A stretch of DNA of 55,956 nucleotides. Origin: Bacteroidales bacterium (lineage in GTDB: Bacteria; Bacteroidota; Bacteroidia; Bacteroidales; Tenuifilaceae). Below, one piece after another: positions 1 to 55,956 of this stretch. The position numbers and the translations under genes were made by a program. A model generated the notes under the pieces. That model made no database searches. It was not told the DNA's origin and saw only the letters and a list, made by a program, of their open reading frames with translations. Position 1 is the first letter of the stretch, and every line of letters begins with the position of its first letter. Where the stretch lies: positions 1 to 55,956 of the forward strand of contig JANYLA010000165.1 in assembly GCA_025361485.1 (NCBI GenBank), given 5' to 3'.

Positions 1-80
1 TTGTTGCGATAGGTTTGTGAACTCATAACACCAAAAACCGCATGTATGCTAACTCGTTTATATATACGGTTTTTCCTTAT

Positions 81-105
81 TAATACACCAAATTTGGGTG
101 TATTA
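81..105. repeat. imperfect 25-bp dyad, possible operator or hairpin
   Basis: TAATACACC (81-89) is the exact reverse complement of GGTGTATTA (97-105), and the core CCAAATTTGG (88-97) is itself palindromic. It lies about 390 bp upstream of hutH and may belong to a gene left of the window. No T-run follows, so it is not an obvious terminator. Confidence 0.4.
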
Positions 106-318
106 CAACGGTTTTTACTGTTGTTAATCCCAAAGGTAATACTTTTTATAAATCATCAAAGCAAACTACTTAATTATAGAAATTTCACTAGAGTAATGTA
201 TTTCTAATTATAGCTAATCGAATGTCAAATATTTTCATATATTTACCTAACAAACTTCAAGTTATGAATAGCTGGCAATTAAAATTTAAGATAAAAATCA
301 ACCGCACCTGCCTCTACT

Positions 319-374
319 ATTTCTAATTTCTTTATTCTGATTCCAAATTCCTTGTTTCTGATTCTCGAACCTCC
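319..374. repeat. degenerate heptad repeat (8 units)
   Basis: The tract reads as eight consecutive 7-mers of the type ATTTCTA, ATTTCTT, TATTCTG, ATTCCAA and so on, all in a strict 7-bp register. It belongs to the class of heptad tracts also seen at 5162-5217, 7267-7308, 15761-15823 and 37746-37780. Confidence 0.5.
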
Positions 375-498
375 TGATTAATCTCAAACTTGAATTTTCA
401 GAAAATCAAATCTCAAATAGCTTTACTTTTTGTAGTATAGATTTCAATTACAAGGAAATCTATTATAACTAATTAATAATCCACTAAAATACAATACT

Positions 499-2037
499 AT
501 GACATTCATAATAACCGGTGCAAACCTCAAGATTGAAGACGTTGTAAGAGTTGCTCGTTTTAACGAGAAGGTTGAATTACACCCTGACTCTGTAGCAAAA
601 ATCAATAAATGCCGTGCAATGCTCGATAAAAAGATTGCTGCGCACGAAATTATGTACGGTATCAATACGGGAATAGGAGAATTCTCAGAGATTGTATTAA
701 AAGATGATCAGGTTCAAGATTTTCAGAAATATTTAGTTTACAATCATGCCGCAGGCATCGGCAATGCTATGCCACTGGATCATGTTCGAGGAGCAATGCT
801 TGGTCGAATCAATGTACATGCGCATGGGAATTCGGGTTGTCGGATCGATATTACCCAAACCCTTGTCGAAATGCTTAACAAGGGAGTTACCCCTTACGTG
901 TGCGAAAAGGGTTCGGTGGGTGCATGCGGTGATTTAGCACCAATGTCGCAGATTGCTCTGCTGTTGATGGGCGAAGGTCATGCTTTTTATAAAGGTGAAA
1001 AATTAGAGGGTAAAGAGGCGATGAAGCGTGCTGGAATAGCTGTTCCAGGTCTTCACGCTAGGGATGGATTGGCTGCAATTAACGGTTCAAACGTTCTTAC
1101 AGCGATGAGCGCGCTGATGGTTTACGATACAAACCGATTCTTGAAACAAGCTGAGATTGCCTGTGCAATGTCGTTAGAGGCATTAAAGGCCAACCTAAAG
1201 CCTTATCACCCAAAAATACTTGAAGTAAGAGGATTTTCGGGTGGAATGCGCAGCGCTGCTGCAATCCGTAAGGTAACCAAGGGTGGTGATTTATCCGAAG
1301 GAAAGTTGAAAACAAAAGTTCAGGATGCCTACTCGATGCGTTCAACCCCACAGGTTATCGGTGCTGCGCACGATGCCCTTAAGTACGCCCGCGAACAGGT
1401 TGAAATTGAACTAAATGGAGTTGGCGATAACCCAATCTTTTTTGCTGACGAAAACCTTGCTCTATCGGGTGCAAATTTTCAAGGATCGCCCATCTCGTTA
1501 CCAATGGATTTAATTGGTGCAGCGGTAACCATGGTTTGCGTTCTGTCTGAGCGCAGAATGAACCGCTTAAACAATCCTGCTTTGAGTGTTGGTTTACCCC
1601 CATTCCTAACCAAAGATCCAGGAATGTTCTCAGGGCTAATGCTTAGCCAATATACTGCCGATATGCAGATTGTAGAGCAACGTATCCTTTGTATGCCAGC
1701 ATCGGTACAATCAATTCCTGCAGCTGCCGATCAGGAGGATTTTGTTTCAATGGGGATGAATACTGCACTCAAAAATTTCCAAATACTTGATAATGCTTAT
1801 GGTATTCTAGGGATTGAGTTTATGGCAGCCGCACAGGCGCTTGACCTTCGCGAACTATTAGAAACTCCATACAAGTATGGTATTGGCACTCAAAAGGCAA
1901 AGGATACCCTTCGTAAACATGTCACGTTCCTTGATATTGACCGCCCGTTATATCCTGATCACAACGCTATGAAAGAGTTAGTGAAAACTGGTGAAATTCT
2001 TGATGAGGTTGAGAAGGTGATTGGTAGTTTGGAGTAA
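499..2037 (+). CDS. hutH: histidine ammonia-lyase with Cys in the MIO tripeptide
   Basis: This 512-residue protein is a full-length aromatic amino acid lyase. It should deaminate L-histidine to urocanate, the first step of histidine breakdown, in the cytosol. Landmarks sit at the same numbers as in Pseudomonas HAL: Tyr53, His83 in NHAAG, the cofactor tripeptide at 142-144 inside GSVGACGDLAP, and Asn195 in INGSN. The cofactor MIO normally forms from Ala-Ser-Gly, but here residue 143 is Cys (codon TGC at 925-927). Ser-to-Cys exchange in HAL is known from mutagenesis to allow activity, so I keep the HAL call. His83 argues for a histidine or tyrosine substrate rather than phenylalanine. The gene stands alone, followed by a strong terminator; hutG lies about 31 kb away on the other strand. 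A tyrosine ammonia-lyase remains a less likely alternative. Confidence 0.88.
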   Translation: MTFIITGANLKIEDVVRVARFNEKVELHPDSVAKINKCRAMLDKKIAAHEIMYGINTGIGEFSEIVLKDDQVQDFQKYLVYNHAAGIGNAMPLDHVRGAMLGRINVHAHGNSGCRIDITQTLVEMLNKGVTPYVCEKGSVGACGDLAPMSQIALLLMGEGHAFYKGEKLEGKEAMKRAGIAVPGLHARDGLAAINGSNVLTAMSALMVYDTNRFLKQAEIACAMSLEALKANLKPYHPKILEVRGFSGGMRSAAAIRKVTKGGDLSEGKLKTKVQDAYSMRSTPQVIGAAHDALKYAREQVEIELNGVGDNPIFFADENLALSGANFQGSPISLPMDLIGAAVTMVCVLSERRMNRLNNPALSVGLPPFLTKDPGMFSGLMLSQYTADMQIVEQRILCMPASVQSIPAAADQEDFVSMGMNTALKNFQILDNAYGILGIEFMAAAQALDLRELLETPYKYGIGTQKAKDTLRKHVTFLDIDRPLYPDHNAMKELVKTGEILDEVEKVIGSLE

Positions 2038-2051
2038 TTCATATTTAATGG

Positions 2052-2090
2052 AAACCTGACAGGTTTTCAAATCCTGTCAGGTTTTTTTAT
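2052..2090 (+). terminator. rho-independent terminator of hutH
   Basis: A perfect 12-bp stem (2052-2063 with 2073-2084, core AACCTGACAGG) closes a 9-nt loop and runs into T-rich sequence. It starts 15 bp after the hutH stop codon. Confidence 0.85.
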
Positions 2091-2123
2091 TTTATTCCAC
2101 TTCTGTCCGACTAAAAAAAAATT

Positions 2124-2280
2124 ATGTCCCAACGGGACATGAGGTAAGAGGTTAACTCATTATCTACCAACATTCCCTGCCTAACGGCAGGTAGGTTTCC
2201 CTACGGAATCGTCCCGTTAGGGGCAAAATAGAGGTAGAAGATAAAGGAACCTCCATTTTTTTTAAGTCCCAATAGGGACG
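2124..2280. repeat. cluster of short GC-rich palindromes (REP-like)
   Basis: Several small hairpins follow each other in an otherwise AT-rich gap: ATGTCCC-AAC-GGGACAT (2124-2140), CCTGCC-TAAC-GGCAGG (2176-2191), a GTCCCGTTAGGGGC block near 2211-2224, and GTCCCAATAGGGAC (2266-2279). The loops differ while the GTCCC/GGGAC arms recur. This looks like a dispersed intergenic repeat rather than a gene. Confidence 0.5.
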
Positions 2281-2324
2281 CAATAGAATTAACGGTTTTA
2301 AAATTATATTGGGCACTAGTGATT

Positions 2325-2801
2325 CTATTCGCCTAATTGATTTTTCTCTTCCCAACTTAGATCTAGATCGCTTTCAACTTTTTCACGATTAGGAATTGTT
2401 AAAACAAATAGTACGATAATTATTGCAACCAATGCAAGGTAAAGAATTTGACCGGTTAAAAGATAGGCAATAATCGTAAAGAAGGATGGCCCTTCGAGTA
2501 ATGCCCATCGAATGATTTGTGCGGAACGATACTCTAAAAGCTTCAAGTCAAGATCTGATTTCTCTTTTACTTTAGCAAGCTTACTTTTAAAGACAATAAA
2601 ACTGCCAAGAATACCTGATACTGCGAATAATGGTATAATATAGATAAAAACTCCATCTAATCCGGTATTACCAAAGCTCGAACCCGAAAACTTTACCAGA
2701 TATATTGAAATCGCTAAAAAAAAGAGTTGTCCAATAATCAATGCAATACAGATAATCTGGCTTTGACGGATATACTCACCAAACGAAGGCTTGCTATTCA
2801 T
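2325..2801 (-). CDS. hypothetical four-helix membrane protein
   Basis: I do not recognise the family. The 158-residue protein has four predicted membrane segments (about residues 15-36, 50-70, 96-113 and 115-134). A charged cytosolic loop rich in Lys and Asp lies between helices 2 and 3, and the C-terminus is acidic. It lies downstream of the heme-copper operon on the same strand, but a strong terminator separates them, so it is probably transcribed on its own or by read-through. An accessory role for the neighbouring oxidoreductase is possible but unsupported. Confidence 0.6.
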   Translation of the reverse strand: MNSKPSFGEYIRQSQIICIALIIGQLFFLAISIYLVKFSGSSFGNTGLDGVFIYIIPLFAVSGILGSFIVFKSKLAKVKEKSDLDLKLLEYRSAQIIRWALLEGPSFFTIIAYLLTGQILYLALVAIIIVLFVLTIPNREKVESDLDLSWEEKNQLGE

Positions 2802-2836
2802 AGTAGTTTTTTTTTATAAGTAAAGCTAAAAGTAAT

Positions 2837-2875
2837 AAAAAAGCATCGATAAGTTTTAACCTTATCGATGCTTTT
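2837..2875 (-). terminator. terminator of the heme-copper (NOR-like) operon
   Basis: A 15-bp perfect stem (2839-2853 with 2861-2875, core GCATCGATAAG) has a 7-nt loop. On the minus strand it is followed by a T-run (the A-run at 2837-2842). It lies 15 bp beyond the stop codon of the subunit I gene. Confidence 0.85.
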
Positions 2876-2889
2876 AAGCAAGATGAAAA

Positions 2890-4506
2890 TTATTCAGGTA
2901 ATAAATTTTTCCCTTTAATCTTTGCAGGCAAGAAGATATCGATTGCACCCTTAACCCCAACACTCATCACAATATTAAAGAAGAATGCTAGGAATCCGAT
3001 TAATAGCAAAGTACCTGATAAGGCAGCAAGAACCATGTATGTGTTGAATTCACCGTTGAGATAAAGTGAACGTCTAAGCATGCCATTTAAACCAGCCATT
3101 CCCATAAATGCGCCCATTCCAATTCCACCAATCAGATGACACCAAAAATGGATTTTTACTAACTTTTCGCTATACCACTTTGCGCCATTGGTTAAAATTG
3201 GGAAAAGAAAATAGATTGCTGAATATAAAGTCATGGTTAAACCAACAAGAACAGCAACGTGAACGTGTGGGCCAATAACCCATTGGGTGTTATGTAAAAT
3301 TCTATTCAATCCAACATCGGCCTGCATAATGCCTGCTGGTACTGCAAGTGCAAATCCTAATAAACCACCGAGTAAGAATTTTAAAGGGTTGGTCATCTTC
3401 AATGGTCTAGCGCTCCAAAGGGTTGCTAATGTGATAAAGAATGCCAAGCCTTGAGTAATCAGCTCCAATGCAGTTACCATCTCGCCTGATAAAACCTTTA
3501 GAATACCAGGTTGAGCCTGATCCGAAAGCAAGTGGTGCGACCAAACAGTCCACGAAACAACCAATTCAACGAGCAAAGCGGTTCGTGCAATATTCTCCAT
3601 GAATAGTTTTTTGCCCGTAATCAGCGTTGCCAAAAGATACCATGTACCTGCAACGAAAATCAGCACTAGTCCATCGGCAATTAGATCTAATCCCCACCAG
3701 AACCAATTTTTATAAAGTAGCGCATCAATGGCAGTAGTTTTCAGGTCGAACCCCATCAATGAACCTAGCATATAGATAAGGATTAGCACACCTGTAAACA
3801 GGATAATCGCTGTATTGAACGCCATATCCACAGTACCACGGGCAATTGCTGCAACAGGTAGTGAAACGAGATGATCTTTCTTTTCTTTTCTAAATAGGTT
3901 TTTAAAACCACTGATACCAATTGCTGATGCAAAAAGTGCTCCTGCAGGTTGTTTTTCCCAACCCTCAGGGGTATACATAATTGTTTTAAAAGTATTGAAG
4001 ATAAACAGTGCAGTTCCAACCATTACTAAAGCTATTCCTAAAATAAAGAATGTTCCACCCCAAACGCTAAATTGATTGAAATCAGCAGGAAGTGGCCAGT
4101 AAAGGGTGTACAGCGGTGCGTAATGTGTAAGAAATCCTGCTAACCAGAAAGTAAAAGTTCCAACGGTCACAAAGACAAGTGTCCAGTTTGCCATTTTAAT
4201 GCTCCATAACGGTTTTTTCATCAGGAATGGAACCAAGAAAAGGAACGCACCGAATACTATAAGATAGGTTGAACCAAATATCCCAACCAAGGGGTGAGCG
4301 GTCATGATAGCAAAAAATTGCTCTTGTGAAAAGAGTGAGATTGCTTGGACCTCAAAGACTCTCATGATCATTCCCTCAACAACAACTATTGCATAGAATA
4401 CAAGGCCTACAACAACAAAGCGTAATGCTAACTTTTGCATCTGTGTAAGGGTATCGCCTTTGAAAAGCCCTTCTTCGCCGTTTATTAATGTTTTAATAAA
4501 GCTCAT
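2890..4506 (-). CDS. divergent heme-copper oxidoreductase subunit I, probable nitric oxide reductase
   Basis: The 538-residue protein has about 12-14 membrane helices and the heme-copper superfamily histidine pattern: His71 in TAHPL (low-spin heme), the pair His324-His325 in VWSHHLL (active-site metal), and His414 and His416 in GPHVHV (high-spin and low-spin heme). The helix that normally reads WWxGHPxxxY reads WWGLDLIAD, so the third CuB histidine is replaced by Asp274 and the cross-linked tyrosine by Asp278. Loss of the His-Tyr pair is incompatible with ordinary O2 reductases and is typical of NO reductases. Surveys of this superfamily describe unusual NOR families (eNOR, sNOR, gNOR, nNOR) with altered ligands; which one this matches needs an alignment. 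It is 33 bp downstream of its subunit II, with an Fe-S Rrf2 regulator upstream, which supports NO detoxification or respiration. Confidence 0.75.
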   Translation of the reverse strand: MSFIKTLINGEEGLFKGDTLTQMQKLALRFVVVGLVFYAIVVVEGMIMRVFEVQAISLFSQEQFFAIMTAHPLVGIFGSTYLIVFGAFLFLVPFLMKKPLWSIKMANWTLVFVTVGTFTFWLAGFLTHYAPLYTLYWPLPADFNQFSVWGGTFFILGIALVMVGTALFIFNTFKTIMYTPEGWEKQPAGALFASAIGISGFKNLFRKEKKDHLVSLPVAAIARGTVDMAFNTAIILFTGVLILIYMLGSLMGFDLKTTAIDALLYKNWFWWGLDLIADGLVLIFVAGTWYLLATLITGKKLFMENIARTALLVELVVSWTVWSHHLLSDQAQPGILKVLSGEMVTALELITQGLAFFITLATLWSARPLKMTNPLKFLLGGLLGFALAVPAGIMQADVGLNRILHNTQWVIGPHVHVAVLVGLTMTLYSAIYFLFPILTNGAKWYSEKLVKIHFWCHLIGGIGMGAFMGMAGLNGMLRRSLYLNGEFNTYMVLAALSGTLLLIGFLAFFFNIVMSVGVKGAIDIFLPAKIKGKNLLPE

Positions 4507-4539
4507 ATCGAGTTATTTTTTTGTTTGACAATTGGTTAA

Positions 4540-5106
4540 TTACTTAGCTGCTCCATTGGGATCAACAACCTCTACAACATCCTTCTCAATCATAAATACC
4601 CCTTTAGGACCCGAATACTCGGTTGAACGGATGGTATAAATTCCAGGTTTTGTAAACTGCCAAAGAATATCATTCCTGTGGCCAGGAACAACTTGCATTT
4701 GGAACATCATTGAATTGTCGTTGCGGAATAACCCGAAACCGTAGGTAAGGTCTTTTGATTGCACATCAAAGAGTACCTTATCATTCACATTGACAATCAT
4801 TTTGTCGGTTGGCAGAGTAAACTTATGATCCTGCACTGTGATGACAAAAGTTTTGTCGGGCGTGTAGTTTGCCCTATTAAGATCCAGCTCAGCCCAAGGA
4901 ATTGTGTTGTACGTAATAATGTGCAACGATACCCCTAAAACTGTTAAAAATCCTACAAAAGTGTAGAATATTTTAGGCTTTACAAAAGTTCCTTCACCAC
5001 TCTTTGTTACCATGTAGGCAAACCATGCCATAACTAGAATGATGATGATGCAGTAAAAGGTGTAAGCCAGTGTTTGTCCGTAAATAACAACATTTGAATC
5101 TACCAT
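4540..5106 (-). CDS. heme-copper oxidoreductase subunit II lacking CuA
   Basis: The 188-residue protein has two N-terminal membrane helices (about 8-32 and 46-66) and a periplasmic cupredoxin domain, the layout of ba3-type subunit II. The domain keeps the fold markers (DLTYGFGL, VVPGH, KPGIYTIRSTEYSG), but the CuA ligands are missing. The first His is Tyr, and the CxxxC-H-M motif is replaced by RSTEYSGPKGVFM with no Cys or His. It therefore cannot accept electrons through CuA from cytochrome c, and a quinol-linked or direct route is more likely. It is the first gene of a two-gene operon with subunit I. A strong Shine-Dalgarno sequence, rare in this phylum, precedes the ATG. Confidence 0.75.
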   Translation of the reverse strand: MVDSNVVIYGQTLAYTFYCIIIILVMAWFAYMVTKSGEGTFVKPKIFYTFVGFLTVLGVSLHIITYNTIPWAELDLNRANYTPDKTFVITVQDHKFTLPTDKMIVNVNDKVLFDVQSKDLTYGFGLFRNDNSMMFQMQVVPGHRNDILWQFTKPGIYTIRSTEYSGPKGVFMIEKDVVEVVDPNGAAK

Positions 5107-5109
5107 AGT

Positions 5110-5118
5110 ACCTCCTTT
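5110..5118 (-). promoter_or_regulatory. strong Shine-Dalgarno before subunit II
   Basis: On the minus strand AAAGGAGGT ends 3 nt before the ATG of the subunit II gene. Bacteroidota genes usually lack a clear Shine-Dalgarno, and most starts in this window have none, so this one stands out and fixes the start codon. Confidence 0.7.
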
Positions 5119-5161
5119 TTGTTAATTTGAGTTTAGTTTATTGTTTGGTTTTAATATTAGC

Positions 5162-5217
5162 GATAAGTGGCAAGTGACAAGTGACAAGAGATAAGAGATA
5201 AGAGATAAGAGATAAGT
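5162..5217. repeat. tandem heptad repeat (8 units)
   Basis: There are eight consecutive 7-mers: GATAAGT, GGCAAGT, GACAAGT, GACAAGA, then GATAAGA three times and GATAAGT. The tract fills the gap between the regulator and the heme-copper operon and may affect its promoter spacing. Confidence 0.85.
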
Positions 5218-5235
5218 TTTTCATTTTTTCATTAA

Positions 5236-5637
5236 TTATTTTCTTAATATTAAATCGGCTAAAGAGGTTGTTTTTAATTCGTTAATGATACTCCCTCTCG
5301 TTTTCTCCCAAAAATCATGCATCGAACATTTCACATCGAAAGGGCAATCGGTAAAACCCAGAATGCATTTATTAAAGCTCTCCAAGCCCTCCACCGAATC
5401 GATAATATCGGCAATATATATTTGGCTAATCTCTTTGCTGAAAACAAAACCACCATTTCTTCCACGAGAGCTATGGATAAAACCACTTTTCGATAGCTTC
5501 GTGAGCAGCTGACGCAGGTATTGATGAGGAATATCTAACTTTTTGTGCAGGTAATTCGCAGAACATACCTCATTCCTATTCTGTGCCATATAGCTCAGAA
5601 CATTAAGGGAATAAGATGTTGTTTTAGTCAGATTCAT
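5236..5637 (-). CDS. Rrf2-family Fe-S transcriptional regulator, NsrR-like
   Basis: At 133 residues this is a typical Rrf2 protein: an N-terminal winged helix (about 1-60, with SRGRNGGF in the wing) and a C-terminal cluster loop. Cys91, Cys98 and Cys104 plus His107 form C-x6-C-x5-C-x2-H, close to the ligand sets of IscR and NsrR, so it should bind an Fe-S cluster and sense NO, O2 or iron. Its position directly upstream of and co-directional with a NOR-like enzyme favours NO sensing. A good -7 element (TATATTTG on the minus strand) lies at 5664-5671. The nsrR symbol is withheld because the first Cys spacing is 6 rather than 5. Confidence 0.85.
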   Translation of the reverse strand: MNLTKTTSYSLNVLSYMAQNRNEVCSANYLHKKLDIPHQYLRQLLTKLSKSGFIHSSRGRNGGFVFSKEISQIYIADIIDSVEGLESFNKCILGFTDCPFDVKCSMHDFWEKTRGSIINELKTTSLADLILRK

Positions 5638-5663
5638 ATATGAGACATAAAGGTATCATTTAT

Positions 5664-5671
5664 GCAAATAT
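5664..5671 (-). promoter_or_regulatory. -7 promoter element of the Rrf2 gene
   Basis: The minus strand reads TATATTTG, a full match to the Bacteroidota TAnnTTTG box, 26 bp before the start codon. No clear TTTG -33 box is visible. ATTTAT/ATAAAT half-sites overlap it, so autoregulation is possible. Confidence 0.45.
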
Positions 5672-5811
5672 AAATAAAAGAATAAAATAAGAACATCATG
5701 TGTTAATAAAATAACAAAATAAATAAGAGGATTTGAGTACTATCAAATTTGCAGGTGAAAGGAAGTTTATTTATCCTGTCATTTATAGAATTAATCTATT
5801 GCCAAATAGAA

Positions 5812-6315
5812 TTAATGGATTGCTGTTGTATTTTTAAAAGTATAATGCTTCTGACAGTAGTAGCTAATAACAACTGTAAAAATAGAGATTAGCATATTTG
5901 AAGGGGTAGGATAAAAACCGAAATAATCAACTAAAACTTTTAACCCAGCATAGGTTATTGTAAGATTAACAAGAAACACCATTAGGTATCGGAAAAGTTG
6001 AATTCTACTTAATAATTTCGAACTTGAGAAGGTTACATATTTCTGTAACATGAATCCAGTGAATAGTACAATAGGAATCTTAATTCCTAAACTCGCGATA
6101 TGAGAGCTTAGTGTTACAAAACCAAGATCTAACATTTGTTTTTGTAGTACAAAGTTATAGATGACAAAATATAGAACCCAATCGAAAACAAGGTTTGATG
6201 CACCGATTACCCCATATCGAAAAAATTGAATGGACATATGATTGCGAAAAGGGGTATAAAAAAAATCAATACAAGCGATTATCAAATCAACCATTTTTTT
6301 GCACATTCTCCTCAT
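5812..6315 (-). CDS. GtrA-family membrane protein
   Basis: This 167-residue protein has four hydrophobic segments and the GtrA/DPMS signature: QFFRYGVIGASN at the first helix and an aromatic-basic end (YYCQKHYTFK). Members of this family are thought to flip or anchor lipid-linked sugars for cell-surface glycosylation. The start may be at the second Met (MCKKMV). It is unlinked to glycosyltransferase genes here, so its substrate cannot be guessed. Confidence 0.8.
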   Translation of the reverse strand: MRRMCKKMVDLIIACIDFFYTPFRNHMSIQFFRYGVIGASNLVFDWVLYFVIYNFVLQKQMLDLGFVTLSSHIASLGIKIPIVLFTGFMLQKYVTFSSSKLLSRIQLFRYLMVFLVNLTITYAGLKVLVDYFGFYPTPSNMLISIFTVVISYYCQKHYTFKNTTAIH

Positions 6316-6515
6316 ATAAAAAACTTTACAAGTTAACTACGAGTTATAATCACAGCTTTAAATATTGTTTTTAAAAACTTTGCAAACATATTCGTTTTTT
6401 TTAAATTCCATGCAATAAGAATATGCTCAAATAGTTAAAAATTTAAAATTCATCCTATAGAATGAAGGTTTTGCCTTAATCATTTAATATTTATTGGGAA
6501 TCGTAGGAAATGAAT

Positions 6516-7235
6516 CTACTTACCATTCACTTCCTCAAGAATATAACCTACCGTTGGAATACTAGTAATTCGTTGGCTAGCATCGTTCTTTAGATATTTA
6601 CGCAGTTTTGAGATAAACACATCGAGGCTGCGACCTGTAAAGTAATCGGAATTTCCCCAAATATCGAGCATTAGCGCCTCTCGCTTTACCAGTCTACCTT
6701 TGGATTTGCAAAGAATTTTAAGAATGTTCGACTCTTTTATTGTGAGCCTAGTTGTGGTATTGCCTTGAACTAAAATTTGCTTTTCGCAATCGAATAGATA
6801 ACAACCAATCCAAATCACCTCCTTTGATTCAACGGTTTTTGAATCCGTTTCTCGGCTAATACGGTTCATAATAGCCTTAACTCTGTAAAGTAATTCCTCC
6901 TCATCAAACGGTTTGGTGATATAATCATCGACACCAATATGAAAGCCTTTAATCTTATCCTCTTTCATAGAACGGGCAGAAAGAATAATGATAGGAATTT
7001 TAGCGTTAATCTCTTTGATCTTTCCAATAAGGGTAAAGCCATCCATTTTTGGAAGCATAATATCAATGATGCATAAATCATAAGAATTCAGCTGAAATCC
7101 CTTAAATCCCGATAATCCATCATTATAAAGTTTTATATCAAAACCTTGCGATTCGAGATAATCAACCAAAAGGAAACCAAGGTTCACATCGTCCTCAACT
7201 AGAAGTATACGAACCTTTTCGATTGTTGGTGTCAT
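6516..7235 (-). CDS. OmpR/PhoB-family response regulator
   Basis: The 239-residue protein has a receiver domain (about 5-120) with the acidic pair in VEDD, phospho-acceptor Asp58 in CIIDIMLP, Ser86 and Lys108 in TKPF. A C-terminal winged helix (about 140-235) ends in SLDVFISKLRKYL and TVGYILE. It is 24 bp downstream of the histidine kinase and surely partnered with it; the pair resembles Bacteroidota RprX/RprY-type systems. OmpR-type regulators bind direct repeats one helical turn apart, and such TAAC repeats lie in the divergent promoter region at 8557-8598 and again at 47541-47561. I infer that these are its sites and that the signal is metal or thiol stress. Confidence 0.93.
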   Translation of the reverse strand: MTPTIEKVRILLVEDDVNLGFLLVDYLESQGFDIKLYNDGLSGFKGFQLNSYDLCIIDIMLPKMDGFTLIGKIKEINAKIPIIILSARSMKEDKIKGFHIGVDDYITKPFDEEELLYRVKAIMNRISRETDSKTVESKEVIWIGCYLFDCEKQILVQGNTTTRLTIKESNILKILCKSKGRLVKREALMLDIWGNSDYFTGRSLDVFISKLRKYLKNDASQRITSIPTVGYILEEVNGK

Positions 7236-7259
7236 TTTGGGTTGTTGTTAGGTTTTTTT

Positions 7260-8522
7260 CTACTGGTTACTTTCCACTTTTCGCTTTTCACTTGTCACTT
7301 CTCGCTCAATCTCAATAACAAAAATACTTCCCTTTCCCTTAGTGCTCGAAACAGATATCTTCCCTCCTAGCCTATCAATAATGGTTTTTACGTGGAATAG
7401 CCCTAATCCAAACCCTTTTATATCGTGAGTATCGCCCTGTGGGATTCGGTAAAATCTTTCGAATATATTCTGTAGATGCTCAGACGAAATTCCAACCCCA
7501 TTATCAATGATTTCAATCATCAGATTTTTAGGACTTGCTTTTAAGTGAATATCTATTCGAGGTGATATATTGCAGTATTTAAGGGCGTTATCGACAATAT
7601 TACCTATGACAATATGTAGCTGATCGATGTTACTTCTAAGTATAAAATCATCACCCGATTTCAAAATTGAAACAACTCCCTGTTTTTCATCAATTTGAGC
7701 CTGAAGAGTTTCCACAACATCCTCAACGATCTTAGCCAAATCAACAGTTTCGAGGTTGGTTGGTAAAATGGAATCGCTCTGCGATGCTCTAAGCAACAGC
7801 TCAACCCTCTCCTTTAACCGTTTTTGCTCATCGCGAATAATTCCTGAATAGGATGAAAGTTTAGGGTCGTTCTCAATGAGCTCATTCTTTGCAAGCATGC
7901 TATTGGCAAAGCCAATATTGGTAAGCGGTGTATTGAACTCGTGGGTCATGTTATTGATAAAATTGCAAACATGCTCAGAAAGGAGCCTTTCACGCCGATA
8001 AAACCTATATATTAAGAGGAATGATAACGTTACAAGTATTACAAGAATGATAGAAGTTATGAATATGGTACCTACTTGGGCTAGGATAAAATCGCGTTTT
8101 TTTGGAAAGTTAATTTTCAGCTCATAACCCTTTTGCTGAAGTTTTTCGGCTAAATTGCTTGTAACATAGCAACCCTTTAAGGCTTTACCTGTTTCTTCCC
8201 TTAAATCAACGATTCCATAATTAAAATCTAGGTTGATTCCATAGAAGTTAAGATCGCTTTTGATGATAGAATCGAGATTTGCAGCCTGCTTAAGAGTTAC
8301 AGTCAATAATCTACACGATGAGCATTTCTTATTATTAGTACAACTTTTAAACTTTTCGATATTATTCTCGATTCGTTTAAGCGCCATACCAACGCTACGA
8401 TTAAATTGCGCTTCCTGCAATTTTGCCTCCTTCAAAATCCACGATATTTGTATCCCTACAAGAAATATTAGGCACGATAAAGTTGCAATAAGCAGGAGTA
8501 ACTGAAATCTAGATCTTTTCAT
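7260..8522 (-). CDS. sensor histidine kinase with Cys-containing periplasmic domain
   Basis: The 420-residue membrane kinase has helices at about 8-30 and 148-172 flanking a roughly 115-residue periplasmic domain. That domain carries Cys61, Cys67 and Cys70 (CTNNKKCSSC) and Cys118, which suggests sensing of metal or redox state. The cytosolic part has the HisKA motif NMTHEFNTPL (His194), an N-box (NIVDNALKY), DNGVGI and GFGLGL. It is the first gene of the operon with the OmpR-type regulator. The last dozen residues (EREVTSEKRKVESNQ) are encoded by a 7-bp-period simple repeat and look like a recent, probably non-functional extension. Confidence 0.92.
   Translation of the reverse strand: MKRSRFQLLLLIATLSCLIFLVGIQISWILKEAKLQEAQFNRSVGMALKRIENNIEKFKSCTNNKKCSSCRLLTVTLKQAANLDSIIKSDLNFYGINLDFNYGIVDLREETGKALKGCYVTSNLAEKLQQKGYELKINFPKKRDFILAQVGTIFITSIILVILVTLSFLLIYRFYRRERLLSEHVCNFINNMTHEFNTPLTNIGFANSMLAKNELIENDPKLSSYSGIIRDEQKRLKERVELLLRASQSDSILPTNLETVDLAKIVEDVVETLQAQIDEKQGVVSILKSGDDFILRSNIDQLHIVIGNIVDNALKYCNISPRIDIHLKASPKNLMIEIIDNGVGISSEHLQNIFERFYRIPQGDTHDIKGFGLGLFHVKTIIDRLGGKISVSSTKGKGSIFVIEIEREVTSEKRKVESNQ
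7267..7308. repeat. heptad repeat inside the 3' end of the kinase gene
   Basis: Six 7-mers in register (TTACTTT, CCACTTT, TCGCTTT, TCACTTG, TCACTTC, TCGCTCA on the plus strand) overlap the last codons of the histidine kinase. On the minus strand these are AAGTG-type heptads like those at 15761-15823. Confidence 0.75.
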
Positions 8523-8525
8523 ACA

Positions 8526-8533
8526 GCAAAAGT
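8526..8533 (-). promoter_or_regulatory. -7 element of the two-component operon
   Basis: The minus strand reads TACTTTTG, a full TAnnTTTG match, only a few bases before the kinase start codon. The region where a -33 box should lie is occupied by the TAAC repeat array, which suggests activator-dependent transcription. Confidence 0.4.
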
Positions 8534-8556
8534 AAAAAGGATTTGCTTCTGAATCT

Positions 8557-8598
8557 AATATTTAACATAACTATAACATGAATTAACGAGGATATAAC
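8557..8598. promoter_or_regulatory. phased TAAC repeat array, candidate response-regulator site
   Basis: TAAC occurs at 8563, 8568, 8574, 8584 and 8595. The set 8563/8574/8584/8595 is spaced 11, 10 and 11 bp, as for OmpR-family direct repeats. The first 21 bp (8557-8577, core TTAACATAACTATAAC) recur without mismatch at 47541-47561. The array lies between the divergent -7 boxes of the two-component operon and the Cys-rich gene. Confidence 0.6.
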
Positions 8599-8620
8599 AC
8601 GAGGTGAATTATGTAAAGGA

Positions 8621-8628
8621 TACTTTTG
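8621..8628 (+). promoter_or_regulatory. -7 element of the Cys-rich protein gene
   Basis: TACTTTTG matches TAnnTTTG fully and lies 31 bp before the ATG. The expected -33 position (about 8597-8600) has no TTTG and overlaps the last TAAC repeat, as expected for an activated promoter. Confidence 0.5.
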
Positions 8629-8658
8629 TCTCAAGAAAATCATTAAAATTAAATAAAG

Positions 8659-9057
8659 ATGAAAAGAAGAATTATTGTAATTGCTGCAAGTATCGTTGTT
8701 CTTGCGCTAATCGTTGTGGTTGGAATATCTGCACAAAGCGAAAAAACTGTTGCAAAAGCCCAAACTGAAGGAAATATGCCTGAGGGTTGCAAAGGATGCC
8801 CTAGCGCTTCAACCTGCTTAGATGTTACCACACCCGCTGATACTACTTCTTGTAAAGCAAAATGCGCCGATAAAAAAACTTGCGATAAAGAAAAGTGCGC
8901 AAAATGTGATAAAAAAGAAGCTTGTGCTAAGTCAGCTGATTGTGCTACAAAAGATTGCCCTCATAAATCTGCCGCATGTTGTGAAAAGAAAACCGATGCT
9001 CAAGGTTGCACAAAATCGGCTGATTGCAAAAAAGATTGTAAAAAGAAATCAAATTAA
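8659..9057 (+). CDS. membrane-anchored or secreted 16-cysteine protein
   Basis: I know no named family. The 132-residue protein has an N-terminal hydrophobic segment (about 4-24, signal or anchor) followed by a low-complexity Lys/Ala/Asp-rich region with 16 cysteines. These are mostly in CxxxC and CxxC spacings (GCKGC, CKAKC, CAKC), with one CC pair. The pattern resembles an exported metallothionein-like metal sink. It is divergent from the two-component system and followed, after a terminator-like hairpin, by a membrane ferredoxin, so the three form a likely functional unit. Metal binding is inferred from cysteine density alone. Confidence 0.85.
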   Translation: MKRRIIVIAASIVVLALIVVVGISAQSEKTVAKAQTEGNMPEGCKGCPSASTCLDVTTPADTTSCKAKCADKKTCDKEKCAKCDKKEACAKSADCATKDCPHKSAACCEKKTDAQGCTKSADCKKDCKKKSN

Positions 9058-9086
9058 TAGGTTAGGTTAGATTAGGTTTCTTATTG

Positions 9087-9115
9087 CCCCAGCATTTCAT
9101 TTCGCTGGGGTTTTT
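9087..9115 (+). terminator. terminator or attenuator between Cys-rich and ferredoxin genes
   Basis: CCCCAGC (9087-9093) pairs with GCTGGGG (9104-9110) around a 10-nt loop, followed by five T. It sits just upstream of the ferredoxin start and overlaps the upstream TTG (9084) that would be a longer start. It may reduce expression of the second gene relative to the first. Confidence 0.8.
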
Positions 9116-9125
9116 AATTAAAAAA

Positions 9126-10721
9126 ATGATGAAAAAATTCAAAATAAATCCTTACAGGCTGTTCTTTCAGTTCGCTATCATTGGGTTGCTTGTATACATG
9201 AGCATTCGATATTATACCGATAAAAACTACTTCCCCGACTTTGAGGCATACTGCCCGTTCGGTGGAATACAAGCGCTATCGAGCTACTTTGTAAATAATT
9301 CCCTAGCCTGCTCAATGACCAGCGCACAGATAGTTATGGGAATTATATTAATTGCCGTCATCGTTCTGGTTAGCAAACTATTTTGTTCATTTATCTGCCC
9401 AATCGGGACTATTTCAGAATGGATTGGAAGACTTGGAGAAAAGTATAAAATGCGTTACACCATATCAGGAATAGCCGACAGAGGATTACGCTCGCTAAAA
9501 TACATACTTCTATTCATCACTGTTTACTTTACCGTTACCTCAAGCGAGCTGTTCTGTAAAAAATTCGATCCCTATTATGCCGCAGTTACAGGATTCGATT
9601 CAGATGTGTCGATTATAATGGCAATATCAGCAATCGCTCTAGTTATAATCGGTTCATTCTACATCCGATTATTTTGGTGCAGATACGTTTGCCCGCTGGG
9701 TGCATTATCGAATATATTCCGATTCTTTTTACTTTTCATTGGATTAACGGGTTTATACACTGCCCTTACCTATTTTGGAATTAACATCCGCTTTATTTGG
9801 CTCCTTGCAGCTCTTTGTATTGCTGCCTACGCCCTTGAATTGCTGAGCATTGATAATAAAGTTTTTCCTTTCCTTAAAATAACAAGGAATACCGAAACCT
9901 GTACAAGCTGCCAAATCTGTACAAGAGCATGCCCTCAGGCAATTGATGTGGCATCGCAGAAAACGGTGAAGCATGTCGACTGTAATATGTGCGGCGATTG
10001 CATGCACGTTTGTCCTGAAAAGGATACCCTTGCAATCAATAAGAAAGGGAAGCAATGGTTACCGGCAATTATTCTTGTAGTGCTAATAACCATTGGAATT
10101 ATTATAGGTCAATCGTTTGAGGTTCCTACCATCTCACAATACTGGGGAGATATGACCACCAAAGATCAGATGAGCACTTACGAGCAATCGGGTTTAAAGA
10201 ATATCAAATGCTTCGGCAGCTCATCGAGCTTTGCCAATAAGATGAGAAAGGTTAAAGGGGTTGCCGGTGTTTCAACCTATGTTGGTACGCACACTGTTAA
10301 GATTTGGTTCAACCCTAGCGAAATTGATACGCTTAGCGTTCATAAATCAATCTTTGTTCCAGTAAAAGTTGCCATAAAAAAAGGATTAACAGAAACCGAT
10401 AGCGTGAGCATGTTCAACTTAAAGGTTGATAATTTTTTCGATCCATACGACACCAACTATCTAACAATGGTTCTTAAGCAGAACTCAATGATATTGGGGT
10501 TTACTTCCGAATTCGATTGCCCAGTTAAGATTACAATTTACACCTCAAATGATTCAACGATTACTGAAGAGACGATAAAGAATTTGGTTGAGCAAAAGCA
10601 AGTTGAGAAAACCAACTCTGATAATTCAATCCAATTGATTGATTTGAATTATAGGGTAGTAATAATTGAGAAAAGTTCTCAAACTATTAGCGGGCTTGAG
10701 TTCAACAATAGGATGAAATAG
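9126..10721 (+). CDS. NapH-like membrane ferredoxin with C-terminal HMA-like domain
   Basis: Read from the ATG at 9126 (an upstream TTG at 9084 lies in a terminator), the protein has 531 residues. It has about six membrane helices with two Fer4_5-type CxxxCP motifs (Cys87/Cys91 and Cys185/Cys189), then two [4Fe-4S] motifs: CTSCQICTRACP (Cys259-269) and CNMCGDCMHVCP (Cys286-296). After a further helix (about 311-328) comes a region (about 350-425) that looks like a heavy-metal-associated fold by its order of motifs, but its CxxC is reduced to a single Cys362 (KCFGSSSS). The N-terminal half suggests electron transfer between the quinone pool and a redox partner, as in NapH, NosR and CcoG. The HMA-like tail and the Cys-rich neighbour point to metal or thiol stress. 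The exact reaction is unknown. Confidence 0.8.
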   Translation: MMKKFKINPYRLFFQFAIIGLLVYMSIRYYTDKNYFPDFEAYCPFGGIQALSSYFVNNSLACSMTSAQIVMGIILIAVIVLVSKLFCSFICPIGTISEWIGRLGEKYKMRYTISGIADRGLRSLKYILLFITVYFTVTSSELFCKKFDPYYAAVTGFDSDVSIIMAISAIALVIIGSFYIRLFWCRYVCPLGALSNIFRFFLLFIGLTGLYTALTYFGINIRFIWLLAALCIAAYALELLSIDNKVFPFLKITRNTETCTSCQICTRACPQAIDVASQKTVKHVDCNMCGDCMHVCPEKDTLAINKKGKQWLPAIILVVLITIGIIIGQSFEVPTISQYWGDMTTKDQMSTYEQSGLKNIKCFGSSSSFANKMRKVKGVAGVSTYVGTHTVKIWFNPSEIDTLSVHKSIFVPVKVAIKKGLTETDSVSMFNLKVDNFFDPYDTNYLTMVLKQNSMILGFTSEFDCPVKITIYTSNDSTITEETIKNLVEQKQVEKTNSDNSIQLIDLNYRVVIIEKSSQTISGLEFNNRMK

Positions 10722-10748
10722 AATTGCATTAAACAAATTAATTAAGAG

Positions 10749-10779
10749 CAGGGGTGGATAAAACCATCCTTGTTTTTTT
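10749..10779 (+). terminator. terminator after the ferredoxin gene
   Basis: CAGGGGTGG (10749-10757) pairs with CCATCCTTG (10764-10772) using two G-U pairs around a 6-nt loop, followed by seven T. Confidence 0.75.
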
Positions 10780-10891
10780 CATTCCTATTATAAAAACCCG
10801 ATAATATTCAACTTTCTAGTTATATTTTCTAAGTTTTTACTGCGAGTTAAACCTATCAGCAAATTCATCGTTTAATAAATTACTGAATTAT

Positions 10892-10899
10892 TAGCTTTG
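10892..10899 (+). promoter_or_regulatory. -7 promoter element of the nuclease gene
   Basis: TAGCTTTG is a full TAnnTTTG match 15 bp before the ATG at 10915. The possible -33 (TTTA at 10871) is weak and 17 bp away. Confidence 0.4.
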
Positions 10900-10914
10900 T
10901 ATCAAATTCTCTAA

Positions 10915-12049
10915 ATGAAAGGTTTTAAAGTGATCAAAAAATTTATTATAGTATTTGCTTTTGTTTTTGTTTCAATACTCTTGATTAGCTGGGGTGGTGT
11001 TGGACATTCAATAATAAGCCAAAAAGTATCTCTTTCGTTTAACTCAGAAATGAATGATTTTAATGCATGGACATCTTACTTGTCAGCCCACGCATCTGAT
11101 GCCGATTATCGTAAGAATGCAAGTGATCCAAATTATGATCCAAACGAAGCCAAAAGACACTACATCGATATTGACAACTATACCGATTTTATTAATACTG
11201 GAGAAATAGAGCAGAACTATGATGCAGCTGTTGTAAAATATGGACAATCGACAATAAATAGTAATGGAACTCTTCCATGGGCAACCGAAGTGGCTTTTGA
11301 TTCGTTGAGAAACAGCATGAAACGTTACGATTGGACAAAAGCAAAACAATTTGCAGCTGATCTTGGGCATTATGTCGCTGATGGGCATATGCCTTTGCAC
11401 ATTACGAATAATTATAACGGACAAAATACAGGAAATTCAGGAATACATTTGCGCTACGAAACAACAATGATCGGGAGTTATAGCTCTTCAATAACCTATA
11501 CAGGTACAAGCGCTGCTAACATTTCAAATGTAAATCAGTACATCTTCGACTATATATATGTATGTCGATTCGATTTTAATAGCCGATAACTATGCGAAAA
11601 GCGTAAGCGGAGGAAGTACAACATCAAGTGCCTACAATGATGCACTGTGGAACAAAACGAACAAGTACACCATTAAACTATTCAAAAACGGTTCAAACGC
11701 CTTTGCTGAACTTATTTATACTGCATGGGTTCAGGCTGGAAAGCCATCGCTTACTAGCACTGACATTGAAAAACCAATTATTGAATTTTCCGAAAACCTT
11801 GAGCAGAATTCACCTAACCCGTTTACAACTCACACCACAATAAAATATAATCTAACTGAAACATCTGATGTTACCTTACAGATTATGAATGTAATTGGAA
11901 ATAGAGTTGTTACTCTTTTCAAAGGTTCTCAAAATTCTGGTTTGTATAGCATAGAATGGTACCCACAGAATCAGCCTGAAGGAATATATTTTATTGTTCT
12001 CGACACCAAGAAATTACATACGGTTAAAAAGATGTTGCTAACCAAATAG
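10915..12049 (+). pseudogene. S1/P1-type zinc nuclease with T9SS sorting domain, frameshifted
   Basis: Two overlapping reading frames (10915-11589 and 11558-12049) encode parts of one protein. The first has a signal peptide, then the zinc-ligand set of S1/P1 nucleases and PC-PLC: Trp26 at the mature N-terminus with GH (His31), RHYID (His82), GHYVADGHMPLH (His152, Asp156, His162) and GIHLRYE (His178, Glu182 in place of the usual Asp). The second continues the fold (YVDSILIADNYAKS) and ends in a type A T9SS sorting domain (NSPNPF, GLYSIEW, GIYFIVL, KKMLLTK). The break falls in (TA)4 at 11551-11558, and one more TA unit would restore a single frame. This could be slipped-strand variation, a true null mutation or an assembly error. 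As written, the product keeps its ligands but loses the last part of the fold and the secretion tag. Confidence 0.8.
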
Positions 12050-12062
12050 CTTTTTTTCTTTC

Positions 12063-12083
12063 TGATATCTGAAATCTGAGGTC
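12063..12083. repeat. short heptad repeat (3 units)
   Basis: TGATATC, TGAAATC and TGAGGTC follow in a 7-bp register in the short gap between the convergent nuclease and M1 peptidase genes. Confidence 0.45.
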
Positions 12084-12090
12084 TAATTAA

Positions 12091-14019
12091 TCACTTACTA
12101 TTATTCAGTCTCCACCTGTTCAGTGTAAACGAATTATTCGAAGGGTTGATATCAATTCCATACTCGTCGAGCAGCTGAACTTTAATGATTTTCTTATAAA
12201 TCGATGTTTCAATAACAAAATTAGTCTCTCCATTCTTCCAAACCGCGGCTGATTGATGAATGTTTTCAGTCCTACCATCCTGAAAATTTATTTTGAGGTT
12301 TATTGGAGCTGGATAATTACCTAATCGTTCAATGATAATATTGTACTTTTCACCCAGTTGAGCGATATCTTTAACTCCAAGATCGACGTAACCAAATTCA
12401 AATACCCAAGGTTTAATAAACCAATTTATATCCTGACCAGAAACATTCGAAATGGTATTAAAAAGATCGTATGGCAATGGGTGTTTCCCGTTCCAACGTG
12501 AAATAAACTCCTGTATTGATTTATTAAAAACGTCATCACCCAAAACATCTCTTAAGAAAAGAAAGAAGAGAGCAGATTTTGGATACGACAAGTAATCATA
12601 AACAGGGCGTCGCAAAACGCTTGAATTTGTAAATAACGGAAGATCAAGGGTTGTTCCCATTTCGGGTTGATACTCCTCAACAAAGCAAATTGTTGCAAAA
12701 TTTGGATCCATCTTTGAAACAAAAAGATAGGTTGCTAAAGAGGTTAAACCCTCATCCATCCATGCGTACTGCACCTCATTAAAACCGCAATAAAAAGGAA
12801 AGTATGAATGAAATATTTCGTGGGCAGTTAAATCTATTGTACTATGAATATCATCGTATGAACGATTGTTTACCATCATTGGATACTCCATTTCACTTAA
12901 ACCATTAAAAACCGTAATCTTAGGAAAAGGAAAAGGTGAGGCCGGAAAACTATTACACATCAGCTCCATCGATTGGCGCCCGATTGAAATAACCTTATAA
13001 AAATCTGCTGATTCTTTATTGTAGGCCACATCCAGCAATGCTTTTCTACCGGTTTGTTTATCGGCGATAATAGAGGTTGCATCCCAAAGGTAGTGATCGC
13101 TAGTGCCAAAGGCAAAATCAGTTACGTTTTCGGCCTTGAACTTCCAAACATTTAACTGATTGGCTTTTGTAAAATCATTTAGCTTCAAATCAGCAGTATC
13201 AATAATATGCATTATTATATTTGACTGGTTAGCAGCCTTAAACCGATTAAGATATTTTTCGCTTAAAACCTGTTCAGGATTTGTCAGGATTCCTGTAGCC
13301 CATACCAAATAGTTTTGAGGCATTGAAATTGAAACATCAAAAGAGCCAAAATCATTATAAAATTCTTGCTCATTGGTGTATTTGTAGTAATTCCAACCAT
13401 CAATATCATCGTAAACTGCTATTCTTGGAAAAAAATATGCGACAAAGAAACTCGATAAATCAACTGCACCTGTCCTAATGTGAGAGTTCCGGTTTAAAGT
13501 ATAATGCCAATCAATATTTATTGATATCTGTTTATCGGGGAGTAGTTTTTGGTTTAACCTCATTTTTAAAAGGGTATGCTCGGTGTAAAGCAACTCATTC
13601 CTTGCCTTTTCATCTAGTTCAACATCATTAACCGAAACCCTATCAATAGTCAGCCCATCCGATTCATCGGCAGGGTCGATATCAGAATCGCGCATATTCC
13701 CTTTCTTATACATATTCGGGAATAAATGAAAAACGAGGTGTTTAAGCGAGTCGGGGCTATTATTTGTATATGTTATTGTTTCTTTACCGGAAACAATGAG
13801 GGTCTTAGGGTCGAGCGCAACATCAATCTTGTAATCGGCTCGATTTTGCCAATATACAATACCGGGCTTACCATCACTTGAACGAGTTTTTCGTGCAAAA
13901 GCTTTTTGAATATTCTGAGGAATAAAAAAATTATTCGATTGAGAAAAACAATGCAATGAAGTAATGGCTAATATAAATCCTAATGCTACAATTTTTATGA
14001 TTCTCATAATTAACTTCAT
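12091..14019 (-). CDS. M1-family metallopeptidase, exported
   Basis: This 642-residue protein has a signal peptide (about 1-27, ending HCFSQ), an N-terminal beta domain typical of M1 aminopeptidases, and a gluzincin catalytic domain with HEIFH (His400, Glu401, His404) and Glu423 in AWMDEG after 18 residues. The exopeptidase GxMEN loop is present in altered form as GLSEMEYPM (about 373-381). It should cleave peptides in the periplasm or at the cell surface to feed amino acid uptake. No T9SS tail is seen. It is convergent with the broken nuclease gene and has no evident operon partner. Confidence 0.88.
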   Translation of the reverse strand: MKLIMRIIKIVALGFILAITSLHCFSQSNNFFIPQNIQKAFARKTRSSDGKPGIVYWQNRADYKIDVALDPKTLIVSGKETITYTNNSPDSLKHLVFHLFPNMYKKGNMRDSDIDPADESDGLTIDRVSVNDVELDEKARNELLYTEHTLLKMRLNQKLLPDKQISINIDWHYTLNRNSHIRTGAVDLSSFFVAYFFPRIAVYDDIDGWNYYKYTNEQEFYNDFGSFDVSISMPQNYLVWATGILTNPEQVLSEKYLNRFKAANQSNIIMHIIDTADLKLNDFTKANQLNVWKFKAENVTDFAFGTSDHYLWDATSIIADKQTGRKALLDVAYNKESADFYKVISIGRQSMELMCNSFPASPFPFPKITVFNGLSEMEYPMMVNNRSYDDIHSTIDLTAHEIFHSYFPFYCGFNEVQYAWMDEGLTSLATYLFVSKMDPNFATICFVEEYQPEMGTTLDLPLFTNSSVLRRPVYDYLSYPKSALFFLFLRDVLGDDVFNKSIQEFISRWNGKHPLPYDLFNTISNVSGQDINWFIKPWVFEFGYVDLGVKDIAQLGEKYNIIIERLGNYPAPINLKINFQDGRTENIHQSAAVWKNGETNFVIETSIYKKIIKVQLLDEYGIDINPSNNSFTLNRWRLNNSK

Positions 14020-14251
14020 GAAGTTTTACTAAACGCTACTTTTACACATTCTAAAGATAAATAAAAAAATCTTGATTGATAATCGAAGTCAAATTGTTTA
14101 TGAAAGAGCTGAATAAAAATAAAGAAATATCTTATTCTTCGATTCATTAAAACTGAAACAGATCATTTTTTAGCCTTAACGTAGTTGATATTTCAGTTTG
14201 TTATCAATCGAATGGATTACCTTTATCGCACTAGTTATTACCCAATAGAAA

Positions 14252-15223
14252 ATGTCAAACATGCCATCCCAATTCAAAATAGAAATAGAAAAAACAGGGC
14301 TTCACCCACGGAATCCACATCGATTTCAATATAATTTCAAGGAGTTAATAACGAGCAATAGCGAGCTTATACCATTTGTTTTCATTAACCAATACGGAAC
14401 CGAAACCATCGATTTTGCGAACCCTTCAGCAGTAAGGTCTTTAAACAAAGCTCTTTTGAGCCATTTTTACGATATTAAACATTGGAAAATCCCAGCCAAT
14501 TATCTTTGCCCACCAATTCCTGGTCGTGCTGATTATATTCATTACCTCGCTGATTTGCTCGCGTCCAACAATGGAGGGGTTATTCCGCGAGGCGAAAAAA
14601 TTGTTGGATTGGATATTGGCGTAGGTGCCAATTGCGTGTACCCCATCATCGGTGTTAAAGAATATGGCTGGCGTTTTGTAGGATCGGATATTGATAGAAA
14701 AGCGATTGATTCTGCCCAAGAGATTGTGAATTCAAATTCAAATCTTACAAATAATGTGGAGGTACGCTTGCAGCCTTCACCTGATAATATTTTTCGAAAC
14801 ATCATTCGAACAGATGAAAAGTTCGACTTTACAATTTGCAATCCTCCTTTCCATGGCTCAGCCCAAGAGGCTGCTGAAAAAAGCAACCGCAAGCTCCATA
14901 ACCTTGGGTTAAGCAAAGGCAAAAAAGCAACGTTGAACTTTGGTGGACAGAGCAATGAACTTTGGTGTAAGGGTGGTGAAGAGGCTTTCTTACGCAGAAT
15001 GGTGGAACAATGCGCAGAAATTTCAAAGCAATGCTTTTTGTTTACTTCATTGGTTTCTAAAAATGCAAGTTTACCATCAATTTACAAAGCGCTAAAGGCT
15101 TATCAAGCCTTGAATGTGCAAACCATTAAAATGGCTCAAGGGCAAAAGATTAGCCGGTTTGTTGCGTGGACCTTTCTTACCGAAAAGGAAAAGATTGAAT
15201 GGCAAAAAAAGAGGTGGACATAA
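14252..15223 (+). CDS. rlmF: 23S rRNA (adenine-1618-N6)-methyltransferase
   Basis: The 323-residue protein matches RlmF throughout: the N-terminal HPRNPHRFQYNF block, the central SAM-binding motif GLDIGVGANCVYP with SDID after it, and the catalytic NPPFH of N6-adenine methyltransferases. It should methylate A1618 of 23S rRNA in the cytosol. Length is usual for the family. ATG at 14252 or the Met three codons later could be the start. A MarR gene follows about 90 bp downstream on the same strand. Confidence 0.93.
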   Translation: MSNMPSQFKIEIEKTGLHPRNPHRFQYNFKELITSNSELIPFVFINQYGTETIDFANPSAVRSLNKALLSHFYDIKHWKIPANYLCPPIPGRADYIHYLADLLASNNGGVIPRGEKIVGLDIGVGANCVYPIIGVKEYGWRFVGSDIDRKAIDSAQEIVNSNSNLTNNVEVRLQPSPDNIFRNIIRTDEKFDFTICNPPFHGSAQEAAEKSNRKLHNLGLSKGKKATLNFGGQSNELWCKGGEEAFLRRMVEQCAEISKQCFLFTSLVSKNASLPSIYKALKAYQALNVQTIKMAQGQKISRFVAWTFLTEKEKIEWQKKRWT

Positions 15224-15316
15224 TTGTCTTTATAAAGCTCGAAGGTCAAAACAATATATTTCCAACCAGCATTCATTAAATCTTTTTATATTTTTGAAAT
15301 TGTAAAACGTTCAACC

Positions 15317-15760
15317 ATGTTCAATCCCGAAAACGATTCGGCTAAATTTGCCTTAATACTCTATCGCTGCGCAATTGCTTTTAGAAACGAATTGAATAGA
15401 GAATTTCTTCAGGTTTTCAAAGAGGAAATAACCGTAGATTTTTGGTTTATCCTATCGATTCTATGGGAAGAGGATAATATCTCACATGGCCTGCTTGCCG
15501 ATAGGTTAAGCAGAGATAAAGCATCCTTATCGCGAACCCTCGATTTAATGGCGGAAAAAAGCTTGATCAAAAGAATTACTGATGCTGATGATAAGCGAGG
15601 TTCAAAAATACTTCTTACCCGACTATCAAAGGAATTAAAGGAAAAGGCAACCCAAACAGCAATTGATTTTACACAAAGTGAACTGAAAGGGCTTAGCCCA
15701 ATTGAAGTAAGGGAACTAGCAAGAATGCTGAATCAAATCTATTCGAATGTTAAGGGATAG
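15317..15760 (+). CDS. MarR-family transcriptional regulator
   Basis: The 147-residue protein is a standard MarR winged-helix repressor. The helical dimerisation ends flank a DNA-binding core with LLADRLSRDKASLSRTLDLM as recognition region and a DKRGSKILLT wing. Its effector and target cannot be told; the neighbours (rlmF, a nucleoside permease) give no clear hint. A heptad repeat tract begins at its stop codon. Confidence 0.88.
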   Translation: MFNPENDSAKFALILYRCAIAFRNELNREFLQVFKEEITVDFWFILSILWEEDNISHGLLADRLSRDKASLSRTLDLMAEKSLIKRITDADDKRGSKILLTRLSKELKEKATQTAIDFTQSELKGLSPIEVRELARMLNQIYSNVKG

Positions 15761-15823
15761 AAAAGTGGAAAGTGGAAAGTGAGAAGCGAAAAGTGGCAAG
15801 TGGCAAGTGGTAAGCGACAAGTG
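15761..15823. repeat. tandem heptad repeat (9 units)
   Basis: Nine 7-mers in strict register (AAAAGTG, GAAAGTG, GAAAGTG, AGAAGCG, AAAAGTG, GCAAGTG, GCAAGTG, GTAAGCG, ACAAGTG) start one base after the MarR stop codon. A weaker continuation is visible to about 15850. The same AAGTG-type heptads end the kinase gene at 7267-7308. Confidence 0.85.
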
Positions 15824-16036
15824 AAGGACTCCGATTTCCAACTTCTGACTTATAAAATAAAAAGAACCCAAAAACAATTTAAAAAACCTACCATTTTTCC
15901 ACAAATCAAGGAATAAGATTTGAATTCACTTTTTAGATCAAAAAAAAAGGCTTTGCCCATTAGAATCTATTTTTCTTACTACATTTAAACCCCTAAGAAA
16001 CTAAATTAATGACAATATAATTAACATCAAAGTATT

Positions 16037-17395
16037 ATGAATATTAAGTTACGGCTAACAGCAATGAGCTTCTTGCAATTCTTTGTATGGGGAGCTTGGT
16101 TAATAACCATAGGCACCTATTGCTTTAACGCAAAAGGTTGGAGTGGAGCACAATTTGGAGCAATATTTTCGACACTAGCACTCTCCTCGCTTTTTATGCC
16201 CGCAATTACAGGTATTATTGCTGATAAATGGATAAATGCCGAGAGGTTGTATGGCATTCTACAAATACTCTACGGTATAGTTCTTTTCTTCGTGCCACAG
16301 GTAAACGACCCTAACACGCTATACTACGTTATCTTTTTAGCAATGATTTTCTATATGCCAACGATATCGTTATCAAATTCAATATCATATAATATTTTAA
16401 AGAATAATAATTTTGATATCGTTAAAGTTTTCCCTCCCATTAGAGTATGGGGAACAATAGGATTTATAGTTGCAATGTGGATTACGAACCTTTCGGGAAG
16501 CAAAGAAAATGCTAACCAATTTATCATTGCGGCTGTTGCAGCTATTGGGCTTGGTCTTTACTCTTTTACTCTACCTAAGTGCCCACCTCAGAAATCAATT
16601 TCTAAGAATGCATCAATTTTAGAAATGTTTGGACTAAAAGCCTTCAAATTATTTGCAAATGTTAAAATGGCCTTGTTCTTCATCTTTGCAATGTTTCTTG
16701 GAGGCGCACTTCAGCTGACAAATATGTATGGCGATTCGTTTCTTACAGATTTTGGGAATGTTCCAAAATTTGCCAATTTATTAAATGGGTTTAACACTAT
16801 TTTTCTACCTCATTTGCAAAGTATTCATTCATTTTGGGATAAATTAGTCTATATTTTTAATTACCCAAATCTCGTTTCATCGCTAGTAATAAAATATTCA
16901 ACAATAATAATGTCTATTTCACAGATATCAGAAACACTATTTATTCTAACCATACCTTTCTTTTTAAAGCGTTTTGGTATAAAAAAGGTAATGCTATTTA
17001 GCATGATTGCTTGGGTATTGCGTTTTGGACTATTTGCTTATGGTAATCCTTCACCCGAGTGGCTATGGATGATAATTGTTTCATGTGTTGTTTACGGAAT
17101 GGCATTTGATTTCTTCAATATATCTGGCTCTTTGTTCGTTGAGACAACAACAGACCCTTCGATACGATCGAGTGCACAAGGACTATTTATGATGATGACC
17201 AATGGTTTTGGTGCCTTTTTGGGTAGTAAAATTAGCGGTTTTGTTATTGATAAGTATTTTACCTCAGCCAACGGAAAGGATTGGCATGGGATATGGCTTT
17301 CTTTTGCATTATACGCCTTGATTGTTGCTATTCTATTTGCAGTTTTTTTCAAACACAAACACGATCCCGAAACGGTTAAGAATATTCAGCATTAA
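16037..17395 (+). CDS. nucleoside:H+ symporter, NupG-like MFS permease
   Basis: The 452-residue protein has about 12 membrane helices and the NupG-family start (RLTAMSFLQFFVWGAWLITIG), IRVWGTIGFI in the fourth helix region, and SSAQGLFMMMTNGFG late in the second half. It should import nucleosides into the cytosol with protons. It stands alone and ends in a strong terminator. An extended insertion between the two halves (about residues 235-280) is longer than usual. Confidence 0.87.
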   Translation: MNIKLRLTAMSFLQFFVWGAWLITIGTYCFNAKGWSGAQFGAIFSTLALSSLFMPAITGIIADKWINAERLYGILQILYGIVLFFVPQVNDPNTLYYVIFLAMIFYMPTISLSNSISYNILKNNNFDIVKVFPPIRVWGTIGFIVAMWITNLSGSKENANQFIIAAVAAIGLGLYSFTLPKCPPQKSISKNASILEMFGLKAFKLFANVKMALFFIFAMFLGGALQLTNMYGDSFLTDFGNVPKFANLLNGFNTIFLPHLQSIHSFWDKLVYIFNYPNLVSSLVIKYSTIIMSISQISETLFILTIPFFLKRFGIKKVMLFSMIAWVLRFGLFAYGNPSPEWLWMIIVSCVVYGMAFDFFNISGSLFVETTTDPSIRSSAQGLFMMMTNGFGAFLGSKISGFVIDKYFTSANGKDWHGIWLSFALYALIVAILFAVFFKHKHDPETVKNIQH

Positions 17396-17418
17396 AAGCA
17401 TATAATACAATATATTAT

Positions 17419-17453
17419 ACCCTAACCAAGCATTGTTTTGGTTAGGGTTTTTT
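17419..17453 (+). terminator. terminator of the nucleoside permease gene
   Basis: An 11-bp perfect stem, ACCCTAACCAA (17419-17429) with TTGGTTAGGGT (17438-17448), closes an 8-nt loop and runs into six T. Confidence 0.87.
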
Positions 17454-17573
17454 CATGCAACTTCTTACAATTCAATTTCGGATTGTTTAAAAACATTATA
17501 AACTATGTTTTACATCATAATTTAATCAACTCATTTTATTAACTTTAAAGCGTAAAAGTTGTAAATTGCATTA

Positions 17574-17599
17574 ATAATAATACTTTAAAGTATTATTAT
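17574..17599. promoter_or_regulatory. 26-bp perfect palindrome, candidate operator
   Basis: The sequence is perfectly self-complementary about a centre at 17586/17587 (core ATACTTTAAAGTAT). It lies 70-95 bp upstream of an unknown lipoprotein gene and just before a TAGTTTTTG that resembles a -7 element with one extra base. A nearby AACTTTAAAG at 17541-17550 repeats the core. Confidence 0.5.
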
Positions 17600-17674
17600 A
17601 GTTTTTGTTCTTTTTATTAAAACTTAGGATAACATATAAACGAAAATATAAATTATTAACCAAATCTAATGTAT

Positions 17675-18979
17675 ATGAAAATTAAATCATTCCTATTATT
17701 GCTATCAGCAGCAAGTGTTATGTTTTTTGCATCGTGCAAAAAAGAGGATAACTCTCAAAAATTCAGCCCTCTAAGCGTTGAAGAGAATAAGGCTTCTATT
17801 GAAGAAAATGGTATAGCCATGCTTAATGAGGTAAAGTTAATGGAACAGGGCCCTACAATCGATGCAGCGACAAATATGCTTGACTACATGATGCTCGGTT
17901 CTGTATTTGGTAACAACCCGAATATGAGTTCTCCTGCTAAAGTGAGTCAGTTCAATGAATTCTTAAAACCTATAAGAATTGCAAAGAGTTTAAAAAATTT
18001 CAATGCAAAACGAGTAGCAAACGACTTAAAAGTAAATCTTAGTTCCGAAACCATTACTCAGATATGGGATAATGCAAAAGGTACTTACACATGGGTTCCC
18101 GCAGATTCTACATGGAATTTTACCGAAGGTGACGAGATCCGAATTGAATTTCCTTCTACTTTTTCAGGAACAACAAACAACGCCGTTTTCAGAGTATATG
18201 GTTTCGAAGTTGAAGCTGGACCTTTCACTTGGTGGAGCGACTATACTAATGGTAGTGAATATACTGGAGATTTACCAAAACAAATAAAGAGTGAGCTAAA
18301 AATTAATCAAGATGTAATTTTATCATATGCTCTAAATATTACCTATGAAAATGCCGATAAAAAACCAAATTCATTTATCACTTCGTTAGAATTGCCCCCA
18401 TTCAAATTTACATTTGACGCAAACAATAAAAACGATGTTAGCGGTGCAGTAAGCTTTAACTGGACAAAAAGCAGCAAAACGCTGTTATTACTCTCTTTAA
18501 GCGCCAAGGGTGATTGGTCGTATGAAAACCTTAATGCTGAAATCGGTACCGATTATGTAACTAGCGGCAATGCAATCTTCCAACTAATGAACATTAAGGT
18601 GGTTGGAAATGTTGATTTGGCCACAATTAATACAAAAATGAGTGCTCTTGATGAATCGAGCGAGTTACATGATTCGCTATATGTTGCTGCACAATGCGAT
18701 ATCATTAATAAATATTCCGATCTAGCTGTTTGTTACGTTGATAATAATCTGATTATTGCAAAACTCATTGCTTTCCCTTCGGTATATTATGAAACTGTAT
18801 ATAATCCAAACACCCAACAAGACGAAGAAATAGCTTATTATGAGATGGGACAACGGTTTGTATTTAAAGACAATTCTACTATTGATATTAAGACCTATTT
18901 CCAAGAAGGTTTTGACACTTTAGTTACAGACATTGAAGACTACATCGCAGAATTAAATGATAAGTATTTTACCAGATAA
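17675..18979 (+). CDS. hypothetical Bacteroidota lipoprotein
   Basis: I do not recognise a domain. Read from the ATG at 17675 (another in-frame ATG is two codons earlier), the protein has 434 residues. A lipoprotein signal ends in FFASCKKEDN, so it should be lipid-anchored in the envelope. The mature part is rich in Asn, Thr and aromatic residues and looks like a beta-rich surface protein; the middle (about 130-330) has the alternating pattern of beta strands. It is a single-gene unit behind a 26-bp palindrome and ends in a bidirectional terminator. Confidence 0.75.
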   Translation: MKIKSFLLLLSAASVMFFASCKKEDNSQKFSPLSVEENKASIEENGIAMLNEVKLMEQGPTIDAATNMLDYMMLGSVFGNNPNMSSPAKVSQFNEFLKPIRIAKSLKNFNAKRVANDLKVNLSSETITQIWDNAKGTYTWVPADSTWNFTEGDEIRIEFPSTFSGTTNNAVFRVYGFEVEAGPFTWWSDYTNGSEYTGDLPKQIKSELKINQDVILSYALNITYENADKKPNSFITSLELPPFKFTFDANNKNDVSGAVSFNWTKSSKTLLLLSLSAKGDWSYENLNAEIGTDYVTSGNAIFQLMNIKVVGNVDLATINTKMSALDESSELHDSLYVAAQCDIINKYSDLAVCYVDNNLIIAKLIAFPSVYYETVYNPNTQQDEEIAYYEMGQRFVFKDNSTIDIKTYFQEGFDTLVTDIEDYIAELNDKYFTR

Positions 18980-18991
18980 TCAATTAGTAGT

Positions 18992-19024
18992 AAAAAAACC
19001 GCCTTTCAAAAGGCGGTTTTTTTA
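18992..19024. terminator. bidirectional terminator
   Basis: An 8-bp stem, CCGCCTTT (18999-19006) with AAAGGCGG (19009-19016), is flanked by seven A on the left and eight T on the right. It can end both the lipoprotein gene and the convergent DUF4249 gene, whose last codons it touches. Confidence 0.85.
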
Positions 19025-19852
19025 TTTACATACAATTCTATAATTACTCACTCCGTACCCAGCCCAAATCCCCAACCCTCCTTTTACATTTGATTTTACA
19101 TTCATATTTGCTGCTGCAAAAGGGTTCTGAGTATTTTGCAGCTCCTGATATAAACTATTCCAGAAATTAAAAACGGGCTGATCGACTGTGCAAATTTTAA
19201 GATTTACAGTATCGTTAACATTAAATAATAAAGGATTTAAATCCTTTTCATTTGAGATGCTCAGCACAATGCTTTGTCCATCGACAATCCGTCCATCCAA
19301 ATTTGGTAAGAAAACAGGAGTGTATTTCTTTGTCTGGCTTCCTGTTTTTGACGTTATTCGATAAAAATTATCAATACCCGGTTTATCAGTAAAAAGAATC
19401 CTTATGTATCCAGCAGTATCAACTCCTGGTTCAGGTTTAAACCAAATACTGTCCAATTGTTGAATCGCTGGAATATGTGTTGTTGATGTTACCGTTTTAC
19501 CTCCGTACTCTACTTTCAAACCATACGTATGTCCAATTATCCCTCTCAGCGTTGTGCTTTCGTAAACATAAGGCGGGAAGTAGTCCTGATTGGTTTTCAG
19601 CGTTAATATTTCTTGGGTTAAACCATCAATTACAGTAACCTTAGCCCACTTGAGCACTAGTTTACGAAGTGTAACTGAATCTACCTCGGAGAAGTAAGGT
19701 GCGCTAAGGGTTAAAAAAACCCTAGCGGGTTGACCCTGTTCTATCCAACCATCTACTACAATTTTTTGCGTGTAATTGGGTGTTTCAAAGCTATCATCCT
19801 GACATGCTGTCAGAAACAATAAGATTACTATCAAATTTAAATATCTATTCAT
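19022..19852 (-). CDS. DUF4249-family lipoprotein
   Basis: The 276-residue protein has a lipoprotein signal (LLFLTACQDD) and the DUF4249 pattern: KIVVDGWIEQGQPARVFLT near the start, TYGLKVEYGGKTVT in the middle and IDNFYRI after that. Such lipoproteins are regularly encoded next to a carboxypeptidase-domain TonB receptor, as here with a 2-bp gap. They are thought to form an outer-membrane uptake pair for an unknown ligand. The transcript starts upstream of the receptor gene. Confidence 0.85.
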   Translation of the reverse strand: MNRYLNLIVILLFLTACQDDSFETPNYTQKIVVDGWIEQGQPARVFLTLSAPYFSEVDSVTLRKLVLKWAKVTVIDGLTQEILTLKTNQDYFPPYVYESTTLRGIIGHTYGLKVEYGGKTVTSTTHIPAIQQLDSIWFKPEPGVDTAGYIRILFTDKPGIDNFYRITSKTGSQTKKYTPVFLPNLDGRIVDGQSIVLSISNEKDLNPLLFNVNDTVNLKICTVDQPVFNFWNSLYQELQNTQNPFAAANMNVKSNVKGGLGIWAGYGVSNYRIVCK

Positions 19853-19854
19853 AA

Positions 19855-22272
19855 TTAAAACTTAAAAGTCCATGAAACCGAAGGAAGAATAGGGAATAAA
19901 GATACTTTCTTGGCTTTTACAGATAAGTAATACTCGTCAAGATTACCTTTTGCTTCAAAGAAAACATAGTAAGGATTTGACCTATTGTAGAGATTGTAGA
20001 TTGAAAAATTCCAAATCGATTCATATTTATTGTCAACTTTTCGTGCATGGGTTGCCGAAATATCTAAACGATGATAAGCAGGCATTCGAAAAGAGTTAAC
20101 GGAGGTATAATCATTAACAATGCTCCCTTGAATCATGTACCTTCCTGCTGGCAATGTCATTGCATTTCCGGTTGAGTATATAAACAGCGACGAAAGACTC
20201 CAGTGCTTGCTAACCTGATATTGCAGAGTTAAAGCAAGATCGTGGCGTCGATCGTATTTCCCATAAAAAAAATCTCCATTATTTATATCATTGAATTTAC
20301 GAATCGACCATGCAAGCGTATAGCTCAACCAGCCTGTAAAATCACCTAAACTTTTACGAAACAACCATTCTGCACCAAAGGAATATCCGATACCACGGGT
20401 AATACTTTTCTCGAATTCGTTATTTTTATAGTTGGTCATAAGGCTGTTTTTAAACTCTATAACATTATTTAAGCGCTTAAAATACAGTTCAAAGGAGGTT
20501 TCGTATTTGTTTTTCTGAAAATTTTTGAAGTAACCCAAAGATATCTGATCGGTATACTCTGGTTTGACATTAAATGTGCTAGGAAACCAAATATCAGTGG
20601 GTAGGCTTACCGTGCCTACTGATATTAAATGTATAAACTGATAATTGCGAGATAAAGAAGCTTTAAATGAACCGCTCTCCGATTGCTTATAGATTGCAGA
20701 TACTCTAGGTTCAATACCATAATATTTTTTTACAATTTCATTTTGTCCGTAGTGTGATGAATCAATTACCACGCCCTGAGCATCAGTCGAAAATCTATCA
20801 TATGGTCCTAAGTGCGCATAAATAGTTCCTCTTATTCCAGTAATTATTGATATTTTTGAATTCAAGTCGTAGGTATCGTTAAAAAAAATAGATGCTTCAC
20901 CTGAGCTAAATCTCAGCTCACTTCTATATCGATTCTCATTAATATTAACATTTGCCGACTCTGGTATAAGAGAATGCTTTGTAAGCTCAATTCCAACTTG
21001 CACAAAATGCTTCGAAAACGAATACATAACCTCCGATCGAAAGAAAGGATCGCTAACCTTTGATTTTAATTTAAGTCCGTATTGCTTGTAGGTTGCATTA
21101 AGATTAAAAAAGTAAGTGGTGAAACCAAATGTATTTGACCATGAGCACTCAGAACTGAAAAAATGAATCCACTTTAGCGTTGCAGCCCGATTTCCCCAGT
21201 TCATCTTATTTGTTATCCCACTTGATGAGTGCAGGTATTCATAATGGTCAACACCTGAATAGCTGTTAATTATTATCTTGTTTTTTGGTGAAAGTTGAGC
21301 TTCAAATCGGCCGTTTAAGTCGTTAAAGTTGTACGCGTTATTTTTAAGATAATCGTTTTTTATTTGAAATGCATTAAAAATGGGCTGGAGCACCTGAAGA
21401 TAAGTATACCTGCCACCTAGCATAAGCGAAGCCTTACCTTTAAAAAGAGGAACCCGAACCGCAATTCGCGATGAAATGAGCCCAACGCTACCTTCAACCT
21501 CGGGCTTTTGAGGAATAGCATCAATTATCCCAATCTTCATTAAAGACGATGCTTTCCCACCGTACCCCGAAGGGTAAGATCCTTTATATAGCGTAACACT
21601 CTTGATTATGGCGGGATTGAAAACTGAATACAATCCAAGCAAGTGCGACGGATTATAGATAGGCATATCCTCAAGTAGTATCAAATTTTGCCCTGCATCG
21701 CCTCCTCGAACAAAAATACCTGCATTTCCTTCGCCACCAGCCTGAACACCTGGTGTAAGACGAATCGCTTTTAGAGGATCACTTTCGCCTAAAAACGCAG
21801 GTATCCTCTTAATATCTAGCATGGATAACTTCACCATACCAGTTTGAGGGTTATCAATACTTTGTTTAGATCGGCTGTTTGTAATCGTTATCTCTGATAT
21901 TTCTTCTTCGATCGGCTCTAAATTTATAGTGATATTTTGATCTTTACTGATAACAATCTTCTGCTCGTAGCTAGAATATCCAATATAGCTGATTCTGATA
22001 GTATAACTACCAGGCGAAACCAAAAATGAAAACCGACCGTCTTTATCGGAAAAAGTACCCTGATTTGTTTCTAATAAAAGAATATTTGCACCAATTAAAT
22101 TTGTTTTTGTAGTATTCTGATAAACCAACCCTTTTAAAGTGTATGTCTGAGATATAGACTCAAATGTAAGAAGGACGAGAACAGTAAGTAGGAAATGCCT
22201 CAAATTAACGGTTTCAAGCAAAAGTATACGGTTTTTCAAATATTTATATTGGTATAAATCTTTCAAATTCAA
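19855..22272 (-). CDS. TonB-dependent receptor with carboxypeptidase-like N-terminal domain
   Basis: This 805-residue outer-membrane protein starts with a signal segment (HFLLTVLVLLTFESISQ). A CarboxypepD_reg-like domain follows (about 43-130, with GANILLLETNQGTFSDKDG), then a plug (about 140-260, with GIFVRGGDAGQNLILLEDMP) and a beta-barrel ending in the aromatic LPSVSWTFKF. It should import a substrate using TonB energy, with the DUF4249 lipoprotein as partner. The 20 residues before the signal are unusual, so a non-ATG start nearer to the hydrophobic stretch is possible. The ligand cannot be predicted. Confidence 0.88.
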   Translation of the reverse strand: MNLKDLYQYKYLKNRILLLETVNLRHFLLTVLVLLTFESISQTYTLKGLVYQNTTKTNLIGANILLLETNQGTFSDKDGRFSFLVSPGSYTIRISYIGYSSYEQKIVISKDQNITINLEPIEEEISEITITNSRSKQSIDNPQTGMVKLSMLDIKRIPAFLGESDPLKAIRLTPGVQAGGEGNAGIFVRGGDAGQNLILLEDMPIYNPSHLLGLYSVFNPAIIKSVTLYKGSYPSGYGGKASSLMKIGIIDAIPQKPEVEGSVGLISSRIAVRVPLFKGKASLMLGGRYTYLQVLQPIFNAFQIKNDYLKNNAYNFNDLNGRFEAQLSPKNKIIINSYSGVDHYEYLHSSSGITNKMNWGNRAATLKWIHFFSSECSWSNTFGFTTYFFNLNATYKQYGLKLKSKVSDPFFRSEVMYSFSKHFVQVGIELTKHSLIPESANVNINENRYRSELRFSSGEASIFFNDTYDLNSKISIITGIRGTIYAHLGPYDRFSTDAQGVVIDSSHYGQNEIVKKYYGIEPRVSAIYKQSESGSFKASLSRNYQFIHLISVGTVSLPTDIWFPSTFNVKPEYTDQISLGYFKNFQKNKYETSFELYFKRLNNVIEFKNSLMTNYKNNEFEKSITRGIGYSFGAEWLFRKSLGDFTGWLSYTLAWSIRKFNDINNGDFFYGKYDRRHDLALTLQYQVSKHWSLSSLFIYSTGNAMTLPAGRYMIQGSIVNDYTSVNSFRMPAYHRLDISATHARKVDNKYESIWNFSIYNLYNRSNPYYVFFEAKGNLDEYYLSVKAKKVSLFPILPSVSWTFKF

Positions 22273-22438
22273 TAAATTAAACTTACAAAGTTAAAAAACA
22301 CATTAAAAAAACATGAAAAACGAAGTTAATAAAAATTGATGAAGGCATTATTTTTATTAGAAAAATCAATTAATAAAAAAGTATTTTGGTTAATTTGCAA
22401 TCTCTTCTTAACCTCCTATAAATTTAATAGTTTAAAAG

Positions 22439-23032
22439 ATGAAATGCATGCTAATATTTATCTTTGGAATTTTACTAAATATCAACAGTGAGTGTCAAAA
22501 TCCTCAGGTGGTAATCTCAACCGAAGTGGGTGATATTACCCTTGAAATATTCAGCGATAAAGCTCCAACAACCTCTGCAAATTTTCTTGCCTATGTTGAT
22601 GCAGGAAAGTATAACAATCATGCCACTTTTTATAGAGTAGTGCGGTACAACAACCAGCCAAATAGTTCATCAAAGATTGAAGTTATTCAAGGTGGATACT
22701 GCGAGGATTCGACCATTGAACGACTCCAATTAACCCCCATAAAACACGAGACTACCAAAACAACAGGGGTTTTACATAAAAACGGAGTTATCTCAATGGC
22801 TCGAATGGAGCCCGGAACAGCTTCATCAGAGTTTTTTATATGTATTGGTAATCAACCTGAACTTAACTATAAAGGGAATAGAAATCCCGATGAACAAGGG
22901 TTCGCTGCTTTTGGCAAAGTAGTTAAGGGAATGGATATTGTTCGGAAAATCCAACGGATGAAGGATAAAGATCAATACTTAATAAAGCAGGTTAGAATTT
23001 ATAAAATCGAACGGCTAAAAACTAACCCGTAG
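22439..23032 (+). CDS. cyclophilin-type peptidyl-prolyl isomerase, exported
   Basis: The 197-residue protein has a short signal peptide and a cyclophilin domain: EVGDITLEIFSDKAPTTSAN, then ATFYRVVR, GVISMARMEPGTASSEFFI and a late AAFGKVVKGMDIVRKI. It should speed proline isomerisation during folding of envelope proteins. The signal (MLIFIFGILLNINSECQ) may be a lipoprotein signal with Cys at residue 19. It is divergent from the receptor gene and convergent with the TetR gene 3 bp away. Confidence 0.88.
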   Translation: MKCMLIFIFGILLNINSECQNPQVVISTEVGDITLEIFSDKAPTTSANFLAYVDAGKYNNHATFYRVVRYNNQPNSSSKIEVIQGGYCEDSTIERLQLTPIKHETTKTTGVLHKNGVISMARMEPGTASSEFFICIGNQPELNYKGNRNPDEQGFAAFGKVVKGMDIVRKIQRMKDKDQYLIKQVRIYKIERLKTNP

Positions 23033-23035
23033 CTA

Positions 23036-23647
23036 TTATACTTTAATCGAACAAATTAACATCTCGTAAACTGCCCTTTTTCTTTCTATTAAAAAGAGCT
23101 TAGTAGCTCTTTCATCTAGCTTATTCCTGTCGGCAATTAGCGGTTTAATGGAGAACGGGAAAAGGATTAGCGAAATCATACTAACATAAAATTGTTCGGG
23201 ATCAATTGGTTTAATCCTTCCTGTTTCAGCTTCTTGGCGCAGCTGAGCTGCAAATAAATCGGTATTATAGAGTTTGAAAATAGCTTTCATATTCGCTATC
23301 TTATCTGTATTCCTATGAATCACCGATAGGACAAAAGAAACAAGTAAAGGGTCGTCGATAAGAATATCGATATAACTGTATACGTACTCTCTAATCTTCT
23401 CCTCCAAAGGTTTATCAGAGTCAAGAATTTGTTTTAGCACACCCGCTTTCTCATTAATCAGCATCTCGAAAATTGCCTCAAAAAGCATCTCCTTGCTCCG
23501 AAAATAATAGTTCATCAAAGATAGGTTAATCCCCGCCTTCGTTGCAATTTCTCTAACGCCTACCCTATCCACACCTTTAGTTAGGAAAAGCTCTTTGGCC
23601 GTTTCAATCAGCTTATCACGGGTTGTATTTCCAGCAGATGCATCCAT
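23036..23647 (-). CDS. TetR-family transcriptional regulator
   Basis: The 203-residue protein has an N-terminal TetR helix-turn-helix (about 10-56, with DRVGVREIATKAGINLSLMNYYFRSKE) and a helical ligand domain. It is divergent from a hotdog thioesterase gene, and the 150-bp gap holds palindromic sequences that may be its operator. Control of fatty acid or acyl-CoA metabolism is plausible from the neighbour alone. Confidence 0.88.
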   Translation of the reverse strand: MDASAGNTTRDKLIETAKELFLTKGVDRVGVREIATKAGINLSLMNYYFRSKEMLFEAIFEMLINEKAGVLKQILDSDKPLEEKIREYVYSYIDILIDDPLLVSFVLSVIHRNTDKIANMKAIFKLYNTDLFAAQLRQEAETGRIKPIDPEQFYVSMISLILFPFSIKPLIADRNKLDERATKLFLIERKRAVYEMLICSIKV

Positions 23648-23698
23648 GGTATCCTATATTATGTTTACAAAAATATAAATATTTGGATATGATATTGA

Positions 23699-23736
23699 TG
23701 TTTAAAACAAACGTTTACAATAAATTGCTGTTAAAC
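23699..23736. promoter_or_regulatory. candidate TetR operator
   Basis: TGTTTAAAACA (23699-23709), AAACGTTT (about 23709-23716) and TGTTAAACA (about 23728-23736) are short palindromes clustered in the gap between the TetR and thioesterase genes. TetR proteins usually bind such dyads in their own divergent promoter. No experimental motif was compared. Confidence 0.35.
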
Positions 23737-23797
23737 ATAAATTTGATAGTTCCCAAGCAATAAGAACCTTACTTTTTATCATATTTGTAAAAAAACA

Positions 23798-24280
23798 ATG
23801 ATGAAAAAAATAAATAATCCCTTCGCAAATATTGCCGAACATAAATGTTTTTGCTGTTCTCCAAATAATCCAATTGGCTTAAAGCTTGATTTCTGGTATG
23901 ACGAGAAGAATCAAATAGTTGGAACAAATTGGAATCCATTGGAATATCTTCAGGGTTATCCAAATGTTCTTCATGGTGGAATTCAATCAACCCTAATGGA
24001 TGAGGTTGCCAGCTGGGCTGTATACGTATTAATAGAAACAGGAGGAGTTACCTCAAAAATGGAAATACGATTTCTTAAGCCAGTTCTTATAAGCAACGGA
24101 TTATTGACTATAAAGGCTAGTTTAATCGATAAAGAGAAAAGATTTGCTAACATCAAAACCGAACTATTCGATGGAAAAAATGAGCTTTGCGCCGAGGCAA
24201 TCGTTCAATACTTTATATACCCGCAAGAGCTGGCAATAAAGAAATTGAATTACCCAGGGATAAGCGCTTTTCTAGAGTAG
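23798..24280 (+). CDS. PaaI-like hotdog-fold thioesterase
   Basis: The 160-residue protein has a hotdog thioesterase fold. The hallmark is VLHGGIQSTLMDEVASWAV (about 58-76), where HGG and the acidic residue form the active site, followed by KMEIRFLKPV. It should hydrolyse a small acyl-CoA in the cytosol. The N-terminal CFCCSPNNPIGL motif is typical of one PaaI subfamily. It is divergent from a TetR gene, which is its likely regulator. Confidence 0.87.
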   Translation: MMKKINNPFANIAEHKCFCCSPNNPIGLKLDFWYDEKNQIVGTNWNPLEYLQGYPNVLHGGIQSTLMDEVASWAVYVLIETGGVTSKMEIRFLKPVLISNGLLTIKASLIDKEKRFANIKTELFDGKNELCAEAIVQYFIYPQELAIKKLNYPGISAFLE

Positions 24281-24284
24281 TTTA

Positions 24285-25739
24285 TTAAACCTCGGACTTA
24301 TTCTCATAATGCCTCCAAATATAGTAAACAGGAATTCCGAAAAGTACAATGATCAGCCCAGGCCATGTATAATTTGGCTTATAGATAAGTAAATCGATCA
24401 TGATTAACGTTGATGCAATGATATAAATTGCAGGTACTACAGGATATCCAAATGCTTTATAGGGTCGTTCTGCATCGGGTTGTTTCTTACGAAGAATATA
24501 AATGCCTAGAATTGTCAGGACATAAAATATTAAAACAGCAAAAATTACGTAGTCGAGTAGGTCATTATACGTTCCCGATAAACAGAGCAACGAAGCCCAA
24601 ATTGCTTGGTACAACAGACCTTTTGATGGAACACCTTTAGCATTAAGTTTACCAACTTTTTTAAAGAACAGACCATCATTTGCCATTGCATAGTATACTC
24701 TAGCACCTGATAAAATCATTCCATTATTACAACCAAATGTTGAAATAACAACAAAAACTGCCATAATCAGCGCAGCATAATTTCCAAAAAAGCCAAACAT
24801 TGCTGCTGTGCCTAGCCTATCATCGGTTGCGAACTGCATTCCACGTTCAAAAACTGTTGCACCATCGGGTGTTCCACGAAGTGGCAATGCTTGTAGGTAA
24901 ACAAAATTGGCTAGAACGTATAACGTTAACACAATCAAAGAACCAAAGAAAAGGCTTAAAGGAATATTGCGCTTTGGATTAACCGTTTCGCCAGCAGTGA
25001 AGGTTACATTGTTCCAAGCATCAGCAGCAAAAAGACCTCCAACCATTGCTGTACCTAAAGCTGCAATTAAAGCAAACCCAGTTAATGGAATTAATTTACC
25101 ATCTTTGATTTGCACAGCATCCCAAAATATACTTGAGTTTAACTCTATAGCACCTGTGCTTTTTGCAAAAAAGAATCCTACAATTATTAAACCTATTAAT
25201 GATAGAATCTTTGTTACAGTGAAGCTGTTCTGGACTATTTTGCCAAGTCGAACCCCTTGCGCATTAACCCAACTAAGCAGAGCAATGCTGAAAATGGCAA
25301 GAGCATGGACATTGCTAATCTTTAGAAACCCAATATCGAGCCAAATATTCTTCTCCGAAAACCACGGAAATAAAACGCCCATGAATTTAGCAAAAGCCAT
25401 GGCCACTGCAGCAATTGAACCTGTTTGGATTACCATAAAAAGAGTCCATCCAAACAAAAAACCACTCAGCGGGTTATACGCTTCGCGTAGATAAACGTAT
25501 TGTCCTCCTGCCTGCGGCATCATCGATGCTAACTCGCCATAGCTAAGGGCTGCTATAATTGTTAATACACCAGTTAGAATCCAGACAACAAGGAGCCAAC
25601 CGGGTGATCCAAGAGTTCGAGCGATATCAGCGCTAACAATAAAAATTCCTGAACCTATCATGGTTCCAGCAACAATTGAGGTTGCATCAAAAAGGTTTAA
25701 ACTCTTACGAAATTCCGAAATGACGTTTCCCATGATCAT
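24285..25739 (-). CDS. APC-family amino acid permease
   Basis: The 484-residue protein has 12 or more membrane helices and the amino acid-polyamine-organocation signature: GSGIFIVSADIARTLGSPGW in helix 1, ALSYGELASMMPQAGGQYVYLREAY in helices 2-3, and FAADAWNNVTFTAGE in helix 6. It should exchange or import amino acids across the inner membrane. The subfamily resembles LAT-like bacterial exchangers, but the substrate is not clear. Two Met codons (25739 and 25733) are possible starts. Confidence 0.88.
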   Translation of the reverse strand: MIMGNVISEFRKSLNLFDATSIVAGTMIGSGIFIVSADIARTLGSPGWLLVVWILTGVLTIIAALSYGELASMMPQAGGQYVYLREAYNPLSGFLFGWTLFMVIQTGSIAAVAMAFAKFMGVLFPWFSEKNIWLDIGFLKISNVHALAIFSIALLSWVNAQGVRLGKIVQNSFTVTKILSLIGLIIVGFFFAKSTGAIELNSSIFWDAVQIKDGKLIPLTGFALIAALGTAMVGGLFAADAWNNVTFTAGETVNPKRNIPLSLFFGSLIVLTLYVLANFVYLQALPLRGTPDGATVFERGMQFATDDRLGTAAMFGFFGNYAALIMAVFVVISTFGCNNGMILSGARVYYAMANDGLFFKKVGKLNAKGVPSKGLLYQAIWASLLCLSGTYNDLLDYVIFAVLIFYVLTILGIYILRKKQPDAERPYKAFGYPVVPAIYIIASTLIMIDLLIYKPNYTWPGLIIVLFGIPVYYIWRHYENKSEV

Positions 25740-26239
25740 TGAATTGGTTTGATACCAAATAACATCAAAAAAACATTTTAAATAAACAATAAATAGTGGA
25801 ACTTCAAACAGTTATTCCTCATTTTTTATGAATTGACTTAATCTATATAAGTAAAAAGCAGAAACGAAGTCCTGTTTTAATTGGTTCTGAAAATAATTAA
25901 ATCCAATAAAACGCTTACAAGATGTTCGGTATCGCACAGAGCGCATACGATTATGAACATTTTACAGATACATAAAATCTCATACACAGCTGAAATTATT
26001 GCATTTACAATCAGTGGTATAATCTATGGAAAGAATAATTTAAAAGAATAAACCAATTTCTGTCTATCTATATTTTTTTAATCACCAATGCAACGAAACA
26101 ACATTTCTTTAGTCTATAAGGTAATGAGATTAAAAAAAGATTTTCAATGGCTACACAAAACGGATGTTTTTGTAACCATTAGCATTACTAGAAGTATTCA
26201 ATAGCAAAGAAATTTTATTTAAAATTCAAATTAAGAGAA
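25740..26239. other. intergenic region between permease and DUF5916 genes
   Basis: These 500 bases are AT-rich and have stops in all frames. I see no gene, RNA or strong hairpin. It must hold the divergent promoters, but only an imperfect -7 box (TGTTTTTG near 26166) is visible. Confidence 0.6.
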
Positions 26240-28891
26240 ATGAAATCAAACCGATTAACCCTACTTCTTGCTCTGCTTATTTCATCAAACATTTCAATTT
26301 TTGCTAAGAACGAGAGCAAGGTACCTATAGAAAAAAGGTTATACGAAACAAAAATCATCGTTGATGAATCGCCAATAATCGATGGAGTGCTAAACGACCC
26401 CGCCTGGCTAAAAGGTTTTTGGCAAGGAGGTTTTATTCAGCACGATCCGTATGTTGGAAAAAATCCATCGCAAAAAACAGAGTTTCAAATTTTATACGAT
26501 AAAGACTATTTATACGTAGCAATTAAAGCTTTCGATAACTCACCCGATAGCGTTTCCTACAGAGTTTCACGCCGCGATGAAATTGATGGCGATGCCGTTG
26601 GTTTATCCATCGATTCATACTTTGATAAAAAAACTGCATTCGGCTTTTGGGTTAATGCCGCTGGAGTGAAAAAGGATTTTATCGTTTCCAATGATGGCGA
26701 CAACGAGGATCAGAACTGGGATCCTATTTGGTGGGTAAAAACGGCGAGAAGCGATGAGGGCTGGACAGCCGAAATGAAAATACCGCTAAACCAGCTAAGA
26801 TTTGCAAATATCGAAAATTTAACCTGGGGGCTGCAGGTTGGTCGTTACTATTTCAGAAAACAGGAATCATCGTTTTGGCAACATATTCCGAAGGACGCCT
26901 CGGGCTGGGTTCACAATTTCGGAGAAATTAACGGGTTAACAGGACTTACTCCAAAGCGACAAGTTGAGATTGCACCTTATGTGGTTACAAAAACAGAAAG
27001 GTTTAAGCAAGAAGCTGGTAATCCTTTTATGACTGGTAAGCGGAATGGCTTAAATGCCGGGATTGATGCTAAGATAGGTTTAACAAATAATTTCACTCTC
27101 GATTTAACGGTAAACCCTGATTTTGGACAAGTTGAAGCGGATCCATCGGTTGTTAATCTTTCCGCCTTCGAATCCTATTTCCCCGAAAAAAGACCCTTTT
27201 TTGTTGCTGGAAGCAACCTTTTCAACTTTAACTTAATGGGCGGTGATGGCGATCAGGCTGCCGAAAATCTATTCTACTCAAGAAGAATTGGTAGATCTCC
27301 TCAGCTTGATCCAGAGTTAAAAGATAAAGAATTTGGAAATATTCCTTCCAATTCAACGATACTAGGAGCTACGAAGATAAGCGGTAGAAATAACAATGGT
27401 TTATCAGTTGGTATTCTTGAGAGTGTAACTTCAAATAGCTATGCGCTTCTTGATAGCGCTGGGGATAGAAGACATTATCTTGTTGAACCTCTAACCAACT
27501 ACTTTGTAGGCACGCTAAAAAAAGAGTTTAACAAAGGGAATAGCGTGATTAATAGTATTTTAACAGCCACAAACCGTCAAACCTTTGATGTAACGAATGA
27601 TTATCTTCACAAAAGTGCATATACAGGAGGTTTAGATTTTCAGCAATACTGGAAAAATAAAAACTACTTTTTTAATGCCAAAGTGTACTTTAGCAATGTT
27701 AACGGTTCAAAAGAAGTTATTGCATCAACCCAAACTGCTCCTGCTAGGTATTTTCAACGTCCCGATGCCAAATATGTTGGCGTTGACTCATCAAGAACAT
27801 CATTAACGGGCACAGGGGGATTGTTACAGTTTGGCAAAGTTGGTGAAGGCCATGTAAGATACATGACCTTTCTATCGTGGAAATCGCCCGAATTAGAAAT
27901 CAACGATTTAGGCTACGCCCAAAATGTTGACGATATTTTTCAAGTAGTTTGGGTCGGATTACGCTTTTGGGAACCTGTATTTATATTCCGAAATATTAAT
28001 ATCAACTTTAACCAGTGGACAGGTTGGAATTTCGGAAGGATTTCAACATATAAAGGGGGAAATATTAATTTCAATCTACAATTTAAGAATTACTGGGGAT
28101 TTGGAGGTGGTATTAACAGAGGTGGTGAAAACCTCTCGAGTAACGCCCTCAGAGGTGGACCAATGCTTAAACTACCTGGCAGTTGGAATAGCTGGTATAA
28201 CATCAGTTCAGATCAACGAAAGTCGTTAACATTTACAATTGGAGGCTCAAATCATTGGGGCGATGATAATACAGGTTCAAATACTAGTTATTTCGGTTTT
28301 ATTAACTACAGACCGTCTAAAAAACTATCGCTTTCTCTTGTTCCTGAATACTCCTATGGGTGGCAAAAACTTCAGTATGTGTCAAATCCTGAATGGAATG
28401 GCTCTACTCGATATGTAAATGCTTCAATTAACCGGAAAACCTATGAGCTATCTTTAAGGATAGAATATAGCTTTAATCCTGAGCTAACTATCCAATACTA
28501 TGCTCGACCTTACCTCTCCAGCGTGATGTACTTTGACTATAAATATATTACTAATGCTATGGCAAGTAATTTTTCTAATAGATTTGTGCAATACACCGAC
28601 CAGCAGTATAAATACAATTCTGATAATGAAGAGTACGATGTTGATGAAAATGGAGATCATGTAACTGATTATTCGTTTCCAAAGAGAGATCAAAATTACC
28701 TCGATTTCCAATCAACAATGATTGCTCGTTGGGAATACCGACCAGGATCAACGCTATTCTTTGTTTGGACAATGGGTAAACAGGATTACTATCAATCGCC
28801 AAGCACATCGATTAGCAATGATGTAGATAATTTGTTTGGAAGTCATCCACACAGTATATTCTTACTTAAGTTCTCGTACCGATTTAATTAG
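26240..28891 (+). CDS. DUF5916 outer-membrane protein with CBM9-like domain
   Basis: The 883-residue protein has a signal peptide (to about residue 22) and a CBM9-like sugar-binding domain (about 37-215, with SPIIDGVLNDPAWLKG and AEMKIPLNQLRF). A DUF5916 barrel fills the rest (FTLDLTVNPDFGQVEADPS, LSAFESYFPEKRPFF) and ends in an aromatic residue-rich strand (IFLLKFSYRFN). Such proteins sit in the outer membrane; their role is unknown and sometimes linked to carbohydrate or peptide handling. It is a single-gene unit, and the short palindrome downstream lacks a T-run. Confidence 0.87.
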   Translation: MKSNRLTLLLALLISSNISIFAKNESKVPIEKRLYETKIIVDESPIIDGVLNDPAWLKGFWQGGFIQHDPYVGKNPSQKTEFQILYDKDYLYVAIKAFDNSPDSVSYRVSRRDEIDGDAVGLSIDSYFDKKTAFGFWVNAAGVKKDFIVSNDGDNEDQNWDPIWWVKTARSDEGWTAEMKIPLNQLRFANIENLTWGLQVGRYYFRKQESSFWQHIPKDASGWVHNFGEINGLTGLTPKRQVEIAPYVVTKTERFKQEAGNPFMTGKRNGLNAGIDAKIGLTNNFTLDLTVNPDFGQVEADPSVVNLSAFESYFPEKRPFFVAGSNLFNFNLMGGDGDQAAENLFYSRRIGRSPQLDPELKDKEFGNIPSNSTILGATKISGRNNNGLSVGILESVTSNSYALLDSAGDRRHYLVEPLTNYFVGTLKKEFNKGNSVINSILTATNRQTFDVTNDYLHKSAYTGGLDFQQYWKNKNYFFNAKVYFSNVNGSKEVIASTQTAPARYFQRPDAKYVGVDSSRTSLTGTGGLLQFGKVGEGHVRYMTFLSWKSPELEINDLGYAQNVDDIFQVVWVGLRFWEPVFIFRNININFNQWTGWNFGRISTYKGGNINFNLQFKNYWGFGGGINRGGENLSSNALRGGPMLKLPGSWNSWYNISSDQRKSLTFTIGGSNHWGDDNTGSNTSYFGFINYRPSKKLSLSLVPEYSYGWQKLQYVSNPEWNGSTRYVNASINRKTYELSLRIEYSFNPELTIQYYARPYLSSVMYFDYKYITNAMASNFSNRFVQYTDQQYKYNSDNEEYDVDENGDHVTDYSFPKRDQNYLDFQSTMIARWEYRPGSTLFFVWTMGKQDYYQSPSTSISNDVDNLFGSHPHSIFLLKFSYRFN

Positions 28892-29222
28892 CTTTAGATA
28901 CATAATAATAAACAATATGAGTATCCGCAAAGATGCCTAAACAGAATTTGCGGTAGGACTCTTTCAGAGTCGTTAGACTCTGAAAGGTCATTATTCCCTA
29001 GAAATTTCCTAACAGAGTTCGAAGAACCTGTCAGAGTAATTTCTGGTATTCAGCAGAATAGTTACGATATTTTAAAATTATCGCTTTAATTTTGGTTAAT
29101 TATTAAGGCACAATGTTTAAAGTTATAAAAAAATTGATTCGAACTCTCAATACGAAGATATTCAGGCTAACCATTTTGAACAATCTCAATCGTCTAGCGT
29201 TAATTGACATAAACTTTGATGT
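28892..29222. other. intergenic region upstream of msrA
   Basis: No gene is seen. The left half holds a perfect hairpin (28961-28986) and related CAGAGT fragments near 29010-29040. The right half is AT-rich and should contain the msrA promoter, for which only an imperfect AAACTTTG box just before the start can be named. Confidence 0.55.
28961..28986. repeat. 11-bp-arm palindrome (REP-like)
   Basis: CTTTCAGAGTC and GACTCTGAAAG pair perfectly around GTTA. It is GC-richer than its surroundings, has no T-run, and partial copies (AACAGAGTTC, GTCAGAGTAA) follow within 60 bp. A dispersed intergenic repeat is more likely than a terminator. Confidence 0.55.
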
Positions 29223-29864
29223 ATGGCAAAAGCAAAAATTACAGTATTTGCATTATCAGTATTTATGCTGACTGCTATAAATGTTAACGGACAGAACAAA
29301 ACAATTAAAGGCAATATGGAAACTTCATCAAAATACGAAACCATAACACTTGGTGCTGGCTGCTTCTGGTGCGTAGAGGCTATTTACGATCGGGTAAACG
29401 GTGTGAAAAGCGTAACATCGGGCTACTCGGGTGGACATACCGAAAACCCAACCTATAAAGATGTTTGTACAGGCGAAACGGGTCATGCAGAGGTGGTGCA
29501 GGTTGTTTATGATCCTACCGTTATTCCATTCGCAAAAATTCTGGAGATCTATTTCAAAACCCACGACCCAACTTCGCTAAACCGACAAGGTGCTGATGCT
29601 GGAACCCAATACCGTTCGGTGATATTTTACCACAACGAGGAGCAAAAAAAGGTGGCATTGGAAGTGAAAGATCTACTCAATAAATCAGGTCTTTGGAATG
29701 ATCCTATCGTTACCATTATTGAGCCATTTACAACCTTTTACAAGGCAGAGAATTATCATCAAGACTATTTTGCCAATAACGCTAAGCAACCATACTGCCA
29801 AATGATAGTAAACCCAAAGGTGGAAAAGTTTGAGAAGCTATTTAAGGATTACTTAAAGAAATAA
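29223..29864 (+). CDS. msrA: peptide-methionine (S)-S-oxide reductase, exported
   Basis: The 213-residue protein has a signal peptide (about 1-23, ending NVNGQ) and a complete MsrA domain: LGAGCFWCVE with the catalytic Cys of GCFWC, GYSGG, GHAEVVQV, YRSVIFYH and ENYHQDY. It should repair oxidised methionine in envelope proteins, drawing electrons from a periplasmic thiol system. No MsrB domain is fused. The resolving Cys is probably the one in KQPYCQM. Confidence 0.93.
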   Translation: MAKAKITVFALSVFMLTAINVNGQNKTIKGNMETSSKYETITLGAGCFWCVEAIYDRVNGVKSVTSGYSGGHTENPTYKDVCTGETGHAEVVQVVYDPTVIPFAKILEIYFKTHDPTSLNRQGADAGTQYRSVIFYHNEEQKKVALEVKDLLNKSGLWNDPIVTIIEPFTTFYKAENYHQDYFANNAKQPYCQMIVNPKVEKFEKLFKDYLKK

Positions 29865-29882
29865 GACAATTATTCAATGCGA

Positions 29883-29930
29883 CAATATGCCAATTTATTA
29901 ATAAGCAATCATTTTAAAATTGGCATATTG
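29883..29930. terminator. hairpin between msrA and a convergent gene
   Basis: CAATATGCCAATTT (29883-29896) and AAATTGGCATATTG (29917-29930) form a perfect 14-bp stem with a 20-nt loop. No clean T-run follows, so it may be a weak bidirectional terminator or a repeat remnant. Confidence 0.45.
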
Positions 29931-29951
29931 AGAAGTTGGGATATTGACATA

Positions 29952-30419
29952 TTATTTTTTCTCCTCACCAAGACCCTCATTACCCATATCAAGAACATAC
30001 TTCCATTCGCCTTTTTGATTTTTTTTCCAAAAGGTAGTGTATGTTCCTTTGCTTATTTTATCAGGGCTTGCTTTTAATTTAAACTCCCAAGTTCCATAGG
30101 TATAACCCAACTCTCCCGATTCCGCTGCGCGAGCGTACATGGGCTCCCAGGTAAGAATGTATGTAGTATCGGTTCTTTTAGCCTGACGCTCTTCCAGCAA
30201 CTTTATGCCAACCATCGGGTAATTATTGGGTGCAAGAAATGTAACATCTTCATCTGCAAATTTAAGGAATGCCGCATTCTTACCATGGTCAATGGAATAC
30301 TTGTTGAAATCGCGATCAGCCTGCATAATTTCATTGCAAACCTTTTGGTTATCAACCTTTTTAGGAAAACAACCAACTATTATAAAAGACATTAAGGTTA
30401 TGAAAATTCTTGTTTTCAT
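29952..30419 (-). CDS. lipoprotein with SnoaL/DUF4440-like domain
   Basis: The 155-residue protein has a lipoprotein signal ending in IIVGCFPKK and an NTF2-like cone fold (AFLKFADEDVTFLAP, then TYGTWEFK and GTYTTFWKKNQKGEWKYVLDMGN). Proteins of this type often bind small ligands, and no catalytic role can be read from the sequence. It should be anchored in the periplasmic or outer membrane. It is convergent with msrA. Confidence 0.75.
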   Translation of the reverse strand: MKTRIFITLMSFIIVGCFPKKVDNQKVCNEIMQADRDFNKYSIDHGKNAAFLKFADEDVTFLAPNNYPMVGIKLLEERQAKRTDTTYILTWEPMYARAAESGELGYTYGTWEFKLKASPDKISKGTYTTFWKKNQKGEWKYVLDMGNEGLGEEKK

Positions 30420-30491
30420 AGCTGAGTGCGTTTAGTTGTAGGTTACTGATTTTAATTAAAGATACCTTTCCAACAATTTACCCTATCAAGG

Positions 30492-30917
30492 TCAAAGCTT
30501 AATCTCGTTCTTTGAGGTTGATTCAATAATTACCCCTTCAATTGGCACTTTAAGGGTTTTTGAATTGGCTGCATTGGATTTAATAGTTACCGTTCGGCTA
30601 ATAATCTGAGGGCGAGGTTCAATCCTAAATTCCACTTTTATTAACCCATTTTTACCTGGAAGAATGGGAGCTTTTGGCCATTCCTTTATATTAGTTCCAC
30701 AGCAACCGGTTACCTCATTTAAAATAAGAGGAGCATTACCATTATTAACAACGTTGATATTAACCTTTCCATTATCAACAGATAAGTCGTTTAAACTTAT
30801 CTCGCCAAGCCTAACCGTATCGGGGTTCGTAACTATAAATGCTCCATTATTATTTTGAGCCAACATTGTAAAGTTTACAGCAAATACTAAAACTATAAAC
30901 AGGAATAACCGCTTCAT
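30492..30917 (-). CDS. DUF1573 periplasmic protein
   Basis: The 141-residue protein has a signal peptide (about 1-21) and one ASPM/SPD-2/Hydin-like Ig domain of the DUF1573 type: APLILNEVTGCCGTNIKEWPKAPILPGKNGLIKVEFR. The Cys pair in GCCG replaces the GCxCT of most members. The function is unknown. A second DUF1573 gene lies at 37829-38272. Confidence 0.8.
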   Translation of the reverse strand: MKRLFLFIVLVFAVNFTMLAQNNNGAFIVTNPDTVRLGEISLNDLSVDNGKVNINVVNNGNAPLILNEVTGCCGTNIKEWPKAPILPGKNGLIKVEFRIEPRPQIISRTVTIKSNAANSKTLKVPIEGVIIESTSKNEIKL

Positions 30918-30979
30918 ACTTTCTGTTTTTTACAAAATTATAACGAATATTGTGCCGATAAATTTCAAGCATAAAATTA

Positions 30980-31636
30980 ATGAAAAAATCGAATTCTTTT
31001 CAAGCAGCCATATTTGATATGGATGGTGTAATTGTCGATAATCACACTTACCACGTAAGATCGTGGGCTCAGTTCTGTAAAGCAAAGAATATTCCTTTTG
31101 ATGAAGGTACATTCAGAACTAAATATTTTGGCAAAAATACAAAGGATACTTTTAATGGACTGTTAGATTACCAATTAACTGAAGAGCAAGTTAATACTCT
31201 GGGTGAGGAAAAAGAGAAAATATATCGAGAGATATATAAAGACTATATTACTCCTGTAAATGGATTAATTCCTTTTTTAAATAGTCTTAAAAAAGCAGGT
31301 ATTAAAACTGCTGTTGCAACATCAGCGCCAACAAGCAATCTTGATTTCACTTTGGACTCATTAAATATTCGACACCTTTTCGATGTTGTTGTTGATGCAT
31401 CAGGAGTTACAAAGGGTAAACCTGATCCAGAGATTTATTTAAAAGCGGCTAAACTGCTTGGTGTATTACCTGCCCATTGCGTGGTTTTTGAAGATTCAAT
31501 TTCAGGTATAGAATCGGGTTATAACGCAGGGATGAGGGTGGTAGGTCTGATTACAACTCATCCTATTGATGAATTACCCGAAACATATCTTTCGATAAAA
31601 GATTTTACCTCGATTTCGATTGACAAGCTAGACTAA
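30980..31636 (+). CDS. HAD-family phosphatase, beta-phosphoglucomutase-like
   Basis: The 218-residue protein has all HAD motifs: FDMDGVIVDN (nucleophile Asp and general acid Asp), VATSAP, KGKPDPEIYL and VFEDSISGIESG, with a small helical cap. It should act on a sugar phosphate or similar small metabolite in the cytosol; beta-phosphoglucomutase or a sugar phosphatase are the nearest types. The stop codon abuts the convergent M3 peptidase gene. Confidence 0.85.
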   Translation: MKKSNSFQAAIFDMDGVIVDNHTYHVRSWAQFCKAKNIPFDEGTFRTKYFGKNTKDTFNGLLDYQLTEEQVNTLGEEKEKIYREIYKDYITPVNGLIPFLNSLKKAGIKTAVATSAPTSNLDFTLDSLNIRHLFDVVVDASGVTKGKPDPEIYLKAAKLLGVLPAHCVVFEDSISGIESGYNAGMRVVGLITTHPIDELPETYLSIKDFTSISIDKLD

Positions 31637-33328
31637 TTACAACCCTTTAAGCTCTTTCCTCACAAATCTCATCAATTCAGCCACATACTCCGATGTGAAA
31701 GTAAACTCAATACCAGCCTCTTTATATAGCTCGGGTAACGGTTTTGAGTAACCCAACTTCATCATTTTAATATATTTATCTAAAGTTTCCTTTGGGTTTT
31801 GACGATAGTTCTTCCAAATGGCTATTGCCCCTAACTGTGCAAAAGCATACTCAATGTAGTAGAATGGCATCTCGAAGATATGAAGCTGTCGCTGCCAAGC
31901 AAAAACAAACGCCTCTTCAGCACCCTCCCAATCAATGGTATGGCTCGAAAATCCCTTGTAGATATTTGTCCATGCAAGATTACGCTCGTGGTGCGAGTGC
32001 TCAGGGTTTTTGTACAACCAATGTTGAAACTTGTCTACTGCAGCAATCCATGATAATACTATAATTGATCCTTCCAGTTGCTTTCGTTTAGCCCTTTTCA
32101 ACTCCGTTGAATCCGGTAACACCACATCCCAATGCTCCATGGAAATTAACTCCATCGACATAGAAGCTAATTCTGCTATTTCCGAGGGAGTATTCATATA
32201 ATCGATTAAAGGCCAATGATTGTAGTAATATGCATGAAACGCATGACCACCCTCGTGCATCAGTGTCTCAAAATCGTTCATGCTGCCCGTTGCATTCATA
32301 AAAATGAATGAACGATTACTTTTGTGCAAAGGATAATTAAAACCACCCGGTGCTTTACCAAATCTTGAATCCAGATCGAGAAGATTTTCTTTATCTAATC
32401 CTGAAAATATATCTGCAAAATCAGGGTTAACTGCCATAAAACATTCAACGGCCTTCTGTTTTAATATCTCAATTGAGGTAAAAGGTCTTAACGGTTTTTT
32501 TCCCTCAACATCAACCTGTAAATCCCAAGGTTTTAATTTGTCTAAACCTAAAGCATCTTTTCTGGCTTGCATAATATCATCAACAATAGGATTTACCTCA
32601 TTGGCAATGGCATTGTGAAACGATTGAATATCGTCAACGGTATAGTCGAATCGTCCTAAGTTAAAATGTTGGTAATCCCTAAAATTCTTATACCCAGCAT
32701 TGATTGCGATTTTATAACGCTTTCGAAGCAAGTTCGATAAGAGTTCATTTAGAACTTCCGACTTCTCAACCCTTTTCTCGAATATTTTTCGATAAACCAA
32801 CTCTCTAAATGTCCTATCATTATCCTGTAATTGCTCAGCAGCTTGTTGAAGTGTATACTGTTTCTCGTTTATAGTAATGACTATTTCGGATATAATTGCG
32901 CCAAACTCCTGCTCCTCTTTTTGGAGTTCAGCAAAGATTTGAAGATTCTCCTCTCGAAATATCTCAATATTCTTTTTAAGCAAACGTGCAGGAATTGTAT
33001 GATGTTGCTCAAATATTTTTATTGCATTTGATTCGGCTAATTTTCTGTCGATTCTGTTAAACCAACTTTCTACTTTTGGTTCAACCTCATCGATAAAGTA
33101 CTCGAAAGCCTTTTTCGCCTCTTCATCACGGGTATTTACGTTGAAACGAATATATCGCCAAGCCTGATCCTCATCAATGGTCATCTCTAACTCCGTTTTA
33201 CATTTGAGGAATAGTTTCATCTCATCCTCGAAGTTCAATGGCATTGCTTCAAGTTGAATGAAAAAGGGTTCAAGGGTACTCCAATTAATTATTGCAAAAT
33301 TTGATGGGAGAAAAGAGTTATTGTTCAT
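31637..33328 (-). CDS. pepF: M3-family oligoendopeptidase
   Basis: The 563-residue cytosolic protein has the M3 zinc motif LMHEGGHAFHAYY with the third ligand downstream in SEIAELASMSMELIS. An upstream coiled, helical half closes over the cleft. It should cleave short peptides of roughly 5-20 residues. Length and motif fit the PepF/M3B group. It is 11 bp downstream of hutG on the same strand, so the two are probably co-transcribed, which fits amino acid catabolism. Confidence 0.87.
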   Translation of the reverse strand: MNNNSFLPSNFAIINWSTLEPFFIQLEAMPLNFEDEMKLFLKCKTELEMTIDEDQAWRYIRFNVNTRDEEAKKAFEYFIDEVEPKVESWFNRIDRKLAESNAIKIFEQHHTIPARLLKKNIEIFREENLQIFAELQKEEQEFGAIISEIVITINEKQYTLQQAAEQLQDNDRTFRELVYRKIFEKRVEKSEVLNELLSNLLRKRYKIAINAGYKNFRDYQHFNLGRFDYTVDDIQSFHNAIANEVNPIVDDIMQARKDALGLDKLKPWDLQVDVEGKKPLRPFTSIEILKQKAVECFMAVNPDFADIFSGLDKENLLDLDSRFGKAPGGFNYPLHKSNRSFIFMNATGSMNDFETLMHEGGHAFHAYYYNHWPLIDYMNTPSEIAELASMSMELISMEHWDVVLPDSTELKRAKRKQLEGSIIVLSWIAAVDKFQHWLYKNPEHSHHERNLAWTNIYKGFSSHTIDWEGAEEAFVFAWQRQLHIFEMPFYYIEYAFAQLGAIAIWKNYRQNPKETLDKYIKMMKLGYSKPLPELYKEAGIEFTFTSEYVAELMRFVRKELKGL

Positions 33329-33339
33329 GATGATACGAT

Positions 33340-34356
33340 CTAATTTGCTTGATTATTCTCATTTAAAACATTGATTATTGCAAAAATTATAACGGCGATT
33401 AGCTTTGCCGTTCGGTTATCCTGATCGAATCGGGGCGATACTTCGGCTACATCAAAGCTAACCACCTTTTTCGACCTAAATATCTGTTTAATAAAAGTTA
33501 ATACGACCTCAGCATTCATACCAAATGGCTGAATTGCAGATACTCCCGGAGCAAACGATGCGTTGATTACATCGCTACATAATGTAAAGTAGACGTGCTC
33601 ATGCATGCCGATAAACTCGTCAATTGTTTTGCCAATACTTTCAAAATTGAGCTCAACAAAATCTTTTCCGAGGATATATTTAACACCAAGCGAATCGGCC
33701 TTTTTAAAAAGGCTAATGGTATTACTACTGGCTTGCACCCCCAAGCACATGTATGAGAATGGGCTCGATTGCTCAACGCAGCTATCGGCAATTTGAGCAA
33801 ACATAGTTCCCGATGAGCCTTGGTTTTTGTAAGGCCTTAAATCGAAATGAGCATCAAAATTGATTATTCCAATGGTTGATTTATCATTATTCTTTTTTGA
33901 AAAATGATCTACTATTCCATTATAATGACCGAGCGCTAATTCATGACCTCCTCCCAAAACAATAGGGAAATAACCATTTTCTAATAGTAAAGCAACCGCT
34001 ATTTTCAGCTGCTCTTGAGCTTGCTCCATGTTTCCATCAACACACTCAATATCTCCTGCATCAAATATTTGCATTCTATTTCCAAAGGTAACCGGGAGGT
34101 TAGCGAATTCGCGCCGTATATACTTTGCTCCTTGCTTAGCCCCTTCGCGACCCAAATTTCGGATTACCCCTTCATCGCAATTAAAGCCAATAAAACAGAT
34201 ATTTGTCTTTGACAATTCTTTATCAACCGATGATAAATTTGTTAAGTCAACTAATTGAACGATTTGATGCATCCTAAACGAATCAATATCCTCAGGATCA
34301 TCAACTCGACCTGTCCAAATATTGCTACTGGAAATACTATATCTTGTTAAATCCAT
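33340..34356 (-). CDS. hutG: formimidoylglutamase, arginase family
   Basis: The 338-residue protein is a ureohydrolase, most like HutG, which converts N-formimidoyl-L-glutamate to glutamate and formamide in histidine breakdown. Manganese ligands visible are His138 (LGGGHE), Asp168, His170 and Asp172 (FDAHFD) and Asp262 (in CSDVINASFAPGVSA). The partner Asp of the DxD pair is replaced by Cys260. The APGVSA loop is typical of HutG rather than arginase. It is followed by pepF and ends upstream at a gap that contains the DUF5606 terminator. hutH is about 31 kb away, so the hut pathway is scattered. Confidence 0.83.
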   Translation of the reverse strand: MDLTRYSISSSNIWTGRVDDPEDIDSFRMHQIVQLVDLTNLSSVDKELSKTNICFIGFNCDEGVIRNLGREGAKQGAKYIRREFANLPVTFGNRMQIFDAGDIECVDGNMEQAQEQLKIAVALLLENGYFPIVLGGGHELALGHYNGIVDHFSKKNNDKSTIGIINFDAHFDLRPYKNQGSSGTMFAQIADSCVEQSSPFSYMCLGVQASSNTISLFKKADSLGVKYILGKDFVELNFESIGKTIDEFIGMHEHVYFTLCSDVINASFAPGVSAIQPFGMNAEVVLTFIKQIFRSKKVVSFDVAEVSPRFDQDNRTAKLIAVIIFAIINVLNENNQAN

Positions 34357-34382
34357 AACGATATATTTTGATGCTACAAGCT

Positions 34383-34413
34383 AAAAAAAAAGTCGAACCA
34401 TTGGCTCGACTTT
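34383..34413 (-). terminator. terminator of the DUF5606 gene
   Basis: AAAGTCGA (34389-34396) pairs with TCGACTTT (34406-34413); on the minus strand the stem is followed by eight T. It lies in the 75-bp gap between the DUF5606 stop codon and the hutG start. Confidence 0.8.
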
Positions 34414-34431
34414 ACTTATATGAACTCAAAT

Positions 34432-34875
34432 TTACTTTGCTTCCTCTTCTTTGGCAGGTGCATTCTCTTCTGCTGGTGCTTCTTCTTTCTCAATAATGTC
34501 AAGTAGATTTAGTGCTTGAAGCTGATTGTACCAAGTAATTACTTTCTTAATATCACTGGTATAAACCCTTTCGCGATCGTAATCGGGTAAAATTTTCTCA
34601 AAGTATTTCTTAAGTTCCTTATCCTCAGATTTTTGGTTAATTGCTAAACCACCATTCTCAGTAGCCTTAATCTTTTTAAGAACCTCTTTAAATGCAATCT
34701 CGCCATCATTAGTAAAAATAGCGATATCGGTTAATGAGCTAACTTTGGATGAAGCTGAAATGCTGGCGCGTTTGCCATCCATTAACGATTCAACAATAAT
34801 CCCATGACGACCCTGAGAGATAAATTTGAAAAGGCCTGAATGCCCTGAAATTGCCATTATGTCTTTTAATTCCAT
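34432..34875 (-). CDS. DUF5606 family protein
   Basis: The 147-residue protein matches the Bacteroidota DUF5606 family, starting with MELKDIMAISGHSGLFKFISQGRHGIIVE. The N-terminal part looks like a small beta-barrel, followed by a helical region and an acidic Ala/Glu-rich tail (about 128-147). The function is unknown; it is likely cytosolic. It is transcribed as a single unit. Confidence 0.83.
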   Translation of the reverse strand: MELKDIMAISGHSGLFKFISQGRHGIIVESLMDGKRASISASSKVSSLTDIAIFTNDGEIAFKEVLKKIKATENGGLAINQKSEDKELKKYFEKILPDYDRERVYTSDIKKVITWYNQLQALNLLDIIEKEEAPAEENAPAKEEEAK

Positions 34876-34965
34876 ACTTTTTTATTTTCTTCGATTATGA
34901 GTGCAAAGTTAATAAAATAAATTAGTTGATTGTTGTTAGTTTTTCGTTGTTCGATATTTCAACTC

Positions 34966-35006
34966 ACAATTCTTTGACTTCTTTAACTTCTATCTTTCAC
35001 TTGTCA
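34966..35006. repeat. degenerate short-period repeat after the TerB-DnaJ gene
   Basis: CTTTGACTT, CTTTAACTT and TTTCACTTGTCAC type units repeat with 7- to 9-bp spacing up to the stop codon of the TerB-DnaJ gene. Almost the same composite, preceded by CGTTGTTCG, is present at 37746-37826. Confidence 0.45.
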
Positions 35007-35726
35007 CTAATTAAACCCTCTCTCCTTCTTTACTTTATCGTATGCCTCAGTTATCTTTTGAAACTTCTGTTCAGCATTTTTTCTAACATCATCGCCTAAA
35101 TAGCCAACCTTATCCGGGTGATGTTTAATGGCTAAGCTGCGATAACTCTTTTTAATCTCTTCGTTGGTAGCAGTTGGTTCAACCTCTAGAATAGTATAGT
35201 AGCTGTTTATATTTACAACAAACATTGCCTTTATCGATTCGTAGTCTTGAGTTGAGATTCCTAAGAAACTAGCAATGGCATTAATAACATTCTGCTCCTC
35301 AACGCTTACAACTCCATCGGCATAGGCTACTCCAAATAGTAAGTGAATTAGCTGTAAGCGGGATGAATAATCAACGTTATCTCGAATTTGTGCACACACA
35401 TCCCTTAAGGGAACTTGTTGTTTTAGAATATCCCGAAGTAGAATCATGGCTTCCTGCGAAGCAGCTGGGCCGAAGTTGTCGAGGAAATATTTTTTTACAA
35501 AATCTAACTCCGATTTCAGAATTTTACCATCAGCCTTCATTACTGCTGATAAGAGAACTAATAAACTAACAATAAAGCCATTACGTCCTGACTCTCCTTT
35601 GATTACGTTTGTATGAATTTCGGTGCTATCGAAAATAGAGCCAATTGCAAATCCAAGAATACCGCCAATTGGCCCAAATATTGCCCAACCTAAACCTCCG
35701 GTAATCCACTTTCCATACTTTCCCAT
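35007..35726 (-). CDS. TerB and J-domain protein, DjlA-like
   Basis: The 239-residue protein has a glycine-rich N-terminal hydrophobic segment (about 8-30) and a TerB-like helical domain (about 50-155, with [14 protein letters not shown] and [15 protein letters not shown]). A C-terminal J-domain (about 170-235) carries the HPD motif in [14 protein letters not shown]. It should recruit and stimulate a DnaK chaperone at the membrane. It is the last gene of the nusB-coaE run, 4 bp after coaE. Confidence 0.87.
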
Positions 35727-35730
35727 TAGG

Positions 35731-36318
35731 CTAAAAATCTTTAAATAAATCGTTTATCACTCTGACTATTTGGGGCAAAATTAGCTTAACCCCATCATTT
35801 TCTATAATGTAATCGCCTCTTTTTATTAACTCATCCTGAGGTAGCTGATTTTTCATTCGATTAAAAATTGAGCGTGTGTTTACTCCATCACGTTCAACAA
35901 TCCGATTAACCCTTAATTCAATTGGCGAAGTTACTACAATTACTTTATCGAGTCCAAAATTTGCTCCGCTTTCAAATAGAATTGCAGCCTCTTTTACTAC
36001 TAAGTTACTCGATTTATATTGAACTAACCACTCTCTAAAATGACTTGCAACCGCTGGATGGACAATTGAATTTAACTTCTCTAGCATCTCCTGATTTGAA
36101 AAAACCATTTCGGCCACTCTAATCCTATCAAGCTGGTTATTAACATAAATATCATTTCCAAATAGGCTTTCAATGGATAATATGACCTTTCGATCTGTAT
36201 CAACTATTTGTCGAGCTTCAAGGTCAGCATTAAAAACGGGATAACCCATTGCCGAAATAATAGAACAAACTAATGTTTTGCCACTTCCTATGCCTCCGGT
36301 AACTCCAAGCTTAATCAT
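35731..36318 (-). CDS. coaE: dephospho-CoA kinase
   Basis: The 195-residue protein has the P-loop [11 protein letters not shown] near the N-terminus, [12 protein letters not shown] and [14 protein letters not shown], all typical of CoaE. It phosphorylates dephospho-CoA in the last step of CoA synthesis, in the cytosol. Its start overlaps the stop of the YbbR-like gene by one base, so the two are translationally linked. Confidence 0.93.
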
Positions 36319-37316
36319 TAGCGGTTCTCAATAATATACTCTACATACTTTGGACTAAAATCAACCAAAACCACAAAATCAGGTTTGGAAATAAGCTGAA
36401 CTTTCAATTTCTTATTTAACGAATTGCTTATTAGACTATAATCAACCACTGCTTTGAACATCACAGGTTTTAAAGTAAAATACTTACTAAGCACTACATT
36501 ACATTTAACATCGATAGTTCGAGGGATAAACATTAATCTGACGTTATCCGGTTGATTTTCAATATCCACAGGAACTTTTACTGTTATCTCGGTATACTTT
36601 TCAACCGGTAACGAAAGCACTACGCTACGACTCGAGAAATTTACCTGATTGATAGGGATAAGGGATAAGTTTTTTGTTACTCCTTGGTTAAGTTTTTTTA
36701 ATTTTATTTGCTTTGTTCTAACAATTTCAATGGTGTCAATAACTGATTTTGGTCCACTTATGGTAATCTCCTGTGGTTCCAAGGTCAAATCTCCACTCTG
36801 CATATACTGTTGCTCAAAATCGGCTTGAATATAAGGTTTAACCTGAACTACTTTATCGGCAATAGAAGCCAATTCAACAAATAGCGTATCGGGTTCAATT
36901 CCCTCTAATAGAATCTCGCTCCCAAGCTGTTTCGTAATGCCATTTCGAAGCCGATAGGTTAATATAAATTGCTTTGGTTTAGAACCTTCGAATGATTGAC
37001 TTAAATGCTTGTTTAAATCAAGTTCTATGGGCGAAAGAGCAGCACTCAACTTCTCCTTTAGAAGAGTATATCCAAAAGCCTTAACTCTAAGTTGTATTTT
37101 ACGGGGCGGTTCACCAACAAGGACTTTCCCCTTTGGTAGACTTTCATAACGAATCGGGTAGGCTAGCGTTGTGGAGTACTCGTGGCTTAGCTTACTTAAA
37201 TACCAGATTATTGTTGATACAATCAAGAAAAAAATAAAAATGACAAGGCGTTGGTTAAATTTCGCCCTACCTTTATCGAATACCTGACCAAACTGACGTA
37301 ATAACGATGAATCCAA
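36318..37316 (-). CDS. YbbR-domain protein
   Basis: The 332-residue protein has one membrane helix (about 24-43) and two or more YbbR-like beta repeats outside. In Firmicutes, YbbR (CdaR) controls the diadenylate cyclase CdaA. In Bacteroidota the gene is found, as here, between yajC and coaE, and its role is not established. No cyclase gene is adjacent. An 84-bp gap separates it from yajC. Confidence 0.82.
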   Translation of the reverse strand: MDSSLLRQFGQVFDKGRAKFNQRLVIFIFFLIVSTIIWYLSKLSHEYSTTLAYPIRYESLPKGKVLVGEPPRKIQLRVKAFGYTLLKEKLSAALSPIELDLNKHLSQSFEGSKPKQFILTYRLRNGITKQLGSEILLEGIEPDTLFVELASIADKVVQVKPYIQADFEQQYMQSGDLTLEPQEITISGPKSVIDTIEIVRTKQIKLKKLNQGVTKNLSLIPINQVNFSSRSVVLSLPVEKYTEITVKVPVDIENQPDNVRLMFIPRTIDVKCNVVLSKYFTLKPVMFKAVVDYSLISNSLNKKLKVQLISKPDFVVLVDFSPKYVEYIIENR

Positions 37317-37400
37317 CTTTTACTAATTAGATTGAAATGAAACAGAGCTTAAAGCAATTTATTTTATCGCTCTAAACTCTGTAAAGATATTAATTTTATA

Positions 37401-37715
37401 CTACTTCTGTTGAGGTAGATCTGAAGAATCACGAATAACAGTGCTCTTAACTACTTTCACCTTAACGTTTTCGTCAATTTCAACTACAATATACTCATCT
37501 TTAACCTCGGTAATCTTACCAAAAACACCTCCTGCAATTATCACTTTATCACCTTTCTGAAGTGATTCATGAAATTTGCGAAGCTCTTTTTGACGCTTCA
37601 TCTGTGGACGAATCATGAAAAAATAAAATACAACGATGATTAAAACCAAAGGTAGAAAAGTTACCAAAGGATTTGATGCTGGCTGCTGTAATGTTACAAA
37701 TAGTAAATTGTTCAT
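37401..37715 (-). CDS. yajC: preprotein translocase accessory subunit YajC
   Basis: The 104-residue protein has one N-terminal membrane helix (about 18-39), then FFMIRPQMKRQKE and a small beta domain with LQKGDKVIIAGGVFGKI, the YajC signature. It joins SecD/SecF at the inner membrane to help protein export. It lies between a DUF1573 gene and a ybbR gene in a conserved Bacteroidota order. Confidence 0.93.
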   Translation of the reverse strand: MNNLLFVTLQQPASNPLVTFLPLVLIIVVFYFFMIRPQMKRQKELRKFHESLQKGDKVIIAGGVFGKITEVKDEYIVVEIDENVKVKVVKSTVIRDSSDLPQQK

Positions 37716-37745
37716 CTTAAATTGTTTTTATGGTTATTATTATTT

Positions 37746-37780
37746 CGTTGTTCGTTAATCGTTGTTCGTTAATCGTTAAA
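37746..37780. repeat. tandem heptad repeat (5 units)
   Basis: CGTTGTT, CGTTAAT, CGTTGTT, CGTTAAT and CGTTAAA follow in a strict 7-bp register. The 14-bp double unit is repeated exactly. A 9-bp-period ACTTC tract follows to about 37826, filling the gap between DUF1573 and yajC. Confidence 0.8.
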
Positions 37781-37828
37781 AAAATCTATACTCTTTAACT
37801 TCTTTGACTTCTCTAACTTCTCAATTCT

Positions 37829-38272
37829 TTACTCCCTAGGCTCAACCACATTCGCTTTTATTGTAACCGATTTATCTCTTATTGGTGTATTTGACCGCAA
37901 AGCTACTGATTTATATTGAGAACCATACCAACCCTTGCTATCAAAAATAACCTCAACTGAGCTCTCCTCACCTGGTTTAAGTATTTTTTTCTCTATTTTT
38001 GGCTTTGTACATCCACAGTCAGGAATTAAATCCTTTATGATTAAAACATCGTTTCCAGTATTGCAGAAATAGAATGTATGCGATACCACTTCGCCCTGAA
38101 TAATACTTCCAAAATCGTAAAAATCTTCACGAAACTTTAGGAAAGCGTACCTCTTAACCGTGCTGTCTGATATCGAAGCATTGTCTTCTTGCTCAGTTTT
38201 AGGTTTCCTATTACAAGAATAAATACTTGAAAGAACACAAATAGATACAATTACATACAAAAGTCGAAACAT
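37829..38272 (-). CDS. DUF1573 lipoprotein
   Basis: Read from the Met at 38272, the protein has 147 residues and a clean lipoprotein signal (SICVLSSIYSCNRK). The longer reading frame to 38320 would overlap nusB and bury the signal, so I prefer the shorter start. The domain is DUF1573, with the motif LIIKDLIPDCGCTKPKIE and KPGEESSVEVIFDSKG. Many Bacteroidota have several copies, and their function is unknown. It sits between nusB and yajC. Confidence 0.85.
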   Translation of the reverse strand: MFRLLYVIVSICVLSSIYSCNRKPKTEQEDNASISDSTVKRYAFLKFREDFYDFGSIIQGEVVSHTFYFCNTGNDVLIIKDLIPDCGCTKPKIEKKILKPGEESSVEVIFDSKGWYGSQYKSVALRSNTPIRDKSVTIKANVVEPRE

Positions 38273-38303
38273 AACTTTCACATTTGATGACAAAAGTAAA
38301 TAA

Positions 38304-39290
38304 TTATTCAATTTCATCATCTGATATTACCAAACGATCATCCTCCTCGCCAATAAGGCCTCTGCCCTGCTTGGCAACAAGATTCTTTTTGCGTAGGGTT
38401 TGAATTATCTTATCGAGCACGCCGTTTATAAATGTGCTACTCTGATCGGTACTATAGTATTTTGCAATTTCGATATACTCGTTAAAGCTAACCTTTATCG
38501 GAATAGATGGAAACTCCTTAATCTCGGTAAGCGCTAATTCCATGATTAATACATCCATGCTAGCAATCCGATCAACCTCCCAATTCTTGGTATACTCCTC
38601 AATCAGCTTCACATTCTCCTCGTGGTACTGAATCACCTTACGAAGTAATCGTTTGATGTAATCCTCATCATCATCACTTCGGTACATAGGGAAAAGAGGT
38701 GTATCTGTAGGCTGACCTTCGCAGAATTTCTTGAGGGTTTTAACAACCATGCTCAGCATAAACTCTAAATCATCGTTCCAATAAATGCTTTGCTCCTCAA
38801 GATACTGATAGAATTCATCAAAATCTTCAAGTTCCTTTGATAAAATACAAATAATTAACTGCTTATCGTCATTAAAGGATGTGCTTGAAGAATCCATATA
38901 CGCCTGAAAATAATCGGATGTAGAAATTTTCTGATAGAGATTTCTGATAATTTCAGGGTATTGCCCCCAGCTAATCTTCTTCTTTTCAACAAAATCGATA
39001 AAAGTTTCATTCTCGCGGATTAGCTTTACCAATGCATTATCGATAAACTTTGTATTGGGATTCAAATCTTCGCGGCTTGGTACTAATTTTTGAGCCGCAA
39101 GCTGAATTTTGCTTTCAGCGTAATCAACAAGTTCAATGGGTAAAAGAAGTAAATAGTGGTATAACTCGTAGGCTTTATTGATACTATGGAGTAATTCCTT
39201 TTCAACATTGCTAACCGATTCGTTTTCGCTTTTATAGTAAGCAAAAAGTACTTGTAAAATCTTAACTCGGAGTAATCGTCTGCTTATCAT
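38304..39290 (-). CDS. nusB: transcription antitermination protein NusB
   Basis: The 328-residue protein starts with SRRLLRVKILQVLFAYYKSE. The NusB core lies at the C-terminus (about 190-305), with DRIASMDVLIMELALTEI and VSFNEYIEIAKYYS. NusB joins NusE at boxA to promote rRNA antitermination. The protein is about twice the length of proteobacterial NusB because of a helical middle region, which is normal in Bacteroidota. The acidic tail is extra. It heads the gene run toward coaE. Confidence 0.9.
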   Translation of the reverse strand: MISRRLLRVKILQVLFAYYKSENESVSNVEKELLHSINKAYELYHYLLLLPIELVDYAESKIQLAAQKLVPSREDLNPNTKFIDNALVKLIRENETFIDFVEKKKISWGQYPEIIRNLYQKISTSDYFQAYMDSSSTSFNDDKQLIICILSKELEDFDEFYQYLEEQSIYWNDDLEFMLSMVVKTLKKFCEGQPTDTPLFPMYRSDDDEDYIKRLLRKVIQYHEENVKLIEEYTKNWEVDRIASMDVLIMELALTEIKEFPSIPIKVSFNEYIEIAKYYSTDQSSTFINGVLDKIIQTLRKKNLVAKQGRGLIGEEDDRLVISDDEIE

Positions 39291-39647
39291 AGTGTTTAAG
39301 AACGAATTCGAACAATTAAATAGTTTATTAAAGTTTGCAAAGATAAAGGCATTTTTAGAATAGAAAAATTAAAAAACGCTAAAATTGTGTTGCTGTGATG
39401 CAGTATTGCAATGTGGCAATAGAATTAAGGATTATTGGTTATAAAAAGATATATTTTTCACTTATCGCATGTCGCTATATTATTTTCATATCAATCAGTA
39501 TATATGCAACTTACAAAAATATCAACAAAAAGCAAAATTTATAGATTTTCCCTTGAATTTGATTTTATCTTAAAAGATGAACGGTTATTAAAATATTTTT
39601 CTATTTTTGAGATGCATACAATGTTTTTAACCTAATAATCTTTAGAA
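39291..39647. other. intergenic region between nusB and the DUF3276 gene
   Basis: No supportable gene is present; a 66-codon frame at 39435-39635 is rich in low-complexity hydrophobic residues and has no start signal. A full -7 box (TATTTTTG, 39602-39609) suggests a promoter for the DUF3276 gene 39 bp further on. Confidence 0.55.
39602..39609 (+). promoter_or_regulatory. -7 element of the DUF3276 gene
   Basis: TATTTTTG matches TAnnTTTG fully and lies 38 bp before the ATG. No TTTG -33 box is found at the expected distance. Confidence 0.4.
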
Positions 39648-40022
39648 ATGATGACAGAAGGATTCGACAATATTGAGGATGTTGAGCGGTTTGACAAAGA
39701 GGATGTTTACTCTAAAGTGGTAAGAGCAGGTAAAAGAACTTACTTTTTTGATGTAAAAGCAACTCGTCGAAATGATTTTTACTTAACCATTACTGAAAGC
39801 AAAAAACGGATTGGTCGCGATGGTAAGTTTTATTTCGAAAAGCATAAGATTTTTCTTTACAAGGAGGATTTTGAAAAATTTGCTGAAGGATTAAATGATG
39901 TTGTTGAATACATTAGAGTTAATCAACCTGAGTTAGAAGAGCAACATGAACTTGTTGCTGAAGAAATTGGAGTAACAAGTAACGAGTTCACAAGTATTGA
40001 ATTCGAAGACCTTGATAAATAG
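39648..40022 (+). CDS. DUF3276 Pur-alpha-like nucleic acid-binding protein
   Basis: The 124-residue protein belongs to the bacterial Pur-like DUF3276 family: DVYSKVVRAGKRTYFFDVKATRRNDFYLTITES then KFYFEKHKIFLYKEDF, one PUR repeat. Members bind single-stranded DNA or RNA; the best-studied is from Borrelia (EbfC/BpuR-type context). The tail is acidic. It is likely cytosolic and is a single-gene unit with its own terminator. Confidence 0.85.
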   Translation: MMTEGFDNIEDVERFDKEDVYSKVVRAGKRTYFFDVKATRRNDFYLTITESKKRIGRDGKFYFEKHKIFLYKEDFEKFAEGLNDVVEYIRVNQPELEEQHELVAEEIGVTSNEFTSIEFEDLDK

Positions 40023-40045
40023 ACTTAAATCTAATATTCTTTCAT

Positions 40046-40071
40046 AAAACCGGCTATTGACCGGTTTTTTT
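40046..40071 (+). terminator. terminator of the DUF3276 gene
   Basis: AAAACCGG (40046-40053) pairs with CCGGTTTT (40061-40068) around a 7-nt loop with a T-run. It overlaps the last codon of the convergent gene and may serve both. Confidence 0.83.
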
Positions 40072-40816
40072 ATTCCTTTAATAATAGCTCTTCAGGAGGT
40101 ACATTATTTAAAAGATGTTCGATTTCAATTTCAGACAGAATCTTAACATTGGTTATCAGAAAACCTTGCTTTATAAAATGTCCAAGGTCATTACATTCAG
40201 CAATTGCGCTCTTTATTGGGTCTTGTACAGGGATGCTTAATGGTATTAATGCGACAACTGTGGCATAGTTAGCAAAAAATTCAACCGACTCAACCTCAGC
40301 ATCATACTTAGGAAAAATAAAATTAAATTCGCTCTCTATAAGTTTCCGCTGGATTTCGGAAAACTCATTGCTCGACTCGGAGAATAGAGCAATAAAATAC
40401 CTCAATTTTCCCCTCAAACCTCCTAATCCTGTTGAAATATAAACTTGATTTTCCTCTAATAGTTTGCTCTCTAAAAGCAGTCGGCTCTCCTGCAATGCTA
40501 ATATTGCCCAATCTTTTAATTCAACTGATGCTTTCGGAATAAATCGCTCAATAATTCGATAAGCCTCCGGTTTATCGATTGATGCCAAGGATACTAGAAA
40601 CTCTTTTTTCGATTCATTACTGATTTCATCAGAATAAAGATTTTCCTCCTGTTTTAGAATTAGCTCAGGGTCAAAATCTCGCTTAAGATTTCTAGAAAAA
40701 TCAAAATACTCCATCTGTACCCTAACATCTACCTGATGCTCGAGGATACTGAAGTTTCCGCTAAAGTTTCCAAGAATCTCCTGAATCTTATCGAATATGT
40801 TTTCCTGATTTTCCAA
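40070..40816 (-). CDS. hypothetical protein, helical repeat-like
   Basis: I do not recognise a family. The 248-residue soluble protein has no signal or membrane helix. The region about 70-130 (SLASIDKPEAYRIIERFI then ELKDWAILALQESRLLLESKLL) looks like two HEAT-type helical pairs, so a protein-binding scaffold is possible. It is divergent from feoB and convergent with the DUF3276 gene. Confidence 0.65.
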   Translation of the reverse strand: MENQENIFDKIQEILGNFSGNFSILEHQVDVRVQMEYFDFSRNLKRDFDPELILKQEENLYSDEISNESKKEFLVSLASIDKPEAYRIIERFIPKASVELKDWAILALQESRLLLESKLLEENQVYISTGLGGLRGKLRYFIALFSESSNEFSEIQRKLIESEFNFIFPKYDAEVESVEFFANYATVVALIPLSIPVQDPIKSAIAECNDLGHFIKQGFLITNVKILSEIEIEHLLNNVPPEELLLKE

Positions 40817-40942
40817 GCTTCCCTTTTAACTTCAATTTCGTAAACAAATATAAAACAAAAGGTTAACACCTCAATTATAAGGATATTAACTGAATCATAG
40901 TATTTTAACATGATTATCGGTGTATCAAGTACATCCGATGTG

Positions 40943-40969
40943 AATAAATGTAATTCTATTGCATTTATT
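40943..40969. promoter_or_regulatory. 27-bp dyad upstream of feoAB, candidate iron-regulator operator
   Basis: AATAAATG (40943-40950) and CATTTATT (40962-40969) are perfect inverted arms, and inner AAT/ATT triplets extend the symmetry to all but two positions. It covers the -33 zone of the feoAB promoter, so a repressor bound here would block it. It is not a close match to the classic Fur box. Confidence 0.45.
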
Positions 40970-40984
40970 AAATCTAAATAACAT

Positions 40985-40992
40985 TATTTTTG
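40985..40992 (+). promoter_or_regulatory. -7 element of feoAB
   Basis: TATTTTTG matches TAnnTTTG fully. An ATTG at 40958-40961 could act as -33 with a long 23-bp spacer. A leader of about 50 nt precedes the ATG at 41051. Confidence 0.5.
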
Positions 40993-41050
40993 TCACCCTT
41001 AAACAATAATCATTGTAAAGGGTTAATATAGCAGTCAAGTTAAGTATAAG

Positions 41051-43552
41051 ATGAAGTTATCGGAGCTACAGAACGGAGAGTTTGGAATAATATCAAAGGT
41101 TAAGGGACGTGGGGCTTTTCGGAAACGAATCACCGAAATGGGATTTGTCAAGGGAAAGAAAGTAACAGTAATAAAGAATGCACCCTTAAACGACCCAATC
41201 GAATATACTATAATGGGTTACGAGGTTTCGCTTCGTAGAAGCGAAGCAGCCTTGGTTGAAGTGGTTACTCCCAATGAAGCAAAAGAGCTGATAAAAGAAA
41301 ACTATAGCGGCGTTCATACATCTGAACCCGAATCGATTATCCTTGAAACAAGTGCAAAGGAGCAAAGTAAAGTAATTAATATCGCTTTGGTTGGTAATCC
41401 AAATGCAGGGAAGACAACCTTTTTCAATTACGCATCGGGTTCGCACGAGCATGTTGGAAACTATGGTGGTGTGACTGTCGATTCGAAAAACGCAAAATTC
41501 AAATACAAGGGTTACACCTTTATTATTACCGATTTACCGGGCACCTACTCCTTAACCGCCTACACTCCCGAAGAGGTTTATGTTAGGCGATATATTCAAG
41601 AAAACAATCCTGATGTTGTTGTAAACGTTGTTGATGCCTCTAACCTTGAGCGCAACTTATACCTCACCACGCAACTTATCGACATGGATATCAAAGTTGT
41701 AGTTGCGTTGAATATGTATGATGAGCTACTGCACAAAGGGGATAATTTCGATTTCAAATCGTTGGGTAAAATGATTGGTATTCCTTTCGTACCCACCGTC
41801 AGCTCGAAGGGGAAAGGGATTACAAGCGTTTTCGATACAGTAATTAATGTTTATGCCGATAAGGACAAAACCATCCGCCACATTCACATAAACTATGGCG
41901 AGTATATCGAGGAGTCGATTAAAGAGATTCAGCAGCGAGTTAAGATTAACTGTAACATCAACATCGATTATTCAAGTAGATATCTTTCCATTAAACTTCT
42001 TGAAAAAGATAAATTGGTTCGTTCCTTACTCTCAAAGACCGACAACTATGATGAGATAAAGAAGATAACAGAACAGGAAATAAAGAAACTTGAATCGATT
42101 TTTAAAGAGGACTCAGAAACGCTAATTACCGATGCTAAATATGGTTTTATTGCGGGTGCATTAAAGGAAACACTTGATGAGGGCGACCACAGCAAGCATA
42201 AGACTACCGAGATTGTGGACACGCTGATGACCCATCAACTTTTTGGTTTTCCAATCTTTATCTTCTTCATGTGGCTGACCTTTTATACAACTTTTACGCT
42301 AGGCTCATACCCAATGCATTGGATTGATAGCGGCGTTCATCAAATCAGCAATATTCTTAGCAATTTAATGGCTGATGGTCCATTCAAAGACCTTTTAATC
42401 AATGGAATTATCAATGGTGTTGGTAGCGTTATCGTATTTCTTCCCAATATCCTAATCCTGTTTTTCTTTATCTCAGTTCTTGAGGATACAGGTTATATGG
42501 CTCGTGCAGCGTTTATTATGGATAAATTGATGCATAAAATTGGCCTACATGGCAAATCGTTTATCCCATTGGTAATGGGATTTGGCTGTAATGTACCCGC
42601 CATAATGGCAACACGCACCATTGAGAATCGGAACAATAGGATTTTAACGATGCTCATTACACCCTTTATGAGCTGTAGCGCACGTTTACCCATTTACATC
42701 CTAATAATTGGGGCTTTCTTCCCCACCCATGCAAGTTCAATGCTGTTTACAATTTACATGCTTGGAATTTTAATGGCTATTGGAACTGCATTAATCTTTA
42801 AGCGAACATTCTTTAAGTCCGATGATGTTCCATTTGTAATGGAGCTTCCACCATACCGCATCCCCACTGTGCGTTCAACCATACGGCATATGTGGCACAA
42901 GGGCTCACAGTATCTTCGTAAAATGGGAGGAGTAATTCTTATTGCAGTTATTTTTGTTTGGGCGTTGGGCTACTACCCAAGGGACACTAAGTTCTCAAAG
43001 GATTATGATGGTCTAATTGCAACAACTACATCAAGATTAACAGTTAGTACCACCGATTCGATTACATCCATCAAATTATTGCAGCAGATTAAAATCCTTG
43101 AAACCGAGAAAGAATCGGAAAGACAAGAACAGTCCTATTTAGGCAGAGTTGGCAAATTTATTGAGCCTGCCATCGCTCCATTAGGATTCGACTGGAAAAT
43201 GGGCGTTAGCCTTTTAGCAGGGGTTACAGCAAAAGAGATTGTGGTAAGTACTCTTGGAGTTCTTTACCAAGCGGAGAAAGATGCCGACGAACATTCATCG
43301 ACGTTAATTGGCAAACTCCAAAACGAAAAATATAAATCGGGCGAAAAACTCGGCGAAAAGGTGTTTACACCATTAACAGCATTCTCCTTTTTACTATTTA
43401 TTCTAATCTATTTCCCGTGCGTTGCCGTAATTGCTGCTATTAAAAAAGAATCGGGAAGTTGGAAATGGGCTGCGTTCACAATCGTTTCAACAACTTCTTT
43501 GGCTTGGATTGTGGCCTTTATTGTTTATCAAGTTGGTAGTATATTTCTATAG
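41051..43552 (+). CDS. feoB: ferrous iron transporter, FeoA-FeoB fusion
   Basis: The 833-residue protein fuses an N-terminal FeoA SH3-like domain (about 1-72, RKRITEMGF) to FeoB, the usual arrangement in Bacteroidota. The G domain has G1 GNPNAGKTT (115-123), G2 region EHVGNYGGVTVDSK and G3 DLPGTYSL. A long membrane part follows, with the paired gates GYMARAAFIMDKLM and PFMSCSARLPIY in the first half and GVTAKEIVVSTLG in the second. It imports Fe(II) across the inner membrane. A 51-codon Cys-rich partner follows after 3 bp. A dyad and a -7 box upstream suggest iron-dependent control. Confidence 0.95.
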   Translation: MKLSELQNGEFGIISKVKGRGAFRKRITEMGFVKGKKVTVIKNAPLNDPIEYTIMGYEVSLRRSEAALVEVVTPNEAKELIKENYSGVHTSEPESIILETSAKEQSKVINIALVGNPNAGKTTFFNYASGSHEHVGNYGGVTVDSKNAKFKYKGYTFIITDLPGTYSLTAYTPEEVYVRRYIQENNPDVVVNVVDASNLERNLYLTTQLIDMDIKVVVALNMYDELLHKGDNFDFKSLGKMIGIPFVPTVSSKGKGITSVFDTVINVYADKDKTIRHIHINYGEYIEESIKEIQQRVKINCNINIDYSSRYLSIKLLEKDKLVRSLLSKTDNYDEIKKITEQEIKKLESIFKEDSETLITDAKYGFIAGALKETLDEGDHSKHKTTEIVDTLMTHQLFGFPIFIFFMWLTFYTTFTLGSYPMHWIDSGVHQISNILSNLMADGPFKDLLINGIINGVGSVIVFLPNILILFFFISVLEDTGYMARAAFIMDKLMHKIGLHGKSFIPLVMGFGCNVPAIMATRTIENRNNRILTMLITPFMSCSARLPIYILIIGAFFPTHASSMLFTIYMLGILMAIGTALIFKRTFFKSDDVPFVMELPPYRIPTVRSTIRHMWHKGSQYLRKMGGVILIAVIFVWALGYYPRDTKFSKDYDGLIATTTSRLTVSTTDSITSIKLLQQIKILETEKESERQEQSYLGRVGKFIEPAIAPLGFDWKMGVSLLAGVTAKEIVVSTLGVLYQAEKDADEHSSTLIGKLQNEKYKSGEKLGEKVFTPLTAFSFLLFILIYFPCVAVIAAIKKESGSWKWAAFTIVSTTSLAWIVAFIVYQVGSIFL

Positions 43553-43555
43553 GAT

Positions 43556-43711
43556 ATGATACAGAAAATATTAACATTGGCCGTTGTTGCCGGAGCATTT
43601 GGATATTTTGCGTATTCCATTTATCGGACCTTTGTACCTAAAAAAGGAAAAGCAAAAGGGCATTCATGCGCAGGGTGCTCTTCGGGGGGATGCAGTATTG
43701 TACAAAAATAA
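43556..43711 (+). CDS. FeoB-associated Cys-rich membrane protein
   Basis: This 51-residue protein is easily missed because of its size. It has one membrane helix (about 5-24), a basic stretch (PKKGKAKG) and a C-terminal HSCAGCSSGGCS cluster with three Cys. That is the pattern of the small FeoB-associated Cys-rich proteins (FeoC-like position, but a different family). It probably helps iron delivery or FeoB assembly. It starts 3 bp after feoB and ends 2 bp from the convergent ATPase gene. Confidence 0.88.
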   Translation: MIQKILTLAVVAGAFGYFAYSIYRTFVPKKGKAKGHSCAGCSSGGCSIVQK

Positions 43712-43713
43712 TT

Positions 43714-44838
43714 CTATATCAAAAACTCCTCAATATTCCTTGGAGTAACTGTTGTCAACTCTTTTACATTATAGGCATCCGAGAATGTTTTAGATATTTT
43801 AACCTTTGCATTTGGATTCAGTTTAAATTCAAATGCTTGTAATACGCCATTATCCTCCTCGATAAAATCTATCTCCTGCTGTTGGCTTGTGCGCCAGAAA
43901 TAACAGGCAATATTTCGTTGCAGGTATTGGTTTTGCTTCATCCGCTCGCTCACCAAAAAGTTTTCCCACAGCACACCAGCATCGGTTCTTGAACCAATCG
44001 GGTTATAATTGTTTATTACTGCATTGCGAATACCATTATCCCAAAAGTAGATTTTTTTACCTTTTTTGATTTCGTTTCGCACATTACGATTTAACGCCGA
44101 TAGTTTGATAATGATATAAGCCTTTTCAAATAAATCGATATACTTCTCAACCGTCTTGCTATCGGTTCCAACCAATTGGGCAATTTCGTTGTACGATACT
44201 TCATTGCCAATCTGTAAGGCTAACGCCTTAAGGATTTTTTCGAGCAACGATGAGCGCTTGATGCTTTCAAGAGATAATAAGTCTTTGTATAAGTAGCTAT
44301 TAGCAATAAGTCGCAGCAACTTCTCCTCTCTTCCTGCATTGGTTACAATTTCAGGGTAATAACCATAAACCAATCTATTGTCAATTAATCTCGATTCAGT
44401 GAGCAATCCATGATACTTAACCATTTCGGAAAAAGAGATGGGGTAGATATTGAACTCAAATTTTCTTCCTGTTAAAGGCTCATTAACCCTATTTGCTAAT
44501 TCAAACGCCGATGAACCCGTTGCTATTACTTGTACGTGCTTTAGCTTATCGGTAATCAACTTAAGGGTTGTACCTATATTCTGAATTTGCTGAGCCTCGT
44601 CGATAACTACGACCTGATTATCTCCAAAAAAGGTTTGTAAACGTGTAGATGTAGTATTGGTAAGTAATTCTCTAACATCTGCTTCATCGCCACTTAAGAA
44701 GATTACCTTTAAACCCTTAAAGCAGCTAAGACTTTCAAGCATGGTCGTTTTGCCTACCTGACGTGCACCAAATAGCAATATTGCCTTTTTCTGAAACAGA
44801 TGTTCACATAGCAGCAATTCTACATGCCTACCTATCAT
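43714..44838 (-). CDS. AAA ATPase with DUF4143 domain
   Basis: The 374-residue protein has a Walker A GARQVGKTT (24-32), Walker B VVVIDEAQQ and sensor ATGSSAFEL, followed by a winged-helix-like region and a C-terminal DUF4143 nuclease-like fold (EIDFIEEDNGVLQAFEFK). This family is common, patchy and often variable between strains of Bacteroidota. Its role is unknown, though links to mobile elements and defence have been suggested. The upstream gap has a 32-bp tandem repeat with palindromic ends that could be its operator. Confidence 0.87.
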   Translation of the reverse strand: MIGRHVELLLCEHLFQKKAILLFGARQVGKTTMLESLSCFKGLKVIFLSGDEADVRELLTNTTSTRLQTFFGDNQVVVIDEAQQIQNIGTTLKLITDKLKHVQVIATGSSAFELANRVNEPLTGRKFEFNIYPISFSEMVKYHGLLTESRLIDNRLVYGYYPEIVTNAGREEKLLRLIANSYLYKDLLSLESIKRSSLLEKILKALALQIGNEVSYNEIAQLVGTDSKTVEKYIDLFEKAYIIIKLSALNRNVRNEIKKGKKIYFWDNGIRNAVINNYNPIGSRTDAGVLWENFLVSERMKQNQYLQRNIACYFWRTSQQQEIDFIEEDNGVLQAFEFKLNPNAKVKISKTFSDAYNVKELTTVTPRNIEEFLI

Positions 44839-44884
44839 AATCTTAACATTTTTTACATGGCAAATATAATCTGTTATTAATTGT

Positions 44885-44972
44885 AATCCAAATTTTATAT
44901 GTTTTTTTTGGATTCAAATCCAAAATATATATACTTTTATTGGATTTGAATCCAAATTTTATATGTTTTGAG
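44885..44972. repeat. 32-bp tandem repeat with palindromic junctions
   Basis: Three units start at 44885, 44917 and 44949, each beginning AATCCAAA; the third degenerates after about 24 bp. Unit joins create TTGGATTCAAATCCAA (44908-44923) and TTGGATTTGAATCCAA (44940-44955), exactly 32 bp apart, about three helical turns. Units 1 and 3 share a 21-bp identical stretch. It lies 47 bp upstream of the ATPase start, so it may be a cooperative operator or a recombination site. Confidence 0.75.
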
Positions 44973-45066
44973 CAAGAATTATTTGGTAATACGATAAAAC
45001 GAAACTCACCTAAAGCCTATGACTTTAAGTGAGTTCAGAAACAATGAATTGAATTAACCAAAAGAA

Positions 45067-46470
45067 TTACTCAACCCCATCCTTTGCCTTTCCTCCTATT
45101 GCATACCAATCGATTTTCCGTGATAGGTACATTACCGAAGCAAGTATAATAAATAGACCTATACTTCCCATTAGTAATGCAAAATCCTGCATCTGAATTA
45201 AGATATAAAGGAATCCGTAAAGCAGTACCAAGATCGACGATAAAATTGCGGTTAGCCGATTATTATGGAAAATACTTTTCGAATAGGTTGCTATCATGAT
45301 AACTATCCCTGCGCTAGCCACTAAGTAGGCAATCCCAAATCCTATCTGCTCCGAAAGCGATAGCAGCAACAGATAAAACAAGCATAAGCTGAATCCGACT
45401 AGCACATACTGAATTGGATGAACCTTTAATTTTCGCATTATCTCAACAAAAAAGAATACGGTAAATGTGAGAGCAATGAATAGAATAGCATACTTCATCG
45501 AGCGTTCGGTAATTTGATAGGCTTCGATAGGCAAGAGGAGGCTAACCCCAAATGCCGATGACTGAAATTCAATTTCAGTATCGTTCCATTTCTGCGGAAA
45601 GTTTCTATTCAGCTCCAAAACTTTCCAATCGGCAGTAAATCCTCCTGATGAAACTTTTCTATTTTCAGGCAGAAAAGAACCATCGAAGCTCGGGTTTGGC
45701 CATGCGGAGGTAAGCTTGACAATAGTTTCCTTCCCAATTGGCACAAAGCTGATGCTTTTAGAGCCATTAAGCGATATTCCGAATGAGAAACGATACTCCT
45801 TAGCCAATGACTCCTCCTTCAAAGGCTTATTAATTGTAACGCCCGATTCAATCATTATCTCTTTTCTTTCACCATATTCATAATACGCCTCGTTAACCCT
45901 TGGTTGAGTTTTACCTACCATTTTAACCCCAGGCTCACAAGCCATCTCAGCATCGTTCCATTTGAATTTGATATCCTCCTTTATCCCACGCAAATCGGAT
46001 ATCCCAATGGTAATAAAGGCATCAGCCCATTTTATCTCATAATGCCTATCGCTAATATCAAGCTGAGGTGCTTTAAATACTCCGTCAACCTTTAAATTAG
46101 AGCTATAGACTGCCACTTCAAAAATCCCCCGCTTTCTTATCTCAGGATTCATTTCGCCTGCTACATTTAGGTTTTCGGGTAAGAAATAGGCCATATGCCT
46201 ATCTATATTTACTCGTTTATTATCCTTATCCAAATCGAATGTTTCATAAGGAATGGTAAGGATTGGACCTGTTAACCGCTGCTGAAAACCCCATTTTGAG
46301 CTAATCTCGGTTGTTGCCTCCTTTTGCCTTGTTTGTCTCTCCGAAACAAGTGACATTATCATTGCCATAGGAATTAGGAGCAATAATGTTAGAATAGAAA
46401 TTGCTGCTACTTTAATTATCACCGCATTTCTTTCTGTGAACGATTGATTCTCGTGTGTCATAATTTTCAA
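45067..46470 (-). CDS. creD: inner-membrane protein CreD
   Basis: The 467-residue protein has one N-terminal helix (about 17-43), a large periplasmic beta domain (about 50-320, starting at WGFQQRLTGPILTIPYE), and four to five C-terminal helices. This is the CreD layout. CreD is induced by envelope stress in several bacteria; its activity is unknown. It is the third gene of an operon with a membrane protein and a winged-helix regulator, and it has a copy of the CTTTG-N5-CAAAG operator in front of it. Confidence 0.88.
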   Translation of the reverse strand: MKIMTHENQSFTERNAVIIKVAAISILTLLLLIPMAMIMSLVSERQTRQKEATTEISSKWGFQQRLTGPILTIPYETFDLDKDNKRVNIDRHMAYFLPENLNVAGEMNPEIRKRGIFEVAVYSSNLKVDGVFKAPQLDISDRHYEIKWADAFITIGISDLRGIKEDIKFKWNDAEMACEPGVKMVGKTQPRVNEAYYEYGERKEIMIESGVTINKPLKEESLAKEYRFSFGISLNGSKSISFVPIGKETIVKLTSAWPNPSFDGSFLPENRKVSSGGFTADWKVLELNRNFPQKWNDTEIEFQSSAFGVSLLLPIEAYQITERSMKYAILFIALTFTVFFFVEIMRKLKVHPIQYVLVGFSLCLFYLLLLSLSEQIGFGIAYLVASAGIVIMIATYSKSIFHNNRLTAILSSILVLLYGFLYILIQMQDFALLMGSIGLFIILASVMYLSRKIDWYAIGGKAKDGVE

Positions 46471-46493
46471 TTTTAGTTTAATTAATTAAAAGT

Positions 46494-46510
46494 ACTTTGT
46501 TTTTCAAAGT
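46494..46510. promoter_or_regulatory. operator copy in front of creD
   Basis: ACTTTG-TTTTT-CAAAGT is a perfect inverted repeat in the 56-bp gap between the regulator gene and creD. The second site of the same form is at 47485-47501. Flanks are also shared (AAAGT before, TA-rich after). It is a probable binding site of the winged-helix protein. Confidence 0.6.
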
Positions 46511-46526
46511 ATATATTCAAAAAAAA

Positions 46527-46826
46527 TTATCGACCTGATTTTATTAACTTCTCTAAGGCTGAAAGGTGCTCGTTGAAAGCCTTTCTACCGCCAATTGTAG
46601 CTCTATAGCTTGTGTTTGACTTCTTATTAAGAAACTGCTTTTTCACCTCAACATAGACCTCACCCTCCAACGTTTTCATATGGCTAGCTAAATTACCATC
46701 GGTAATATTGAGTGTTTCCTTTAACGCATTAAACTCAACCCAATCATTAACCATTAGCATCGACATGATGCCAAGGCGGATTCGGTTCTCAAAATGCTTA
46801 TTTAGATTTGTTATCAAATCTTTCAT
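46527..46826 (-). CDS. winged-helix transcriptional regulator of the creD operon
   Basis: The 99-residue protein is a single winged-helix domain (RIRLGIMSMLMVNDWVEF, then DGNLASHMKTLEGEVYVEVKKQF and the wing NTSYRATIGGRKAF). This is the small ArsR/MarR-like type often found with creD in Bacteroidota. It overlaps the upstream membrane-protein gene by 29 bp. Inverted repeats CTTTG-N5-CAAAG before the operon and before creD are its probable targets, suggesting negative autoregulation. Confidence 0.85.
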   Translation of the reverse strand: MKDLITNLNKHFENRIRLGIMSMLMVNDWVEFNALKETLNITDGNLASHMKTLEGEVYVEVKKQFLNKKSNTSYRATIGGRKAFNEHLSALEKLIKSGR

Positions 46827-47466
46827 ACTTCCAATACATTTTTAAACCGTAAATAATATGCAAAACTCCAAATCCGAATGCCCAGAAAAGCAGACCATAT
46901 CCAACGAATATCGAACCTGCTAATCCGAGAACTATCTCACAAATCCCTAAATATCGTATATCGTCAATCGTATATTTGCTTGCATTAATAAGCGCTAAAC
47001 CGTAAAAGATTAAGGTAATAGGGGCTATTAAATAGATTTGCCTGTGGTAGAGTAAAACCAAACAGAATAATCCTCCAGTAACTAGTGGTATAAATAGATT
47101 AATGACCATTCGTTTGGCTGAACTATTCCAGAAAGACAATCCCTTCTTTTTCGCATTCCGAGCAGTAAAAATAATTCCGAAGAAAATGGCTAAAAATAAT
47201 GTTAGAAAACCATCAATGAATATAAAAGCAAGGAACCTTGAGAACTCAGCTCCGCTGATTAAATCCTCTTTTAAAAAGATACCATGATTATAATACCGTC
47301 CGTAAAAAAAATCTTGCTGATATAAAAATACCGACAAAGCTCCAAGCAAAGCGCAACAACCAGCAAATATGCCTGAAAGTCCGCTTAGCGAAATAAATCG
47401 CGATGAACGTTCCATGATTGACCTTATTTCATGCAAGTCCTGTAAATGCTCGTTCTTTTGGTCCAT
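46798..47466 (-). CDS. hypothetical membrane protein of the creD operon
   Basis: The 222-residue protein has a soluble helical start (LHEIRSIMERSSRFISLSGLSG) and about six membrane helices. It regularly heads this three-gene group in Bacteroidota, but its function is unknown. It overlaps the regulator gene, so the two are translationally coupled. The promoter in front overlaps an operator, and the gene is divergent from the metal island. Confidence 0.8.
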   Translation of the reverse strand: MDQKNEHLQDLHEIRSIMERSSRFISLSGLSGIFAGCCALLGALSVFLYQQDFFYGRYYNHGIFLKEDLISGAEFSRFLAFIFIDGFLTLFLAIFFGIIFTARNAKKKGLSFWNSSAKRMVINLFIPLVTGGLFCLVLLYHRQIYLIAPITLIFYGLALINASKYTIDDIRYLGICEIVLGLAGSIFVGYGLLFWAFGFGVLHIIYGLKMYWKYERFDNKSK

Positions 47467-47484
47467 TTTGATATTTATTAAAGT

Positions 47485-47501
47485 TCTTTGTTCCGCAAAG
47501 T
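47485..47501. promoter_or_regulatory. operator of the creD operon
   Basis: TCTTTG-TTCCG-CAAAGT is an inverted repeat that overlaps the -7 element of the operon (47496-47503). It matches the site at 46494-46510 in arm sequence and spacing. The overlap with -7 indicates repression. Confidence 0.6.
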
Positions 47502-47525
47502 TACTTCTTATATTTTATCTGCAAA
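47496..47525 (-). promoter_or_regulatory. promoter of the creD operon
   Basis: On the minus strand TTTG (47525-47522) is followed after 18 bp by TAACTTTG (47503-47496), a full match to the Bacteroidota -33/-7 pattern, 30 bp before the start codon at 47466. Confidence 0.65.
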
Positions 47526-47540
47526 ATTATTTCAGCTAAA

Positions 47541-47561
47541 AATATTTAACATAACTATAAC
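47541..47561. promoter_or_regulatory. second copy of the 21-bp TAAC box
   Basis: The 21 bases are identical to 8557-8577. TAAC occurs at 47547, 47552 and 47558, the outer two 11 bp apart. The box ends 9 bp before the -33 element of the metal-island promoter, the usual place for an activator. Confidence 0.65.
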
Positions 47562-47569
47562 GCCTTTTC

Positions 47570-47601
47570 TTTGTTTCACACTATAAAACAGTATAGCTTT
47601 G
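47570..47601 (+). promoter_or_regulatory. promoter of the metal island
   Basis: TTTG (47570-47573), a 20-bp spacer and TAGCTTTG (47594-47601) form a consensus Bacteroidota promoter 46 bp before the first gene of the island. Confidence 0.75.
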
Positions 47602-47646
47602 CAAAAGTATTAGAACAAATTTTCTTTTACTGCGTTATAGTTAATA

Positions 47647-48066
47647 ATGAAAAAAACTCTCTCCATACTATTCGCTTCTCTAATTCTCGTTTCGGGAATG
47701 CACCTCTCTCTTGCCACTCATTACTGTGGTGGAAAGGTAGCTGCATCAAGGATTTCTTTTAGCGAGCAGAAGGCAGATTGCGGAATGGAAACAGGAACAT
47801 CAGAATGTCCAACTCATAGCAAGAATCAAGTTAATAACGATTGCTGCAAAAACGTTGTATCTGTATTTTCAATTGAAAAGAACTACAGCCCTTCAACTTT
47901 TGAGTTTACACAATTTTCATTAAAGGTATTGCACGTTTTCGATGTACCTACTACCATTGAAAGGCTACTTGCAAGTTCACCTCTACTAAATTCAAATGCC
48001 AGTCCGCCTGACATTTTTAAGGCTAGTGCTGTCAGCCTAGCTAGCATTTGTGTTTTCCGTATTTGA
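47647..48066 (+). CDS. HYC_CC_PP-type secreted protein
   Basis: The 139-residue protein has a signal peptide (about 1-23) and the three marks for which this Bacteroidota family is named: HYC in THYCGGK, CC in NDCCKN and PP in SPPDIFK. The four to five Cys and several His suggest metal binding; the family is often found beside copper genes. It is the first gene after the consensus promoter and the TAAC box, and so probably the leader of the metal island. Confidence 0.83.
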   Translation: MKKTLSILFASLILVSGMHLSLATHYCGGKVAASRISFSEQKADCGMETGTSECPTHSKNQVNNDCCKNVVSVFSIEKNYSPSTFEFTQFSLKVLHVFDVPTTIERLLASSPLLNSNASPPDIFKASAVSLASICVFRI

Positions 48067-48090
48067 TATTTATTCACCCTTCCACCATGT

Positions 48091-48119
48091 AGCAAGAGTA
48101 TAGTAACTACTCGCTTGCT
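48091..48119. other. hairpin between the first two island genes
   Basis: AGCAAGAGTA and TACTCGCTTGCT can pair over 10 bp with a 2-nt bulge and a 7-nt loop. No T-run follows directly, so it may be an RNA-stability or processing element rather than a terminator. Confidence 0.4.
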
Positions 48120-48168
48120 ATGCCATTAATCATTTTCTATTCTTAGTTAAAACATAAAGTTTACAACA

Positions 48169-48768
48169 ATGAAAACTTATAATATTATTAGTCTTCTTGT
48201 ATTTGTATTTGTGATTACATCAACTGCAAATGCTCAAAACAAACTCATAAATCAAAGTGGAGTGTATAAATCATTCTCTGATTTTCAAGCAAGGAAGCTC
48301 GATTTATCGGTTGATGTTACCAAGGAGAAGCATAAAATCAAAGTGCATGATTTTATCAATAAAACGGAAATTGATGTTATCCATAACGACAAGAGGTACA
48401 CCTTCAAGAAAAAAGATATCTACGGGATTCATGATGTAAAAGGAGATGATTACAGGTTCTACAATGACCAAGAATATCTAATTGCGCAAGCTGACACCAT
48501 TTATATCTATACAAAATCCGAGGATATAAACTCGACCAATGGTAAAAACAGGCAAACAAAGCATATTACAGAGTATTTCTTCAGCAAGATAGGGGATTCT
48601 GATATACTAAAGTTGACAGCAGACAATCTTAAAAAATCATTTCCCGAAAACCACAAAATGCATGATGCATTGGATATGATGTTCAAGAGAAATAATGATT
48701 TAGTTGAATACGATAAGTTTCATAAATCATATAAGGTAATACGGTTCTTAAAGGAAGAATTGAAATAA
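48169..48768 (+). CDS. secreted protein of unknown function, paralogue 1
   Basis: The 199-residue protein has a signal peptide (about 1-22, TSTANAQ) and a paralogue at 50515-51111. Shared blocks are SGVYKSFSDFQARKLD, EKHKIKVHDF, KKKDIYGI and FPENHKMHDALD. I know no named domain; similar unnamed proteins occur near metal genes in Bacteroidota. It is all-soluble after the signal, Lys-rich, with conserved His in the C-terminal NHKMHDA motif that might bind metal. It is the second gene in the island. Confidence 0.78.
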   Translation: MKTYNIISLLVFVFVITSTANAQNKLINQSGVYKSFSDFQARKLDLSVDVTKEKHKIKVHDFINKTEIDVIHNDKRYTFKKKDIYGIHDVKGDDYRFYNDQEYLIAQADTIYIYTKSEDINSTNGKNRQTKHITEYFFSKIGDSDILKLTADNLKKSFPENHKMHDALDMMFKRNNDLVEYDKFHKSYKVIRFLKEELK

Positions 48769-48805
48769 TTTTCTTAAAACTATAAATAACTAAAAATCAA
48801 AGGCG

Positions 48806-49459
48806 ATGAAAAGTAAAATGATTTTAATGGCAATTTTTGCGATGACAATTTTTGCTGCTTGTAAGAAGAATGATATGATGAATGACACCTTGGGTGTTGA
48901 TACTAAGAAGTACCAACAGAGCCTAAGCATCGACTACTCCAATGCTTTGTCAAACCATAATGCATTAAATTCAGCAAACGTATCAACAGCTGACCATAAT
49001 GCACATCATGGCGGTTCAGGTACTACCACTGCATCAATTGACACATCATACTTCAAAATGATGTTCACCAAGAATGATAGCCTATTTTCCGAAGATTTTT
49101 ACAAGTTTTGTAAGGATATGATGGAGAATAGCGGCATGATGAGTACTTCCGATGGTATGATGGGCAACAACAGCGGCATGATGGGTGGAAATGGAGGAAT
49201 GATGGGTGGAAATGGTGGTATGATGAATGGAACCACTATGGGTAGTATGGGGGACATGAATGCAATGATGAGTTATATGGATAGCATTCACAGTTCAAGC
49301 CAAACCATGATGAATCCCGATTATATGAAAACGGATAGCTTGATGCACAACCAGATGACCCAATGCAAGATGATGGTTGCTCAAACAGATAGCATCGAAA
49401 CCATTTTTGGGAATATGCAGATGCTTCGCAGTAATCATAAATCGATGCATAGTAAGTAA
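48806..49459 (+). CDS. Met- and His-rich lipoprotein, candidate copper binder
   Basis: The 217-residue protein has a lipoprotein signal ending in IFAACKKND and about 36 Met residues. Many are MM pairs in a heptapeptide repeat GMMGGNG (about 119-137), and a His patch (DHNAHHGG) lies before it. Exported Met-rich proteins usually bind Cu(I) or Ag(I). The 21-bp DNA repeat that encodes the motif is nearly perfect, so repeat number may vary between strains. It lies between two small genes in the island. Confidence 0.8.
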   Translation: MKSKMILMAIFAMTIFAACKKNDMMNDTLGVDTKKYQQSLSIDYSNALSNHNALNSANVSTADHNAHHGGSGTTTASIDTSYFKMMFTKNDSLFSEDFYKFCKDMMENSGMMSTSDGMMGNNSGMMGGNGGMMGGNGGMMNGTTMGSMGDMNAMMSYMDSIHSSSQTMMNPDYMKTDSLMHNQMTQCKMMVAQTDSIETIFGNMQMLRSNHKSMHSK

Positions 49460-49505
49460 TGATGATTTAAATCAATGATTTTTAAAATCTTAACAGTAAA
49501 TAAAC

Positions 49506-49634
49506 ATGAAAAAAATTGTAATTTTATTTCTTTTCGGAATAACAATACTCACTGGTGCATCATCCTGTGCAAGCACATCACATACTGGTCACAGTTCGAG
49601 TAATGGACAACACAGTGGAGGTAGTTGTCATTAA
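49506..49634 (+). CDS. 42-residue lipoprotein ending in SCH
   Basis: This short gene has a clear lipoprotein signal (GITILTGASSCAS) and a mature part of only 22 residues rich in Ser, Gly and His, ending GGSCH. The protein at 53704-53988 ends in a similar SGCH. A Cys-His end on a flexible arm could pass metal between envelope partners; that is inference. It lies 46 bp after the Met-rich lipoprotein gene. Confidence 0.72.
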   Translation: MKKIVILFLFGITILTGASSCASTSHTGHSSSNGQHSGGSCH

Positions 49635-49670
49635 TAAAAATAGATTAACAAATTTTAAAAACAAATCAAC

Positions 49671-50024
49671 ATGAAAACAATAAAATTCTTAACAGTTAGT
49701 GTTTTAGCACTATTTTTTAGTATTGGCGTTTACTCTCAAGACCATAGCATGCATATGGCTACTAAAACTGAAAGTTTTAAAGTATCGGGGAAATGTGGCA
49801 TGTGTAAGTCCCGCATTGAGAAAGCAGCAAAAATTGAAGGTGTAACCAAGGCGGAATGGGATGCCGATAAGCAGCTCATAACCATTACCTACATGCTCAA
49901 CATGGTTAAAATTGATGATATACAAAAGAAGATTGCTGCAGTGGGGCACGATACCGAAAAGTTTAAAGCCGATGATAAAATTTACGATAAACTCCCCGGT
50001 TGCTGCAAGTATCGTAAAAAGTAA
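49671..50024 (+). CDS. exported HMA-domain metallochaperone
   Basis: The 117-residue protein has a signal peptide (about 1-22) and one heavy-metal-associated domain: FKVSGKCGMCKSRIEKAAKI with Cys42 and Cys45, then ITYMLNMVKIDDI. It ends in GCCKYRKK, a second Cys pair. It should bind Cu(I) or a similar soft metal in the periplasm and may deliver it to the RND pump. His and Met in DHSMHM before the domain add ligands. Confidence 0.88.
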   Translation: MKTIKFLTVSVLALFFSIGVYSQDHSMHMATKTESFKVSGKCGMCKSRIEKAAKIEGVTKAEWDADKQLITITYMLNMVKIDDIQKKIAAVGHDTEKFKADDKIYDKLPGCCKYRKK

Positions 50025-50048
50025 GTCTAACTAATAAAAAAACTACTT

Positions 50049-50270
50049 ATGAAGAAGTTGATAGTTTCCCTCGTATTGGTAATTTCAGTCTCAGCAATTG
50101 CATATATCTATTTTAGAAACATTAGTAAAAGAAGAGTTGCAAAGAAGTATGAATATACGTTGCGAGGCCAAGGTAACTGTTGCAAGTCAACTGAAGTAGA
50201 CCAAAATAAATTGAAGAGTTGCCCCTATCTCGACTCAATAAAAACGAAACAAACAACCTGTAAAAAATAG
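50049..50270 (+). CDS. small membrane-anchored Cys protein
   Basis: This 73-residue protein has an N-terminal helix (about 4-24) and a short basic outer part with QGNCCKS, SCPYL and a final TTCKK, five Cys in all. I know no family. It lies 24 bp after the HMA gene and should be co-transcribed. A role in binding or reducing metal is likely from context only. Confidence 0.7.
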   Translation: MKKLIVSLVLVISVSAIAYIYFRNISKRRVAKKYEYTLRGQGNCCKSTEVDQNKLKSCPYLDSIKTKQTTCKK

Positions 50271-50399
50271 CAGGAATTCATATAAAAAGGCGGATAATCC
50301 ATTAGTTGTGCTATTAGGTTAGTTAGGTTAAGTTAGGTTTTATTGTGTTTAAATAGGGCATACCAAACCTTGCATCAAACCTTAATAGTGGCTTTAAAA

Positions 50400-50441
50400 G
50401 TGATGTGAAATGATACATATCATTCTCATTTTCGACATCAC
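50400..50441. promoter_or_regulatory. nested dyads upstream of paralogue 2
   Basis: The inner dyad AATGATA-CA-TATCATT (50409-50424) lies within outer arms GTGATGT (50400-50406) and ACATCAC (50435-50441). A -7-like TAAATTTC (50458-50465) follows, so a protein bound to the dyads would cover the -33 zone. The inner dyad is similar in style to Fur-type sites, but the regulator is unknown. Confidence 0.5.
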
Positions 50442-50514
50442 CAGTTCAAAAAAACTGTAAATTTCGCTTTAAAATGATGAAAGTTTTTTAAATGTACCTA
50501 ATAACTTAAACGCA

Positions 50515-51111
50515 ATGAAAACAATTAGTAGTACGACGAAATGGATTATCGCCTCCTTGTGCCTCGTAGCTTTTTGCTCAAGACCAGTTATCGCTCAAAA
50601 AAGCGGTGTATTTAGAACGTATGCTGATTTTCAAGCTGGAAAAATGGATTATGGTATCAACTGTCAAACCGAGAAGCATAAAATTAAGCTAAATGAGTTT
50701 CTAGGAAAAGATTTCATTACCATAATACATGATGGGAAACCATACAATTTAAAGAAAACAGAAATATGGGGTTACCAGCTATGCGATGAAAAGGTTGTCC
50801 GTTTTCAAGGTAATGACCATTTTTCTTTAGACGATAAAGGTATTTTATGGGTTTACTCAAAACAATTCGAGAAAATGGTATCACCCAAAAGCGGAACAAA
50901 ATCTGTTACATCTTACTTTTTTAGCACAGGTGGCGATGGTGAAATCAAGGAATTAACTCTGATGAACCTCAAAGCAGCTTTTCCTGACAACCACAAGCTA
51001 CACGATGCCATTGATGCTCAGTTTAAAACAGATGCTTCTTTAATTGAGTTCGACCAATATCATAAGCATTACAAAATCAATCATTTTCTGGAAGGTCAGG
51101 AGTTAAAGTAG
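50515..51111 (+). CDS. secreted protein of unknown function, paralogue 2
   Basis: The 198-residue protein has a signal peptide (about 1-27, SRPVIAQ) and the same blocks as the protein at 48169-48768: SGVFRTYADFQAGKMD, EKHKIKLNEF, YNLKKTEIWGY and FPDNHKLHDAID. Unlike paralogue 1 it has two Cys in the middle (NCQTEK and QLCDEK). Having two copies in one metal island suggests a direct part in metal handling. It seems to have its own promoter and operator at 50400-50465, so it may start a second transcript that continues through the signalling genes. Confidence 0.78.
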   Translation: MKTISSTTKWIIASLCLVAFCSRPVIAQKSGVFRTYADFQAGKMDYGINCQTEKHKIKLNEFLGKDFITIIHDGKPYNLKKTEIWGYQLCDEKVVRFQGNDHFSLDDKGILWVYSKQFEKMVSPKSGTKSVTSYFFSTGGDGEIKELTLMNLKAAFPDNHKLHDAIDAQFKTDASLIEFDQYHKHYKINHFLEGQELK

Positions 51112-51147
51112 TTTTAGTGAGGTTATAAATAGAGGATGTAAAAGTTT

Positions 51148-51180
51148 ATCCGTGCCACAGCGTGATAACGTGGTACGGAT
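51148..51180 (+). other. hairpin in front of the histidine kinase
   Basis: ATCCGTGCCAC (51148-51158) and GTGGTACGGAT (51170-51180) pair over 11 bp with one G-U pair and an 11-nt loop. It ends 22 bp before the ATG at 51203 and overlaps the GTG of a longer possible frame. It may tune translation or be a repeat remnant. Confidence 0.5.
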
Positions 51181-51202
51181 AGAATCCTCAAACGAGAACA
51201 AA

Positions 51203-52213
51203 ATGATAAAAGAACATAGATATTTAATCATAGAAATATTCATTGGAGCATTGGTCGGTTTTGTTTTTTTACATCCTGTCTCTATGCTAATAGCAGGTGG
51301 TGTAAATGAATTTCATCAGTACTTTAAAGATGGTTTTAATCATATGCTCTCTCCGATGGCATGGTATTTTACTTTGATTGGCATTGTTTTAGCCACAATA
51401 ACAGCATTCACTAGAATCGCTATTCAAAATAAAAATATTTTGCTCAAAAAACAGCATAAGGAATTGAACAAAACAAAACTTGAATTTGAGCAGCAAAACC
51501 AAAAATTAATCAAACTCGATGCTGACAAAAATCTCCTCCTATCTATCATCGGACACGATTTAAAGAATCACTTTTATTCCACGCTTGGATTTTCAACATT
51601 GTTGCACGCAAATATTCGTGATTATGATATAAAAAGGATTGAGAAACAAGTAAGATACATTAATGGCTCTGCCCAGCAAGCAATAAACCTGCTCGAAGAC
51701 TTATTGATGTGGTCTAACAGCCAATCAGGGAAACTTCTCTTTAACCCTGAACAATTCAACCTCACAGCTATGAGTTTAGACGTTTTGGAAACAATGAATT
51801 TTAATGCTTTTGCTAAAAATATATCCTTAACTCATTTTGCATCACATGAAATTGATATATTTGCTGACAAAAACATGATAAAGGCTATTCTAAGAAACCT
51901 TGTTTCGAATGCAATTAAGTTCACTGGTGAAGGGGGAAGGATTAATGTATTCATTGAGCAGCATAATTCAAATGCAGTATTATCGGTAGCCGATAATGGG
52001 GTTGGAATCGAATCCGAAAGAATACCAAAACTTTTTGATATAGCCAAGGACAGAACAAGAGTTGGTACTGCTAATGAGAAAGGAACAGGATTAGGGTTGT
52101 TGCTCTGTAAAGACTTTATTGAAATGCATGGCGGCAAAATTTGGGTTGACAGTGAATACAAGAAGGGAAGTAATTTTAGGTTCTCAATACCCTTGCAAAG
52201 CAGAAAGAATTGA
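51203..52213 (+). CDS. histidine kinase with a short two-helix membrane domain
   Basis: Read from the ATG at 51203 (a GTG at 51152 lies in a hairpin), the protein has 336 residues. Two helices (about 8-30 and 50-70) carry the motifs HPVSMLIAGG and SPMAWYFTLIGIVLA, and a coiled coil (about 75-108) follows. HisKA has SIIGHDLKNHF (His118), and the ATPase has NLVSNAIKF, DNGVGI and GTGLGL. There is no receiver and no regulator gene beside it. The membrane domain is about two thirds identical by eye to that of the next gene, a PP2C phosphatase. Confidence 0.88.
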   Translation: MIKEHRYLIIEIFIGALVGFVFLHPVSMLIAGGVNEFHQYFKDGFNHMLSPMAWYFTLIGIVLATITAFTRIAIQNKNILLKKQHKELNKTKLEFEQQNQKLIKLDADKNLLLSIIGHDLKNHFYSTLGFSTLLHANIRDYDIKRIEKQVRYINGSAQQAINLLEDLLMWSNSQSGKLLFNPEQFNLTAMSLDVLETMNFNAFAKNISLTHFASHEIDIFADKNMIKAILRNLVSNAIKFTGEGGRINVFIEQHNSNAVLSVADNGVGIESERIPKLFDIAKDRTRVGTANEKGTGLGLLLCKDFIEMHGGKIWVDSEYKKGSNFRFSIPLQSRKN

Positions 52214-52279
52214 CACACCATTTGATTGATTTGGCAGAAAATATCTAACTCATTTATAACATAAAACGCTGAAAGTAAA

Positions 52280-53413
52280 ATGAAGAAAGAGTACAAATAT
52301 TTTATTATTGAAATAGTTATCGGTGCATTGATTGGCTTCTTTTTTCTGCATCCACTATCAATGCTAATTAATGGTGGCATGGATGCTTTAAAGTACTGTT
52401 TTAAAGACAACCTTCACCACTTAATTAATTCTCCGATGGCATGGTATTTCACGTTAATTGGTATTGTATTGGCAGCAATAACAGCAATTTCACGTATTAC
52501 CATACAGAAAAAAAACGTTTTACTCGAAAAACAGAAGAGGGATATTCATGAAAAAAACTTGGAGCTAGAACAGCAGAAAGAAGAGATACAAGCACAAGCC
52601 GAGAATCTAATGGTGGCTAACAATGAAATCACATCACAGAAAGAACTTTTAGCAAAACAACATCATAACCTAACCTCCAGTATTCGGTATGCCAAGACAA
52701 TCCAAACGGCAATGCTTGTACCAGAGGAAACAATTAAACAAATACTTCCCAACTCATTTGTTCTATTCATGCCTCGTGATATTGTCAGTGGAGACTTTTA
52801 TTGGATTGCAGAAAAGAGTGGATTTATATTCATATCAGCAATAGATTGTACAGGACACGGTGTACCCGGGGCGTTTATGTCAATGGTAGGTAACCAGCTA
52901 TTGAATCAGATAATTTTAGAAATGGATATCACCGAGACCGACCAAATCCTTATTGAGATGAACAAGGGGATTAAAAAGTTTCTGAAGCAGGATGAGACCA
53001 ATGCAAGGGATGGGATGGATATGTCTATTTGCAGGATTGATTTTAAACTTAATGAAATTCAATTCTCTGGGGCTGCCAACGATATGTATGTTGTTCAAAA
53101 TGAAGAGCTAATAGAAATTGAAGCAGATAGAAAGCATATTGGAGGTGTTATAAATGATAAGACCTCCTTTACAAAAGCAATAATTCAGCTAAATCAGCCG
53201 ACAACTCTATACCTCTTTACCGATGGTTATTCAGACCAAAGCAACAACAAGGATTTTAAGAAATTGGGTAAAAAGAACTTCAGAAATCTATTGAAAGGCA
53301 TACATAACCAGAGCCTTGAAGAACAAAAATCAAATTTGATTAAGGAACACAACCAGTGGAAGGAAACTCAAAAACAGACTGATGACATCCTTCTTATAGG
53401 TATAAAATTATAA
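52280..53413 (+). CDS. SpoIIE-type PP2C phosphatase with the same membrane domain
   Basis: The 377-residue protein has two helices (about 8-30 and 53-72), a long coiled coil (about 76-128) and a SpoIIE-like PP2C domain with metal-binding Asp162 (GDFYW), Asp179 (IDCTGHGVPGAFMSM) and late DGYSDQ and DDILLIGI motifs. PP2C proteins of this type act on Ser/Thr-phosphorylated partners such as anti-sigma antagonists. No such partner is encoded nearby. Its membrane domain matches the preceding kinase, so both probably sense the same signal or interact. Confidence 0.87.
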   Translation: MKKEYKYFIIEIVIGALIGFFFLHPLSMLINGGMDALKYCFKDNLHHLINSPMAWYFTLIGIVLAAITAISRITIQKKNVLLEKQKRDIHEKNLELEQQKEEIQAQAENLMVANNEITSQKELLAKQHHNLTSSIRYAKTIQTAMLVPEETIKQILPNSFVLFMPRDIVSGDFYWIAEKSGFIFISAIDCTGHGVPGAFMSMVGNQLLNQIILEMDITETDQILIEMNKGIKKFLKQDETNARDGMDMSICRIDFKLNEIQFSGAANDMYVVQNEELIEIEADRKHIGGVINDKTSFTKAIIQLNQPTTLYLFTDGYSDQSNNKDFKKLGKKNFRNLLKGIHNQSLEEQKSNLIKEHNQWKETQKQTDDILLIGIKL

Positions 53414-53431
53414 ACTTAAACAAATATAGCT

Positions 53432-53677
53432 ATGAAGAAACTTATTCTTTCGTTATCAATTGCAGCATTATTCGTATTTGCTGTATCGTGTAGTGGTGGT
53501 TCGTCCAATGCTCATAAGCATTCTAGTATGGAGAATACCAAAACGGTGGTTTACTACACCTGTACCATGCATCCAGAAGTACACTTGGATAAACCCGGTG
53601 ATTGTCCCAAATGTGGCATGACGCTGGTGAAAGCTGAAGAGAATGTATCCGATACTACAAAAATGAATCATCAATAA
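53432..53677 (+). CDS. lipoprotein with heavy-metal-binding (HMBD) domain, copy 1
   Basis: The 81-residue protein has a lipoprotein signal (FVFAVSCSGG) and a heavy-metal-binding domain of the type found at the start of CusB and CopA-like proteins: YYTCTMHPEV, then KPGDCPKCGMTLV. The three Cys, His and Met are ligands for Cu or similar. It may hand metal to the efflux pump encoded 0.8 kb on. It starts 18 bp after the phosphatase gene. Confidence 0.87.
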   Translation: MKKLILSLSIAALFVFAVSCSGGSSNAHKHSSMENTKTVVYYTCTMHPEVHLDKPGDCPKCGMTLVKAEENVSDTTKMNHQ

Positions 53678-53703
53678 TTTGAATAGATAAACAACTCAAA
53701 TAA

Positions 53704-53988
53704 ATGGTAAGCATGTACAAATACAAATCCTCCTTATTCCTTGCATTTATTGTTTCAATAACCCTATTGTCAAGTTGTAGTAAACACTTAACAGCGAGTA
53801 GAAAGGAAAAGCAATACTACTATACTTGTCCAATGCACTACAATGATATTTATTATGAGCCGGGTAAATGTCCAAAATGTGGGATGAAGCTAGAAGCATG
53901 GGATATAGAAAATTTGCCTAAGAATAGCACTTCGAGTTCACACAGCGGGCATTCGGGTTCAGGAAATCACACCAGTGGTTGTCATTAA
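53704..53988 (+). CDS. lipoprotein with heavy-metal-binding domain, copy 2
   Basis: The 94-residue protein repeats the plan of the preceding gene: lipoprotein signal (ITLLSSCSKH), HMBD core YYYTCPMHYNDI then EPGKCPKCGMKLE, and a His/Ser/Gly-rich tail ending TSGCH, like the short lipoprotein at 49506-49634. ATG at 53713 is also a possible start and gives a better signal peptide. The tail would add metal ligands on a flexible arm. Confidence 0.85.
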   Translation: MVSMYKYKSSLFLAFIVSITLLSSCSKHLTASRKEKQYYYTCPMHYNDIYYEPGKCPKCGMKLEAWDIENLPKNSTSSSHSGHSGSGNHTSGCH

Positions 53989-54040
53989 TTATAAATTAAC
54001 GAGATAGATTTCCATATACTAACATTTAAAACAACAGATT

Positions 54041-54412
54041 GTGAGAAAAGTATATATTATTCTTTTGGCAATATGCATGAGCATTACATTCTCATCATGT
54101 TGTATGATGATGTCGGAACACATGTCTAGTAGTAAACACGATGGGCATAATCATAATGGTTCAGAAGTGCTTATTGACCCAGTTTGTGGTAACCAAGTTG
54201 GGAAAGAAAGCTCATTCACTTTTGACTATCAGGGGACTATCTACTACTTTGATACGGAGCAGTGCTTGACAGTGTTTAAAAATAGTCCAGACCATTTTTT
54301 GCAAAAAAAGAGTGAAGAAAATCATCATAAAACTTGGAAAAGGGTTGGAATGATTGGTGGCGCAGTTGTAATGTCAGCAATGATGGTTTTTATGATATTC
54401 AATGTCCTGTAA
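54041..54412 (+). CDS. YHS-domain protein with C-terminal membrane helix
   Basis: The 123-residue protein starts with GTG. It has a signal or lipoprotein segment (MSITFSSCCMMM), a His patch (HDGHNHN), a YHS domain (IDPVCGNQVGKESSFTFDYQ, then YYFDTEQCLTVFKNSPDHF) and a C-terminal helix (about 103-121). YHS domains bind copper or other soft metals and often accompany P-type or RND pumps. It is the last gene before the pump, 36 bp away. Confidence 0.85.
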   Translation: MRKVYIILLAICMSITFSSCCMMMSEHMSSSKHDGHNHNGSEVLIDPVCGNQVGKESSFTFDYQGTIYYFDTEQCLTVFKNSPDHFLQKKSEENHHKTWKRVGMIGGAVVMSAMMVFMIFNVL

Positions 54413-54448
54413 ATTCATTAACTTACTTCAGAAATAATATTTTAAACT

Positions 54449-55956
54449 ATGTTCAATCGACTTGTCAAATACTTTCTCGAAAACCGGCTAGTTACATTCA
54501 TATTCCTTATTTCCTTTGTGGTTTTTGGAATAGTGTATACCCCTTTCAACTGGCATACAGGAGCACTGCCACGTGACCCAATACCTGTTGATGCTATTCC
54601 CGATATTGGCGATAATCAGCAAATCGTTGCCACCGAATGGATGGGCCGTTCGCCGAAGGACATTCAGGATCAAGTTACTTATCCCCTATCAACCGCTTTG
54701 CTTGGCATTCCAGGTGTTAGCACTGTGCGTAGCACATCAATGTTCGGGATGTCGTTTATCTATGTCATATTTAAGGATAAGGTTGAGTTTTACTGGAGCC
54801 GTTCCCGAATCCTTGAAAAGCTCAACTCACTTCCCTCAGGTACTCTTCCAACTGGAGTAACTCCTACTTTAGGGCCTGATGCAACAGCACTTGGACAAAT
54901 ATTCTGGTACACCCTCGAAGGTAGAGACACAAAGACTGGAAAACCAAATGGCGGTTGGGATCCACAAGAACTTCGAACAATTCAAGATTTTTATATTAAG
55001 TATGGCTTGTCCACTGCTGAAGGTGTTTCGGAAGTTGCATCGGTAGGCGGATTCATTAAAGAGTATCAGGTTGATATTAATCCCGACGCCCTAAAGGCTT
55101 TCAACGTCTCTGTTATGGATGTGATGAATGCTGTACGGAATAGTAACCTTGATATTGGTGCTGAGACGGTTGAACTGAACAATGTTGAATACATCATTCG
55201 GGGATTGGGGTATGTCAAAAATTTGGATGACCTCGAAGGCTCTGTCATTGCAGTTCGAAATAATGTTCCTGTGCGTATCAAAGATGTTGCCCATACCTCC
55301 TTTGGACCTGCTACCCGACGGGGTGGTATTGATAAAGATGGCGTTGAAGCAGTCGGTGGAGTAGTTGTTGCTCGATATGGTTCAAACCCCATGGAGGTGA
55401 TTGGTAACCTAAAAGAAAAAATAAAAGAGATTGATGCTGGTTTGCCTCAAAAAACCTTGGCTGATGGAAGTATTTCAAAAGTTTCAATTGTTCCATTTTA
55501 CGATAGAACAAGTTTGATTAAGGAAACCATAGGAACTCTCGAGTCGGCTTTATCACACGAAATTCTAATCAGCATAATTGTAATCATAATTCTCGTTCTT
55601 AATCTAAGAGCTTCGCTGATTGTTGCAGGACTACTTCCCATTGGAGTTCTAATGACTTTTATTCTGATGCATTTCTTTGGGGTAGATGCAAATATTGTAG
55701 CATTATCGGGTATTGCTATTGCAATTGGTGTAATGGTCGATATTGGGATTGTGGATGTGGAGAATATTCTACGGCATCTGGAGATGCCAGAAAACCACGG
55801 GATCAGGGGTAAAAAATTAATGTCCGTAATATATAATGCAACCACTGAAGTACGCGATGCCGTAGTCACATCCATTGCTACAACCATCGTCAGCTTCCTT
55901 CCTGTTTTTGCGATGCAGGCAGCAGAAGGAAAGTTGTTTCACCCACTGGCATTTAC
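54449..55956 (+). CDS. cusA: CusA/CzcA-family heavy-metal RND pump, 3' end cut by the window
   Basis: The visible 502 residues start with FNRLVKYFLENRLVTF, the classic first helix of heavy-metal RND pumps. The porter domain follows with LGIPGVSTVRSTSMFGMSFIYVIF, and helices 2-4 with GIAIAIGVMVDIGIVDVEN and its helix-4 Asp. A full pump has about 1,030-1,050 residues, so half is missing on the right. It should export Cu(I)/Ag(I), or Co/Zn/Cd, from the periplasm with CusB and CusC partners, probably encoded beyond the window. The metal-binding Met triad lies in the missing part, so the exact metal is undecided; Met-rich neighbours favour copper. Confidence 0.9.
   Translation, partial: MFNRLVKYFLENRLVTFIFLISFVVFGIVYTPFNWHTGALPRDPIPVDAIPDIGDNQQIVATEWMGRSPKDIQDQVTYPLSTALLGIPGVSTVRSTSMFGMSFIYVIFKDKVEFYWSRSRILEKLNSLPSGTLPTGVTPTLGPDATALGQIFWYTLEGRDTKTGKPNGGWDPQELRTIQDFYIKYGLSTAEGVSEVASVGGFIKEYQVDINPDALKAFNVSVMDVMNAVRNSNLDIGAETVELNNVEYIIRGLGYVKNLDDLEGSVIAVRNNVPVRIKDVAHTSFGPATRRGGIDKDGVEAVGGVVVARYGSNPMEVIGNLKEKIKEIDAGLPQKTLADGSISKVSIVPFYDRTSLIKETIGTLESALSHEILISIIVIIILVLNLRASLIVAGLLPIGVLMTFILMHFFGVDANIVALSGIAIAIGVMVDIGIVDVENILRHLEMPENHGIRGKKLMSVIYNATTEVRDAVVTSIATTIVSFLPVFAMQAAEGKLFHPLAF

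Follow-up and report, generated by a model that had tools for sequence, protein, structure and literature searches.

The window (the whole 55,956-nucleotide stretch of DNA analysed here) carries an identical 21-bp box, AATATTTAACATAACTATAAC, at positions 8557-8577 and 47541-47561, both on the + strand, which is predicted to be a pair of half-sites of TTAACA type, with an 11-bp spacing, in the operator of an OmpR-family response regulator. One regulator, predicted to be that encoded beside the first position (locus 1), very probably binds this box; the second position (locus 2) lies upstream of an island of metal-related genes. In the proposed mechanism the histidine kinase of locus 1 (7260-8522) would use a Cys cluster in its periplasmic region to detect a thiol-binding metal, with Cu(I) or Ag(I) the likeliest, or alternatively would respond to thiol stress through its periplasmic cysteines, and would phosphorylate the regulator (6516-7235). 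Dimers of the regulator would then occupy, on one face of the helix, TTAACA direct repeats spaced by 10-11 bp. The four half-sites of locus 1 would serve to activate the genes for a Cys-rich protein and a polyferredoxin, and probably the regulator genes too, and the two of locus 2, which are nearer the -7 element by one helical turn, would help to activate the promoter of the metal island.

Taken as a whole, this explanation, with a metal-sensing kinase acting through the regulator and its half-sites to activate both loci, is considered likely. It builds on directly observed sequence, spacing, conservation, promoter anchoring and clade-wide linkage of regulator and operator, and from these we infer binding by the regulator, activation as the sign of control and the nature of the metal or other inducer. 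A wider proposal, held with middling confidence, is that these genes belong to a phylum-wide and apparently undescribed Bacteroidota module, in which a Cys-cluster kinase, an OmpR-family regulator and a near-invariant four-half-site operator would control a secreted metallothionein-like Cys-rich protein, with individual lineages adding the polyferredoxin, Cus efflux, a TonB receptor with HMA, or DUF4395 proteins.

The repeated box and its two loci

The first-pass annotation had reported the 21-base identity of the two positions and had judged it very unlikely to arise by chance, and on both points it was right, the match being exact. Among 60 dinucleotide-shuffled versions of the window, no exact direct repeat exceeded 19 bp and the longest was usually of 15-17 bp, so that none reached 21, and other exact repeats of similar length in the window are few and mostly local tandem or coding. 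The 15-bp core TAACATAACTATAAC, with the layout TTAACA-N5-ATAAC of a half-site pair with an 11-bp period, has exactly two exact copies in the 3.49-Mb genome. When up to two mismatches were allowed, there were 15 genomic matches against 69 for a reversed-pattern control, the genome-wide scans being pattern searches only, and those mismatched matches that were inspected are mostly intragenic.

At locus 1 the box contains half-site 1 (TTAACA, 8562-8567) and half-site 2 (ATAACA, 8573-8578), the last base of the latter (8578) lying just beyond the 21-mer. Going further than the annotation had, the analysis placed the box within a complete operator of four half-sites (8562-8599, + strand), with TAAC at 8563, 8574, 8584 and 8595 and a spacing of 11/10/11 bp, which adjoins the response-regulator gene and recurs through Bacteroidota. 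This array has a divergent kinase/regulator pair (6516-8522, - strand) on one side and the Cys-rich/polyferredoxin unit (8659-10721, + strand) on the other. The proposed box binder is the OmpR-family response regulator (6516-7235, - strand), with Response_reg (PF00072, receiver) and Trans_reg_C (PF00486, winged-helix output) domains, both over cut-off, and half-sites in tandem, spaced by roughly a helical turn, stand near its predicted target promoters. Judged by its sequence, it is RprY-related yet falls in a separate clade. The accompanying membrane histidine kinase (7260-8522, - strand; HisKA and HATPase_c) has the Cys cluster CTNNKKCSSC in its periplasmic sensor region, with residues C61 and C70 invariant in a 6-way alignment.

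The primary sigma factor consensus in Bacteroides is -33 TTTG and -7 TAnnTTTG (PMC7366714); a -7 element is present at both loci and the -33 element only at locus 2. The Cys-rich/polyferredoxin promoter has its -7 element (TACTTTTG, 8621-8628, + strand) 44 bp from the end of the box and lacks a -33 TTTG, and the fourth half-site stands near the usual -33 position. The lack of the -33 TTTG would be expected of an activator-dependent promoter and, with the fourth half-site in its place, of an activator contacting the polymerase directly. On the - strand, TACTTTTG at 8527-8534 is a possible -7 element of the kinase/regulator promoter, similar to elements found in genus genomes G001, G003 and G004; it reads back towards the kinase (8534-8527), which suggests autoregulation. 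The possible -7 is very close to the kinase ATG (window 8522-8534) and the transcript may therefore be leaderless. The first gene behind the operator (8659-9057, + strand) codes for a small secreted Cys-rich protein of 132 aa, metallothionein-like by composition, which matched no Pfam or NCBIfam family and has an equivalent behind the operator in most orthologous loci. It is followed by a co-directional gene for a NapH/NosR-like polyferredoxin membrane protein (9126-10721, + strand), the longer ORF of which begins at 9084.

The locus 2 operator (box 47541-47561, + strand) has two half-sites only, TTAACA (47546-47551) and ATAACG (47557-47562), and is upstream of the full promoter of an HYC/HMA/HMBD/YHS/CusA island. 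This promoter has a -33 element, TTTG (47570-47573, + strand), 20 bp before the -7 element TAGCTTTG (47594-47601, + strand), which is itself 33 bp from the end of the box. The box-to--7 distances of 44 and 33 bp thus agree with those first noted, as does their difference of one helical turn, exactly 11 bp. The box was also correctly placed just before the -33 element, but the gap between them is 8 bp and not 9.

The first gene of the island (47647-48066, + strand) encodes an HYC_CC_PP family protein (NF047658, 61.5 bits against a cut-off of 28). The rest (48169-54412, + strand) includes genes for two related 198-199-aa proteins and a Met/His-rich protein, an HMA protein (49671), a kinase-like and a SpoIIE-like protein (51152 and 52280), two HMBD proteins (53432 and 53704) and a YHS protein (54041). 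The promoter at the box presumably transcribes the whole island, for which the label 'copper' would derive only from gene content. At its end is a CusA/CzcA-family RND pump (54449-55956, + strand; PF00873, best match TIGR00914), of which the contig end leaves only about half the gene, with a score of 429.5 of 701 bits against TIGR00914; it is 93% identical to a complete 1280-aa CusA situated right behind box and HYC in G003.

The same assembly has a second CusA/CusC/CusB and HMA cassette (L093, G000:C67:33000-51061), whose contig ends inside CusA, so that its upstream region, with any box, lies beyond the contig. Joining the end of the window contig to C67 in order to complete CusA was rejected, the two ends being homologous and clearly different with no exact overlap, and this difference points to two copies or strain variants. 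The kinase-like and SpoIIE-type phosphatase-like proteins (51152-53413) have similar N-terminal membrane regions and share an exact 20-bp stretch. There is also an inverted 9-mer, CTATAACGC / GCGTTATAG, one arm of which lies in the box (47554-47562) and the second immediately ahead of the HYC start codon (about 47632-47640); the HYC gene of G003 is likewise preceded by GCGTTATAG.

Conservation and distribution

All five genomes of the genus retain the unit of kinase, regulator, Cys-rich protein and polyferredoxin, and both the locus 1 box (5/5) and the locus 2 box (5/5) are conserved upstream of the orthologues. Across the five genomes the pairwise identity at locus 1 averages 95% for the four half-sites, 74% for the spacers and 62% for the upstream flank, and at locus 2 it is 96% for the box as against 50% upstream and 56% between the box and -7, with the second TAAC always 32 bp from -7 (5/5). 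The genes that follow the locus 2-type box differ, being HYC-CusA-CusC-CusB-HMA in G003 and an HYC-like protein, a TonB-dependent receptor and HMA in G002, G004 and G001. G001 has the divergent neighbour gene of locus 2 with neither box nor metal operon beside it, and its metal operon is on another contig with its own box; the box is thus detached from the divergent gene and tied to the metal operon.

A promoter-anchored pattern, TTAACANNNNNWTAAC-N20-46-TANNTTTG, occurs at three sites in the 3.49-Mb genome (reversed control 0), which runs counter to the concern that many copies might lie elsewhere, and at 71 sites in 28 regulator-bearing genomes, compared with 18 for the reversed control. The three sites of this genome, all conserved in the genus, are the two boxes and a Pho-type site upstream of a PiT phosphate transporter gene. 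The first-pass proposal of one regulon joining the Cys-rich/ferredoxin unit to the copper-type island is therefore supported within the genus by the scarcity of copies and by conservation alike, with two reservations: 'copper' comes from gene content only, and beyond the genus HYC metal operons are not generally linked to the box. There, the box precedes HYC operons in 3/16 cases in regulator-bearing genomes and 3/55 in those without the regulator, so that a rule by which HYC operons carry it wherever the regulator exists is unsupported and the metal-operon link is patchy. In another family, the two-site layout recurs in G368 ahead of HYC-HMA-TonB receptor genes, which is an exception and not the rule. 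Two half-sites 22 bp before -7 were also seen upstream of DUF4395 membrane protein genes in another family (L250, G368:C36; L251, G306:C7), and these genes are possible further members of the regulon.

Orthologues were drawn from two sources, 393 Bacteroidales genomes (24 genomes at E<=1e-72) and a collection of named genomes. Among 82 loci with an adjacent kinase, some of which are the same record twice so that the counts are not fully independent, the divergent region has at least three phased half-sites in 65 and at least four in 54, the number per array in those 65 being 3-6. At least three phased half-sites were found in none of the reverse strands and in 0/1640 shuffles. In most loci the first TAAC and the -7 element are 57-59 bp apart. 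Arrays are also present, when read by hand, at loci where automatic parsing missed or misassigned the regulator (L131, L136, L140, L149 and L150). In a maximum-likelihood tree one clade (100/97) contains all array-bearing regulators, with arrays of at least three phased half-sites in 68 of its 80 rows, some of the exceptions being cut by contig ends. By contrast, the sister group that contains RprY showed no array in the examined region of any of its 23 rows (11 of them fully examined and 12 being control rows with short flanks only).

The gene behind the operator mostly codes for a small secreted protein with approximately 3-12% Cys, and in a subset of loci for other proteins, some with a CxxCH motif. 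A Cys cluster is present in most kinase orthologues, and among the nearer ones 34/36 have at least two cysteines in the sensor region. The regulon centres on the Cys-rich protein, to which the genus of the window seems to have added the Cus-type island, and the regulator and tag unit recurs across much of Bacteroidota. Its cultured carriers include Geofilum rhodophaeum HF401 and Alkaliflexus imshenetskii DSM 15055.

Alternative explanations

The PiT site noted above raises the question of phosphate. It reads TTAACATTAAYTTAACAYTAA in 5/5 genus genomes (L245, G000:C131:37816-37881, and L246-L249), is Pho-box-like and has half-sites (TTAACATTAACTTAACATTAA) with the sequence and period of those in the boxes; such sites also stand before PiT or PhoU-like genes in same-family relatives without the regulator (L334-L338, L340). 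From its sequence it is probably best read as a Pho box for PhoB. The presence of similar TTAACA-N5-TTAACA sites at phosphate genes, even where the regulator is missing, indicates that the half-site is not exclusive and that another OmpR-family regulator reads a similar site; since it is common to OmpR-family regulators, specificity must lie in spacers, flanks or site number. It is nevertheless improbable that the two boxes are themselves Pho boxes, with both loci answering to phosphate and not to metals, as the four-half-site operator tracks the clade of the regulator and adjoins its gene, the genes behind both boxes are Cys-rich/ferredoxin or metal genes and none is phosphate-related (only the PiT site fits), and the flanks and spacer of both boxes are unlike those of the PiT site.

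A better case exists for thiol or redox stress as the signal, for instance through disulphide formation in the sensor, with metals as one cause. The sensor bears cysteines, its target is Cys-rich, and the polyferredoxin in the same unit would, like the Cys-rich protein, be a redox part; this reading is doubtful but deserves some weight, the coupling to HYC, HMA, HMBD, YHS and CusA genes in the genus speaking for metal sensing instead. The locus 2 box could also belong to the divergent unit of 222-aa, winged-helix and CreD proteins (45067-47466), next to which the metal island would lie by accident, given that it sits in the divergent intergenic region and that this neighbour is kept in 5/5 genomes. 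This is highly improbable, as the half-sites are oriented towards the metal side, at a fixed distance from its -7, and within the genus it is refuted by G001, where the neighbour is without a box and the relocated metal operon has one. That the two boxes are identical by chance or as a spread repeat element is a negligible prospect despite the AT-rich sequence and the short motif; the shuffles and the conservation with fixed promoter spacing refute it, and there are only two genomic copies.

Relation to described systems

A search of the open literature gave nothing relevant on a Bacteroidota copper two-component operator or on HYC_CC_PP, and binding-site motif terms were not found in two papers on Porphyromonas gingivalis RprY. 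The module is provisionally regarded as undescribed, judging from the open literature. Metal sensing in Bacteroidota is little mapped, with no described equivalent found in the open literature, and a defined regulator, operator and target set can now be tested, also in cultured strains. From this set a possible role emerges for many Cys-rich secreted proteins that lack annotation, and, the geometry of the operator being fixed, regulons would become predictable from sequence across the phylum.

By its sequence, the regulator appears to work like CusRS/CopRS and to use direct repeats of the PhoP/WalR type, being a member of none of these families. Like CusRS, CopRS and SilRS of Proteobacteria, the system has an OmpR-family regulator, a membrane kinase, and a CusA/CzcA-family pump and HMA/HMBD proteins as predicted targets. 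However, regulator and kinase score far under the curated CusR, CusS and cztR_silR_copR models (the regulator reaching 111.2 of 420 bits for CusR PRK09836 and 129.9 of 279.2 bits for CopR/SilR TIGR01387, both under cut-off), the operator is built from TTAACA direct repeats in tandem, a secreted Cys-rich protein is the core target, and the pump lies away from the regulator genes. RprY of the Bacteroidota RprXY system (NF051850) is the best NCBIfam match of the regulator at 251.7 bits, but this is under the cut-off of 370, the regulator is in a separate tree group, and the genome of the window has its own RprY at C10. The TTAACA half-site and 11-bp period are shared with the boxes of PhoP/PhoB and WalR (YycF), predicted YycF sites being, for example, TTAACACTACCTTAACA (PMC5405149), whereas here the regulator clade and targets are different and four sites spaced 11/10/11 are fixed relative to a Bacteroidota promoter. 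TTAACA repeats were also observed in the divergent upstream regions of paralogous kinase/regulator pairs (L258 and L259 in G122 and G222, and L252 in G320), so that this style of operator may be wider than the clade of the regulator.
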